Shown one piece after another: positions 1 to 44,490 of a stretch of DNA of 44,490 bases. The stretch lies in contig CAMBBS010000036.1 of NCBI GenBank assembly GCA_945863875.1, forward strand, positions 1-44,490, given 5' to 3'. Made by a program: the position numbers and the translations under genes. This DNA comes from Desulfopila aestuarii DSM 18488. Its GTDB lineage: Bacteria > Desulfobacterota > Desulfobulbia > Desulfobulbales > Desulfocapsaceae. Position 1 is the first letter of the stretch, and every line of letters starts with the position of its first letter. The notes below the pieces were generated by a model. It made no database searches. It was not told where the DNA came from and was given only the letters and a program-made list of their open reading frames with translations.

Positions 1-83
1 GGAAGTGTCACTCGCAGGTGGCGACGACAAAGAAGTAGCTAAAGAAGAGGCAAGGGTATGTTCCATGCCCCCTTTATACACGA

Positions 84-824
84 TTAAGTTTGATGTGTCC
101 CATCCTTTTTTTGATAATTTTGAAGGGCGGGGTTAACCGAATATTTACCCCTTGCCAGAGCCATGTCCTCAATTGCACGTGCAATCCACCCATTGCCGTC
201 TTCAAATGGGTGAATAGTGACAAACCATAAATGGACAATACCTGCTTTAAGCACAGGGTCAAGCTTCATCTCAGTTTCAAACCATGAGAGAAATTTCGTC
301 ATTTCCGCATCAAGCCTGGCTGCTTCTGGAGCTTCATAATGCACCGTTTCATGCCCTATTGGGCCAGACACAACTTGCATCGGGCCCGCTTCTGCTGGTC
401 GCCAAGCACCAACGGTAATGCGGTGCATACCGCTTCGACCTGTCGGAAGCAAAGCCGCATGCCAGTCAAACAAGCGTTCCGCAGTCAAAGCCTGATCGAA
501 GTTTTGCGTCGCATCCAGCATCATCTCAACAATGCCCTCAACATCGCGACCGACAGGCCTATCGTTTTGTAGAGGAATACCTAATCTTCGCGCAATGGAA
601 GATCGGACTTCATCAGTATCTAGTCTTTCGCCCTCTATGGCCGACGATGTCACAACATCAGTTGTGAGGATATTCAGGTTGGCCTCCCGCCGGACCGGGA
701 AACCTAACGCCTCCATTTTACCCAGTAAGCGTCCCTGCCGGTGACGGGCCTCGGCAAGCAACGACGCAAGGGCTTTGTCGTCCCAGACGAAATCTGGCCA
801 TTCTTTCTTTTCATAAATCCACAT
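84..824 (-). pseudogene. Truncated Fic-family AMP-transferase-like protein (DUF4172 type)
   Basis: Fic proteins transfer AMP (or other phosphate-containing groups) to hydroxyl side chains of target proteins. The reading frame has an N-terminal DUF4172-like segment, a class II inhibitory motif (TSSAIEGE) and a Fic core HPFEDGNG. The core arginine that follows in active enzymes is tryptophan here (HPFEDGNGW), which should cripple nucleotide handling. Family members run to roughly 370 residues. This one stops at about 246, right after the Fic helix (ALAR), and ends in unrelated sequence from about position 155 downward, so the C-terminal third is lost. I chose the ATG at 824 because GGGGA lies 6 nt before it; an in-frame ATG at 842 also exists. 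Probably a non-functional remnant. Confidence 0.75.
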
Positions 825-843
825 GCATAATCCCCGTATCATA

Positions 844-908
844 TGCGGTGATTATAGCGACTAATTGCAACAATGGAAATTGAAAACCGCAAATTATGCG
901 GTGAATAT
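844..908. repeat. Pair of 14-bp direct repeats around the fic promoter
   Basis: TATGCGGTGATTAT (844-857) and TATGCGGTGAATAT (895-908) match at 13 of 14 positions. The first copy overlaps the -10 box of the fic promoter, so the pair could be operator sites. The rest of the gap up to 1273 shows no convincing gene. Confidence 0.4.
851..879 (-). promoter_or_regulatory. Putative promoter of the truncated fic gene
   Basis: On the minus strand a perfect -10 box TATAAT (856-851) is preceded by TTTCCA (879-874, 4 of 6 matches to the -35 consensus) with a 17-nt spacer. It lies about 30 nt upstream of the fic ATG at 824. Confidence 0.5.
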
Positions 909-1273
909 TGGCCTTAACCGCCGCAGATGGTCTCCATTCAGGAGAACGACGGGACGTGTTGACATCACTATATCGTGCATCCGAAGACTAGGGTTCGTGT
1001 TGCCAATGTTAAGCGGTAAATCAAGCGGCTGAGTTGAGATGTTTCCTAAACACACCGCTGGTCGTAGGTGCGGAGAAGGTAACATTTTAAGGAGAGGTAC
1101 AGAAAACTTGGCCACTTGCAGTGGTCTTGTTTTTGAACTTATTTTACCGCCCAAAATAACATTTTTCGGTTTAGTATAGAATGTCAAGCATTCGACAGAA
1201 GGAATTATCTTGCCTAATGTATAGAAAAAGAAGTAAAATCAAAATGTTATTTCTTGTCGCTTGAGAGGGAGAA

Positions 1274-1603
1274 TCATCCTTGTTTTCGGGGTGGTCGAGT
1301 TGGAAGTTCTTCTCTTTTCTTCATTTGGTCGAGGAGCCACTCAGGATGTTCCGAGGCAAGAGTCAAGAGAACCCGAGCAGGTCCTTCTGGTTTTCGTCTT
1401 CCTTGCTCCCAATTTCGTAACGTTCCTACACTGATCCCGACAAGGGTCGCAAATTTATCCTGAGAGAGGCCAAACCGTTCACGTAGTAAACGGACTTCAG
1501 TTTCAGGGAACTGAAAAGTTCGCGATGAGGTCATGGTGCCTTTTGTGATCTCCGCACCTTGCTTGACGCTTTCCAATAATTCCTGAAATAATTTATTCTC
1601 CAT
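1274..1603 (-). CDS. NadS-family XRE antitoxin / transcriptional repressor
   Basis: This 109-residue protein carries a helix-turn-helix of the Cro/C1 (XRE) type in its middle (RLLRERFGLSQDKFATLVG followed by SVGTLRNWEQGRRKP), the usual arrangement of NadS/HigA-like antitoxins encoded behind RelE-type toxins. The start is ATG 1603, because GGAGGAAG sits 6-9 nt upstream; a longer start at 1621 lacks such a site. It lies directly after, and overlaps, the toxin gene on the same strand, so the two would be co-transcribed. Such antitoxins bind the toxin and repress their own promoter; that role here is inferred from the family. Confidence 0.85.
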   Translation of the reverse strand: MENKLFQELLESVKQGAEITKGTMTSSRTFQFPETEVRLLRERFGLSQDKFATLVGISVGTLRNWEQGRRKPEGPARVLLTLASEHPEWLLDQMKKREELPTRPPRKQG

Positions 1604-1914
1604 GATATTCTTCCTCCACAATTTTTTTTAAGCTGCTCAAGCTGGGTTTCCGTGAGATTCCCCTGTACATTCTTAGGATAGACAAACAGGAGTAAAATTC
1701 TGCCTTGTGTAAACCAATAATAAATAACTCTCAGGCCTCCACGCTTACCCCGGCCCTCTGTTGACCATCTCAGTTTTCGGAGACCCCCACTTCCAGGTAT
1801 CACCTTTCCAGCATCAGGACGTTCTACCAGAGACAATTGAAACAGTCGGTATTCATCTTCTGACAGGGCAGAGGTGATCTGTTTGGTGAATATGGGAGTT
1901 TCGATAATGATCAT
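1531..1914 (-). CDS. RelE/ParE-family toxin with frameshifted C-terminus
   Basis: The first 100 or so residues are typical of HigB/RelE-like mRNA interferases partnered with NadS antitoxins, including the conserved stretch WSTEGRGKRGGLRVIYYW and the strand RILLLFVYPKN. The start is ATG 1914 (an in-frame ATG at 1926 is less family-like). The frame then meets a run of eight A residues (minus strand, plus-strand T run 1622-1629). As written, the protein changes to an unusual tail and runs on to 1531, deep inside the antitoxin gene. With seven A it would end as KKIVEEEYHGE and stop at 1593, overlapping the antitoxin start by 11 nt, as is normal for this family. Either a sequencing error, a phase-variable or slippage site, or a real lesion. 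Confidence 0.8.
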   Translation of the reverse strand: MIIIETPIFTKQITSALSEDEYRLFQLSLVERPDAGKVIPGSGGLRKLRWSTEGRGKRGGLRVIYYWFTQGRILLLFVYPKNVQGNLTETQLEQLKKNCGGRISWRINYFRNYWKASSKVRRSQKAP

Positions 1915-2364
1915 ATTAAAATGCATACGTCATTGACGCAGTAATGTCAATTTTACTTTTGGAAAATTGCGGGCCACCAAAATCCCACTTCGTTACCCCA
2001 TTTAAGGGTCTGCCCCAAATCGGCTGGCCCTTGACTGAGATTATCTTGAACGGCAAATGAAGGTTTTCACAGAAGGAGATGTTCACTGGCATGCCTAAGT
2101 CGGGGAGGATATATGAGAATTTACATTATTCCTAAGAGCCCTGCGAGCAAAGTGGGGTATTTCTAAGGCAAAACACTCTAAAGAGTTGCTCCATTTTGAA
2201 CCGGCCGAATGTAAGATAGTACTTTCGTGTCAATTGTTAAGATTAGCAGCAGGGAGTGCACCACATTGGTATTCGATCTTTAGCTGATATTTACATCTAC
2301 TGTTAGTTGCGACAACCATATGCCTTGACACTAAACGATAAGTAAAGGTTTGCTTTACTTTTCA

Positions 2365-2391
2365 GGCCGGGAAAGTACCCGGCCTTTTTTT
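2365..2391 (+). terminator. Rho-independent terminator
   Basis: A perfect 7-bp stem GGCCGGG/CCCGGCC with a 6-nt loop is followed by seven T. A second weak hairpin (AAGTAAA/TTTACTT, 2340-2360) lies just before it. No gene on this strand ends here. The gap 1927-2539 otherwise holds only very short frames, for example a 17-codon frame near 2114 with a good GGGGAGG, so the terminator may belong to a small RNA or a deleted gene. Confidence 0.7.
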
Positions 2392-2539
2392 GAAAAAAAC
2401 AGTAAATAAATGTGGTAAAATATTCTAAGTAAATTAACGATTACTTTTAACGGATTTCTTTACTCTGCATAAAGAGACCTGGATCATGTCCGAGAAAACC
2501 ACGGCGCCAGCTTCCGGCACACCGGCAAAGGAGGAAAGA

Positions 2540-2758
2540 ATGAGATTCGAATCAAACATATCATTTGTACGTCATCGCGTGACAGTGGATAGAGAGTTTT
2601 ACCCGGAACGCAAAACAGAGCGGACCCTGCTCTTTGTCGAACCGTGGGCCATCGATATTTATCCGGCCGACTGGGATGCATTTTCTTGCAGTGTGCTTGA
2701 TTATAACCGGCCTGTGGAAAAACAGGAATTCAAGAAGTGGGTCTTGGAGGGTAAATGA
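2540..2758 (+). CDS. Small protein of unknown function, first gene of a recombinase cassette
   Basis: A 72-residue hypothetical protein. I prefer ATG 2540, which has AAAGGAGGAAAG directly upstream, over ATG 2486, which has no clear ribosome site. Its TGA overlaps the ATG of the recombinase gene (ATGA, 2755-2758), so translation is coupled. The sequence is basic at the N-terminus, has a WAID-YPADWDAF stretch and a charged end, with no motif I recognise. It could be a regulator or partner of the recombinase. Confidence 0.65.
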   Translation: MRFESNISFVRHRVTVDREFYPERKTERTLLFVEPWAIDIYPADWDAFSCSVLDYNRPVEKQEFKKWVLEGK

Positions 2759-3312
2759 AAATTGGCTATGCCAGGGCAGGCCCCCTCGATCAAAATTCAG
2801 AGTTGCAGCTTGACGCCTTGAAGAATGCCGGATGCGAAAAAATCTTCCAGGATAAGATCAGCTGCGCCAAAGCTGATCGGCCAGGTCTTACCGAAGCCTT
2901 GGCTTATGTCCGGACAGGTGACAGCCTCGTTGTCTGGCGGCTGGATCGGCTTGGCCGATCGCTCAAGCATCTGATTGAAGTGGTCGAAGAAATGGAGGGG
3001 CGGGGCGTGGGCTTCATCAGTCTGCAGGAAGGGTTCGACACAACGACAAGCAGCGGCAAGCTTATTTTTCAAATCTTCGGCGCTTTGGCCGAATTCGAGA
3101 AAAATTTGATCCGCGAACGAACAAACGCCGGTCTTGCAGCAGCACGAGCAAGAGGCCGGAAGGGTGGAAGAAAGGAAAAATTGACCCCGCAACAGATTGG
3201 GACAATGCGAAAGATGTCATCCGGCCGGCAACATACGGTTGCCGAAATTTGCCGGGTTATGGCGATCACCAAGCCGACGTACTATAGATATTTGGAGAAA
3301 AACAATGAATAG
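2755..3312 (+). CDS. Serine recombinase (resolvase/invertase family) lacking the catalytic serine
   Basis: This 185-residue protein has the full resolvase/invertase architecture: N-terminal catalytic domain, the arginine-rich motif WRLDRLGRS (62-69), the long E helix with LAEFEKNLIRERT, and a C-terminal helix-turn-helix of Hin type (about 141-185). Active enzymes begin GYARVSTxDQ, with the serine attacking DNA. Here the block reads GYARAGPLDQ, so residue 9 is glycine, from three adjacent codon changes (GCA GGC CCC). The protein should bind DNA but not cut it. It overlaps the upstream small gene by 4 nt and the downstream exonuclease remnant by 8 nt. Confidence 0.9.
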   Translation: MKIGYARAGPLDQNSELQLDALKNAGCEKIFQDKISCAKADRPGLTEALAYVRTGDSLVVWRLDRLGRSLKHLIEVVEEMEGRGVGFISLQEGFDTTTSSGKLIFQIFGALAEFEKNLIRERTNAGLAAARARGRKGGRKEKLTPQQIGTMRKMSSGRQHTVAEICRVMAITKPTYYRYLEKNNE

Positions 3313-3834
3313 TCTCGAGCTGTGCCGCACCTGGTTAAAGCATAAGGTCTATTTTCTCGATACCGAAACCACCGGCCTCGACGAGAAAGCGGAGCTTGTC
3401 GAAATCGCCGTTATCAATTGCGAGGGATGATACCCGGTCTTCGAATCGTTGATCCGGCCAGTGTGCCAATCACCCCCAAACTGACGGCGCTTCACGGCAT
3501 CAGTAACGCCATGGTCGCCGAGGCTCCGCAATTTTGGGAGATACATGAGCAATTGAGCACGGAACTTACCGGCAAGGTGCTTATCGCCTACAGCGCTGAA
3601 TATGATGCCCGCATGATCCGGCAAACATGCGAACTCTACAAGCTGCCACCGCTTGCCGCAGAATGGCTGTGTGCAATGAAAATGTACCAAGAGCATACCG
3701 GGAATACACACCGCATTTCTTTGGCCGACGCCGCCGCACAGTGCCGGGTTTAAAACAAAAAAGCACACCGTGCCCGGAACGATGCCGAGACTGTCTGGGG
3801 TATTGTGCAAACTGTGGCGGGGTACTGGCGATGA
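3305..3834 (+). pseudogene. Broken DnaQ-like 3'-5' exonuclease
   Basis: All three exonuclease motifs of the DnaQ/DEDDh superfamily are readable but in a damaged frame. Exo I is FLDTETTGLD, near 3353. Exo II is the stretch AYSAEYDARM, near 3590. Exo III is HRARNDAE (H-x4-D), near 3766. There are three lesions: an in-frame TGA at 3428-3430, a frame change between about 3465 and 3475 (after the segment reading FESLIRP), and a TAA at 3751-3753. The original start is ATG 3305, inside the end of the recombinase gene. The original stop, TGA 3832-3834, overlaps the next gene by 4 nt. In life it would have degraded DNA 3' ends or acted in mobile-element maintenance. Confidence 0.8.
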
Positions 3835-4733
3835 AGGAATGGCTACAAATCGACCAGAGCTTCAAGCCATGCTCGGCTGACGTCGGGGACGAACTGTTTC
3901 CGAACGGCATTTTTGAATTTAACATTACGAAGATACAGGAATACATCCGAGACAATGCGGAGATCTTCACCATTACGGAAGCGGCGATAAAGGACTTTTC
4001 CTGGGAGCTTTCATCGCTTGATGAGGCGTATGTCGATTCCGCCGACATTACCAAGCCGGTAATACTGCCGGAAATTACACCGGACAGATGCAATTTGATC
4101 GATGGCCACCACCGGATGGAAAAGGCCCGGCGCTTGGGGGTGCAAATCTTGCCGGCCTACAAGCTAGCCATGCCCCAGCATATCAAGTTTTTGACCAGCA
4201 AGAGCGCCTATGAAGCCTACGTTGGGTACTGGAACGACAAAATCCAATTCATGAATGGCCAAACCGGCAAAAACATCATTGCCGAGCTGATCGCAGCAGA
4301 TGATTTATGGAGGAAATGGCAAAAAATTGATCTGCTCTACACTCTTGGGTTTCCTCCCGCAGTAAGGCAAAATATTTGTAGAAGGTACTGGCAGGAACAA
4401 GAATTTATAACATTGGCGGAAGTCTTCGAAATCATCATTTCCAGGGAGAAAGACCCCCGGCCCGGATACCTGATCAGTAAAATGCTCGATTGCCTTTGCG
4501 TGGGGAGAATCGCTTTTTTTAAAGCTGTAGAGCACATATCACAACTTGATCTCGGCAAACGGTGCAACCTCGCATGGAAGAGGAGATACAAGAAATTTGC
4601 AGAAGCGCATAGAGCAAAGGGCAGTAGTGCACAGTGCTGGTCTTTTCCACTTACAGAAGCAGACAACATGAAGGCCAAATTCCGTAACGGGAGCGCATAC
4701 ACCCCTCGCCGCCGCAAAAAACGAACCCTATAA
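3831..4733 (+). CDS. ParB/sulfiredoxin-fold protein with unknown C-terminal domain
   Basis: A 300-residue protein starting at ATG 3831, in a 4-nt ATGA overlap with the end of the exonuclease remnant; the open frame extends further upstream only through the dead exonuclease. The N-terminal half (to about 150) has the ParB nuclease-like signature: PVILPEI, then LIDGHHRMEKARRLG, then an Ile/Leu-rich strand. The arrangement G-H-H-R is the nucleotide-binding core of ParB/Srx folds. The C-terminal half is helix-rich, ends in a strongly basic tail (RRRKKRTL), and I do not recognise it. As the last intact gene of the recombinase cassette it may be a plasmid- or phage-like DNA-binding protein. Confidence 0.7.
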   Translation: MKEWLQIDQSFKPCSADVGDELFPNGIFEFNITKIQEYIRDNAEIFTITEAAIKDFSWELSSLDEAYVDSADITKPVILPEITPDRCNLIDGHHRMEKARRLGVQILPAYKLAMPQHIKFLTSKSAYEAYVGYWNDKIQFMNGQTGKNIIAELIAADDLWRKWQKIDLLYTLGFPPAVRQNICRRYWQEQEFITLAEVFEIIISREKDPRPGYLISKMLDCLCVGRIAFFKAVEHISQLDLGKRCNLAWKRRYKKFAEAHRAKGSSAQCWSFPLTEADNMKAKFRNGSAYTPRRRKKRTL

Positions 4734-4817
4734 AATAACCGCTGAGCCAGGGAGACGGTGGAAACACTTGGCAGCATGGAGGTACCTCGTTGATTTTTCA
4801 ATTTATTTTACTATTTT

Positions 4818-4852
4818 GTACGCAATAACACAATGTCTTGTGCGTACTTTTT
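4818..4852 (+). terminator. Probable terminator of the recombinase cassette
   Basis: GTACGCA (4818-4824) pairs with TGCGTAC (4841-4847) and is followed by five T. It lies 85 nt after the stop of the ParB-like gene. Confidence 0.5.
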
Positions 4853-4905
4853 GACAGAAAATAAAATATAACTTGTTGTTTTAAAATAGCAAAGTCGCAC
4901 AAGAG

Positions 4906-5107
4906 GTGCAAAAACCTGACAGAGAACCCCAGCTTCCCATGGAGGACGGGCGGGGGGCCGTTGTTGTCATTCCGCGCGTTGTTTGCGCGGCACTTCTATT
5001 TGAGCGGAAGCACTGCCCGGCAACCGGTGCAAAACCCGACAGTGCAACCCCCAAAACCGGGCGTATTTTCCGGATCGCCCCGCCTATGCCCGGTTGGTTT
5101 TGGGGGT
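4906..5107. repeat. Dyad-rich block with direct repeats in a gene-free gap
   Basis: Near-identical direct repeats GTGCAAAAACCTGACAG (4906-4922) and GTGCAAAACCCGACAG (5027-5042) bracket a 6-bp hairpin CCGCGC/GCGCGG (4972-4990). A larger imperfect inverted repeat follows: ACCCCCAAAACCGGGC at 5047-5062 against 5088-5107, the second arm carrying a 4-nt insertion. Reading frames over this block look like artefacts of its base composition. The gap 4734-5451 holds no convincing gene; the block could be a mobile-element end, a recombination site or a structured RNA. Confidence 0.45.
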
Positions 5108-5352
5108 AGTGCTGTCGATGGAAATTTTCAGGATTTGTCTTCTGCAGTGCGGCTTCGGTTAACCATGCGCTTATCTTGCCGCGATGAGTCACGGGGTTTT
5201 AATCTTGATTAAGGCCGGTGGCCCGCAAGCTAGCTTAAATGCTCGGTGTACAATTCTACCAATTTCGAAAGGGTCCAAAAATGTCACTATCAGATTGCGA
5301 TGGATTGAAAAATAGGACATTTTGATCGTTCATTTTTTTGTCCAATGTTTAT

Positions 5353-5367
5353 CTGTCATCATGACAG
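5353..5367. promoter_or_regulatory. Perfect palindrome, possible operator
   Basis: CTGTCAT-C-ATGACAG is a perfect 7-bp inverted repeat about 50 nt upstream of the promoter of the following toxin-antitoxin pair. Operator function is an inference. Confidence 0.35.
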
Positions 5368-5417
5368 CTAAGTATTTGATGTTTAACCGGCCATCACAAT
5401 CTGTCTTGAGAATTGTC

Positions 5418-5445
5418 TTGACATTGTCTGGCAATTTTCTAGACT
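5418..5445 (+). promoter_or_regulatory. Promoter of the DUF1778/GNAT toxin-antitoxin operon
   Basis: Consensus -35 TTGACA (5418-5423), 16-nt spacer, -10 TAGACT (5440-5445). The antitoxin ATG at 5452 falls where transcription would start, and no ribosome site is visible before it, so the mRNA may be leaderless. The box lies among repeated ATTGTCT units and a GTCT...AGAC dyad, suitable for autorepression by the ribbon-helix-helix antitoxin. Confidence 0.6.
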
Positions 5446-5451
5446 AATACT

Positions 5452-5739
5452 ATGACTACTCCACGAACCAACAGAACAGAAAAGCTTGATCTGCGGCTTA
5501 GCCCGTCTGCTAAACAAACCTTGCAAGCAGCGGCCAAAGCAGCGCGTAAATCAGTGAGCGAATTCGTTCTTGATACAGCGCTGAGCGAGGCCGAGGAGCG
5601 GCTGGCGGATCGGACTGTCTTTACGCTCGATGCCGAACGTTGGGCCACTTTCGTTAATGCGCTCGACGCGCCGCCTCGCCGTCACCCCCGTCTTGAACGA
5701 TTGTTTCGCGAACCATCTGTCTTTGACCCCAAACCGTGA
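5452..5739 (+). CDS. DUF1778 antitoxin (TacA/AtaR-like)
   Basis: This 95-residue protein has the ribbon-helix-helix N-terminus of DUF1778 antitoxins (KLDLRLSPSAKQTLQAAAKAARKSVSEFVL). The C-terminal tail matches the segment that wraps the GNAT toxin (PPRRHPRLERLFREPSVFD). It should neutralise the acetyltransferase encoded next and repress the shared promoter. Its TGA overlaps the GTG start of the toxin gene by 3 nt. Confidence 0.88.
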   Translation: MTTPRTNRTEKLDLRLSPSAKQTLQAAAKAARKSVSEFVLDTALSEAEERLADRTVFTLDAERWATFVNALDAPPRRHPRLERLFREPSVFDPKP

Positions 5740-6239
5740 CAAATCCTTTGCACATAGAAAAGTTGCAACGAAAGCATGCGGTCGAAGAATTTACCTGTGG
5801 TCAGCCTGAACTTGATCGGTTTCTCATTCGCCATGCGCTGCAAGCGCAGCAAATGAACTCATCGCAAACCTACGTTGGCTTAAGCGACCAGACGATAATT
5901 GGGTACTACACAATTATAGCCGGCGAAGCCCGACACACTGACGCGCCGGAGCGCGTGGTTAAGGGAATGCCACGTCATCCGATACCGCTTCTCGTTCTGG
6001 CACGTCTTACTGTGCACAACAACTGGCAAGGCCGTAGTTTCGGTGCCGGACTGCTTTTAGATGCTTTAGGACGTACGTTGCAAGTTGCCGATATTATCGG
6101 GGTGCATGCGCTCGCCGTTCATGCAAAAGACTCTTCGGCGACGGCGTTCTACCGGCACTTCGGATTTGTACCCTCCCCGACAGACAACCGTCACCTTTTC
6201 ATGCTCATCAAAGATATTCGTGCAGCATCGGACAAGTAA
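5736..6239 (+). CDS. GNAT-family toxin (TacT/AtaT-like tRNA acetyltransferase)
   Basis: This 167-residue acetyltransferase starts at GTG 5736 within the antitoxin stop. Members of this toxin family acetylate the amino group of charged tRNAs and block translation. Family marks visible are the N-terminal FTCGQPELDRFL, the acetyl-CoA loop QGRSFGAGLL with the preceding strand LARLTVH, and the catalytic tyrosine region ATAFYRHFGF. The gene looks complete and intact, in contrast to the many broken neighbours. The exact tRNA target cannot be read from the sequence. Confidence 0.88.
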   Translation: MTNPLHIEKLQRKHAVEEFTCGQPELDRFLIRHALQAQQMNSSQTYVGLSDQTIIGYYTIIAGEARHTDAPERVVKGMPRHPIPLLVLARLTVHNNWQGRSFGAGLLLDALGRTLQVADIIGVHALAVHAKDSSATAFYRHFGFVPSPTDNRHLFMLIKDIRAASDK

Positions 6240-6472
6240 GGCCACCCAGGCCGAGTAGGCAAAAAAAATTCATCCTGTCTGTTGTTTGACAGTCGATGTG
6301 AAACAGCAATATTTCAAGATTGCCAGATCGAACCTCAGCCAAGCCGGCATGTCCTCAACTTGACACTTCTTCTGAATCTTCTTCCAGATGAGCCTTGAAC
6401 CTTATTCTCGATTAATGTGGGCTCAGATTGGTCATTATTGCGGGTCCGGGCGTGTGTTACTACCGATTTAAA

Positions 6473-6507
6473 ATGGACCCACCTGGCCGCTATTTTATGG
6501 ACCCACC
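6473..6507. mobile_element. Possible IS21-like terminal repeats (remnant end)
   Basis: ATGGACCCACC occurs at 6473-6483 and again at 6497-6507, a 24-bp period. Short tandem direct repeats of the type TGGGTCCA are usual at the ends of IS21-family elements. No istA or istB gene is present here, so at most this is a solo end. Family assignment is from pattern memory. Confidence 0.35.
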
Positions 6508-6669
6508 CTTGATCGACGAAAAAGTGCCCGCCCACCTCCTCTATGGTAAAAATATTTTTTTATTTCAAAAGCTGTTTGCCCGCTGGCACTGAAGGTTTGA
6601 AAGACAAAATGATTGCCACGCAGCATCAAATAAATAAAGACCAGGCGTGTCAGAAGCAGGAGGTGAAAA

Positions 6670-6801
6670 ATGAGTACACCGTTAAGTATTAGATTGAGTG
6701 ACGAAGTAAAGGAAGATTCCTTCACCACGTCATTACAACGACCCTCAATTGGAACAAAATTGGAACAAATCAATTTCTTTAACATACAATATATTTTATA
6801 A
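6670..6801 (+). pseudogene. Truncated ribbon-helix-helix antitoxin
   Basis: A strong ribosome site (AGGAGGTGAAAA) precedes ATG 6670. The first 15 residues (MSTPLSIRLSDEVKE) are the standard start of RelB/CopG-like antitoxins. After this the family sequence is lost and an unrelated 28-residue tail runs to the stop. The break lies just upstream of a tRNA fragment, as expected for a gene cut at an element junction. Confidence 0.6.
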
Positions 6802-6824
6802 ACAGATAGTTAAAACACCATAAG

Positions 6825-6876
6825 CACTGGACTTCGAATCCGGGTGTCGTCAGGTCGAATCGGGCCGGGTGTACCA
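6825..6876 (+). other. 3' part of a tRNA gene (anticodon arm to CCA), attachment-site-like
   Basis: Readable parts are an anticodon stem CTGGA/TCCGG with loop CTTCGAA (anticodon TCG, which would be tRNA-Arg), a 5-nt variable loop, a T-arm with loop GTCGAAT and one A-G mismatch, and a 3' acceptor strand CGGGTGT, A, then encoded CCA ending at 6876. The 5' half (acceptor and D arm) is absent. A 3' tRNA fragment followed by a terminator is what integrase-mediated insertion leaves at the far end of an island. Confidence 0.55.
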
Positions 6877-6884
6877 AATATGTC

Positions 6885-6925
6885 AAGCACTTAGCTCATC
6901 TTGAGCCAGGTGCTTTTCTTTTTTT
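6885..6925 (+). terminator. Rho-independent terminator behind the tRNA fragment
   Basis: AAGCACTT-AGCTC pairs with GAGC-C-AGGTGCTT around a 5-nt loop with one mismatch, followed by TTTTCTTTTTTT. Its position 9 nt after the CCA suggests it is the native terminator of the duplicated tRNA 3' end. Confidence 0.75.
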
Positions 6926-7235
6926 GGGGTTTTTGGCCCGCCCCTGTCCCGCCTTAATTATTTTATGTCATATAAAAGACCTTCAAAATTTTTTCCGGTA
7001 TCGCCTTGCATGGTTTGATTTCCGGAAACTAAATCGTACATCCTCGCTTTGATGTTTTACATTTAGCTTCCACCATTGATGTACGCTACTCCCCTACGCC
7101 TTTTTAGGCGTCGGTATTTTAATTCTCCCCATGTAAGAATTTCCCCATCGGGACTTTCTCTCGAATAAGTTTCCGGAAACGTTTTCCGACTGGACATAAA
7201 AAAATGTTTTTCAGTCATTTGTTCATACAAAAAAG

Positions 7236-7412
7236 CTATGACCGCAAATGACGGTTGGATTGCGTAAGTTTTTAATATTTTTGATATATAATTAGTACAA
7301 TTTCCATGAAACTGACGAAAAACACCCGAAACAGAGCCATTTTTTTGTCGACTACGCGCAACTGTTTGAAACAATAACTTTTTAAAAATCCAACCGTCAT
7401 TTGCGGTCATAG
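7236..7412. repeat. Perfect 26-bp inverted repeat enclosing 125 bp
   Basis: The left arm 7236-7261 starts CTATGACCGCAAATGACG; the right arm 7387-7412 is its exact reverse complement. The interior is AT-rich without a gene. Two copies of the palindrome TTTCCGGAAA lie upstream (near 7020 and 7171). A minus-strand frame of 118 codons spans the repeat but has no recognisable content. It could be a MITE-like element or the closed-up ends of a lost insertion. Confidence 0.6.
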
Positions 7413-8028
7413 GTTTCAATTGTTGATGTTTCCAGAATCTTTTGGGGAGAAGGTAAAATCATTTTTCCCGGAAGATGGTGCCGGCTCAGATCTCAAAAGC
7501 CAGCATAGCTATATTCGATTTTGACAACGGTCGGAGTTAACATCTCTCCTATCGATCAAAACCTGCCTTCTTATATTGAGAGCCTGGGGCCATATGGTTG
7601 TGAGAGGTAGCTCTTTGCGTCCTCACATGTAAGGTCTTCCCAACAGGCAGCCGGCTTTGGCGTGACAGAATTGTAAATATCATCGGTGTAGCCACCAAAA
7701 TTGGAATGGCGTATTGGAGTACTAACTGACTAGAATCAAGGTCATTTAGATTCGGCTGTGAGAATCGAGATAAAATAGGAATAATTAGTGCGGCGGAAAA
7801 AATACCATCACAGAATGACGCAGTTCTGGAGAAATGGAGAAAGTGCACTGCACCTGACAGAGCAGAAGTTATTACGGCTTTTCTTAACGAATGCGGCGAA
7901 CATGCCACATGGGAAGTACACGATGGGTGCTGCTCATCATGTCCCCCTTGCTGTATGTGTTTTTATCTTTTAACTCATTCAGCTGCCGGTTTGATCAGTT
8001 TCGGAGTAGCAGATGTGTTTGGCACGCA
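7413..8028. other. Gene-poor stretch downstream of the PurF-like gene
   Basis: A minus-strand frame (7549-7908) encodes a partly hydrophobic 119-residue chain, and a plus-strand frame without a clear start (about 7745-8035) has a Cys-rich end. Neither has a ribosome site or a recognisable motif, so I do not call a gene. Confidence 0.4.
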
Positions 8029-9432
8029 TCAATAATAGCTGCTCCCATCCATACAATGTGTGCACAGGCGTTCCTTCGGCAACCCGATGGCGGCCACCAG
8101 ATCATCCAGGCGCTGGTATTTGAGTGAGGTCAGATGCAGTTTGATGCGGATTTGCTCGATCATGGCCAGGTTCTTGGCCGATCCGGCCTGAGCATATATA
8201 TGCAGATCTTTATCTTCGGCCCCTTCAATCTCCTGAACGGTTTTGCGGCCGACCAGATCCAGTGTCGATCGCGAAGAAGAGAAATTGAGGAACTCGCAGG
8301 GATAGATCAGAGTGGGGCAGGCAATCCGCATATGGACCCCACATGCGCCGCAATCAAACAGAACTTGCACATTTTCCTTGAGCTGCGTACCCCGTACGAT
8401 CGAATCGTCGCAGAACATCAGGCGCTGCCCTTCAATGAGCCGGCGCACCGGTATCAGTTTCATTTTGGCCACGAGATCGCGCATCTTTTGATTCTGGGGC
8501 ATGAAACTGCGCGGCCAGGTCGGGGTGTATTTGACGAATGGTCGACCGTAAGAGATTTTTTTTTCATTGGCATAGCCAAGAGCATGTCCAATGCCCGAAT
8601 CCGGAATACCGGCAACAAGATCCACTTCGACATCATCATGCTGGGCCAGCACGGCTCCGCATTTATAGCGCACGTGCTCCACGTTGATGCCCTCATACTC
8701 CGATGCCGGGTAACCGTAATACACCCATAAAAACGAACAGATCTGCATGCGGTCTCCGGGGGGAAGCCGCTGCTCCCATCCATCGGCGGTCAAAAAGAGG
8801 ACTTCGCCCGGCCCCGGGAAATATGCTGTCTCGAAGCCGAGGTTGGGAAAAGCACTCGTTTCGGAGCTGACGGCCGTGGCCCCAGGCCTGCGCCCTACCA
8901 CCAAAGGGGTCCTTCCCAGTCGGTCGCGGGCTGCATAGATCCCTTTCTCCGTAAGCAGGAGCATCGTGCAGGAGCCGTGAATGATCTCCTGGGCAGAACG
9001 GATGCCTGCCTCGAAACTCTCTTCGCGGCAGATGAGCATGGCTATCATTTCGGTCGGGTTGGTGATGCCGTCGGAGGTGCTCGAAAAATAACCCTTCCTG
9101 GCATAGGCTTTTTTGATCAGATCCGCCATGTTGTTGATCCTGCCAACGGTGACGATACCGAAAGTGCCGAGGTGCGAATCGATGACCAATGGCTGCGGAT
9201 CGGTGTCACTGATCACGCCGATGCCTTGCCGCCCCTGAAAGGTGACCAGTTCGGACTCGAACTTGGAACGGAAGTACGAGTTCTCAATATTGTGGATGGC
9301 GCGACGAAAACCATGCGTATTGCGCACGGCCATGCCGCCACGCTTGGTCCCCAGGTGGGAATGATAGTCCGTGCCATAAAAAAGATCCGTCACGCAATCG
9401 GTTTGTGAGACAATTCCGAAAAGACCGCCCAT
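8029..9432 (-). CDS. PurF-like amidophosphoribosyltransferase homologue lacking the glutaminase cysteine
   Basis: This 467-residue protein has both halves of glutamine PRPP amidotransferase: an N-terminal Ntn-hydrolase domain (HSHLGTKRGGMAV) and a C-terminal phosphoribosyltransferase domain with the PRPP loop FCDDSIVRGTQ near residue 350. Four cysteines at QICSF, YPCEF and LCTHC correspond to the Fe-S ligands of Bacillus-type PurF. The mature N-terminus should be Cys (CGVFGI); here it reads MGGLFGI, so the glutaminase nucleophile is Gly. The start ATG 9432 has GAGGT 4 nt upstream. The gene follows carB by about 100 nt, probably in one operon. It may use free ammonia or have another role; a true purF may exist elsewhere. 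Confidence 0.85.
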   Translation of the reverse strand: MGGLFGIVSQTDCVTDLFYGTDYHSHLGTKRGGMAVRNTHGFRRAIHNIENSYFRSKFESELVTFQGRQGIGVISDTDPQPLVIDSHLGTFGIVTVGRINNMADLIKKAYARKGYFSSTSDGITNPTEMIAMLICREESFEAGIRSAQEIIHGSCTMLLLTEKGIYAARDRLGRTPLVVGRRPGATAVSSETSAFPNLGFETAYFPGPGEVLFLTADGWEQRLPPGDRMQICSFLWVYYGYPASEYEGINVEHVRYKCGAVLAQHDDVEVDLVAGIPDSGIGHALGYANEKKISYGRPFVKYTPTWPRSFMPQNQKMRDLVAKMKLIPVRRLIEGQRLMFCDDSIVRGTQLKENVQVLFDCGACGVHMRIACPTLIYPCEFLNFSSSRSTLDLVGRKTVQEIEGAEDKDLHIYAQAGSAKNLAMIEQIRIKLHLTSLKYQRLDDLVAAIGLPKERLCTHCMDGSSYY

Positions 9433-9481
9433 TGTTACCTCTATTTTTAGTGTGTTCATTGTATATCGTCTGTATTCGGTC

Positions 9482-9505
9482 CGGTCGGCAATCCAAGGCC
9501 GACCG
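9482..9505 (-). other. Intercistronic hairpin between carB and the PurF-like gene
   Basis: CGGTCGGC (9482-9489) and GCCGACCG (9498-9505) form a perfect 8-bp stem. No T run follows on either strand, so it is more likely an mRNA-processing or stability element than a terminator. Confidence 0.5.
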
Positions 9506-9533
9506 AATAATCAATCCATCAAGCATTACCGAC

Positions 9534-12737
<3,204 letters not shown>

Positions 12738-12859
12738 GACATGCTCCTTTTTTTTATGGGATGAGTCTCAGCGGGTTGTCGAATAGGCATGAACATTATC
12801 TGATAAATTAAGCCACACTGAAAATCAAGGTATAGTTTTTGTTGTCGTCAAATGAATCT

Positions 12860-12945
12860 AAATCCGGCAGCCTCCCCGATGGGAAACCAGTCGAATCAGG
12901 CCACCCCAAACCGGCGGCAAGACGCCTGCAACAGGCTTTGACCGA
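12860..12945. other. Structured segment in the carB/sulP divergent gap
   Basis: The 356-nt gap between the divergent carB and sulP genes contains adjacent hairpins GGCG/CGCC (12912-12925) and GCCTG/CAGGC (12924-12936). Next to them is a GC-rich stretch around 12863-12905 that stands out from the AT-rich surroundings. I could not match it to a riboswitch class I know; it may be a leader or attenuator for carB. Confidence 0.3.
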
Positions 12946-12983
12946 CGGAATCCACCTTCCAAATTAAAGCATTTAATAAAATA

Positions 12984-13012
12984 TTGACAGAGACAGATTG
13001 TTCTGCTATCAC
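12984..13012 (+). promoter_or_regulatory. Promoter of the sulP gene
   Basis: TTGACA (12984-12989), a 17-nt spacer and TATCAC (13007-13012) form a sigma-70 type promoter about 75 nt upstream of the GTG start. Confidence 0.6.
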
Positions 13013-13093
13013 AGACTTTCCGCTTCACCTTTTTTTCTGTTGGCCAAGGACGTTCTTTTCTCTTTCAATCTTTGCACATAATGGAGTGCTGCT

Positions 13094-14716
13094 GTGAAAA
13101 ATGGCTATTCTCTGCATACCTTTCGCGGGGACTTTTATGGCGGGCTAACCGCCGGTATCGTTGCCCTGCCACTTGCTCTTGCCTTTGGTGTCGCCAGCGG
13201 GTTTGGCGCGGTAGCCGGAATATACGGCGCCATAGCAGTCGGTTTTTTTGCCAGCCTGTTTGGCGGAACCCCCAGCCAGGTGTCCGGGCCGACCGGACCG
13301 ATGACGGTGATTTTTACGGCGGCCATTGTCACCTTTGCCGATCATCCCCAGGCGGTCCTCGCTGTCATCTTGCTGGCGGGGATACTGCAGATTGTTTTCG
13401 GACTCCTCAAACTCGGAGTCTTTGTCCGCTATATCCCCTATCCGGTCATTTCCGGTTTCATGAGCGGCATCGGCGTCATTATTATTCTTATTCAACTGCA
13501 TCCTCTTCTCGGCGCCGCCGGTGTCGGCTCTCCGGTGGAAGCGGTTTTGCAACTGCCTGACTCACTCGCCAACCTCAATGTATACAGCGTCGGCCTGGCC
13601 CTGGTCACCATGGCAGTGGTCTTTTTTACGCCTTCGAGAATATCGCGGGTCATTCCGTCCCCGCTTATTGCCCTTTTAGTCGGCAGCGTATGCGCGATAA
13701 TCTTCAAACTGCCGGTGGCGACCATCGGTGAAATACCATCCGGCCTGCCCCGTCTGGCAGTGCCGTTTTTCCCTGTTACTCTCTTTCCGCAGATTATGTC
13801 CATGGCCCTGGCACTCGCCGTTCTTGGGCTTATCGATTCTCTGCTGACATCGGTTGTCGCCGATTCAATGACCAAGCAGAAACATGATTCCAACCGCGAA
13901 CTGATCGGTCAGGGGATCGGCAACATCGCCGCCTCATTTATTGGCGGTCTACCGGGGGCGGGGGCGACAATGCGCACCGTCGTCAACATTAAGTCGGGCG
14001 GCACCACCAGAGTTTCAGGCATGATACACTCGATTTTCCTCCTGGCCGTCCTGCTTGGTCTGGGGGAATACGCCGCGCAAATTCCCCTGCCGGTCCTTGC
14101 CGGCCTGCTGATGAAAGTTGGTATCGATATCCTCGATTACCGCTTACTGCGGCTTTTTGGGCGAATCCCGAAACAGGATCTGATGGTCATGGTGACGGTC
14201 TTTCTGATAACGGTTTTTGTCGATCTCATCGTCGCCGTCGGGGTTGGCGTAACACTTGCCTCGCTGATGATTACTTATCGCATCTCGAGCCAGTCAAAAA
14301 TAGCCGTGCAGGGCGTGCCGCATCAGGAATGGCATAGAGATCTCGAAAAAAGTCTCGAAGAAGAGACGGATTACAAGATACGGACCCTATCCGTCATGGG
14401 CGCTTTTTTCTTTGGCACCACGGCAAAAATGCAGGACCAGGTCAGTAAACTCATTGGCACGGAAGTAGTCATTATTAACTGTCTAAATGTCCCTTTCATG
14501 GATCTGTCCGGTCTCTTTGCCTTAAGCGAGATGATCGACAGGCTAAAGCACGAGAAAATAAAACCGATACTGGTTGTCCGGGAAGGCGAAGGCATCCGCC
14601 GTCATATGCTGGAAATGGGCTATGGCAACCATCTTGGCGCCGATGGCATTCAGACCGACTACAACGATGCTCTGCACCTGGCCTGGGAATATCTGGGTGA
14701 TGCCCCCGGCACGTGA
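13094..14716 (+). CDS. SulP-family inorganic anion transporter with STAS domain
   Basis: This 540-residue inner-membrane transporter of the SLC26/SulP family moves sulfate, bicarbonate or similar anions. The signature stretch after the first helix (GGLTAGIVALPLALAFGVAS) and the SGPTGPMTV motif are intact. About 10-14 hydrophobic segments fill residues 15-410. A cytoplasmic STAS domain follows (about 430-535), with the loop NVPFMDLSGLFAL. The start is GTG 13094, with GGAG 8 nt before. Several family members of this length are Na+/bicarbonate or sulfate carriers; substrate is not decided by the sequence. No carbonic anhydrase gene is adjacent. Confidence 0.92.
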   Translation: MKNGYSLHTFRGDFYGGLTAGIVALPLALAFGVASGFGAVAGIYGAIAVGFFASLFGGTPSQVSGPTGPMTVIFTAAIVTFADHPQAVLAVILLAGILQIVFGLLKLGVFVRYIPYPVISGFMSGIGVIIILIQLHPLLGAAGVGSPVEAVLQLPDSLANLNVYSVGLALVTMAVVFFTPSRISRVIPSPLIALLVGSVCAIIFKLPVATIGEIPSGLPRLAVPFFPVTLFPQIMSMALALAVLGLIDSLLTSVVADSMTKQKHDSNRELIGQGIGNIAASFIGGLPGAGATMRTVVNIKSGGTTRVSGMIHSIFLLAVLLGLGEYAAQIPLPVLAGLLMKVGIDILDYRLLRLFGRIPKQDLMVMVTVFLITVFVDLIVAVGVGVTLASLMITYRISSQSKIAVQGVPHQEWHRDLEKSLEEETDYKIRTLSVMGAFFFGTTAKMQDQVSKLIGTEVVIINCLNVPFMDLSGLFALSEMIDRLKHEKIKPILVVREGEGIRRHMLEMGYGNHLGADGIQTDYNDALHLAWEYLGDAPGT

Positions 14717-14782
14717 TGTTGTCGGGGGAGGGGGGCACGATGGAGAGTGCTCATCATGTCCTCCGGCCGAATACAAAATTTC

Positions 14783-14817
14783 AAAAATCCAATGACATAA
14801 TGTCTCTGGATTTTTTT
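14783..14817 (+). terminator. Terminator of sulP
   Basis: AAAAATCCA pairs with TGGATTTTTTT around an inner GACAT/ATGTC dyad, ending in seven T. It lies 66 nt after the SulP stop. Confidence 0.8.
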
Positions 14818-14906
14818 ATTGTCCTTGACAAAGAGTCTTCTTTTAGCCGACATTGTAGGATCTAATCACCTGGTTTTTTCCTCCACTAACTCAACAGGAC
14901 AGTCCT

Positions 14907-16955
14907 ATGAAAGACATCAAAATCGGCATCAAATTGTTCGGCGGTTTTCTCATAACGGCTTTAATCATCTTGCTGGTCGGTCTGCTTTCGATTTTCCAGC
15001 AGGGCAAACTGGCCAAAGAAACCGAGCATCTCGGCACGGAGGAACTCTCCGCCGTGCAAGAAATTCTTACCGTCAAAAGCCAGGCGGCCTCCATTGCTTC
15101 TTCCATGCGGAGCCTGCTGACATCCTATGCATCCAAAGAACATCTTGAAGAATCCTACCAGCAGCTGCTGGATGCTCGAAAAATCTACGGCGCGGCCAAG
15201 GAAAAGTTTTCGACCCTGCCGATCATGAACGACGTCAAGACAGAATGGCAGGATTTCAACACGCACATTGGTCAATGGGTGGTGGTCAATAACGAGGTGG
15301 TGGATCTTTCCAAACAGCTGGTTGCAATGGATATGACTAAACCGGAATTGCTCAAGCAGCATATGGCCGACTTCGAGATCGCCCATAATGTCCTGCTCGC
15401 CAATACCGGCAAACTGCTGCTCCTCGATATCCCTTTTGATGGCGGTACCGACGACACAGCCTGTGCCCTGGGCACGTGGATGCAGAACATGGATACCACC
15501 AATCCCGAGATAGTGGCGCTGATCAATGAACTTAAACCGGCACATGCCGGCCTGCATAACAGCGTCAAAGAAATCAAAACCCTGGTGGGCAACAGCGAAC
15601 ACTACCAGGCCAGGGAAATCTACCAGACAAAACTCTACCCCGCTTCGGAACAGGTCTTTTCCCATGTGAATAACATGTCGGCCATCGCCGACAGTGCAGT
15701 GGATAAATTTACAAAAATGAACACCCTTCTGCTCGAGGAGGGCGAAGTACATCAAACTGCAACCTTCGCAGCCATCGACACGATCGTGCAGATCGCCAAA
15801 AATGCCGCAGGGAAAAGGATCGTGAGTGCCCATGATATCGCTGGCCGTGGTCGGCTGATCACCATCATCTGCCTGGTCGCCGGTGTCCTTCTGGCCATTT
15901 CTTCCGGTTTCATTCTCACCCGTGTCATCACCGGGCCCCTCTTTAAAGGAGTGGGTCTGGCCAGGGCAATGGCCGACGGGGATCTCACCAAAACGATGGA
16001 TGTCAACCAGAAGGATGAGATCGGCATTCTCGCCGCTTCTCTCAACGAGATGGCGAAAAACCTGCGACGGATGTTCGGCGATATCAGCACTGGGGTATCG
16101 CAGGTCGACAATTCGTCAATTCAGCTGGCCACCATCGCCAACCAGATGTCCACCGGAGCGGAATCGACCGCGTCCCGTTCAAGTCTCGTCGCCACCGCCG
16201 CCGAAGAAATGAGCGCCAATCAGGCCTCAATTGCCGCGGCCATGGAACAGGCGTCGATTAACGTCAACATGGTCGCCGCCGCTGCCGAAGAGATGACTGC
16301 CACCATCAACGAAATTGCCAGGAACTCCAGCGAAGCCAAAGAAATCACCAGCGTCGCCGTACGGCAGTCACGCAGCGCCTCCGCCAGGGTGAACGAACTC
16401 GGTAATGCAGCCAACGAGATCAACAAAGTTACCGAGGTGATAACCGAGATCTCCGAACAGACCAACCTCCTGGCCCTCAATGCGACCATCGAGGCGGCCA
16501 GGGCAGGTGAGGCGGGCAAGGGTTTTGCCGTCGTCGCCAACGAAATCAAGGATCTGGCGAAACAGACTGCAGCGGCGACCCTCGATATCAAGATAAAAAT
16601 CCAGGGCGTGCAGGAAGCCACCGGCATCACGGTCAAGGAAATCAACGACATCGGCAAAGTTATTGCCGATGTCGACCAGATCGTCGCCACCATCGCCGCA
16701 GCGGTAGAAGAACAGACCGCAACCACCAAGGAGATCTCCATGAACGTCAATCAGGCATCCCAGGGGATTGCCGAGGTCAATGAGAACGTGGCCCAGAGCT
16801 CGACGGTTTCATCGGAAATAGCCTCGGACATCGCCGAGGTCAACAACAGCGCCAACGAGATGAGTCAGGCCAGTAACCAGGTCAAGTTGAGCGCCGAAGA
16901 ACTGTCCGGGATTGCCGATAAACTCAAAGTGATGATGACCAAGTTCAGGACTTGA
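14907..16955 (+). CDS. Methyl-accepting chemotaxis protein with CZB-like sensor motif
   Basis: This 682-residue chemoreceptor has a first transmembrane helix (about 10-31), a helical sensor region (32-312), a second helix (about 313-337), a HAMP domain (about 338-395, [20 protein letters not shown]) and the cytoplasmic signalling hairpin with the conserved tip [19 protein letters not shown]. The sensor region contains H160, CALGTW (C186) and AHAGLH (H213, H217). This is the 3-His/1-Cys pattern of CZB zinc-binding domains, which are usually cytoplasmic and C-terminal. No C-terminal CheR-docking peptide is seen. Monocistronic, with its own upstream terminator from sulP. Confidence 0.95.
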
Positions 16956-16971
16956 GCCCAGGCACCCAACG

Positions 16972-17006
16972 AAAAAACCGTGGGAAGCGCCACGCCGCGC
17001 TTCCCA
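16972..17006 (-). terminator. Terminator of the terC-lepB operon, shared hairpin with the MCP gene
   Basis: A perfect 10-bp stem TGGGAAGCGC/GCGCTTCCCA (16981-17006) is followed on the minus strand by CGG and six T (16977-16972). It sits between two convergent genes and can also stall plus-strand transcription from the MCP gene. Confidence 0.75.
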
Positions 17007-17032
17007 TGGGGCCTGTCCCAATCCCCCAACGC

Positions 17033-17518
17033 CTACCTCTTCATAAACTCAACAACCGTAAACGACCCAAAGCGCCAGCCGTCGTCTTGTTTCTCCACCG
17101 TGATATTAATTTCGTAGGCATCGGTAAACTGCTTATCAACTATCTGGCCGTTTATGCGGAGTGTGGTGAGCACTTCAGCCCGGTCGTCTCCGACAATTTC
17201 GACAGCGGTATCATGAAAATTGAACACCGTGTCGGTCAGCCTCTTTTTCATCATAAGAAAACGATCAGTCAGCTCTTTCTGACTGAAAGCACGGTCAATC
17301 TCCAATGATTCAAAGTGGACAGTGCAAGGGTCGGTGCAGAGCTTTGCCGCCAGCGCCGCTTTCTGCAGGGTTTCAATAACCGGTTCTTCCTTGGCCGACG
17401 AACAGTATTCCGCCAGCGAGTCCAGACCATCCCTGATTTTTTTCTCGTCACTGGGCCAGAAAAAGACGACCGCACCGGCAACGAGCACCAGGGCAAAGAA
17501 CAGAATTTTATTGTTCAT
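17033..17518 (-). CDS. Membrane-anchored NTF2-like protein of unknown function
   Basis: This 161-residue protein has one N-terminal membrane helix (about 5-21, FFALVLVAGAVVFFW) without a lipobox, then a soluble domain. The domain order, helices followed by curved strands ending TVEKQDDGWRFGSFTVVEF, resembles an NTF2/SnoaL-like cone fold. It would face the periplasm. Three cysteines (YCSS, KLCTDPC) could form a disulfide. It overlaps the signal peptidase gene by 4 nt (ATGA) and is last in the terC-lepB operon. No specific role can be assigned. Confidence 0.7.
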   Translation of the reverse strand: MNNKILFFALVLVAGAVVFFWPSDEKKIRDGLDSLAEYCSSAKEEPVIETLQKAALAAKLCTDPCTVHFESLEIDRAFSQKELTDRFLMMKKRLTDTVFNFHDTAVEIVGDDRAEVLTTLRINGQIVDKQFTDAYEINITVEKQDDGWRFGSFTVVEFMKR

Positions 17519-18015
17519 GGGAAGACGCCTCCAACGATCCGGTTCATAGGGGTTTCGCCAAATTGATGGCGATCCATGGGGGTACCTCGATTATCACCCA
17601 CAACATAGACATGTCCCGGTGCGACCGTTCTTGGCGGAAGTTCCCAGGCTGCACGGTGGTGGACATAAGGCTCATCGATAGGCTTTCCATCGACATAGAG
17701 AAACCCTTTCCGGAACTCAACCGTCTCCCCCGGCAAGGCGACAATGCGTTTCAGCAGCATCACCCTCCTCCCCGAATAGCGAACAGTCACCACATCAAAA
17801 CGCTCCATCGGGGCAAAGATATACCGCAGCCGCCAGGAGAAAGCATAGGTTCGGTCACGGTAGGTGGGCTCCATGCTCACCCCCTGTATACACAGAGGAA
17901 TGAACAGATAGCCAAAGACCAGGTAGCTGGCAAAGGCGACCAGGGCAAGACGGATAAAGTATCTCTTGTTCAGGGTCGGCAGAAAAAACCGGCGCAGGGA
18001 AGAGGAAGGCACCAT
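17515..18015 (-). CDS. lepB: Signal peptidase I (S26 family)
   Basis: This 166-residue protein has one membrane helix (about 20-40) followed by the S26 catalytic domain. Box B GVSMEPT holds the serine, and VMLLKRIVALPGETV holds the general-base lysine. Box E reads GDNRGTPMDRHQFG, slightly unusual because the canonical serine after GDNR is replaced by a TPMD sequence. It removes signal peptides from exported proteins. It is short for the family but complete. It lies 12 nt after terC and overlaps the next gene by 4 nt. A second, general lepB elsewhere is likely. Confidence 0.88.
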   Translation of the reverse strand: MVPSSSLRRFFLPTLNKRYFIRLALVAFASYLVFGYLFIPLCIQGVSMEPTYRDRTYAFSWRLRYIFAPMERFDVVTVRYSGRRVMLLKRIVALPGETVEFRKGFLYVDGKPIDEPYVHHRAAWELPPRTVAPGHVYVVGDNRGTPMDRHQFGETPMNRIVGGVFP

Positions 18016-18027
18016 AATATTGATTTC

Positions 18028-18777
18028 CTAGCTTTCGATATGCTTAACCAGTTTCACCGGCTCAACTTTCTTGTTGCGGTGGACCCTAATATTGAGCAGT
18101 TCGACCATAACAGAGAAGGCCATCGCAAAGTAGATGTAGCCTTTTGGCACGTGCACATCGAATCCCTCCGCCACCAGGGTAAGGCCGATCATCATGAGAA
18201 ACGACAACGCAAGCATCTTGATCGTCGGATTTGCGTCGACAAAAATCCCAATAGGTTTGGCCGCGAATAACATGACAATGACTGCACCGATGATGGCAAC
18301 CACCATGACCGAAATATGCTGCACCAGACCGACGGCGGTTATCACCGAATCCAGCGAGAAGACGACATCGAGCACGGTTATCTGGGCAATGGTGGCATAG
18401 AAGCCGCCGTGGCCGGTCGGTGGCTTGTCTCCATCGCTGACACTTTCCAGGCTGCTGTGAATTTCATGGGTCGCTTTTGCCAGCAGAAAAAGGCCACCGC
18501 CTATGAGCACCAGATCCCGGCCGGAAAACTCCTGTTCAAACAGACTGAACCAGGGATCAACCATGCCGATAATCCACGCTAGACTGAAAAGCAGGGCGAG
18601 TCGCGAAAGCATGGCAAAGCCGATGCCCAGAGATCTAGCCAGATCTCGCTGCTCCACCGGCAGCCTGCCCACCAGAATGGTTATAAAAATAATGTTGTCT
18701 ATGCCTAAAACAATCTCAAGAGCGAGAAGGGTTGCCAGCGCCACCCAGGTTTCAGGCATTAAAATCCATTCAAACAT
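18028..18777 (-). CDS. TerC-family integral membrane protein
   Basis: This 249-residue protein has about seven transmembrane helices and the two conserved acidic helices of the TerC/Alx family (ALEIVLGIDNIIF and DVVFSLDSVITAVG). Family members are linked to Mn2+ export and to metal loading of exported proteins; some were named for tellurite resistance. First gene of a three-gene operon with lepB, which fits a link to protein secretion. No strong ribosome site precedes the ATG. Confidence 0.92.
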   Translation of the reverse strand: MFEWILMPETWVALATLLALEIVLGIDNIIFITILVGRLPVEQRDLARSLGIGFAMLSRLALLFSLAWIIGMVDPWFSLFEQEFSGRDLVLIGGGLFLLAKATHEIHSSLESVSDGDKPPTGHGGFYATIAQITVLDVVFSLDSVITAVGLVQHISVMVVAIIGAVIVMLFAAKPIGIFVDANPTIKMLALSFLMMIGLTLVAEGFDVHVPKGYIYFAMAFSVMVELLNIRVHRNKKVEPVKLVKHIES

Positions 18778-18860
18778 AAGCTATACGATTCCCTGTTGGT
18801 TTTTCTCAGCAGCCAATATTCTGAGTTATGATTTGCCCGAAGATGCCAACCTTCTCACTT

Positions 18861-18897
18861 GAGTACTTTTCCTCTACAATTATTCCGGGTCAAACTC
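18861..18897 (+). repeat. Direct repeat, copy 1 (beside the globin gene)
   Basis: This 37-nt unit beginning GAGTACTTTTCCTCT is about 31 of 37 identical to 19562-19598. The two copies lie on either side of the globin gene. Confidence 0.6.
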
Positions 18898-19047
18898 TTC
18901 TTTGATATGTGCTGATGAAGGATAATACAAGAAGATTTATGCGCAACCAATAGATAATACCCTGCGACAGAACCACTCATCTCCCACGGCATTCTCGTCC
19001 GGGAGGACGATTTTCGATAAAAAAACGTGCAGGTGTAAAAAAAATGG

Positions 19048-19494
19048 TTAAATCAGCTGCTGGTTACCCAAATCAACAGATTGCAGAATCTGCTGTTGGC
19101 ACCATGCACATATTTTTCCGGCTGGGACCCGAAAATGAAGTAATAAATATGTCTTCAGATCGTTGTCTATTGCCTGTTTATCGAGAGCTTGTTCCATGCA
19201 TGTCAGCCACATATCTCTCTCGGCAATATTTATTTTGAGGTGGGCATGGTGGTCGGTAAGATTTATAGGACCGTACTTTTCCTTGTAAAGAGATGGACCA
19301 CCAAGCCAACCGCAAAGGAAAAGAGTAAGGTTCTCACGTGTTGGTCCCAGATTTTTTGGATGCATATCCCGTATTTTTTGTGCTTCAGGTATTTCATCCA
19401 TTATATCGTAAAAGCAGTTGGCCAGGGTTCTTACTCCTTCAACCCCACCCAGCATGTTGAAAACGTCTACCGTGTATCTTGCCTTTTCTTCCAT
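19048..19494 (-). CDS. Group II truncated haemoglobin
   Basis: This 148-residue globin of the 2-over-2 type has the group II hallmarks: LGGVEGVRTLANCFYDIM, FLCGWLGGPSLY, the proximal-histidine region DHHAHLKINIAERDMWLTCM with the conserved G-helix tryptophan, and VPAGKICAW near the end. Such proteins bind O2, NO or sulfide and protect anaerobes against oxidative or nitrosative stress. AGAGGAAAT precedes ATG 19494. The gene stands alone between two direct repeats, upstream of and divergent to the nitroreductase gene. Confidence 0.9.
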   Translation of the reverse strand: MEEKARYTVDVFNMLGGVEGVRTLANCFYDIMDEIPEAQKIRDMHPKNLGPTRENLTLFLCGWLGGPSLYKEKYGPINLTDHHAHLKINIAERDMWLTCMEQALDKQAIDNDLKTYLLLHFRVPAGKICAWCQQQILQSVDLGNQQLI

Positions 19495-19561
19495 GTATTT
19501 CCTCTGAAAATTATCAATAAAACAGATGTGTTGTTACCAAACATTTAGACAAACAACAGTC

Positions 19562-19598
19562 GAGTGCTTTTCCTCTATGATTATTTCGGGTCGAATTC
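19562..19598 (+). repeat. Direct repeat, copy 2
   Basis: Starts GAGTGCTTTTCCTCT; partner of 18861-18897. It lies about 100 nt upstream of the nitroreductase ATG and 68 nt upstream of the globin start, so it could also be a regulatory site. Confidence 0.6.
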
Positions 19599-19696
19599 CA
19601 CACCATCTCCGTGATTGTCTGGAAGCGGCTGGGAAAATCTGTTAAAAGTTCGTAAAAGTGTAAGACGAATCAACTTCTTTACCAAGGGGCTGCTCT

Positions 19697-20452
19697 ATGT
19701 ATGACATCAAAGTGTATCGCGATTTTATAAAAGATAGCATCCGAAAAAAGATCGATTTTCACAAGAGTGACCAGAGCAGAGGTGTTCCCGTACCACCATT
19801 GGAGGAACATATTGATCTGAAGTTACCTCGCATCGCTCTCCCTGAGGGATCATCCTGGGGGCCTGTTATAAAAGCAACTCATCTTGTGGACGCTATCAGT
19901 AATCGACGAAGCAGGCGAAACTATAGTGACGAATTCCTGAAAGTTGAAGAATTGGCCTTTCTTCTCTGGGCAACACAGGGACAAAGACAGCCAGGAAAAC
20001 AACCTCCCCATTTCCGCACAGTACCCTCGGCTGGTGCAAGGCACAGTTTCGAGACGTACTTGTTCATTCACAGGGTGGAAACATTACCCCAGGGGCTGTA
20101 TCGTTATCTTCCTCTCTCCAATGAGCTTGTTCTGCTCTATGATACCGATGACCAGTTTAAAACCAGACTATCCCAGGCAGCCCTGGGACAAAGATTTGTC
20201 GCTGACAGCGCAGTGTTGTTTATCTGGACAACCGTGCCTTATCGTATGGAATGGCGGTATTTACAGGCAGCACACCGGGTTATCCTGCTCGACGCAGGTC
20301 ATGTCTGCCAGAATCTCTATCTGGCATGCGAGGCGATTAATGCAGGAACCTGTGCAATTGCAGCCTACGATCAGGAAGCGATGGACGAGTTGATTCAGGT
20401 AGATGGAAAAGAACAATTCGTTATCTACCTCGCACCTGTGGGAAAATACTAG
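19697..20452 (+). CDS. SagB/ThcOx-family nitroreductase-like flavoprotein
   Basis: This 251-residue FMN-dependent oxidoreductase has the SagB-type signature (SNRRSRRNYSDEFLKVEELAFLLWATQG, then RTVPSAGARHSFETYLF) and the C-terminal GHVCQNLYLACEAINAGTCAIAAY. Members catalyse dehydrogenation or reduction of small molecules; only some act on azoline peptides, and no peptide-modification genes are nearby. It lies 30 nt upstream of the phosphatase gene of the next operon and could be co-transcribed. A damaged partial copy lies at 40893-41139. Confidence 0.88.
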   Translation: MYDIKVYRDFIKDSIRKKIDFHKSDQSRGVPVPPLEEHIDLKLPRIALPEGSSWGPVIKATHLVDAISNRRSRRNYSDEFLKVEELAFLLWATQGQRQPGKQPPHFRTVPSAGARHSFETYLFIHRVETLPQGLYRYLPLSNELVLLYDTDDQFKTRLSQAALGQRFVADSAVLFIWTTVPYRMEWRYLQAAHRVILLDAGHVCQNLYLACEAINAGTCAIAAYDQEAMDELIQVDGKEQFVIYLAPVGKY

Positions 20453-20482
20453 TGTAGATCAATCCCCGCCAAGAGGGTCAAC

Positions 20483-21271
20483 ATGCCTGAAACTATTGCT
20501 TTCTCGACCAACAACCGCCGGGTACCGCTCTCCGGAGCGGTTAATTTTCGCGATCTAGGTGGCTATCCGACCACGGATCATAACCGGGTTAGAAAAGGTC
20601 TGGTCTTTCGTTCCGATCACCTCTCCCGCCTGACCATAAACGATCAGCAACTTTTGCAGACTCTCCGCTTCAAAACGGTCTGTGACCTGAGAACCGTCCT
20701 TGAGCAGCGGCTGGCCCCTGACCTTTTGCCGGAAGATGACTCGATTCAACTCCTCTCTCTGCCGGTACAGGTTGACGGGTTTGATCCGGCTACCGTCATG
20801 GATCGACTGCGAGCGGACGATGAGGCGTGGCTGTCCGTCGATTTTTTCATCGAACTCTACCGGCGGTATCTCGACGATTTCGGCCCGGTGTGGGGCACGG
20901 TGCTCGGGTTGGTCGCTTCGTCGCACAACCTGCCGCTGGTCTTTCACTGCACCGGAGGCAAGGACCGCACCGGAATCTGTGCGGCCCTGCTGCTGAAGGC
21001 CCTCGGCGTACAGGAAGAAAATATTCTTCTTGATCACGATTACTCCAATGATTGCAATGCCGAAAGGCTGCAACCGATCTATGCCAAATTTGCTGCCATG
21101 GGCATCACGGCAGAGAAGGCCGCCCCCTATCTGCAGGCTCCGAGAGAACCCCTTGTTGCCCTGCTTGCCCACCTGAAAAAAACTTACGGTACCATCGAAA
21201 ATTATCTGCTGAGCAAGGCGGGGCTCGACCGGACAACACTCACCGCCCTGCGCCGACGCCTGCTGCAATGA
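20483..21271 (+). CDS. Tyrosine-phosphatase-like protein (Y_phosphatase3), first gene of the pterin/lipid cluster
   Basis: This 262-residue cysteine phosphatase has the family start GAVNFRDLGGYPT, LVFRSDHLSRLT and the P-loop FHCTGGKDRTG with the nucleophilic Cys, general Arg and the GKDRTG form typical of the PtpB/LipA group. These enzymes dephosphorylate phosphotyrosine or phosphoinositide substrates; in this operon, next to a CDP-alcohol phosphatidyltransferase, removal of a phosphate from a lipid head group is an attractive inference. AGAGGG precedes ATG 20483. Its TGA overlaps the next ATG by 4 nt. Confidence 0.9.
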   Translation: MPETIAFSTNNRRVPLSGAVNFRDLGGYPTTDHNRVRKGLVFRSDHLSRLTINDQQLLQTLRFKTVCDLRTVLEQRLAPDLLPEDDSIQLLSLPVQVDGFDPATVMDRLRADDEAWLSVDFFIELYRRYLDDFGPVWGTVLGLVASSHNLPLVFHCTGGKDRTGICAALLLKALGVQEENILLDHDYSNDCNAERLQPIYAKFAAMGITAEKAAPYLQAPREPLVALLAHLKKTYGTIENYLLSKAGLDRTTLTALRRRLLQ

Positions 21272-22512
21272 AAAACTGGAACCGGCACACTGAACGGCAA
21301 CAAGCACTGGCGCGCCTTCGCCGGCAGTGCTGTTGGGCTGCCGCACTTCTTTTTTCTCCCTGGCTGTCGACCATTTTTCTCTGTCGTCCTCTCTTTCACG
21401 ACCAGCCGGCGACGATCCTGGCCCTTCTGCCCGGACTAGCGACAGCGGTGTACCTGCACAGCCGCCTGTCTCGTCACCTGACAGCCAACCACCGCCCCTT
21501 CGAGACAAACAGGCTCTTTGCTACCCTGGGAGCAGCCAACTGGATCACACTGCTGCGTGCCGCGGCTGTCGTCGCCCTGGCCGGTTTCCTGCCTGTTGCC
21601 GCCTCGACGGTGGTCGCCACCCAGGAAAGCCGGGGGCAGTTGAACGCCGGTGGGCTGGCGTGGGCGCCGGGCATCATCTATCTGGGGATATCCCTGGCCG
21701 ATCTGCTTGACGGCTTTTTGGCCAGAAGGCAGGGGCGCGAGACCGAGCTCGGCAAACGACTGGATATCGAAACCGACGCCATGGGCCTGCTGGTGGCCTC
21801 ACTGCTGGCGGTTGTCCTCGGTCGGCTGCCGGTCATCTATCTCCTGGTCGGACTGGCTTACTATCCTTTTATCTTCGGCATATGGCTGCAGCAAAGACGG
21901 AAACTGCCGGTGGTCGCGCTGCAACCCAGGCCCTTTTCACGGATTATCGCCGGTTTTCAGATGGGCCTGGTCGGCCTGGCTCTTCTACCGGTCTTTCATC
22001 GTCCATTCCTCTTTCTTGCCGCCTCTATTTTCATGACGCCGCTGCTTATCGGTTTTATGAGAGACTGGCTGGTGGTTTCCCGCCGAATAGAATCCGACAG
22101 AAACCAACAGACAGGCCTGGACCGCTGGGCACGGTCAAAGATGAGGACGGTACCGATGACCCTTCGCCTGGGGCTTTTTTCCGGAGGGATGATGATACTT
22201 GTTGATTTCGGCATACAGTGGCATCTGCTGTGGCATCTGTCGTGGCAATCGGTTGCCCTGGCAATCTTCTGTATCTGCGGTCTCTTGGCCACCATTGGCT
22301 GCATGGGCCGCACTGCCGCTCTTTGCCTGGCCCTGCTGCTTGCCGGCAACCAATCGCCTTTTGGGGCATCTCTTTTATCGTTCGTTGTCTTCGCCTTCGC
22401 CGCTGCCCTGATGATAATCGGTACCGGCGCCTTGTCCCTCTGGACTCCGGAAGAAACAATCCTCTACCGCCAAGGGAAAAACAAACCAACGTCCAATGGC
22501 GGGCCACGATGA
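21268..22512 (+). CDS. CDP-alcohol phosphatidyltransferase-family membrane protein
   Basis: This 414-residue multi-pass membrane protein, starting at ATG 21268 in a 4-nt overlap, carries the complete CDP-alcohol phosphotransferase motif D-x2-D-G-x2-A-R-x8-G-x3-D-x3-D (DLLDGFLAR, then GKRLDIETD). The enzyme joins a CMP-activated lipid or alcohol to an acceptor alcohol in the inner membrane. It is about twice the size of PgsA or PssA because of an extra C-terminal block of about six hydrophobic helices (residues about 220-400), not seen in housekeeping enzymes. The acceptor is unknown; the operon suggests a special head group. Confidence 0.9.
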   Translation: MKNWNRHTERQQALARLRRQCCWAAALLFSPWLSTIFLCRPLFHDQPATILALLPGLATAVYLHSRLSRHLTANHRPFETNRLFATLGAANWITLLRAAAVVALAGFLPVAASTVVATQESRGQLNAGGLAWAPGIIYLGISLADLLDGFLARRQGRETELGKRLDIETDAMGLLVASLLAVVLGRLPVIYLLVGLAYYPFIFGIWLQQRRKLPVVALQPRPFSRIIAGFQMGLVGLALLPVFHRPFLFLAASIFMTPLLIGFMRDWLVVSRRIESDRNQQTGLDRWARSKMRTVPMTLRLGLFSGGMMILVDFGIQWHLLWHLSWQSVALAIFCICGLLATIGCMGRTAALCLALLLAGNQSPFGASLLSFVVFAFAAALMIIGTGALSLWTPEETILYRQGKNKPTSNGGPR

Positions 22513-23597
22513 CCATATCTCGACCACCATCCGCCAAGGGGACCACCGGTAAATGGTCGACTGTCGGACGGGAAATAATCAAGAGATGGCGCTGGCCCCT
22601 CGGATTGCTTGGTCTGACACTCGCCTGGCACGCCCTGCGGGAAGTTATCTGGGCCGAAGTATGGCAGCTCCTGGCCGGAATGGATTCTCTGGCCATTCTG
22701 ACCCTTGGAGTCGTCAACCTGCTTATGCTGCCTTTGATGACCGCCAGATGGTGGCTGCTCCTCAGGCTCCTCGGCTCGCCGGTCGATCCGCTCTCCGTCT
22801 GTGCCTATCGCCTGGCCGCCAACGCCGTCAGTTATCTTACTCCCGGCCCGCATTTCGGCGGAGAACCGCTCGCGGTCTATCTCCTGCAGCATCGCCACGG
22901 GATACCAACGGTCTCCGCCGCCACCTCGGTCGCCGTCGACCGGCTGCTTGAGCTTTTCGCCGGCTTTATCGTCCTGTCACTCTGCCTGACTGGTCTGGCA
23001 TCTGCGCAAACCGGTCTCTTTCAGGCGAATAACGGACCGTGGCTCGTCCTTGCCGTACCGGCTGTCGTTACCTGGATCCTCGCCCTGCTGAGCACCGGTG
23101 GCAGACCCCTGTCCCGGGTATTAGTGCCGGTGAGAAAATTTTGTGGCCGATTCCTCCCCCGGCTTTCCGGTAACAGCCCGATGTTCGCCTTTATTACCCA
23201 GGGCGAGGACATGGCCGCAGCCCTTTTTCGGCGACACCGCTCCCTCTTCCTGCTGGCCAATCTTCTTTCCTTTGGCCATTGGCTGGGAGTCTTCTTCGAA
23301 TTTTGGCTGATGTCGGTCTTTCTGCAGCTGCCGTTGCCTTTCTGGCACCTGACAGCGGTGGTAGTTGTTGCGCGGCTGGCGTTTTATACGCCCCTGCCGG
23401 CTGGTATCGGTGCATTGGAATCGGCCCTCCCCTGGCTGACCGCCACCCTGGGCTCGGGAAGCAGCCTCGGGTTCGGCCTCTGCCTGATCATCCGATTCCG
23501 TGACCTTCTCTTTAGTCTGGCGGGACTGGCGCTTACCATGAAGTATTTGACTTGTCCCGACAAGGCCGGTATCATTCGCGATAGAACCGAGCAATAG
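22509..23597 (+). CDS. LPG-synthase-type transmembrane protein (UPF0104/AglD family)
   Basis: This 362-residue integral membrane protein with about eight helices starts at ATG 22509, overlapping the previous stop (ATGA). The stretch YLTPGPHFGGEPLAVYLL, followed by ATSVAVDRLLELFAGF, and the later YTPLPAGIGALESALPWL are marks of the lysylphosphatidylglycerol synthase transmembrane family. Proteins with only this part are thought to move or help move lipids and lipid-linked products across the membrane. A flippase for the product of this cluster is plausible. Confidence 0.88.
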   Translation: MTISRPPSAKGTTGKWSTVGREIIKRWRWPLGLLGLTLAWHALREVIWAEVWQLLAGMDSLAILTLGVVNLLMLPLMTARWWLLLRLLGSPVDPLSVCAYRLAANAVSYLTPGPHFGGEPLAVYLLQHRHGIPTVSAATSVAVDRLLELFAGFIVLSLCLTGLASAQTGLFQANNGPWLVLAVPAVVTWILALLSTGGRPLSRVLVPVRKFCGRFLPRLSGNSPMFAFITQGEDMAAALFRRHRSLFLLANLLSFGHWLGVFFEFWLMSVFLQLPLPFWHLTAVVVVARLAFYTPLPAGIGALESALPWLTATLGSGSSLGFGLCLIIRFRDLLFSLAGLALTMKYLTCPDKAGIIRDRTEQ

Positions 23598-23644
23598 ATT
23601 ACACACGATCTGTCAGGATAACAACAGGATGGAAAAGGATCCCC

Positions 23645-24442
23645 ATGGATGAAAATCAGCCTCGGACCAACGCTCTCAGTCGTGCCCGGAAAACACCGGC
23701 AACCGGCAGCACCGACCCCGATTGTCAATCGCAAGCATGGTTCGACCGATTACCTGATCTTTCTGAGGACTTCCTGGACCGTCACCACCGGCCACTCGTG
23801 ACTGTTTCCTACGCCCAGAGCGTCGATGGCAGCATCGCCGGCCGGAATCGTCAACAACTTCAGCTAAGCGGCCACCAGTCGATGGTCTTGACCCACCGGA
23901 TCCGGGCCGCCTGCGACGCCATCGTCATCGGCATCAATACGCTGCTGGTCGATAACCCACTGCTGACTGTTCGTCTCATCGAGGGACCGAATCCCCAACC
24001 GATTGTTCTCGACAGCAAGCTGCGCATCCCCCTGGAGGCCAGGCTTCTGGACCGCACTGACCATCGTTGCTGGCTGGCCTGTACCGACAAAAGCGACCTC
24101 GAACGGATCGACACGGTTGAACGTCGAGGCGCTGAACTCATCCACTGCCGCCGTGATAGCCGGGACCGAGTCGATCTACCTGACCTGCTTTCTCTGCTCG
24201 GCCAAAAGGGCATCAAGAGCGTCATGGTTGAAGGCGGCAGCCAGGTCATCACCAGTTTTCTCGAGGCACGCCTGGTCGACCAGATGATCATCACTATCGC
24301 TCCCCGCCTGGTGGGAGGTCTGCCGGTATTGAATCGACCGACAGCCGGCAACGGTTCCCTGTTGCATCTCGATTCCATTACCTACCAGTCCTGCGGTCCG
24401 GACATCATCCTCTGGGGGAAACCGCAGTGGAGGAAAGCGTGA
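23645..24442 (+). CDS. RibD C-terminal-type reductase
   Basis: This 265-residue member of the RibD-C/DHFR-like family has LVTVSYAQSVDGSIAG, the dinucleotide-binding region IRAACDAIVIGINTLLVDNPLLTVR and the strand-turn VMVEGGSQVITSFLE. In riboflavin synthesis such domains reduce the ribosyl side chain of a pyrimidine, and distant relatives act on pterins. The deaminase domain of true RibD is missing; an N-terminal extension of about 45 residues replaces it. It starts 47 nt after the flippase-like gene and overlaps the dehydrogenase start by 4 nt (GTGA). Here it probably reduces the pterin-like product or precursor of the cluster. Confidence 0.9.
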   Translation: MDENQPRTNALSRARKTPATGSTDPDCQSQAWFDRLPDLSEDFLDRHHRPLVTVSYAQSVDGSIAGRNRQQLQLSGHQSMVLTHRIRAACDAIVIGINTLLVDNPLLTVRLIEGPNPQPIVLDSKLRIPLEARLLDRTDHRCWLACTDKSDLERIDTVERRGAELIHCRRDSRDRVDLPDLLSLLGQKGIKSVMVEGGSQVITSFLEARLVDQMIITIAPRLVGGLPVLNRPTAGNGSLLHLDSITYQSCGPDIILWGKPQWRKA

Positions 24443-25458
24443 ACCGGCAACGGCTGGAATTTATCGCGCCGGGATGGGTGGACATCAACCTCGGCCCGGC
24501 ACCGCGGCCAGCAGCCGATCAGGTCCTGGTACGGACACGTTTTTCGGCCATAAGTCCGGGAACGGAGATGCTGGTTTACCGGGGACAGTGGCCGGAGGGC
24601 GTGCCGCTGGACAGCACCATCGAAGCCTTGGCCGGCGCCTTTGCCTATCCCCTCGCCTACGGCTATTCCACGGTCGGCCGGGTAGTCGCCACGGGCACCG
24701 CGGTATCCGGCGACTGGCTGAACCGCCGGGTCTTCGCCTTCCAGCCCCACCAGAATCTTTTCTGTGCCGCCGCCGCGACCCTGCAGCCCATTCCTGACGA
24801 TCTCGACGATGAAACCGCTCTCTTTCTGCCCAGTATGGAAACGGCGGTCAATCTCCTTTTGGACGGCCATCCCCTGATTGGAGAACACGTTGTAGTAATC
24901 GGCCAGGGCATCATCGGCCTGCTTGCAACCGCCCTGCTGGCCCGTTTTCCGCTGGCTACACTCACCACCATCGACGCGTATCCACTGCGGCGCGAGGCCT
25001 CCATGAACTTTGGTGCGAAAGAGAGCCATGACCCGGCGGATCCGTCCCTCCTCGCCCGATTGGGCGGAAATGAGGGTCAGGGAGGCAAGGCGGATCTGGT
25101 CTTGGAACTGTCGGGCAATCCGGCAGCCCTGAACACCGCCCTTTCCCTGACGCGTTTCAACGGCAGGGTGGTGGTTGGATCCTGGTACGGCACGAAAAAG
25201 ACCGAGCTGAAACTTGGTTCTTTTTTTCATCGTGGCCGGGTGTCGTTGATCAGCTCCCAGGTCAGCAGTCTCGCCCCCGAACTAACCGGCCGATGGCCAG
25301 ACGGCCGGCGCCTTGAGCTGGCCTGGCAAATGCTGCGGCAGGTTCGCCCGTCCGGCTGCATCAGTCATCGTTTTGCCCTGGCGGACGCGGCGTCGGCCTA
25401 TGCCCTCATTGACCGCAGTCCGGGCGAGACGATTCAGGTCATTTTCGATCACCAATAA
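24439..25458 (+). CDS. MDR-superfamily (zinc-type) alcohol dehydrogenase
   Basis: This 339-residue medium-chain dehydrogenase has the GroES-like N-terminal half with YGYSTVGRVVATG, then a Rossmann fold with VVVIGQGIIGLLA. The start is GTG 24439, since GGAGGAAA precedes it by a few nt and it overlaps the RibD-like stop. The usual GHE motif with the catalytic zinc ligands is not evident, so it may be a zinc-free reductase. It resembles dehydrogenases of natural-product pathways (such as the bacteriochlorophyll BchC group) more than housekeeping alcohol dehydrogenases. A role on a side-chain hydroxyl of the cluster's product is inferred. Confidence 0.88.
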   Translation: MNRQRLEFIAPGWVDINLGPAPRPAADQVLVRTRFSAISPGTEMLVYRGQWPEGVPLDSTIEALAGAFAYPLAYGYSTVGRVVATGTAVSGDWLNRRVFAFQPHQNLFCAAAATLQPIPDDLDDETALFLPSMETAVNLLLDGHPLIGEHVVVIGQGIIGLLATALLARFPLATLTTIDAYPLRREASMNFGAKESHDPADPSLLARLGGNEGQGGKADLVLELSGNPAALNTALSLTRFNGRVVVGSWYGTKKTELKLGSFFHRGRVSLISSQVSSLAPELTGRWPDGRRLELAWQMLRQVRPSGCISHRFALADAASAYALIDRSPGETIQVIFDHQ

Positions 25459-25508
25459 TCAGCAATAGTTGGTAAGGAAGAGCTACAATAAACGAGGAGA
25501 AAAATAGC

Positions 25509-25886
25509 ATGTACAGTCTCGGAGTAGGGCGCGATTTCAGCGCCAGCCATTACCTGGTCGGCGGCGACTGGGGAGCAGAGAACATCGAACATTTGCACCG
25601 TTACCGGCTGGAACTGGTGCTGGAGAAAAAAAAACTGGACCAGCACGGTTTTCTGGTCGATATTGTCGAGGTGGAGCGTCATCTGAACGAGGTTGTCGCC
25701 GATTTTCAGGGCAAAACCCTTAACACCTTAGTCTCCTTTGGCGGCGGTAATCCCAGTATCGAACGACTGGCCACTGTTATTTATGACCTGGTCAAAAAGA
25801 GGCTCGCGCCTTTTCGCCTCGATGCCATGGCCGTCACCATCCGGGAAGATGATATCGCCTGGACCTCGTACCGTACCACCCTCTGA
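25509..25886 (+). CDS. Divergent 6-pyruvoyl-tetrahydropterin synthase / QueD homologue
   Basis: This 125-residue T-fold protein keeps the zinc ligands H14, H28 and H30 (FSASH, HLHRY) and the pterin-anchoring glutamate (E113 in REDD). The catalytic cysteine four residues before the second His is Glu24, as in PTPS-III enzymes that make 6-hydroxymethyl-dihydropterin. The Asp-His pair of the LDHxxLN motif is Gln67-Gly68 (FQGKTLN). So it can probably bind a pterin, but its chemistry differs from both QueD and biopterin-type PTPS. ACGAGGAGAA precedes ATG 25509. Its TGA overlaps the next ATG by 1 nt. It links the cluster to pterins. Confidence 0.88.
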   Translation: MYSLGVGRDFSASHYLVGGDWGAENIEHLHRYRLELVLEKKKLDQHGFLVDIVEVERHLNEVVADFQGKTLNTLVSFGGGNPSIERLATVIYDLVKKRLAPFRLDAMAVTIREDDIAWTSYRTTL

Positions 25887-27913
25887 TGCGCATCGGCTTG
25901 GTCATTTACGGCAGTCTGGATACTCTCTCCGGCGGCTATCTCTATGACCGCATCGTGGTCGAAGGGTTGCGACGGCTCGGCCACGAGGTGGAAGTAATCG
26001 GCTTGCCTTCGGGCTCGTACCTCCGCCGACTGGCATGCGGCTTTTCGCCTGATATCCTTCGTCGGCTGCTGGCCGGTAAATTCGACATTCTCATCCAGGA
26101 TGAACTCTGCCACCCGACACTCTTTTCGGTCAATCGGCGACTTCGTCGTCAGGGTGGCCCGTTGCTTGTGGCCCTGGTCCACCATACCCTCTCCGCCGAA
26201 CCACGCCACCCCTGGCACAATAAGCTGCTGGCCCTGGCCGAACGGCGATTTCTCGCTTCGGTCGACGGTTTTATCCATAACTCGGCAACCACAAGCCGCA
26301 CAGCTGGGTCCCTGGTGGTGCACAAGCGACCGGAGGTTATCGCCTACCCGGCCGGCGACCGGTTCGGCAGCCCTCTGGCCGCTGAATTCATCAATCAACG
26401 TGCCGACCGGCCCGGACCATTACAGCTGCTCTTTCTCGGCAATGTGATTGCCAGAAAAGGTCTGGTGCCGCTGTTGAAGGGATTGGCGAAAATTGATCGT
26501 CAGCTCTGGCGGTTGTCGGTCGTTGGCGCTCTTGACTTCGATCCCGCCTATACCGCCGAAGCGCGGCAGCTCGTCCGAGACCTTGATCTGTCCGGGTCGG
26601 TTCGCTTTCTTGGTCCTCTCGACAATGACCGACTGGTCGAGACCCTGAGCGAGAGCCATCTCTTCTGTATGCCGTACGCCTATGAGGGCTTCGGCATCGC
26701 CATGCTGGAGGCCATGGCCTTTGGTCTGCCGGCCATCGGTTGTCTAAGCGGTGCGGCCGGCGAGACCATCCGCCACGGCGAAAACGGCTACCTGCTGGCC
26801 ATGGGCGATCTTGCCGGCCTGCAGCCGCTGCTGAATCAATTGCATCAGGATCGGGACAGGCTGCGGCGGCTCTCACTTGCTGCCCGTGCAACCTGTGCCG
26901 CAAGTCCTGGCTGGCAGGACGGGGTGGCCGCCATTGATGGTTTCCTGAGGCAGCTAAAGGACCGGCAAGACCGCCAGGCGAAGACGAATGACTGGGGTGG
27001 CTGCTTTGATCCCCGTTATCTTGCCGCCAAGAAAAGCATTGACGACCGGGCTCTGAACCATCATGTCTGGGAGACGCTCCGCGTTACGCTGCCGCAAACC
27101 ACCGGCGGCGCACCGGTGAACATTCTCGAAATAGGCGCCGGCATCGGCACCATGCTTGAACGGATGGTCGATCGACACCTGCTGACCGGTCCCGTCACCT
27201 ATATGGCCACCGACTGCGATCCGAACCAACTTATGGCGGCACGCCGATATCTGACCAAGTGGGCAGGAAAAAAGGGGTACAGCCTGTCCTGGACCGGTGA
27301 AAATCATGGCTGCCTGAGTACCCCTGGCGCCAGAATCTCGCTTTCACTCGAGCCGGCCAGTGCCGAAGAGCTTGCCGACCGGGCCGACTCGCCGGGCACC
27401 TTCCACCTGATCATCGCCCATGCCGTGCTCGATCTGATCGACTTCCCCAACCTGCTGCCGCGCCTTCTGTCACGGCTGACTGATAACGGCATGGCCTACT
27501 GCACCTGCAACTTCGACGGGGAGACCGTCTTCTTGCCCAAATGGGCAGGCGAAGAGGAAATAATCGGACGCTATCATGCCTCAATGGAGGCGCGGCTGTC
27601 CGGGGCAAGCCACACCGGCCGAAGACTGCTGAGCTTTCTGCAGGGTCCGGGCCTGGAACTCCTCGCCGCCGGCAGTTCTGACTGGATCATCCACCCCCGG
27701 AACCATGGCTATTTAACCAACGAGAGCTATTTCCTGCACGCCATCATTGAAACGGTGGAACAGGAACTTTGCCGCCAAGATCTTTCGCCGGCCGACCTTG
27801 CCGGACTGACCGACTGGGCCCGTTTGCGGCACCGGCAGGTGGACGATGGGGAACTGTCCTTTCTGGCCCGCCACCTCGATCTCCTGGCCCGCCGTCGACC
27901 ATCCCTGCCATGA
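25886..27913 (+). CDS. Fused GT4 glycosyltransferase - SAM methyltransferase
   Basis: A 675-residue two-domain protein. Residues 1 to about 360 form a GT-B glycosyltransferase of family 4: LSGGYLYD near the N-terminus, LFLGNVIARKG at the interdomain start, and YEGFGIAMLEAMAFGLP with the E-x7-E catalytic signature near 267. Residues about 390-675 form a class I methyltransferase with motif I ILEIGAGIGTML (near 412), DCDP for the ribose acid and HAVLDLIDF as motif IV. The GT would use a nucleotide sugar. It overlaps its neighbours by 1 nt upstream and 4 nt downstream. The fusion suggests sequential glycosylation and methylation of one molecule. Cytoplasmic. Confidence 0.9.
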   Translation: MRIGLVIYGSLDTLSGGYLYDRIVVEGLRRLGHEVEVIGLPSGSYLRRLACGFSPDILRRLLAGKFDILIQDELCHPTLFSVNRRLRRQGGPLLVALVHHTLSAEPRHPWHNKLLALAERRFLASVDGFIHNSATTSRTAGSLVVHKRPEVIAYPAGDRFGSPLAAEFINQRADRPGPLQLLFLGNVIARKGLVPLLKGLAKIDRQLWRLSVVGALDFDPAYTAEARQLVRDLDLSGSVRFLGPLDNDRLVETLSESHLFCMPYAYEGFGIAMLEAMAFGLPAIGCLSGAAGETIRHGENGYLLAMGDLAGLQPLLNQLHQDRDRLRRLSLAARATCAASPGWQDGVAAIDGFLRQLKDRQDRQAKTNDWGGCFDPRYLAAKKSIDDRALNHHVWETLRVTLPQTTGGAPVNILEIGAGIGTMLERMVDRHLLTGPVTYMATDCDPNQLMAARRYLTKWAGKKGYSLSWTGENHGCLSTPGARISLSLEPASAEELADRADSPGTFHLIIAHAVLDLIDFPNLLPRLLSRLTDNGMAYCTCNFDGETVFLPKWAGEEEIIGRYHASMEARLSGASHTGRRLLSFLQGPGLELLAAGSSDWIIHPRNHGYLTNESYFLHAIIETVEQELCRQDLSPADLAGLTDWARLRHRQVDDGELSFLARHLDLLARRRPSLP

Positions 27914-29517
27914 AGTCCGAAAAGCCCTTTTATCAGCTCTTGATCCAGCTCACTGCCGCCTTTTTATTCCTCAGTGCTCTGCTGAACCTGAACTACCCGG
28001 CCGGCCGTTTTTTTTCCCCACAGCTGCTGCTGCCGTCTGTTGACGTCTGGCTGCTGCTTATCCCGCTCGCTTTGGCGGCCTGGGCCGGAGGACGACTACT
28101 GTTCTGGACCGGTCTGCCGCTGTGGGTGTTTTTTCTTGTGCTGCGCCTGTTCCGCATCGCCGACACGACGGTCCCGATGTATCTCAACCGCCCTTTCAAC
28201 CTCGCCATCGATTCCGGTTACCTCTTCGATCTCTACGATCTGCTCAAGACCTCTGCCCGTCAGGGGGAGTTCCTGCTGCAGTCGGTAAACATTGCAGTGG
28301 TGGCACTGGGGGTAGTCATCTCCAGCTGGTATGCCTGGCGGGCGGCAACCAGAGCGCTTCTGGCCCATCGGGTCCGGCTGTCTTTCCTGCTCGTCTCGGG
28401 GGTCCTCCTCGGTGCGGGGCATCTTTGTCAATTGCCGCCAACTCAACCGCCGGTTATGGTCCGCTTCGGCCGCGAGCTCCTTTCCGTCCCCCGGCAACGG
28501 GCACAGCAGCGGGCCGTCCTCGCCCGAATAGAGACAACGGCCCGGGACAGGAAAATTCATGCCTCCCCGGACAAAGGGCTCGAAGGACTGCGGGGCGCCG
28601 ATGTGCTATTGTTCATGGTCGAGTCCTATGGCCATATCGTCTTCAATCGACCTTCCTATCAACCGGCGATGGAGGCCACCATGGCCGGCTTTGCCGAAAT
28701 CCTTGAAGAGCACGGCTTCATGGCAGTCTCTTCCTATCTGACCTCCCCGACCTACGGCGGGGCATCCTGGCTGGCCCACAGCACCCTGGAGTTCGGGGTG
28801 CGGGTGGAAAACGACCTCGAGGAGAAGGCGTTACTCCGCTCCACCCTGCCGCCTCTGGCCGCCTATTTTCACAGGAGCGGTTATCGTACCGTCTCGGTGA
28901 TGCCCGGCACCCGCTTTTCCTATCCGGAAGGGGCCGTTTTTGGCTACAACCGGTTCTATTACGCCTGGGATTTCGGTTATCAAGGCCCGACCTTCGGCTG
29001 GGCGCCGATGTCCGACCAATTTGTGCTGGACTGGGTGCGCCGCCGGGAATTGGCCGAACGTCGACAGCCGCTCTTTATTCGCTATGTACTGATCAGCAGC
29101 CACGCCGCCTTCAGCATTCAACCGCCATTCCTTGCCGATTGGCGCGAGATCGGCGACGGCAGTATCTACCATGACCGGCAGCTGGTCTACTATCCCATTC
29201 ACTGGCCAAATCTCCACAATGCCGGAGGGGCATATCTTCGTTCCTTGGACTACGAATTTACTATCCTCGGAGATTATCTTGCCAAATTTGTCGATACCGA
29301 CACCCTGATTATCATCATGGGCGACCACCAGCCCAATCTCCAGCTCACCGGCAAAGGCGAGCCCTGGTCGGTACCGGTGCATGTCATCAGTCGCAATCCC
29401 CGGCTGCTGGAGCCGTTTCAAAAGCGGAGTTACACATCGGGCCTCATCCCGGCCCAACCACTCCCCCATGCCGGGATGGAGACTTTCTTACCGAATTTCC
29501 TGCTGGATTTCCGGTAG
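27910..29517 (+). CDS. Membrane sulfatase / LtaS-type alkaline-phosphatase-superfamily protein
   Basis: This 535-residue protein starts at ATG 27910 (4-nt overlap). Four to five N-terminal helices (to about 180) precede an extracytoplasmic catalytic domain: ADVLLFMVESYG with metal-binding Glu, SPTYGGASWLAHSTL with the probable Thr nucleophile, and IIIMGDHQPN with metal-binding Asp and His. This is the layout of lipoteichoic acid synthase, phosphoethanolamine transferases and OpgB, which transfer a lipid head group on the outer side of the inner membrane. The last gene of the operon; it would finish or decorate the product after export. Confidence 0.9.
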   Translation: MKSEKPFYQLLIQLTAAFLFLSALLNLNYPAGRFFSPQLLLPSVDVWLLLIPLALAAWAGGRLLFWTGLPLWVFFLVLRLFRIADTTVPMYLNRPFNLAIDSGYLFDLYDLLKTSARQGEFLLQSVNIAVVALGVVISSWYAWRAATRALLAHRVRLSFLLVSGVLLGAGHLCQLPPTQPPVMVRFGRELLSVPRQRAQQRAVLARIETTARDRKIHASPDKGLEGLRGADVLLFMVESYGHIVFNRPSYQPAMEATMAGFAEILEEHGFMAVSSYLTSPTYGGASWLAHSTLEFGVRVENDLEEKALLRSTLPPLAAYFHRSGYRTVSVMPGTRFSYPEGAVFGYNRFYYAWDFGYQGPTFGWAPMSDQFVLDWVRRRELAERRQPLFIRYVLISSHAAFSIQPPFLADWREIGDGSIYHDRQLVYYPIHWPNLHNAGGAYLRSLDYEFTILGDYLAKFVDTDTLIIIMGDHQPNLQLTGKGEPWSVPVHVISRNPRLLEPFQKRSYTSGLIPAQPLPHAGMETFLPNFLLDFR

Positions 29518-29767
29518 TCGCTGACCACCGCCCGGTACGGTTTTTACGGAATAACAACGAAACAAAGCTCATATGGACCACATCGCTGGAAGGGGTTCCT
29601 TCAATACCGACAATGCTAATTATTATTTCCGTTTTCTTCCATTCCTTAGTACCTTACTCCTGAAACCCCTGGCACTTTTTTCAGTACCCCATTGCGGGGA
29701 TAAGTGGTCTGACTACCTGTAACCACCACAACCTTGCTGCCGTTAAATCCTTATTGAAAAGAATTCC

Positions 29768-32446
29768 ATGTCATTCACACAACTTGAAGCTGCAGTGATG
29801 CCGGACGGCACAATCCAACTTGAATGGGGGGATGTGGCCGTAAGGCTTGACCGACACAACGGGGAACTGCAAAACGAAATTTTTTCCCACTATTCCGCCG
29901 ACCCACGTAGTTGGTTTTTTCAACTCGGCTTTTGCAATAAACATAAAACATTATCACCCTCTCTCGTTTTTTGGCGTGACTTTAGCGGTTTTTTTATCGA
30001 GAAACTCCGCCTCACCCCCGACATCGAAAAGTATCGTGAGGAGTTGGTGCTCCCCTTGGCCGATGAAGATCTCATCCGCTTTAGGAAAACTGCGCCGCTC
30101 ATGTCCGGCGGGGAGTATCTCAAAGATGAGGTGTTTCTTGACCTGTGGACCTGGCTGCACGAGATATTTGCCGAAAAGATAGCAGCCTATGACGGCTCGG
30201 TTGCGGAGTTCATTAAGCAATTCAGCCCGGACATCCACCTGGTCGGACGGATTTATTTCCATCTGGTCGAAAATAAAAAAAGCGACACGCCTTTTGCCTT
30301 TCTTGCCACCTATTCGACACGCTTAAATGAACAGGGCGAATCACGGCATCTGCCGTTAAAATTCGCCCTGGAAGAGTACCGGGACGATCAGGATAAATTG
30401 CTCCAGCTCTTGGTGACCGTCCATGAAGCTGTGCTTCGGAGTGACTTGCTGGCAAACCTCCTTAACTCCGGCGAGTTATTTCATCCGCTCTCCTGGTCGG
30501 CGAAAGAAGCGTTTGCTTTTTTGCAAGAGATACCGCTTTACCAGCAAGCCGGTATCCTCTGCCGCATTCCGAACTGGTGGAAGGGAAAAGCTGCGGGTAT
30601 TGGTATCCACATCAGCATCGGGGAGAAACCGCCGACTATGGTCGGGATGGCCGCGCTACTTGATTTTCGTCCCCGGCTTATGCTTGGTGATACGGAAATC
30701 TCCGAAGAGGAAGCCCGTCATCTACTGCAGCAGTCAGAGGGCCTGGCATTCTTGAAAAACAAGTGGATTGCTGTTGATTCGGAAAAATTGCAGCAGACGC
30801 TTGCCGCCTATGAAAAGGCCCGGAAACTCAACACGGAAGAGGGTATCAGTTTTCTCGATGCCATGCGTTTTTCCATGAGCCCGCAGGCACTTCTCGGTAC
30901 CGCTGACGACGGCATGCTTACCGGGGTCTCCAATGGCCAGTGGCTGCAATCAGTTATTGCTCAACTCCACCGTCCCTCTGCTAGCGGCACCGTCAAAACC
31001 GACAAGTCATTTACCGCCAAGCTTCGGGGCTATCAGCAGGATGGCCTAAAATGGCTCCATTACCTGCATACCCTGCAGCTCGGCGCCTGTCTGGCCGATG
31101 ACATGGGGCTCGGTAAGACCGTGCAGCTCCTCGCCTTTCTCAGTGCCCTGAAAAAGGAAAAGAAGAAAACCGGGAATTCGCCCGGAGCCTCGCTTCTGAT
31201 CATTCCAGCATCACTTTTATCCAACTGGATGAATGAAATACAGGCGTTTTTTCCGGATCTTCAATATCTTGCCGTCCACCCAGATCTCCATAAACCAGGC
31301 AAGGCCCCTGAACCTGGTCCGGACCAACTGGCCGGCCTCGATCTCGTCATCACCACGTATGCCCTGACCCAACGCTATGCATGGATTCAGCAGGCCTCCT
31401 GGTATTATATTATTCTCGATGAAGCGCAGGCCATCAAGAACCCGGGGACCAAACAGACCAAGGCCATAAAAAAACTGACCGCTGTCAATAGAATTGCCAT
31501 GACCGGGACACCGGTTGAAAACAGGTTGTCGGATTTATGGAGTCTTTTCGACTTTCTTAATCCGGGACTACTTGGCAATGCCAAGGAATTCAGCACCTTC
31601 ACAAAAGGCTTGGCCGATGACCCGAATGGCTATGCCAGGCTCAGAAAGGTCGTCAGCCCTTTCATTCTCAGGCGGTTGAAGACGGACAAGTCGATTATTT
31701 CCGATCTCCCCGACAAGGTGGAAGTGAAGACCTGGGCGGCAATGAGCAAAAAACAGACCGTGCTTTATGGTGAAATGGTAGCAGGTTTAAGAGAGATCAT
31801 TGAAAAGGCCGAGGGAATACAGAGAAAAGGTGTCATCCTCTCGGCGCTGATGAAGTTCAAGCAGCTCTGCAACCATCCGGCCCAATATCTTGGCCAGGAG
31901 CTGTTTGAGGAAACCGACAGTGGCAAGTTTGCCAGGCTGCGCGAAATCTGCGAGATCATCCACGAAAAAAGAGAAAAAGTTCTGGTCTTCACCCAGTTTA
32001 AAGAGATAACCGAGCCCTTGTCCCGGTTCCTGGCAACTATTTTCAAACGACAAGGTCTGGTTCTGCATGGCAGCATCCCGGTCGGCAAGAGAAAAGAACT
32101 CATTGAAAAATTTCAGGGACATGAATATGTTCCATACTTTGTTTTATCACTCAAGGCCGGAGGGGTCGGACTCAACCTGACCGCCGCTAACCATGTCATT
32201 CATTTTGACCGGTGGTGGAACCCGGCGGTGGAGAATCAAGCAACCGACAGGGCTTTTCGTATCGGCCAGAAAAAAAATGTCATGGTCCACAAGTTCCTGA
32301 CCAAGGGCACGGTGGAAGAAAAAATCGATGAGATGCTGACCGCCAAATCACAGCTCGCAGGGGAGGTTGTCGCCGCGTCCGGCGAGAACTGGATAACCGA
32401 AATGAGCAATGACCAGCTGTTTGATCTCTTTTCCTTGCAACCATAA
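29768..32446 (+). CDS. SNF2-family DNA helicase/translocase
   Basis: This 892-residue protein has an N-terminal region of unknown function (to about 400) and a complete SNF2 motor: Walker A MGLGKTVQLLAFL, DEAQAIKN (DEAD/DEAH position), MTGTPVENRLSDLWSLFDF, and the C-terminal helicase lobe with VFTQFKEIT and ATDRAFRIGQKKNV. Such enzymes move along double-stranded DNA and remodel bound proteins. The next gene encodes a SWIM protein 15 nt on, a pair often found together in bacteria, so the two probably act in one DNA-handling complex. A role in repair, transcription or defence is undecided. Confidence 0.95.
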   Translation: MSFTQLEAAVMPDGTIQLEWGDVAVRLDRHNGELQNEIFSHYSADPRSWFFQLGFCNKHKTLSPSLVFWRDFSGFFIEKLRLTPDIEKYREELVLPLADEDLIRFRKTAPLMSGGEYLKDEVFLDLWTWLHEIFAEKIAAYDGSVAEFIKQFSPDIHLVGRIYFHLVENKKSDTPFAFLATYSTRLNEQGESRHLPLKFALEEYRDDQDKLLQLLVTVHEAVLRSDLLANLLNSGELFHPLSWSAKEAFAFLQEIPLYQQAGILCRIPNWWKGKAAGIGIHISIGEKPPTMVGMAALLDFRPRLMLGDTEISEEEARHLLQQSEGLAFLKNKWIAVDSEKLQQTLAAYEKARKLNTEEGISFLDAMRFSMSPQALLGTADDGMLTGVSNGQWLQSVIAQLHRPSASGTVKTDKSFTAKLRGYQQDGLKWLHYLHTLQLGACLADDMGLGKTVQLLAFLSALKKEKKKTGNSPGASLLIIPASLLSNWMNEIQAFFPDLQYLAVHPDLHKPGKAPEPGPDQLAGLDLVITTYALTQRYAWIQQASWYYIILDEAQAIKNPGTKQTKAIKKLTAVNRIAMTGTPVENRLSDLWSLFDFLNPGLLGNAKEFSTFTKGLADDPNGYARLRKVVSPFILRRLKTDKSIISDLPDKVEVKTWAAMSKKQTVLYGEMVAGLREIIEKAEGIQRKGVILSALMKFKQLCNHPAQYLGQELFEETDSGKFARLREICEIIHEKREKVLVFTQFKEITEPLSRFLATIFKRQGLVLHGSIPVGKRKELIEKFQGHEYVPYFVLSLKAGGVGLNLTAANHVIHFDRWWNPAVENQATDRAFRIGQKKNVMVHKFLTKGTVEEKIDEMLTAKSQLAGEVVAASGENWITEMSNDQLFDLFSLQP

Positions 32447-32461
32447 TCAAATATTGGGGCG

Positions 32462-33439
32462 ATGGCTATGAGCTACGGGGGATATCCGAAATATGTGTCT
32501 GTCAGCCAAAAAATGGCCAAAGCAGAGAAAAAACTGAAGCAACTGAGAAAAAAGATGCCCGGCATCAGACCGGTTATTCTTACCGGCAGTAGCCTGGCAC
32601 AGACGTGGTGGGCGAAGAGTTGGAATAATAATCTTGAGCGATATGCCGATTATGACAACCGCATCGGTCGAGGCAGAAGCTATCTCCGGCACGGGGCGGT
32701 ACTCGATTTGCAAATTACCCCCGGTAAGGTGACTGCCCTGGTCATGGGCTCGGTCGCCACTCCCTATGAGATAACAATTACCATCCAGCCGGTTTCCGCG
32801 AACCATTATCAAACAATCAAAAAGCAGTGCCAGGGCCATTTGAAATCATTGCAGGACTTGCTTGTCGGCAAGTTTCCCAAAGCCCTGGCGGAAATCTTTT
32901 TCACTCAGCATCAAGGGCTCTTCCCAACTCCGAAAGATATCCGATTTCATTGCAGTTGTCCTGACAGCGCCTCGATGTGCAAACATATCGCAGCTACCTT
33001 GTACGGCATCGGTGCAAGGTTTGATGAAGATCCCTCATTATTCTTTACTCTGCGGGGAGTGGATACCGGAGATCTGATTGCCGATGCGGTAAAAGGTTCG
33101 ACGGATGAGTTACTGAACAAAACCAGAAAGAAAACCGCCAGGGTTATTGACGATGCCGATCTGGCCGACCTCTTCGGCATCGATATGGATCCCCAGCCGG
33201 ACTTTACCGCCCAGCCCGTTCATACACCCGCCAAGCAGAAAAATATTCCAAAATCGCCACAAACGGCGACCGCTCGTGTTGCGGCAATCATTGTCGCCGA
33301 GACATCCGGAGTCACCATCGCCGACCTGGTAACAAAGACCGGCTATCCGAAGAGTAAACTGTACGGTATCGTGCATAGGTTAAAACAGGAGGGGAAAATA
33401 AAGAATGTGTCGCACGGTGTGTATGGACGGCCCGATTGA
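32462..33439 (+). CDS. SWIM zinc-finger protein
   Basis: This 325-residue protein carries a SWIM motif CSCPDSASMCKH (C-x-C-x(n)-C-x-H) near residue 165, a DNA or protein binding zinc finger. A C-terminal winged-helix-like segment (TSGVTIADLVTKTGYPKSKLYGIVHRLKQEGKI) may also bind DNA. The N-terminus is a conserved block, SYGGYPKYVSVSQK and WWAKSWNNNLE. It is co-encoded with the SNF2 helicase and may guide it to substrates. An ATG six bases later is an alternative start. Confidence 0.9.
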   Translation: MAMSYGGYPKYVSVSQKMAKAEKKLKQLRKKMPGIRPVILTGSSLAQTWWAKSWNNNLERYADYDNRIGRGRSYLRHGAVLDLQITPGKVTALVMGSVATPYEITITIQPVSANHYQTIKKQCQGHLKSLQDLLVGKFPKALAEIFFTQHQGLFPTPKDIRFHCSCPDSASMCKHIAATLYGIGARFDEDPSLFFTLRGVDTGDLIADAVKGSTDELLNKTRKKTARVIDDADLADLFGIDMDPQPDFTAQPVHTPAKQKNIPKSPQTATARVAAIIVAETSGVTIADLVTKTGYPKSKLYGIVHRLKQEGKIKNVSHGVYGRPD

Positions 33440-33521
33440 AAGCCAGGAAAGAAGACTACATGTTCACATTTTGGATACCCATTTGCCTGTGGCGATATTG
33501 CCCGGACGTTTTTCTCATCGG

Positions 33522-35318
33522 ATGTCTTGTTTCATAATCCTGATTTTGTCGTTTTTCTGTCTATTGTGCATCAATGCAACAGGATGGGCGATTGCCACAG
33601 AGCGGCTCAACGTTGAAATTATCGGTATTACGGGTGATGTGCTGCAAAACGTTGAAATTTCGCTCAGTATCAGCACCGCATCGAAAGAGCAGGAAGCAGG
33701 CTTGCTGGAAGGCTTCAGCTTTGATGATAAAGAGGGAAAGCCGGCTTTGTCTGAGCCAACCATTAAGCGGTTGCATCGTTTGGCACCGGAAGAAATTCGC
33801 CAGGCCATGCAACCCTTCGGCTATTATGAACCCAAGCTCGATGCGCAACTTGAAAAGATCAACGGCGTGTGGCAGGCCATTTACAGGATTGCCCCCGGAC
33901 CTCCTACCATACTGGAACGCGTCGAAATCCGTGTAAAGGGTAAAGGCGGTGAAGAGCCGCCCGTGACAGAGGTGCTGACTTCGACAAAAATTGTTTCCGG
34001 CGAAAAGCTGGACCATCGCGCATATCAACAAACCAAAAACCAGCTATCAGACGTCCTCTATAATGCAGGTTATATCGATGCCAGGTTTACCCAGAGTGAA
34101 ATCAGGGTATATCCACCCAGGCAAAAGGCCGATATTTACCTGACAGTTGATTCGGGGCCTCAATTCCAGTTTGGCCCGATCACCGTTGAACAGGATATTC
34201 TCAATCAAGACTTTGTCGATAAATTTGCCACATTTAAACAGGGCGATCGTTTCGACACCAGCAAGTTGATCGACTACCAGCTTGCTCTGACAGACAGCAA
34301 CTATTTCGGCGAGGTTGAGATTCTCGCAGAGCGCGAGAACGCTATCGGTACCGAAATTCCGGTGATTGTCAAAACCAAAGCAACCAAACCGCGACGCTAT
34401 ACGGCCGGACTCGGTTTCGGCACAGATACAGGCCCAAGGGTGACCGCCGGAGCCGAACTGAGACGGATCAACCATCGAGGACACAAGGTGCGTTTCGACC
34501 TTCTCGCATCGTCCATCGAACAATCATTCAGCAGTCAATACCTGATCCCGATCAAGAATGTTGCTACAGACAACCTTGCCTTTACCGCTTCGACATCCCG
34601 GGTCCAGGAAGGCGATATTGATACCGACCAGTTCAAACTTGGTGCCGGCATCAATGAAAACTGGTTGGGATTTCGGCGTCGACTGTCCCTTACCCTCGAA
34701 CAGGAAAATTTCGATATTGGCGATGGGACGCAAACCTCGACGCTGGTGATTCCCGGTATTCTGTTGTCGCGCACGTATGCGGATGATCCGTTGTTTCCAC
34801 GTTCGGGCTATAGCGTGAATCTCGACATACATGGCGGTGTGGAAAGCCCCTTGACCGAGACGACCTTTCTCCATACCAGCATCAGTGCGCGCTCGGTGCT
34901 GCCTCTTACCGAACGTAGTCGATTGTTGCTGCGGGGTGAGCTTGGCGCAATCCAGGCGACGACGTTTTCCGACCTGCCTCCCTCGCAGCGATTCTTTGCC
35001 GGCGGTGACCAGAGTGTTCGAGGCTATGGATTTCAAGAATTGAGTCCGAAAAACAGCGACAGAGATGCTATCGGTGGGCAATACCTGACGGTGGCAAGTA
35101 TCGAGGCGGATTATTTGATCTATAAAAATTTTGGTATGGCGACGTTTTTTGATGTCGGTAATGCCGGCGACGATATGCTGACCAGCCTGAAAAAAGGGCT
35201 TGGTATGGGTCTGCGCTACCGCTCACCGGTTGGTATGATCCGTTTCGACCTTGCCCTGCCGCTGGATGATGATGCCGACAGCTTCCGCCTGCACATCAGT
35301 ATCGGAACCGATCTATGA
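33522..35318 (+). CDS. tamA: TamA-type outer membrane protein (BamA/TamA family)
   Basis: The mature protein has about three POTRA domains (to about residue 240) and a C-terminal Omp85 beta-barrel with the lid-lock type motif FFAGGDQSVRGYGFQELSP near 510. It acts in the outer membrane to insert or assemble autotransporter-like proteins, together with TamB. I prefer ATG 33522, which gives a clean signal peptide (MSCFIILILSFFCLLCINATGWA); the open frame extends upstream to 33405 inside the SWIM gene. Its TGA overlaps tamB by 4 nt. Confidence 0.9.
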   Translation: MSCFIILILSFFCLLCINATGWAIATERLNVEIIGITGDVLQNVEISLSISTASKEQEAGLLEGFSFDDKEGKPALSEPTIKRLHRLAPEEIRQAMQPFGYYEPKLDAQLEKINGVWQAIYRIAPGPPTILERVEIRVKGKGGEEPPVTEVLTSTKIVSGEKLDHRAYQQTKNQLSDVLYNAGYIDARFTQSEIRVYPPRQKADIYLTVDSGPQFQFGPITVEQDILNQDFVDKFATFKQGDRFDTSKLIDYQLALTDSNYFGEVEILAERENAIGTEIPVIVKTKATKPRRYTAGLGFGTDTGPRVTAGAELRRINHRGHKVRFDLLASSIEQSFSSQYLIPIKNVATDNLAFTASTSRVQEGDIDTDQFKLGAGINENWLGFRRRLSLTLEQENFDIGDGTQTSTLVIPGILLSRTYADDPLFPRSGYSVNLDIHGGVESPLTETTFLHTSISARSVLPLTERSRLLLRGELGAIQATTFSDLPPSQRFFAGGDQSVRGYGFQELSPKNSDRDAIGGQYLTVASIEADYLIYKNFGMATFFDVGNAGDDMLTSLKKGLGMGLRYRSPVGMIRFDLALPLDDDADSFRLHISIGTDL

Positions 35319-38300
35319 AGCGCGTAGTCAAAATCATATCTGTTGCGGCAATTGCCCTTGTTGCCTTGTTGCCAGTGACGCTGGTCGCCGCACTTTTTTG
35401 GGTCATTGGCACTGAAAGCGGAACGCAATTTGCGTGGCGGCATGCACGGTCTTTTGTACCGACCGGTGTTGAAATAGATGCCCTGGAGGGTCGTCTTACC
35501 GGACCGCTGGAGGTCAGGGGACTAAAGATCAGCAACGACGCGTTTCAGCTTGAAATAGACAAGATAGATCTGCAATGGCTGCCTTTGCAGCTGTTGCATC
35601 GGGTGCTGGATATTGACCATATCGCTGTGGAAGGTGTTCGCTATACGCAGCTGGAAGTTATTCCACCGCAACCCAAAGAAGAATCAGCACCCATAAACCT
35701 GCCGGAAGAGATTGTCCTGCCTCTCGGTGTACGACTCGGCGAGGTGAGTCTGCGCGATTTCGAGTTTCGCTCGCAGCCTGACAATGCACCTTTTGCCATA
35801 ATTTCCGCCACATTAAGTGCTAGTGTGAATGAACAGGAAGTTGACATCTCCAGTCTGAAAATCGAGTCGCCGCTCTTTACCGTGGCGGGAAAAACACTGC
35901 TGACAACACATGGCGACTACGCCGTTCAAGGTGAACTTGACTGGCAGGTCCCTGTACCTGATTATCCGGCGGCACATGGACACACGCTCCTCAGCGGCAG
36001 CCTTCGCGAAATGACTATCACCCAGAGCATAACAAAACCTTACGATGTGCAGGGCACAGTGCTGCTGCAAAATCCTGTCGAAAATCTTGCCTTCGAGGTT
36101 GCATTGCATATAAATCCGCTGGAGCTTCAGACCTTGAATAAAGATTTACCGCCGATGACTGCCCAGCTGACGGTCAGGGGCAAAGGTAATCCAGGCGATA
36201 TTACCTTCAGTCTCAGCGGGTGGGCGGAAGATCCGGGCTTGGGGCGAGTCAATACCACTCTGACAGGTGGATTTAAGTCCAATGTGGTCACTCTTGATGC
36301 GCTCAAGGTCAATGTGGCGGAACAAGCTGCCCAGATCACGGCCAGGGGCCAGCTTGATGTTGCCGATACACCTGAGTTTAACCTTACGATTGACTGGCAG
36401 CAACTGCAATGGCCGCTGCAGCAGCCCATGGTAAGAAGCCCCAAAGGACATATCGCCGTGGATGGAAAAATTGACGCCTATACGCTCAGCATGCAGGCCG
36501 ATGTTGCTGTGCCGGAGCAGACGACTGACGCCCAGCTTCTGCTGGAGGGTCAGGGGAGCCAGGAGGCTCTGACATTGTCACGCATCGATATCACTGCCCT
36601 TGAGGGCACAATCAAAGGCAAGGCCGGCCTCAGTTGGCAGCCAGAACTGAAAGGAGATGCCGATCTGGTCGGGCAAGGGTTGAATCCGGAGGGGATACTG
36701 CAAGACTGGCCGGGTAAACTGGGATTTTCCTTGCAGGCAGAGGGGGGTATGAGTGACGAGTTTCCCAGGCTGCAATTGCAGCAGTTTTCGGTGCAGGGGC
36801 AACTGCGCGGCTATGAGGTGGCCCTGGACGCAGCCGGTTCCTATGAGGAAAACCTCGCGACGCTGCAACGTCTTGCACTGTCCTCCGGCTCGACAAAGCT
36901 TGACGTCATCGGCACGATGAGCGACAGGCTCAATGTCCACTGGCAGGTTCACAGCGAGGATCTTGGCACACTGCTCCCGAAGACGGAAGGCCGCATCACA
37001 GGAAAAGGAACGTTGGCCGGGCCTCTTAAAAGTCCCCGGGTAGTGGCTGCCCTTGATGCAGACAAGTTGGCCTATCAGGATTCTCGGCTACAATCGTTAC
37101 ATCTTGATGCTGACGTTGATGTGGCGGGGAAAGCCCAGTCAAAGGTTTCACTCGACTTAACGGAGGGCAATGCGGCAGGCGTCGAACTCCGAAAAATTGT
37201 CTTGAACGGCCGGGGTGTTCCTGGCGCGCATACACTCACCCTGGCGGCGGATACCTCCAGTGGGCAGGCAGATATTGCCTTTCAGGGTGACTTGAAAAAT
37301 CCCTGGCAACCGGACATGATCTGGAACTTCACATTGAATCAGGCCAACCTCAAATACCCCGACCTGGGCGGCTGGGCACTGCAAAAGCCTTCTTCGGGAC
37401 AAATTTCCGCCGGACAGGCGATGCTTTCCGAGAGCTGCTGGCAATCGGGAGAGGCACTGCTGTGTCTGCAGGGCAAACAGGCAACAGAAAAAATCCAGGC
37501 CGATTTCACCTTGACGAACCTGCCGTTCTCGTATGTATCCCCTTATTTCCCCCCTGATATTGACGTCCAGGGCAGCCTGAATGGAAAGGGGACCCTTAGC
37601 CAATTCGGCAAGAATGACCCTTTCGTCGGTGTTGATCTCAAGACATCCCCGGTTCGTCTGCTGTCGCGTGATTCGAACGAAGATCAACAGAAAGACGCCT
37701 TGATCATTGCATTCGAGCCTATTGATATCCACCTGCAAATGGATCAGGGCGGATTGCAGGCCGATATGGCATTACCCTTGTCCCAGACCGATAAAATTGC
37801 CTTGAAAGCCGCTCTTTCTCCAGGACAGAGTTCATTAATGGAGCGGCCATTGAATGGGCAGCTCACCACGGAAATTCAGAACCTCGATTTTATTGCCGAT
37901 CTGCTTCCCGAAGTCCAGAGCATCGCCGGCAGACTGACCGGCAAGATGGCCCTCGCCGGGAGTCTGGCGTTGCCTGTGCTTCAAGGACGCCTGGCGCTGG
38001 TCGAAGGGGCCGCCGAACTGGAACGTCCCGGGTTGCATCTGAAGGATATTCAGGTAGAACTGACCGGAGAAGGTGAGAGCGGGATCCGGCTGACTGCCCA
38101 TGCCGCCTCCGAAGGGGGCGAACTGGATATCGTCGGCACTTCGGATGTGCGTGGTGAGGCGGCCACCGCTGACATTACGGTGAAGGGGGAAAATTTCAGG
38201 GTAATCAACACGCTCGAAGCACAGGTCGACGCCTCGCCCAACCTGGTTATCGCCCTGCGCGAAAACAGGATAGATGTGGGTGGTGAACTAGTGATCCCCA

Positions 38301-39142
38301 AAGCACAAATCACCGTGAAGAAAGTACCTGAATCGGCTGTCAAGGTTTCTGACGATCAGGTGATAATCGAGTCGGAGGAACGGGAAAAAGAAGCCATAAC
38401 GACCGGGCCTGAAATATATGCCCGGGTTCGTACTATTTTGGGCGACAAAGTGCGCTTTAACGGGTTCGGACTTAAGGCTCGAATTGAAGGCAATATCCTG
38501 GCTATTGAAAAACCGGGTGAGCCAACTACGGCCAGTGGTGAGCTGAAAATTATTGACGGAGAATACCGGGCCTATGGGCAGGGGCTGGTGATCGAAAAAG
38601 GACGTATCCTCTTTTCCGGCGGGCCTGTCGGCCAGCCTGGTCTCGATGTGCGAGCCTTCCGCCGGCCTGAGGAAGGCATTACTGTCGGAGTGCAGGTGAG
38701 GGGTAATCTCAGGCAACCTGACTTTACATTGTTTTCTGATCCCACCATGACCCAGGGCAATCAGCTTTCCTACCTCGTGCTCGGCCGTCCCCTGAGCGGG
38801 ACCTCAGGCAGTGAAGGCTCGGCCCTGAGTCGGGCCGCACTGGCGCTGGGATTAAGGGGGGGCAATACCGTGGCGGAAAAAATCGGCGGCAGCTTGGGCC
38901 TTGATCAATTCGGGGTTGATCCCGGCGAAGCCGGGTCGGCCACCAACCCGGAAAATGCCTCCTTTGTGATCGGCAAATATTTATCACCCAAGCTGTACGT
39001 CAGTTACGGATTGGGTTTGTTCAATCCGATCTCAACCCTGCGGCTGCAATATACTATCAGCAGTCACTGGAAATTTTTAACAGAATCTTCAACTGAGGCA
39101 AGCGGAGGAGACCTGATCTATACGATTGAAACCGGAAAATGA
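35315..39142 (+). CDS. tamB: TamB-type inner-membrane/periplasmic protein (DUF490)
   Basis: This 1275-residue protein has an N-terminal membrane anchor (about 5-27), long beta-helical repeats and the family's conserved C-terminal DUF490 region (GNQLSYLVLGRPLSG; VSYGLGLFNPISTLRLQYTISSHW at the end). TamB bridges inner and outer membrane and cooperates with TamA; related AsmA-like proteins carry lipid between membranes. The start ATG 35315 overlaps the tamA stop (ATGA), so the pair is translationally coupled. It ends 8 bp from the convergent gshA stop. Confidence 0.93.
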   Translation: MKRVVKIISVAAIALVALLPVTLVAALFWVIGTESGTQFAWRHARSFVPTGVEIDALEGRLTGPLEVRGLKISNDAFQLEIDKIDLQWLPLQLLHRVLDIDHIAVEGVRYTQLEVIPPQPKEESAPINLPEEIVLPLGVRLGEVSLRDFEFRSQPDNAPFAIISATLSASVNEQEVDISSLKIESPLFTVAGKTLLTTHGDYAVQGELDWQVPVPDYPAAHGHTLLSGSLREMTITQSITKPYDVQGTVLLQNPVENLAFEVALHINPLELQTLNKDLPPMTAQLTVRGKGNPGDITFSLSGWAEDPGLGRVNTTLTGGFKSNVVTLDALKVNVAEQAAQITARGQLDVADTPEFNLTIDWQQLQWPLQQPMVRSPKGHIAVDGKIDAYTLSMQADVAVPEQTTDAQLLLEGQGSQEALTLSRIDITALEGTIKGKAGLSWQPELKGDADLVGQGLNPEGILQDWPGKLGFSLQAEGGMSDEFPRLQLQQFSVQGQLRGYEVALDAAGSYEENLATLQRLALSSGSTKLDVIGTMSDRLNVHWQVHSEDLGTLLPKTEGRITGKGTLAGPLKSPRVVAALDADKLAYQDSRLQSLHLDADVDVAGKAQSKVSLDLTEGNAAGVELRKIVLNGRGVPGAHTLTLAADTSSGQADIAFQGDLKNPWQPDMIWNFTLNQANLKYPDLGGWALQKPSSGQISAGQAMLSESCWQSGEALLCLQGKQATEKIQADFTLTNLPFSYVSPYFPPDIDVQGSLNGKGTLSQFGKNDPFVGVDLKTSPVRLLSRDSNEDQQKDALIIAFEPIDIHLQMDQGGLQADMALPLSQTDKIALKAALSPGQSSLMERPLNGQLTTEIQNLDFIADLLPEVQSIAGRLTGKMALAGSLALPVLQGRLALVEGAAELERPGLHLKDIQVELTGEGESGIRLTAHAASEGGELDIVGTSDVRGEAATADITVKGENFRVINTLEAQVDASPNLVIALRENRIDVGGELVIPKAQITVKKVPESAVKVSDDQVIIESEEREKEAITTGPEIYARVRTILGDKVRFNGFGLKARIEGNILAIEKPGEPTTASGELKIIDGEYRAYGQGLVIEKGRILFSGGPVGQPGLDVRAFRRPEEGITVGVQVRGNLRQPDFTLFSDPTMTQGNQLSYLVLGRPLSGTSGSEGSALSRAALALGLRGGNTVAEKIGGSLGLDQFGVDPGEAGSATNPENASFVIGKYLSPKLYVSYGLGLFNPISTLRLQYTISSHWKFLTESSTEASGGDLIYTIETGK

Positions 39143-39150
39143 GGGTGTGG

Positions 39151-40761
39151 TTATGCATACGCCAGATATTCGGCTAGAAACTGCTCGAAATTGATTGTAT
39201 CACCCGCTTCAAGCTGCTGCTGTTGACGGAGTGACTCCTCGGCTTTCCCGGCCAGGTCCCGCAATATTGCTGCATCCGGAGTCGAACCCAAAAGAAATTC
39301 TTTATGTTCCCGGCTTTTTTGTAAAATCCATTCAGTATACTCCTGTCCGGTTTTCTGCAAGGCCGCCAGCATCCTGGCAGATGGCGTCAAATTCGGATCT
39401 TCCAGTTTCCGCAATTGCTCGTCTACCGCCAGACTGTACTCCTTTTTCCGATGCACCCTATCCAGCACCTCACCGGTCATTTTTATCTTCTCGATGAGTG
39501 CTTTGCCGGTCCCGACAAGGGTGCTCTCTCCCTGGGGAGTGACCAGCAGTAACCCTGGTTCGCGCCCCCTGGTCAGTACTTTATGCTGGTTGTCGATCAC
39601 CAGCCGGCACTCAGCCGGACAGAGAACTGCATCACTCATGAGCAGGCAGCTGATCAGAAAAGCATCGAGAAACAGTGTTTGCCGGTGATCAATGCCCACC
39701 GGCAGGAAAGGATTATTGTCCAGGAGCCGAACTTCTATATATTCGACACCACTTGCCCGCAGGCCAGCAAGAGGTTTTTCTCCTGACCGGATACCCCTTT
39801 TCGGCCGGATGTCGCTATAGTATTCATTTTCAATCTGCAAAACACTGCTGCTCAGCTGGCGATACTGCCCGTCGACTTTGACACCTATTCTCTCGTAGGG
39901 CGGATAAGGGGTATGGATCGCTTTATCAAGTGAGGCGATAAACGTGTTCAGATGATTAAAGCAGATGTTCAGAGAAGACTGTGCTTTGGTTGAATAGCCG
40001 AGATCGCTCATACGCAGCGAGGTAGCATATGGCAGATACAGTGTCCTGTCACTCAGGGAATGCAGTGGATGGGATTTCCCTTTTAAAAAGGAGGCATCCA
40101 CCGCTGGGGAGGCACCAAAGAGATAGAGGAGAAGCCAGGAATACCGGCGAAAGTTGCGAATCATTTTGAAATAACCAGACGACCGAAATGACTGCAGCGA
40201 ATCCGTATTTCCCCGCAGCTCTTGAAATGATCGCCAAAAGACATCCGGCAGGGAAAAATTATAATGAATACCGGCTATGGTCTGCATCATCTTGCCGTAA
40301 CGATGCTCAAGGCCGACCCGGTATATATGTTTCAATCGGCCGATATTCGACGAACCATACCAGGCGACGGGAATTGCCTCGGAATTGTGGATATGACAGG
40401 GCATACTCCCTGCCCAGATAAGTTCTTCACTCAGTTGGCCATAGGTGAATTGATGCAGGCTTTCAAGAAACTGCAATGCCGCCGCACCGTCATCAAAAAC
40501 CGGAGTAACGAACTCAAGAAGAGCTTCAGAAAAATCGGTCGTAACAGTACCATTGGTTAATGCCGAACCGAGACCCTCCGGATGCTCTTTTTGTGACAAC
40601 TGCCCCAAATAGTCGACACGCAAGCCCTCTTTTTCAATACCTCGCAGGGCACCTTTTAAAAGGGAACTGATGTCGTTTTCGACCAGTTGCTCCAGTTGTT
40701 GTTCCAGATTGGATTCCAATGTTTCGCTCTTTTTATGTATGATCGGTTGACAGCCTGCCAC
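39151..40761 (-). CDS. gshA: Glutamate-cysteine ligase (E. coli GshA type)
   Basis: This roughly 536-residue protein resembles proteobacterial gamma-glutamylcysteine synthetase: the ATP-binding start GIEKEGLRVDYLGQ, TTDFSEALLEFVTP and YIEVRLLDNNPFLPVGID are conserved. It joins glutamate and cysteine, the first step of glutathione synthesis. Family enzymes begin a few residues before LKGALRGIEKEG, so the GTG at 40761 may be too far upstream and the true start may be an internal TTG. It is convergent with tamB, with an 8-bp gap and no terminator. No gshB is adjacent. Confidence 0.92.
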   Translation of the reverse strand: MAGCQPIIHKKSETLESNLEQQLEQLVENDISSLLKGALRGIEKEGLRVDYLGQLSQKEHPEGLGSALTNGTVTTDFSEALLEFVTPVFDDGAAALQFLESLHQFTYGQLSEELIWAGSMPCHIHNSEAIPVAWYGSSNIGRLKHIYRVGLEHRYGKMMQTIAGIHYNFSLPDVFWRSFQELRGNTDSLQSFRSSGYFKMIRNFRRYSWLLLYLFGASPAVDASFLKGKSHPLHSLSDRTLYLPYATSLRMSDLGYSTKAQSSLNICFNHLNTFIASLDKAIHTPYPPYERIGVKVDGQYRQLSSSVLQIENEYYSDIRPKRGIRSGEKPLAGLRASGVEYIEVRLLDNNPFLPVGIDHRQTLFLDAFLISCLLMSDAVLCPAECRLVIDNQHKVLTRGREPGLLLVTPQGESTLVGTGKALIEKIKMTGEVLDRVHRKKEYSLAVDEQLRKLEDPNLTPSARMLAALQKTGQEYTEWILQKSREHKEFLLGSTPDAAILRDLAGKAEESLRQQQQLEAGDTINFEQFLAEYLAYA

Positions 40762-40892
40762 AAGGGGGCCGGCTTCCAGTTTATCTTGTCACTGCCTTAC
40801 ACCCTCAAGGGGAGTGCTTCATGAAAATTCCTTTGTCAATACCCCTCACCTTAAACACAAAACATTGATCAAGCTAGATGGCCTTAGCTAAA

Positions 40893-41139
40893 GTAAAAAT
40901 CTAGGACGAATCAACTTCTCTACCATGGGGAAACTCTATGTATTACGTCAAAGTGTATCGCGAACAGCCTGCCCATTTCCGTCACAGTACCTTCAGCTGG
41001 TGCAAGACATAGATTTGAGACGTGTCTGTTCATTCACAGGGTGGAAACATTACCCCAAAGGCTGTATCGTTATCTTCCTCTCTCCCATGAGCTTGTTTTG
41101 ATATTTGGCACCGACAAGGCGAAATCAACTCTGGGTTGA
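40893..41139 (+). pseudogene. Deleted partial copy of the SagB-type nitroreductase gene
   Basis: 40893-40963 closely matches the 5' leader and first codons of the nitroreductase gene (about 19655-19730). 40964-41130 matches about 19996-20150 of it, so roughly 265 bp are missing. An inserted T near 40983 shifts the frame, and the tail diverges to a TGA at 41137-41139. The copy includes the 5' leader, which points to a local duplication followed by decay. The surrounding gap 40762-41524 shows nothing else. Confidence 0.85.
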
Positions 41140-41524
41140 TAATCGACTACCCGGCTTCCTGAATCAGAAATGATCTCCTTGATACTCACGGATAACAAAA
41201 GCTCAGGGCTTCATCTTGGCTGAAAAAAGATGAACGGTAGACATTGTCATCAAATCGAGGCATATTCCTCATTGGTTTAGGTTCAATCTGGCAACCGTCG
41301 ATATTGATTTTCTGGAATTATTTTGTATCGGAAAAATAAATCTGTCCCATTTTCACTGTTTTTCTTCTTTACCATATGCTTGGGAACGTCGAACGTTCGT
41401 CTGGGAAAATGGAAATGGCCAATCGGAAAGTCTGCTTGATTTTTTCCTTCCCGACTTTTTATTTTAGCATGTTACGTTAAGATAAAATAAAAACGAATCT
41501 TATTTTAGTTTCAAGGCAGACAGG

Positions 41525-42536
41525 ATGAAGCGAGTAGTCCAGGGCAAATACGTGACCATTTCGACGATGGGTGAGAAGGCCCATGCCTTCGTGCCCTCTT
41601 CGCTGCCACCGCGTCCGCCCATCGGCTAGACACCGGAGCTGCGCAGCAAGTTCGATCAGGCTCTGTTGGCAATCAGGCGGCTGGATAGCGTCTCAACTCT
41701 GCTGCCGGACACCTCGCTCTGTTCCCCTGCAAGTACGTCCGCAAAGAAGCGGTTCTTTCCTCAATGATCGAAGGAACCCGGTCGTCTTGTCCGACCTGCT
41801 GCTGTTCGAGCTGGACCAGGAGCTGGGCGTTCCGCTGGATGACGTGCGGGAGGTCAGCAACTATGTCGCCGCCCTCGATCACGGCCTGCGCCTGATGGAG
41901 CAAGGACTGGTGCTGTCACTGCGGCTTATCAGGAAAATCCACGGCGTGCTATTGACCAAGGGTCGGGGCAGCAATCAGACCCCGGTGCTGCTCAAGGCGG
42001 CGCTGGCCCACGTGCAGTTCGAGACAATTCACCCGATTTTGGACGGTAATGGCCATCTGCGGCGTCCGCTGATCACGCTGCTGTTGTGCGAGCAGAAGGT
42101 GCTGCGAGAGCCGAGGCTCTACCTTCGCCTCTTCTTCAAGACACACCGGCAGTATTACTACGAGCTGCGAGGCAAGGTCCGCCTGAACGGCGACGGGGAA
42201 GCCTGGTTGGATTTCCTTGCCGAGGCGGTCATCGTCACAGCCACCCAGGCGGTGGAAACGGCGCGGCAGCTTCTGGACCTGTCTAATCAGGATCGCGACA
42301 AGATCAGCGGCCCCGTCCGGGCGGAAGCATCGACCCTGCAGATTCACCGGGCGCTGATGGAGCATCCCATCGCCACCTCAGGCTCGCTGGCGAAGAAAAC
42401 AGGCCTTACCCCGGCGACTGTCAACAAGGCGCTCGGCATCGTGAAAGTTCTCACCGCTCAGAAGCGTCACCGCCTCTTCAGCTACGCAAACTATATCGAG
42501 ATCATGAGTCGCGGCACGGAACTGCCGGGCAGGTAG
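41525..42536 (+). pseudogene. Decayed Fic-family gene
   Basis: The frame begins well (ATG 41525, MKRVVQGKYVTISTMGEKAHAFVPSSLPPRPP) but hits TAG at 41627-41629. It continues in shifted frames through the RKEAVLSSMIEGT inhibition-motif region near 41735-41780. It then runs on to a C-terminal winged helix (ATSGSLAKKTGLTPATVNKAL). The Fic core is altered to HPILDGNGHLRR, with the essential arginine and glycine lost, and about 40 residues are missing between the SNQTP and VLLKAAL segments. At least one stop, two frame changes and one internal deletion make it inactive. Confidence 0.85.
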
Positions 42537-42565
42537 TTGATATGTTATCCTGCCTCAAACTTCAG

Positions 42566-43042
42566 TTAGTGGCAGCCAACAGGCAAGTTCATCAATCTGA
42601 CGACATCGTGGGCGACATAATACAGTTCAGTGGCAAACCATTCTGTCTGCAGCACACCGTCTTCGTCAGGATAATGGTGTGGTTCTTCCAGGACATTTCC
42701 GTTCGACGGTCCCAAACATTGATCAAACCGCCAATATCCATCATCACAGGCAATGCCGAGGGTGGCCAGACGTTCCCCGGATCTGGTGCGGATGGAAAAA
42801 ACACAGTACATCGATTCCAGGCACCGGCTGACATATTCCCGACAGCAGTTATTCATCAGGTAGCCTTCCGACTTGAGCAGTTTCACCGAAGTTAACGGCA
42901 TTATCAAATATGCACCGACTAGCATTTCGGACAACGTACACTTCCATTTACCCGATCGCTTCTCGACTGAGGTCTCTACAGCCAACTCGGATGAAAAAAT
43001 TGCCGGCAAATTTTCTACTTTCGATTGAGATAGCATTTTCAT
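42566..43042 (-). CDS. Small PcfJ-like protein
   Basis: A 158-residue protein with a strong ribosome site (GGAGGT, 4 nt before ATG 43042). The central stretch LKSEGYLMNNCCREYVSRCLESMYCVFSIR, followed by RLATLGI and W-F-x-QCLGPSNGNV, resembles the core of PcfJ/PcfK-like proteins of mobile elements, which have a His/Cys-rich turn of the form MxHCV-x-Y. Here the His is Asn. It stands alone in a region of relics. Function is unknown; the family assignment is from motif similarity only. Confidence 0.6.
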   Translation of the reverse strand: MKMLSQSKVENLPAIFSSELAVETSVEKRSGKWKCTLSEMLVGAYLIMPLTSVKLLKSEGYLMNNCCREYVSRCLESMYCVFSIRTRSGERLATLGIACDDGYWRFDQCLGPSNGNVLEEPHHYPDEDGVLQTEWFATELYYVAHDVVRLMNLPVGCH

Positions 43043-43324
43043 TGTACCTCCAGACGTTGATAGTCACCATAAGATGTAACTGCCCCAACACATCCTCTTC
43101 CCCTTCTCGATCCTGCAATGACACTATGCCATACCCGGGGTATCGCAGAGCGACCCCCCACGCATTTTTTCGTCTTTTTTTTTCCATCAACAATAAAAAA
43201 AGAAACTTTGTTGCAGCCAGACGAACCCAGCCAGCCTGGTCGCCATCTCAGCTGCATACAAGAGCAACCCAAAAAAGTGAAGAAATGTCTCGTAAACAGA
43301 CAACTTGCAGTTTACAGCATGTCC

Positions 43325-43369
43325 ATGGTTAAAAATTTTCGACATAAGGGCAAGTGGAAATACCTTTAA
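43325..43369 (+). pseudogene. 5' fragment of a HigB-type toxin gene
   Basis: ATG 43325 begins MVKNFRHKG, the standard N-terminus of HigB/RelE toxins, but the frame ends after 14 codons (TAA at 43367-43369). The rest of the toxin is deleted up to the higA fragment. The region 43043-43324 before it shows no gene. Confidence 0.65.
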
Positions 43370-43406
43370 TATCGATCTCTGGACAATCGCTGCAGGAAGT
43401 TAGGTC

Positions 43407-43487
43407 ATGGATATGAAAAACCCAGCACACCCCGGATTGCTCGTCAAGGAGTGTCTTGAAGACTTGGGGTTAAGTGTTGCGTGTTGA
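43407..43487 (+). pseudogene. 5' fragment of a HigA-type antitoxin gene
   Basis: The 26-codon frame reads MDMKNPAHPGLLVKECLEDLGLSV, the classic start of HigA antitoxins, and then stops (TGA 43485-43487) before the helix-turn-helix. Together with the preceding higB fragment it is the trace of a toxin-antitoxin pair that suffered two deletions. Confidence 0.7.
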
Positions 43488-43573
43488 TCATGAAGCTTTC
43501 TCCCCGTGACTTTGATCGGTTCACAGGAAACATGGGCTTCATTATTTTTCAGGATCTGTCAAATTTTTGTTGT

Positions 43574-43592
43574 CCCCCGGCAAAGCCGGAGG
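43574..43592. repeat. Short GC hairpin (REP-like)
   Basis: CCGGC-AAA-GCCGG with flanking CC/GG pairs forms a tight stem in AT-rich surroundings. It could be a REP-type element left beside the higBA deletion. Confidence 0.35.
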
Positions 43593-43682
43593 TTTACATA
43601 GAAGAAATTATTTAAATTCACTCTGCCCCTTGTTACTTGAAGGACTTCGAAGTTCATGGGAAAATGACGGGAATTTATACTT

Positions 43683-44300
43683 TTATATCAGACCAAGAAT
43701 ATCCGTTAGAAAGATTGACCCTTCTTCGCTAAACATAATACATAGCAAAACAGAATTCAGAGCAACTGTTGCCCAAAAAACCCTCCCAAAAGAGATTTTC
43801 TTCGATTTGTGTCGAATCAACACCTGTGCAGCTAAAGCACCGGCCCATCCTCCTAACATTGACAAACTATGCAGCATGACCTCAGAGATCCTCCAACCAC
43901 CATCTTGCGCTGCAGATTTATCAATAGAATACGCCAAAAATGTGATCCCACTCAAAATAATATAATAACCAAATACCATAAATGGCAACTTCCCATCAAA
44001 CACTGATTCACCAAGGAATACCAAGAACAAAACAACCAGCAGAATGGATAAGATGTTTTTCAGAAAATAATTACTAATCTGAACAGGCTTCACATAAAAA
44101 GAAACATTATGCGCTTGCAACCTTCCCCTTTCATCAGTTTTAACTCTGTAAGTTACAACGTCATTAACAAGAGGTCTTTTTGACCGCCTCACAAAGGATT
44201 TAATGTGAACGAAAATTCATTTTCTTCCATCATCTGATTCTATAAATCCAAACCCTCTGTCAGTAGTTCCCGTTTTGGACCAGTAGCCGAGCCGTGTGAT
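43683..44300 (-). pseudogene. Cold-shock domain / DUF1294 membrane protein with internal stop
   Basis: The minus-strand frame from about 44300 encodes a cold-shock-type domain (GYWSKTGTTDRGFGFIESDD, then IFVHIKSFVRRSKRPL), but TGA at 44219-44217 interrupts it exactly between the two RNA-binding motifs. No ATG is seen at its start. Downstream, a GTG at 44192 opens an intact 169-residue frame with three to four membrane helices and the DUF1294 signature (AYSIDKSAAQDGGWRISEVMLHSLSMLGGWAGALAAQ). The membrane part could still be made alone, but the nucleic-acid-binding part is lost. Confidence 0.75.
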
Positions 44301-44408
44301 TAAAATTCAAACAATCTAACACAAAATGTCAGTCAAGATTTGACTTTTTTCTCGATCGCTCATTTTGGTGGGCGCTTTACCGCTCATCTTTGGGCGAAAA
44401 AGTGATTT

Positions 44409-44490
44409 TCAACGTTTTTTGGACACAAGAGTCCATTCACCCTGTCTATCCAGTTTTTTCAGGGTACGATCTTTGACATACTGCGCAGCG
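44409..44490 (-). CDS. C-terminal end of an unknown gene, cut by the window edge
   Basis: An open minus-strand frame enters from the right edge and ends with a 26-residue charged tail, KKLDRQGEWTLVSKKR, before TGA at 44411-44409. Amino-acid use looks protein-like, but the piece is too short to name. Confidence 0.35.
   Translation of the reverse strand, partial: AAQYVKDRTLKKLDRQGEWTLVSKKR

Follow-up and report, generated by a model that had tools for sequence, protein, structure and literature searches.

The window, the whole 44,490-nt stretch of the Desulfopila aestuarii DSM 18488 genome that was analysed, holds an operon of eight open genes on the + strand (20483-29517; Table 1). All eight carry Pfam matches to the families named for them in the initial annotation, whose statement that most genes overlap by 1-4 nt is about right: five of the seven junctions overlap, by 4, 4, 16, 1 and 4 nt (the 16-nt overlap shrinks to 4 if the dehydrogenase gene starts at the GTG at 24439), and two are gaps of 47 and 50 nt. 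The GC-richness that it remarked on was also confirmed. GC content is 0.594 in the operon against 0.507 in the remaining window, a value reached by none of 384 overlapping stretches of equal length drawn from the remaining window and three other loci of the same genome; in three relatives the cluster copies were likewise all richer than their flanks (0.553 against 0.475, 0.519 against 0.436, and 0.594 against 0.550). Promoter and terminator signals were uninformative in the operon (4 promoter-like sites for 3.9 expected, 15 terminator-like for 10.2). Among the best 80 of 563 loci, a SagB-type gene (19697-20452) recurred in none and an SNF2 gene in one, there on the opposite strand, and both were rejected as cluster members.

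Table 1. The eight genes of the operon, with positions in the window.
Gene	Product family	Position	Strand	Match or motif
TYR	Y_phosphatase3 phosphatase	20483..21271	+	Pfam 2.1e-58; HCTGGKDRTG active-site motif intact
CDP	CDP-alcohol phosphatidyltransferase	21268..22512	+	CDP-OH_P_transf 8.3e-13; motif DLLDGFLARRQGRETELGKRLDIETD
LPG	LPG_synthase_TM / flippase-like membrane protein	22509..23597	+	Pfam 2.2e-28
RIBC	RibD C-terminal type pyrimidine reductase	23645..24442	+	RibD_C 1.8e-44
MDR	BchC-like medium-chain dehydrogenase	24427..25458 (start maybe 24439)	+	ADH_zinc_N 2.7e-10
PTPS	PTPS homologue	25509..25886	+	Pfam PTPS 4e-21
GT-MT	GT4 glycosyltransferase fused to SAM methyltransferase	25886..27913	+	Glycos_transf_1 1.7e-26 + Methyltransf_12 1.5e-5
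LTAS	Sulfatase-superfamily (LtaS/EptA type) domain protein	27910..29517	+	Sulfatase 2.2e-8

The CDP protein contains the CDP-alcohol phosphotransferase pattern DxxDGxxARx8GxxxDxxxD. Its extra C-terminal segment matched no Pfam family, and a DoxX-like identity was rejected. A small membrane protein family was found beside the cluster; kinship of the C-terminal segment to it was rejected (hhalign probability 0.4 %, no profile match). RIBC has no deaminase domain and scores as a RibD reductase (TIGR00227, 161.3 bits; cut-off 150.15); the only other RibD_C match in the genome is a 377-aa frame elsewhere. MDR has no conserved Cys and shows GxGxxG followed by Asp. The fusion of GT4 to a methyltransferase, reported in the initial annotation, is present in the window, where its Methyltransf_12 match reaches 26 bits, under the cut-off of 30, and both domains occurred together in none of the other frames searched. 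For LTAS, the label LtaS-like holds at the level of the sulfatase superfamily, where PF00884 (2.2e-8) was the sole match; an NCBIfam search returned no match to sustain the narrower name.

The PTPS homologue belongs to its superfamily by a PF01242 score above cut-off, the T-fold, the three metal-binding His and the terminal Glu (Glu113). Glu24 stands where the catalytic Cys is expected, and no Asp-His pair was seen. Its predicted structure (mean pLDDT 95) found its best fold match in SCO6650 of Streptomyces coelicolor (PDB 3d7j). Two further PTPS-family genes lie elsewhere in the genome. The motifs of QueD (PTPS-I) and PTPS-III are given as CxxxHGH and ExxHGH, respectively, in the available text of PMC5041015. 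A PTPS-III identity was rejected: Glu and Asn lie at -4 and -3 of the first His, and the homologue reads HLH rather than HGH.

Recurrence of the gene set in other genomes was the check proposed in the initial annotation, and non-conservation was not what it found. The core of RibD_C reductase, MDR dehydrogenase, PTPS homologue, GT4 and methyltransferase recurs, complete or partial, in Desulfobacterota, Chloroflexota, archaea, one Streptomyces and two Pseudomonadota plasmids; because these phyla are distant, the grouping exceeds chance. Several samples of loci were used. The 80 loci are the best of 563 ranked by MDR match, and they share contigs with loci of two other searches (the phylum sample below among them), some contigs appearing twice under two names, so the groups must not be added. 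Matches occurred in 38 Chloroflexota genomes (centre included), one locus being sampled from each of 35; L094, two genomes and some second matches fall outside that sample. The profiles for CDP, GT, MT and others, having learned from members of the cluster, detect such genes more readily. RIBC was found at 18 of the 35 Chloroflexota-sample loci and at none of 26 archaeal loci; an ArfC encoded elsewhere must be assumed for the archaeal route. PTPS was missing from 12 of the 35 and from 5 of 14 loci in an evenly drawn phylum sample. A fused MDR-PTPS frame in L202/L204 was judged, from its coordinates, to be an out-of-frame stretch that stays open at high GC. Some loci carry MDR without any other core gene, namely L236-L241 (6 of the 35 Chloroflexota) and L067, L068 and L070 (phylum sample), and theirs may be a different enzyme.

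The relatives also point to how the pathway begins. GTP cyclohydrolase II (GCH II; PF00925 in Pfam, called FolE2 in the PTPS-IV paper as available) lies in the cluster at 33 of the best 80 of 563 loci, an iterated profile giving the same result as a single-pass search, and at 32 of the 80 it adjoins or is fused with the reductase. One archaeon has it fused with the MDR dehydrogenase, and some archaeal clusters carry archaeal GCH IIa in its place. GCH II or GCH IIa is therefore likely the first enzyme of the pathway, and RIBC most likely acts on a riboflavin-type pyrimidine, which narrows the pterin or pyrimidine role originally suggested. GCH II is not among the cluster genes of the window; the sole match in that genome is a 403-aa frame resembling RibBA, with RibE and RibH on either side of it, in a separate riboflavin set. 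Among the genomes of the 33 loci with cluster GCH II, RibH and RibE were searched in 13, RibD_C in 12 and a sole GCH II in 3. Neither RibH nor RibE was matched in 12 of the 13 (mostly metagenome-assembled genomes of unstated completeness), which makes a role of the cluster GCH II in riboflavin synthesis improbable in those genomes. The L094 and L108 genomes have three GCH I matches each and thus need no second source of ordinary dihydroneopterin.

In this relative of sulfate reducers, the operon appears to encode a pathway, so far without a description, that leads from GTP to a pterin-like molecule carrying sugar and methyl groups, with a possible link to a membrane lipid; as the initial annotation held, the literature searched yielded no described pathway with this gene set. 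The pathway probably starts from a riboflavin-type pyrimidine that is reduced and afterwards re-oxidised. GTP would be opened by GCH II, as its position and fusion in relatives support, and RIBC, to judge by its family, would reduce the ribosyl group on the 2,5-diaminopyrimidine, leaving a ribityl side chain. As no deaminase is encoded, the 2-amino group of pterins would be retained. MDR, probably NAD-dependent, would then turn a secondary side-chain hydroxyl into a ketone. If this were the 2' hydroxyl, the ketone could close on the 5-amino group to give a 7,8-dihydropterin, so that RIBC and MDR would match in two redox steps the Amadori rearrangement of GTP cyclohydrolase I; MDR may instead act on another side-chain position. 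The PTPS homologue, with its altered catalytic residues, might trim or rearrange the side chain, and the GT and MT domains would, by family, add sugar and methyl. In this lineage CDP, LPG, TYR and LTAS could mount the product or its polyol on a phospholipid, carry it across the membrane and modify it on the outer side. We put at about even chances the reading that this operon represents, in Desulfobacterota, a biosynthetic cluster common to bacteria and archaea and follows this full GTP-to-lipid-linked-pterin route. Weighing against it are the patchy presence of RIBC, PTPS and CDP among the loci, the Ala that some rows have at the Glu24 place, the lack of GCH II in the window cluster and the GCH I matches of L094 and L108. 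The bolder proposition, a pterin-ring pathway free of GTP cyclohydrolase I that yields a membrane-anchored, redox-active glyco-pterin in both domains of life, we consider doubtful. In it, GCH II, or archaeal GCH IIa with a creatininase-family deformylase, would make the pyrimidine, the Cys-less PTPS homologue would shape the dihydropterin formed after reduction and re-oxidation, and a dedicated CDP-alcohol phosphotransferase would place the glyco-pterin on a phospholipid or archaeal lipid.

How far the lipid genes belong to this route depends on the lineage: CDP accompanies the cluster in many, not all. Tentatively, the operon might instead comprise two modules sharing a transcript only, with RIBC, MDR, PTPS, GT and MT making a soluble glycosylated, methylated pterin-like compound beside an unrelated head-group module of TYR, CDP, LPG and LTAS; the soluble product would then, with the same reserve, be a pigment, cofactor or signal. 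Known pterin glycosides, cyanopterin among them, are soluble, and the two evenly drawn samples mostly lack the lipid genes: CDP was found at none of the 35 Chloroflexota-sample loci and at one of the 14 phylum-sample loci (opposite strand), and LPG at three and none, respectively. TYR (7) and LTAS (10) are scarce among the best 80 of 563 loci, and for them the lipid connection made in the initial annotation lost ground. For CDP it gained, and here the two-module arrangement fares worse. CDP lies within 7 kb at 17 of 26 archaeal loci (14 same-strand), at 34 of the best 80 of 563 (31 same-strand) and at three of five plasmid loci (one haloarchaeal, two bacterial). LPG adjoins CDP at 26 of the 27 loci holding both (best 80 of 563). 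The Thiodictyon cluster (L156) has an LtaS-like frame after CDP, an arrangement like that of the lipid genes flanking the core in the window, and in some Chloroflexota without CDP an acyltransferase-family gene (6/35) or LPG (3/35) precedes MDR. Copies similar to the window CDP lie beside the cluster in archaea. Scored against the window CDP alone, eight of the ten cluster copies listed reached 71-154 bits, the Thiodictyon copy 28 and the Streptomyces copy 19, whereas the ten housekeeping copies listed reached at most 18.7, which makes the Streptomyces copy indistinguishable from housekeeping by this measure. A single origin of the cluster CDP copies was unproven by a tree with long branches, which gave two changes at best and one change in 18 % of bootstraps.

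A flavin/F420-type pathway, in which GCH II and RibD_C would supply 5-amino-6-ribitylamino-uracil and a deazaflavin precursor would be the substrate of the PTPS homologue, appears improbable. The first two are riboflavin/F420 enzymes, and an unpublished remark in the available text of PMC5041015 places PTPS-IV in F420 synthesis; however, no deaminase family was matched in the eight window genes (Pfam), and RibH and RibE went unmatched in 12 of the 13 genomes with cluster GCH II that were searched. Less probable again is an ordinary envelope glycolipid operon in which the oxidoreductases and a PTPS homologue had been co-opted for work on sugars or polyols, neither pterin nor pyrimidine taking part. 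MDR and PTPS do score far under the cut-offs of their characterised relatives, and envelope operons often contain genes of the GT4, MT, CDP, LPG and sulfatase families. Against this, GCH II and archaeal GCH IIa alternate as neighbours, and GCH II is fused to RIBC and to MDR, which indicates a guanine-derived pyrimidine. That the PTPS homologue serves as a QueD in a queuosine-like (7-deazapurine) side pathway is scarcely credible: the homologue reads ENIEHLH for CxxxHGH and scores 45.6 bits on TIGR03367 (cut-off 89.25), the eight window genes matched neither QueC nor QueE families (Pfam), and the genome has its other two PTPS-family genes.

The GTP-to-lipid-linked-pterin route would give the PTPS-IV/SCO6650 family, for which the sources as available provide a structure and a neighbourhood network, a testable start (the GCH II pyrimidine) and an enzyme order, and it comes with genomes where no other use is apparent for the first two enzymes. 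Should the ring prove to be a pterin, this would be a second way of making it; if the lipid link is true, bacteria and archaea would have a new class of membrane lipid whose head group is redox-active.

The nearest known relative of the cluster is the PTPS-IV/SCO6650 group, for which the literature, in its available parts, yielded no described pathway. That group bears the signature FGPAQ (PMC5445326, available text), whereas the window homologue has WGAEN at that place, together with Glu24 and all three His. FGPAQ is present in loci L155-L157, whose three members lose the third His; Ala replaces Glu at the Glu24 place in these three rows and in 12 of 23 Chloroflexota-sample rows. Of the PTPS-IV neighbourhood (RibD_C and PF00925), the window cluster has RibD_C without PF00925, which is present at the 33 of the best 80 of 563 relatives' loci. 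QueD and 6-pyruvoyl-tetrahydropterin synthase differ in having a catalytic Cys where the window homologue has Glu, with no Asp-His pair seen. BchC, the bacteriochlorophyllide dehydrogenase, is the top NCBIfam match of MDR (3.3e-16), but at 59.3 bits against a TIGR01202 cut-off of 291.25, and the eight operon genes include no chlorophyll-synthesis gene. The first steps of archaeal and fungal riboflavin/F420 synthesis run through GCH II or IIa/III, ArfB and ArfC. Families in common with the cluster are GCH II or IIa, the creatininase family and RibD_C; the cluster differs in that its enzymes are linked to MDR, PTPS, GT and MT, and in that it occurs in genomes without RibH or RibE matches. To our knowledge, the pterin glycosides described so far start from GTP cyclohydrolase I and are not tied to CDP-alcohol phosphotransferases; like cyanopterin and other microbial members of that class, the products expected from GT plus MT are glycosylated, methylated pterins.

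The eight-gene same-strand operon described in the initial annotation (20483-29517) was borne out by eight open genes, all on the + strand, with five of the seven junctions overlapping and the other two being gaps of 47 and 50 nt. Family searches confirmed the gene families it had named, and its remark on higher GC content also held: the operon stands at 0.594, a value matched by none of the 384 overlapping same-length stretches tested, versus 0.507 for the remainder of the window. The window itself is located on contig 36 of an assembly of 4.69 Mb. A SagB-type nitroreductase-family gene ends 30 nt ahead of the operon; none of the named loci (best 80 of 563 by MDR match) has such a gene next to the cluster. 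An SNF2-family helicase gene with DUF3670 lies downstream. Residue 112 of the window PTPS homologue, adjoining the conserved Glu113, is Arg; this position is Trp in 74 of 76 family rows.

Coordinates of the operon genes and of other genes discussed (L-numbers denote relatives' loci)
Gene	Record	Coordinates	Strand	Remark
TYR (Y_phosphatase3)	window	20483-21271	+	
CDP (CDP-alcohol phosphatidyltransferase)	window	21268-22512	+	
LPG (LPG_synthase_TM)	window	22509-23597	+	
RIBC (RibD_C reductase)	window	23645-24442	+	
MDR (BchC-like dehydrogenase)	window	24427-25458	+	alternative start 24439 possible
PTPS homologue	window	25509-25886	+	
GT-MT (GT4 glycosyltransferase-methyltransferase)	window	25886-27913	+	
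LTAS (LtaS-like)	window	27910-29517	+	
SagB-type	window	19697-20452	+	
SNF2-family helicase	window	29768-32446		
GCH II, Met variant	L155	14470-15216		Streptomyces
GCH II frame	L192	5816-7009		archaeal
LTAS-profile frame	L156	13885-15687		Thiodictyon
Cytochrome b561-family	L156	11479-12036		Thiodictyon
Acyltransferase-family	L102	8086-8979		Chloroflexota
Small hydrophobic protein	L099	14215-14556		

The search for conserved co-occurrence of this gene set in other genomes, suggested with the initial annotation, was run, and the core (RIBC, MDR, PTPS, GT, MT) recurs, complete or partial, in both bacterial and archaeal loci. Counting neighbor genes within 7 kb of MDR in every locus sample, we found RIBC in 65, PTPS in 70, GT in 66 and MT in 56 of the named loci (best 80 of 563), and the lipid-side genes CDP in 34, LPG in 34, LTAS in 10 and TYR in 7. 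Among those best-80-of-563 loci holding both members of a pair, the two were adjacent and co-directional, or fused, for RIBC-MDR in 63 of 65, MDR-PTPS in 60 of 70, PTPS-GT in 64 of 66, GT-MT in 48 of 55 and CDP-LPG in 26 of 27. The operon and its conservation are both shown.

Genomes sampled by phylum, each sample including its own centre genome, gave MDR in 15 of 297 from the window's phylum (E up to 1e-20), 38 of 201 from the phylum of locus L094, Chloroflexota by record title (E up to 1e-40), and 26 of 196 from the archaeal phylum of locus L127 (E up to 1e-60). The 14 loci of the first sample had RIBC in 11, PTPS in 9, GT in 9, MT in 5 and CDP in 1 (on the other strand); the 35 Chloroflexota loci had PTPS in 23, GT in 24, RIBC in 18, GCH II (GTP cyclohydrolase II) in 7, an acyltransferase in 6, MT in 4, LPG in 3 and CDP in 0; and the 26 archaeal loci had PTPS in 26, GT in 19, MT in 18, CDP in 17 and RIBC in 0. 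Plasmid records of five carriers (Streptomyces fungicidicus, Candidatus Thiodictyon syntrophicum, Methylosinus trichosporium and two haloarchaea) hold MDR, PTPS and MT together, mostly also GT. The relatives with the highest MDR identity among the best 80 of 563 are mostly titled Desulfobulbaceae, Desulfobacterales or Deltaproteobacteria, Desulfopila sp. IMCC35006 and Desulforhopalus sp. IMCC35007 among them. Close PTPS copies (65-100% identical to that of the window) were present in 8 genomes, its own included, with 57 relatives searched, and these 8 include 5 of the 15 genomes of its genus; the cluster is thus a patchy, accessory trait. The MDR relatives L067, L068, L070 and L236-L241 have no other core gene within 7 kb, and this dehydrogenase family may have a further role.

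The eight-gene window cluster contains no cyclohydrolase gene. With one GCH II protein as query (GTP_cyclohydro2 in Pfam, 2.1e-62), a single search pass placed GCH II in 45 loci, 33 of which belong to the best 80 of 563. GCH II and RIBC form a single open frame in 14 loci, of which 12 belong to the named set (best 80 of 563); archaeal L182 encodes GCH II (15-205) and MDR (242-575) in one 577-aa frame, and L125 joins GCH II and part of MDR in 339 aa. The order in Haloarcula halophila is CDP, GTP cyclohydrolase IIa, MDR, PTPS, MT, and GCH IIa occurs in 5 of the 26 archaeal-sample loci. Because the archaeal enzyme occupies the position of bacterial GCH II, gene arrangement provides strong evidence that the cyclohydrolase product would feed the MDR and PTPS steps, and a GCH II pyrimidine is strongly supported as the start of the pathway. 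Archaeal L192 has a 397-aa frame with GCH II at 5-195 and no RIBC or MDR profile match in its C-terminal half. One GCH II position is Tyr by pattern in 41 of 45 copies and Met in Streptomyces L155; two of the three remaining copies have Tyr by eye, and one is apparently broken. The L155 copy adjoins a creatininase-family gene (PF02633). A Met variant of this kind in S. coelicolor yields a formylamino compound, and in archaea deformylation is carried out by ArfB, which belongs to the creatininase family.

Thirteen genomes with a cluster GCH II (L094, L095, L099, L108, L115, L121, L128, L130, L140, L142, L143, L150 and L151) bear on whether these enzymes belong to riboflavin synthesis. Lumazine synthase (RibH) and riboflavin synthase (RibE) had no match in the same 12 of 13, an absence behind which missing genes could lie, since most of these genomes are MAG contigs (L094 and L108 are chromosome records). 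Control genomes matched RibH in 14 of 14 and RibE in 11 of 14, and both are present in L121, L127 and the window genome. The cluster copy is the sole GCH II match in the three genomes checked (L094, L099, L108), and a single RibD_C match above 100 bits, at coordinates fitting the cluster, was found in 11 of 12 genomes checked, most of which also gave weaker matches. GCH II and RIBC of genomes lacking RibH and RibE therefore most likely serve the cluster. In the window genome, RibE, a 403-aa GCH II frame and RibH are consecutive on another contig, and a second RibD_C lies in a 377-aa frame outside the cluster; with only one GCH II, that enzyme would feed both riboflavin and the cluster pathway. 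GCH I had no match in this genome, which has two FolE2-type matches. Three GCH I matches each in L094 and L108 count against plain dihydroneopterin as the cluster's purpose.

Lipid anchoring of the product is plausible. The window CDP motif is complete, and against this CDP alone (ten cluster-linked copies compared) Chloroflexota and archaeal copies scored 71 to 154 bits, Thiodictyon 28 and Streptomyces 19, versus at most 18.7 for ten housekeeping family members. Cluster copies mostly group together in the CDP tree (2 changes versus 11.9 in shuffles); their putative single origin is not proven. Directly after CDP in Thiodictyon, where no gene is listed, a 600-aa frame matches the LTAS profile at 574 bits. 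Some Chloroflexota have an acyltransferase-family gene (PF01553) and LPG ahead of MDR instead of CDP. Many cluster copies have no lipid gene within 7 kb, so the lipid step would be optional, encoded elsewhere or unrelated. Acyltransferase-family genes adjoin LPG and MDR in L102 and other Chloroflexota loci, and in the Thiodictyon cluster the MT gene is separated from the RibD-family gene by one of the cytochrome b561 family. In Chloroflexota and archaea, genes of a small hydrophobic family (~113 aa; L099 and 31 other loci) recur close to the cluster, with no Pfam match above cut-off; kinship to the CDP C-terminal segment was rejected, as the two gave no profile match.

The product is likely pterin-like, glycosylated and methylated, with ring closure by RIBC plus MDR plausible. 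The initial annotation knew of no described pathway with this gene set, and we found none in the open literature searched. The huimycin cluster shares PTPS, GT and MT, whereas its route, in the accessible text, involves GCH I and enzymes of the QueC/QueE type (PMC7439116). The accessible part of another report places RibD_C and PF00925, there named FolE2/GCH I, beside PTPS-IV (PMC5445326); that of a third mentions unpublished work that connects F420 with PTPS-IV, and describes PTPS-V as unclear (PMC5041015). The window cluster is related to that of PTPS-IV but distinct from it; its form keeps the metal His, a start can be named for it as likely, and in its own lineage it has a lipid arm.
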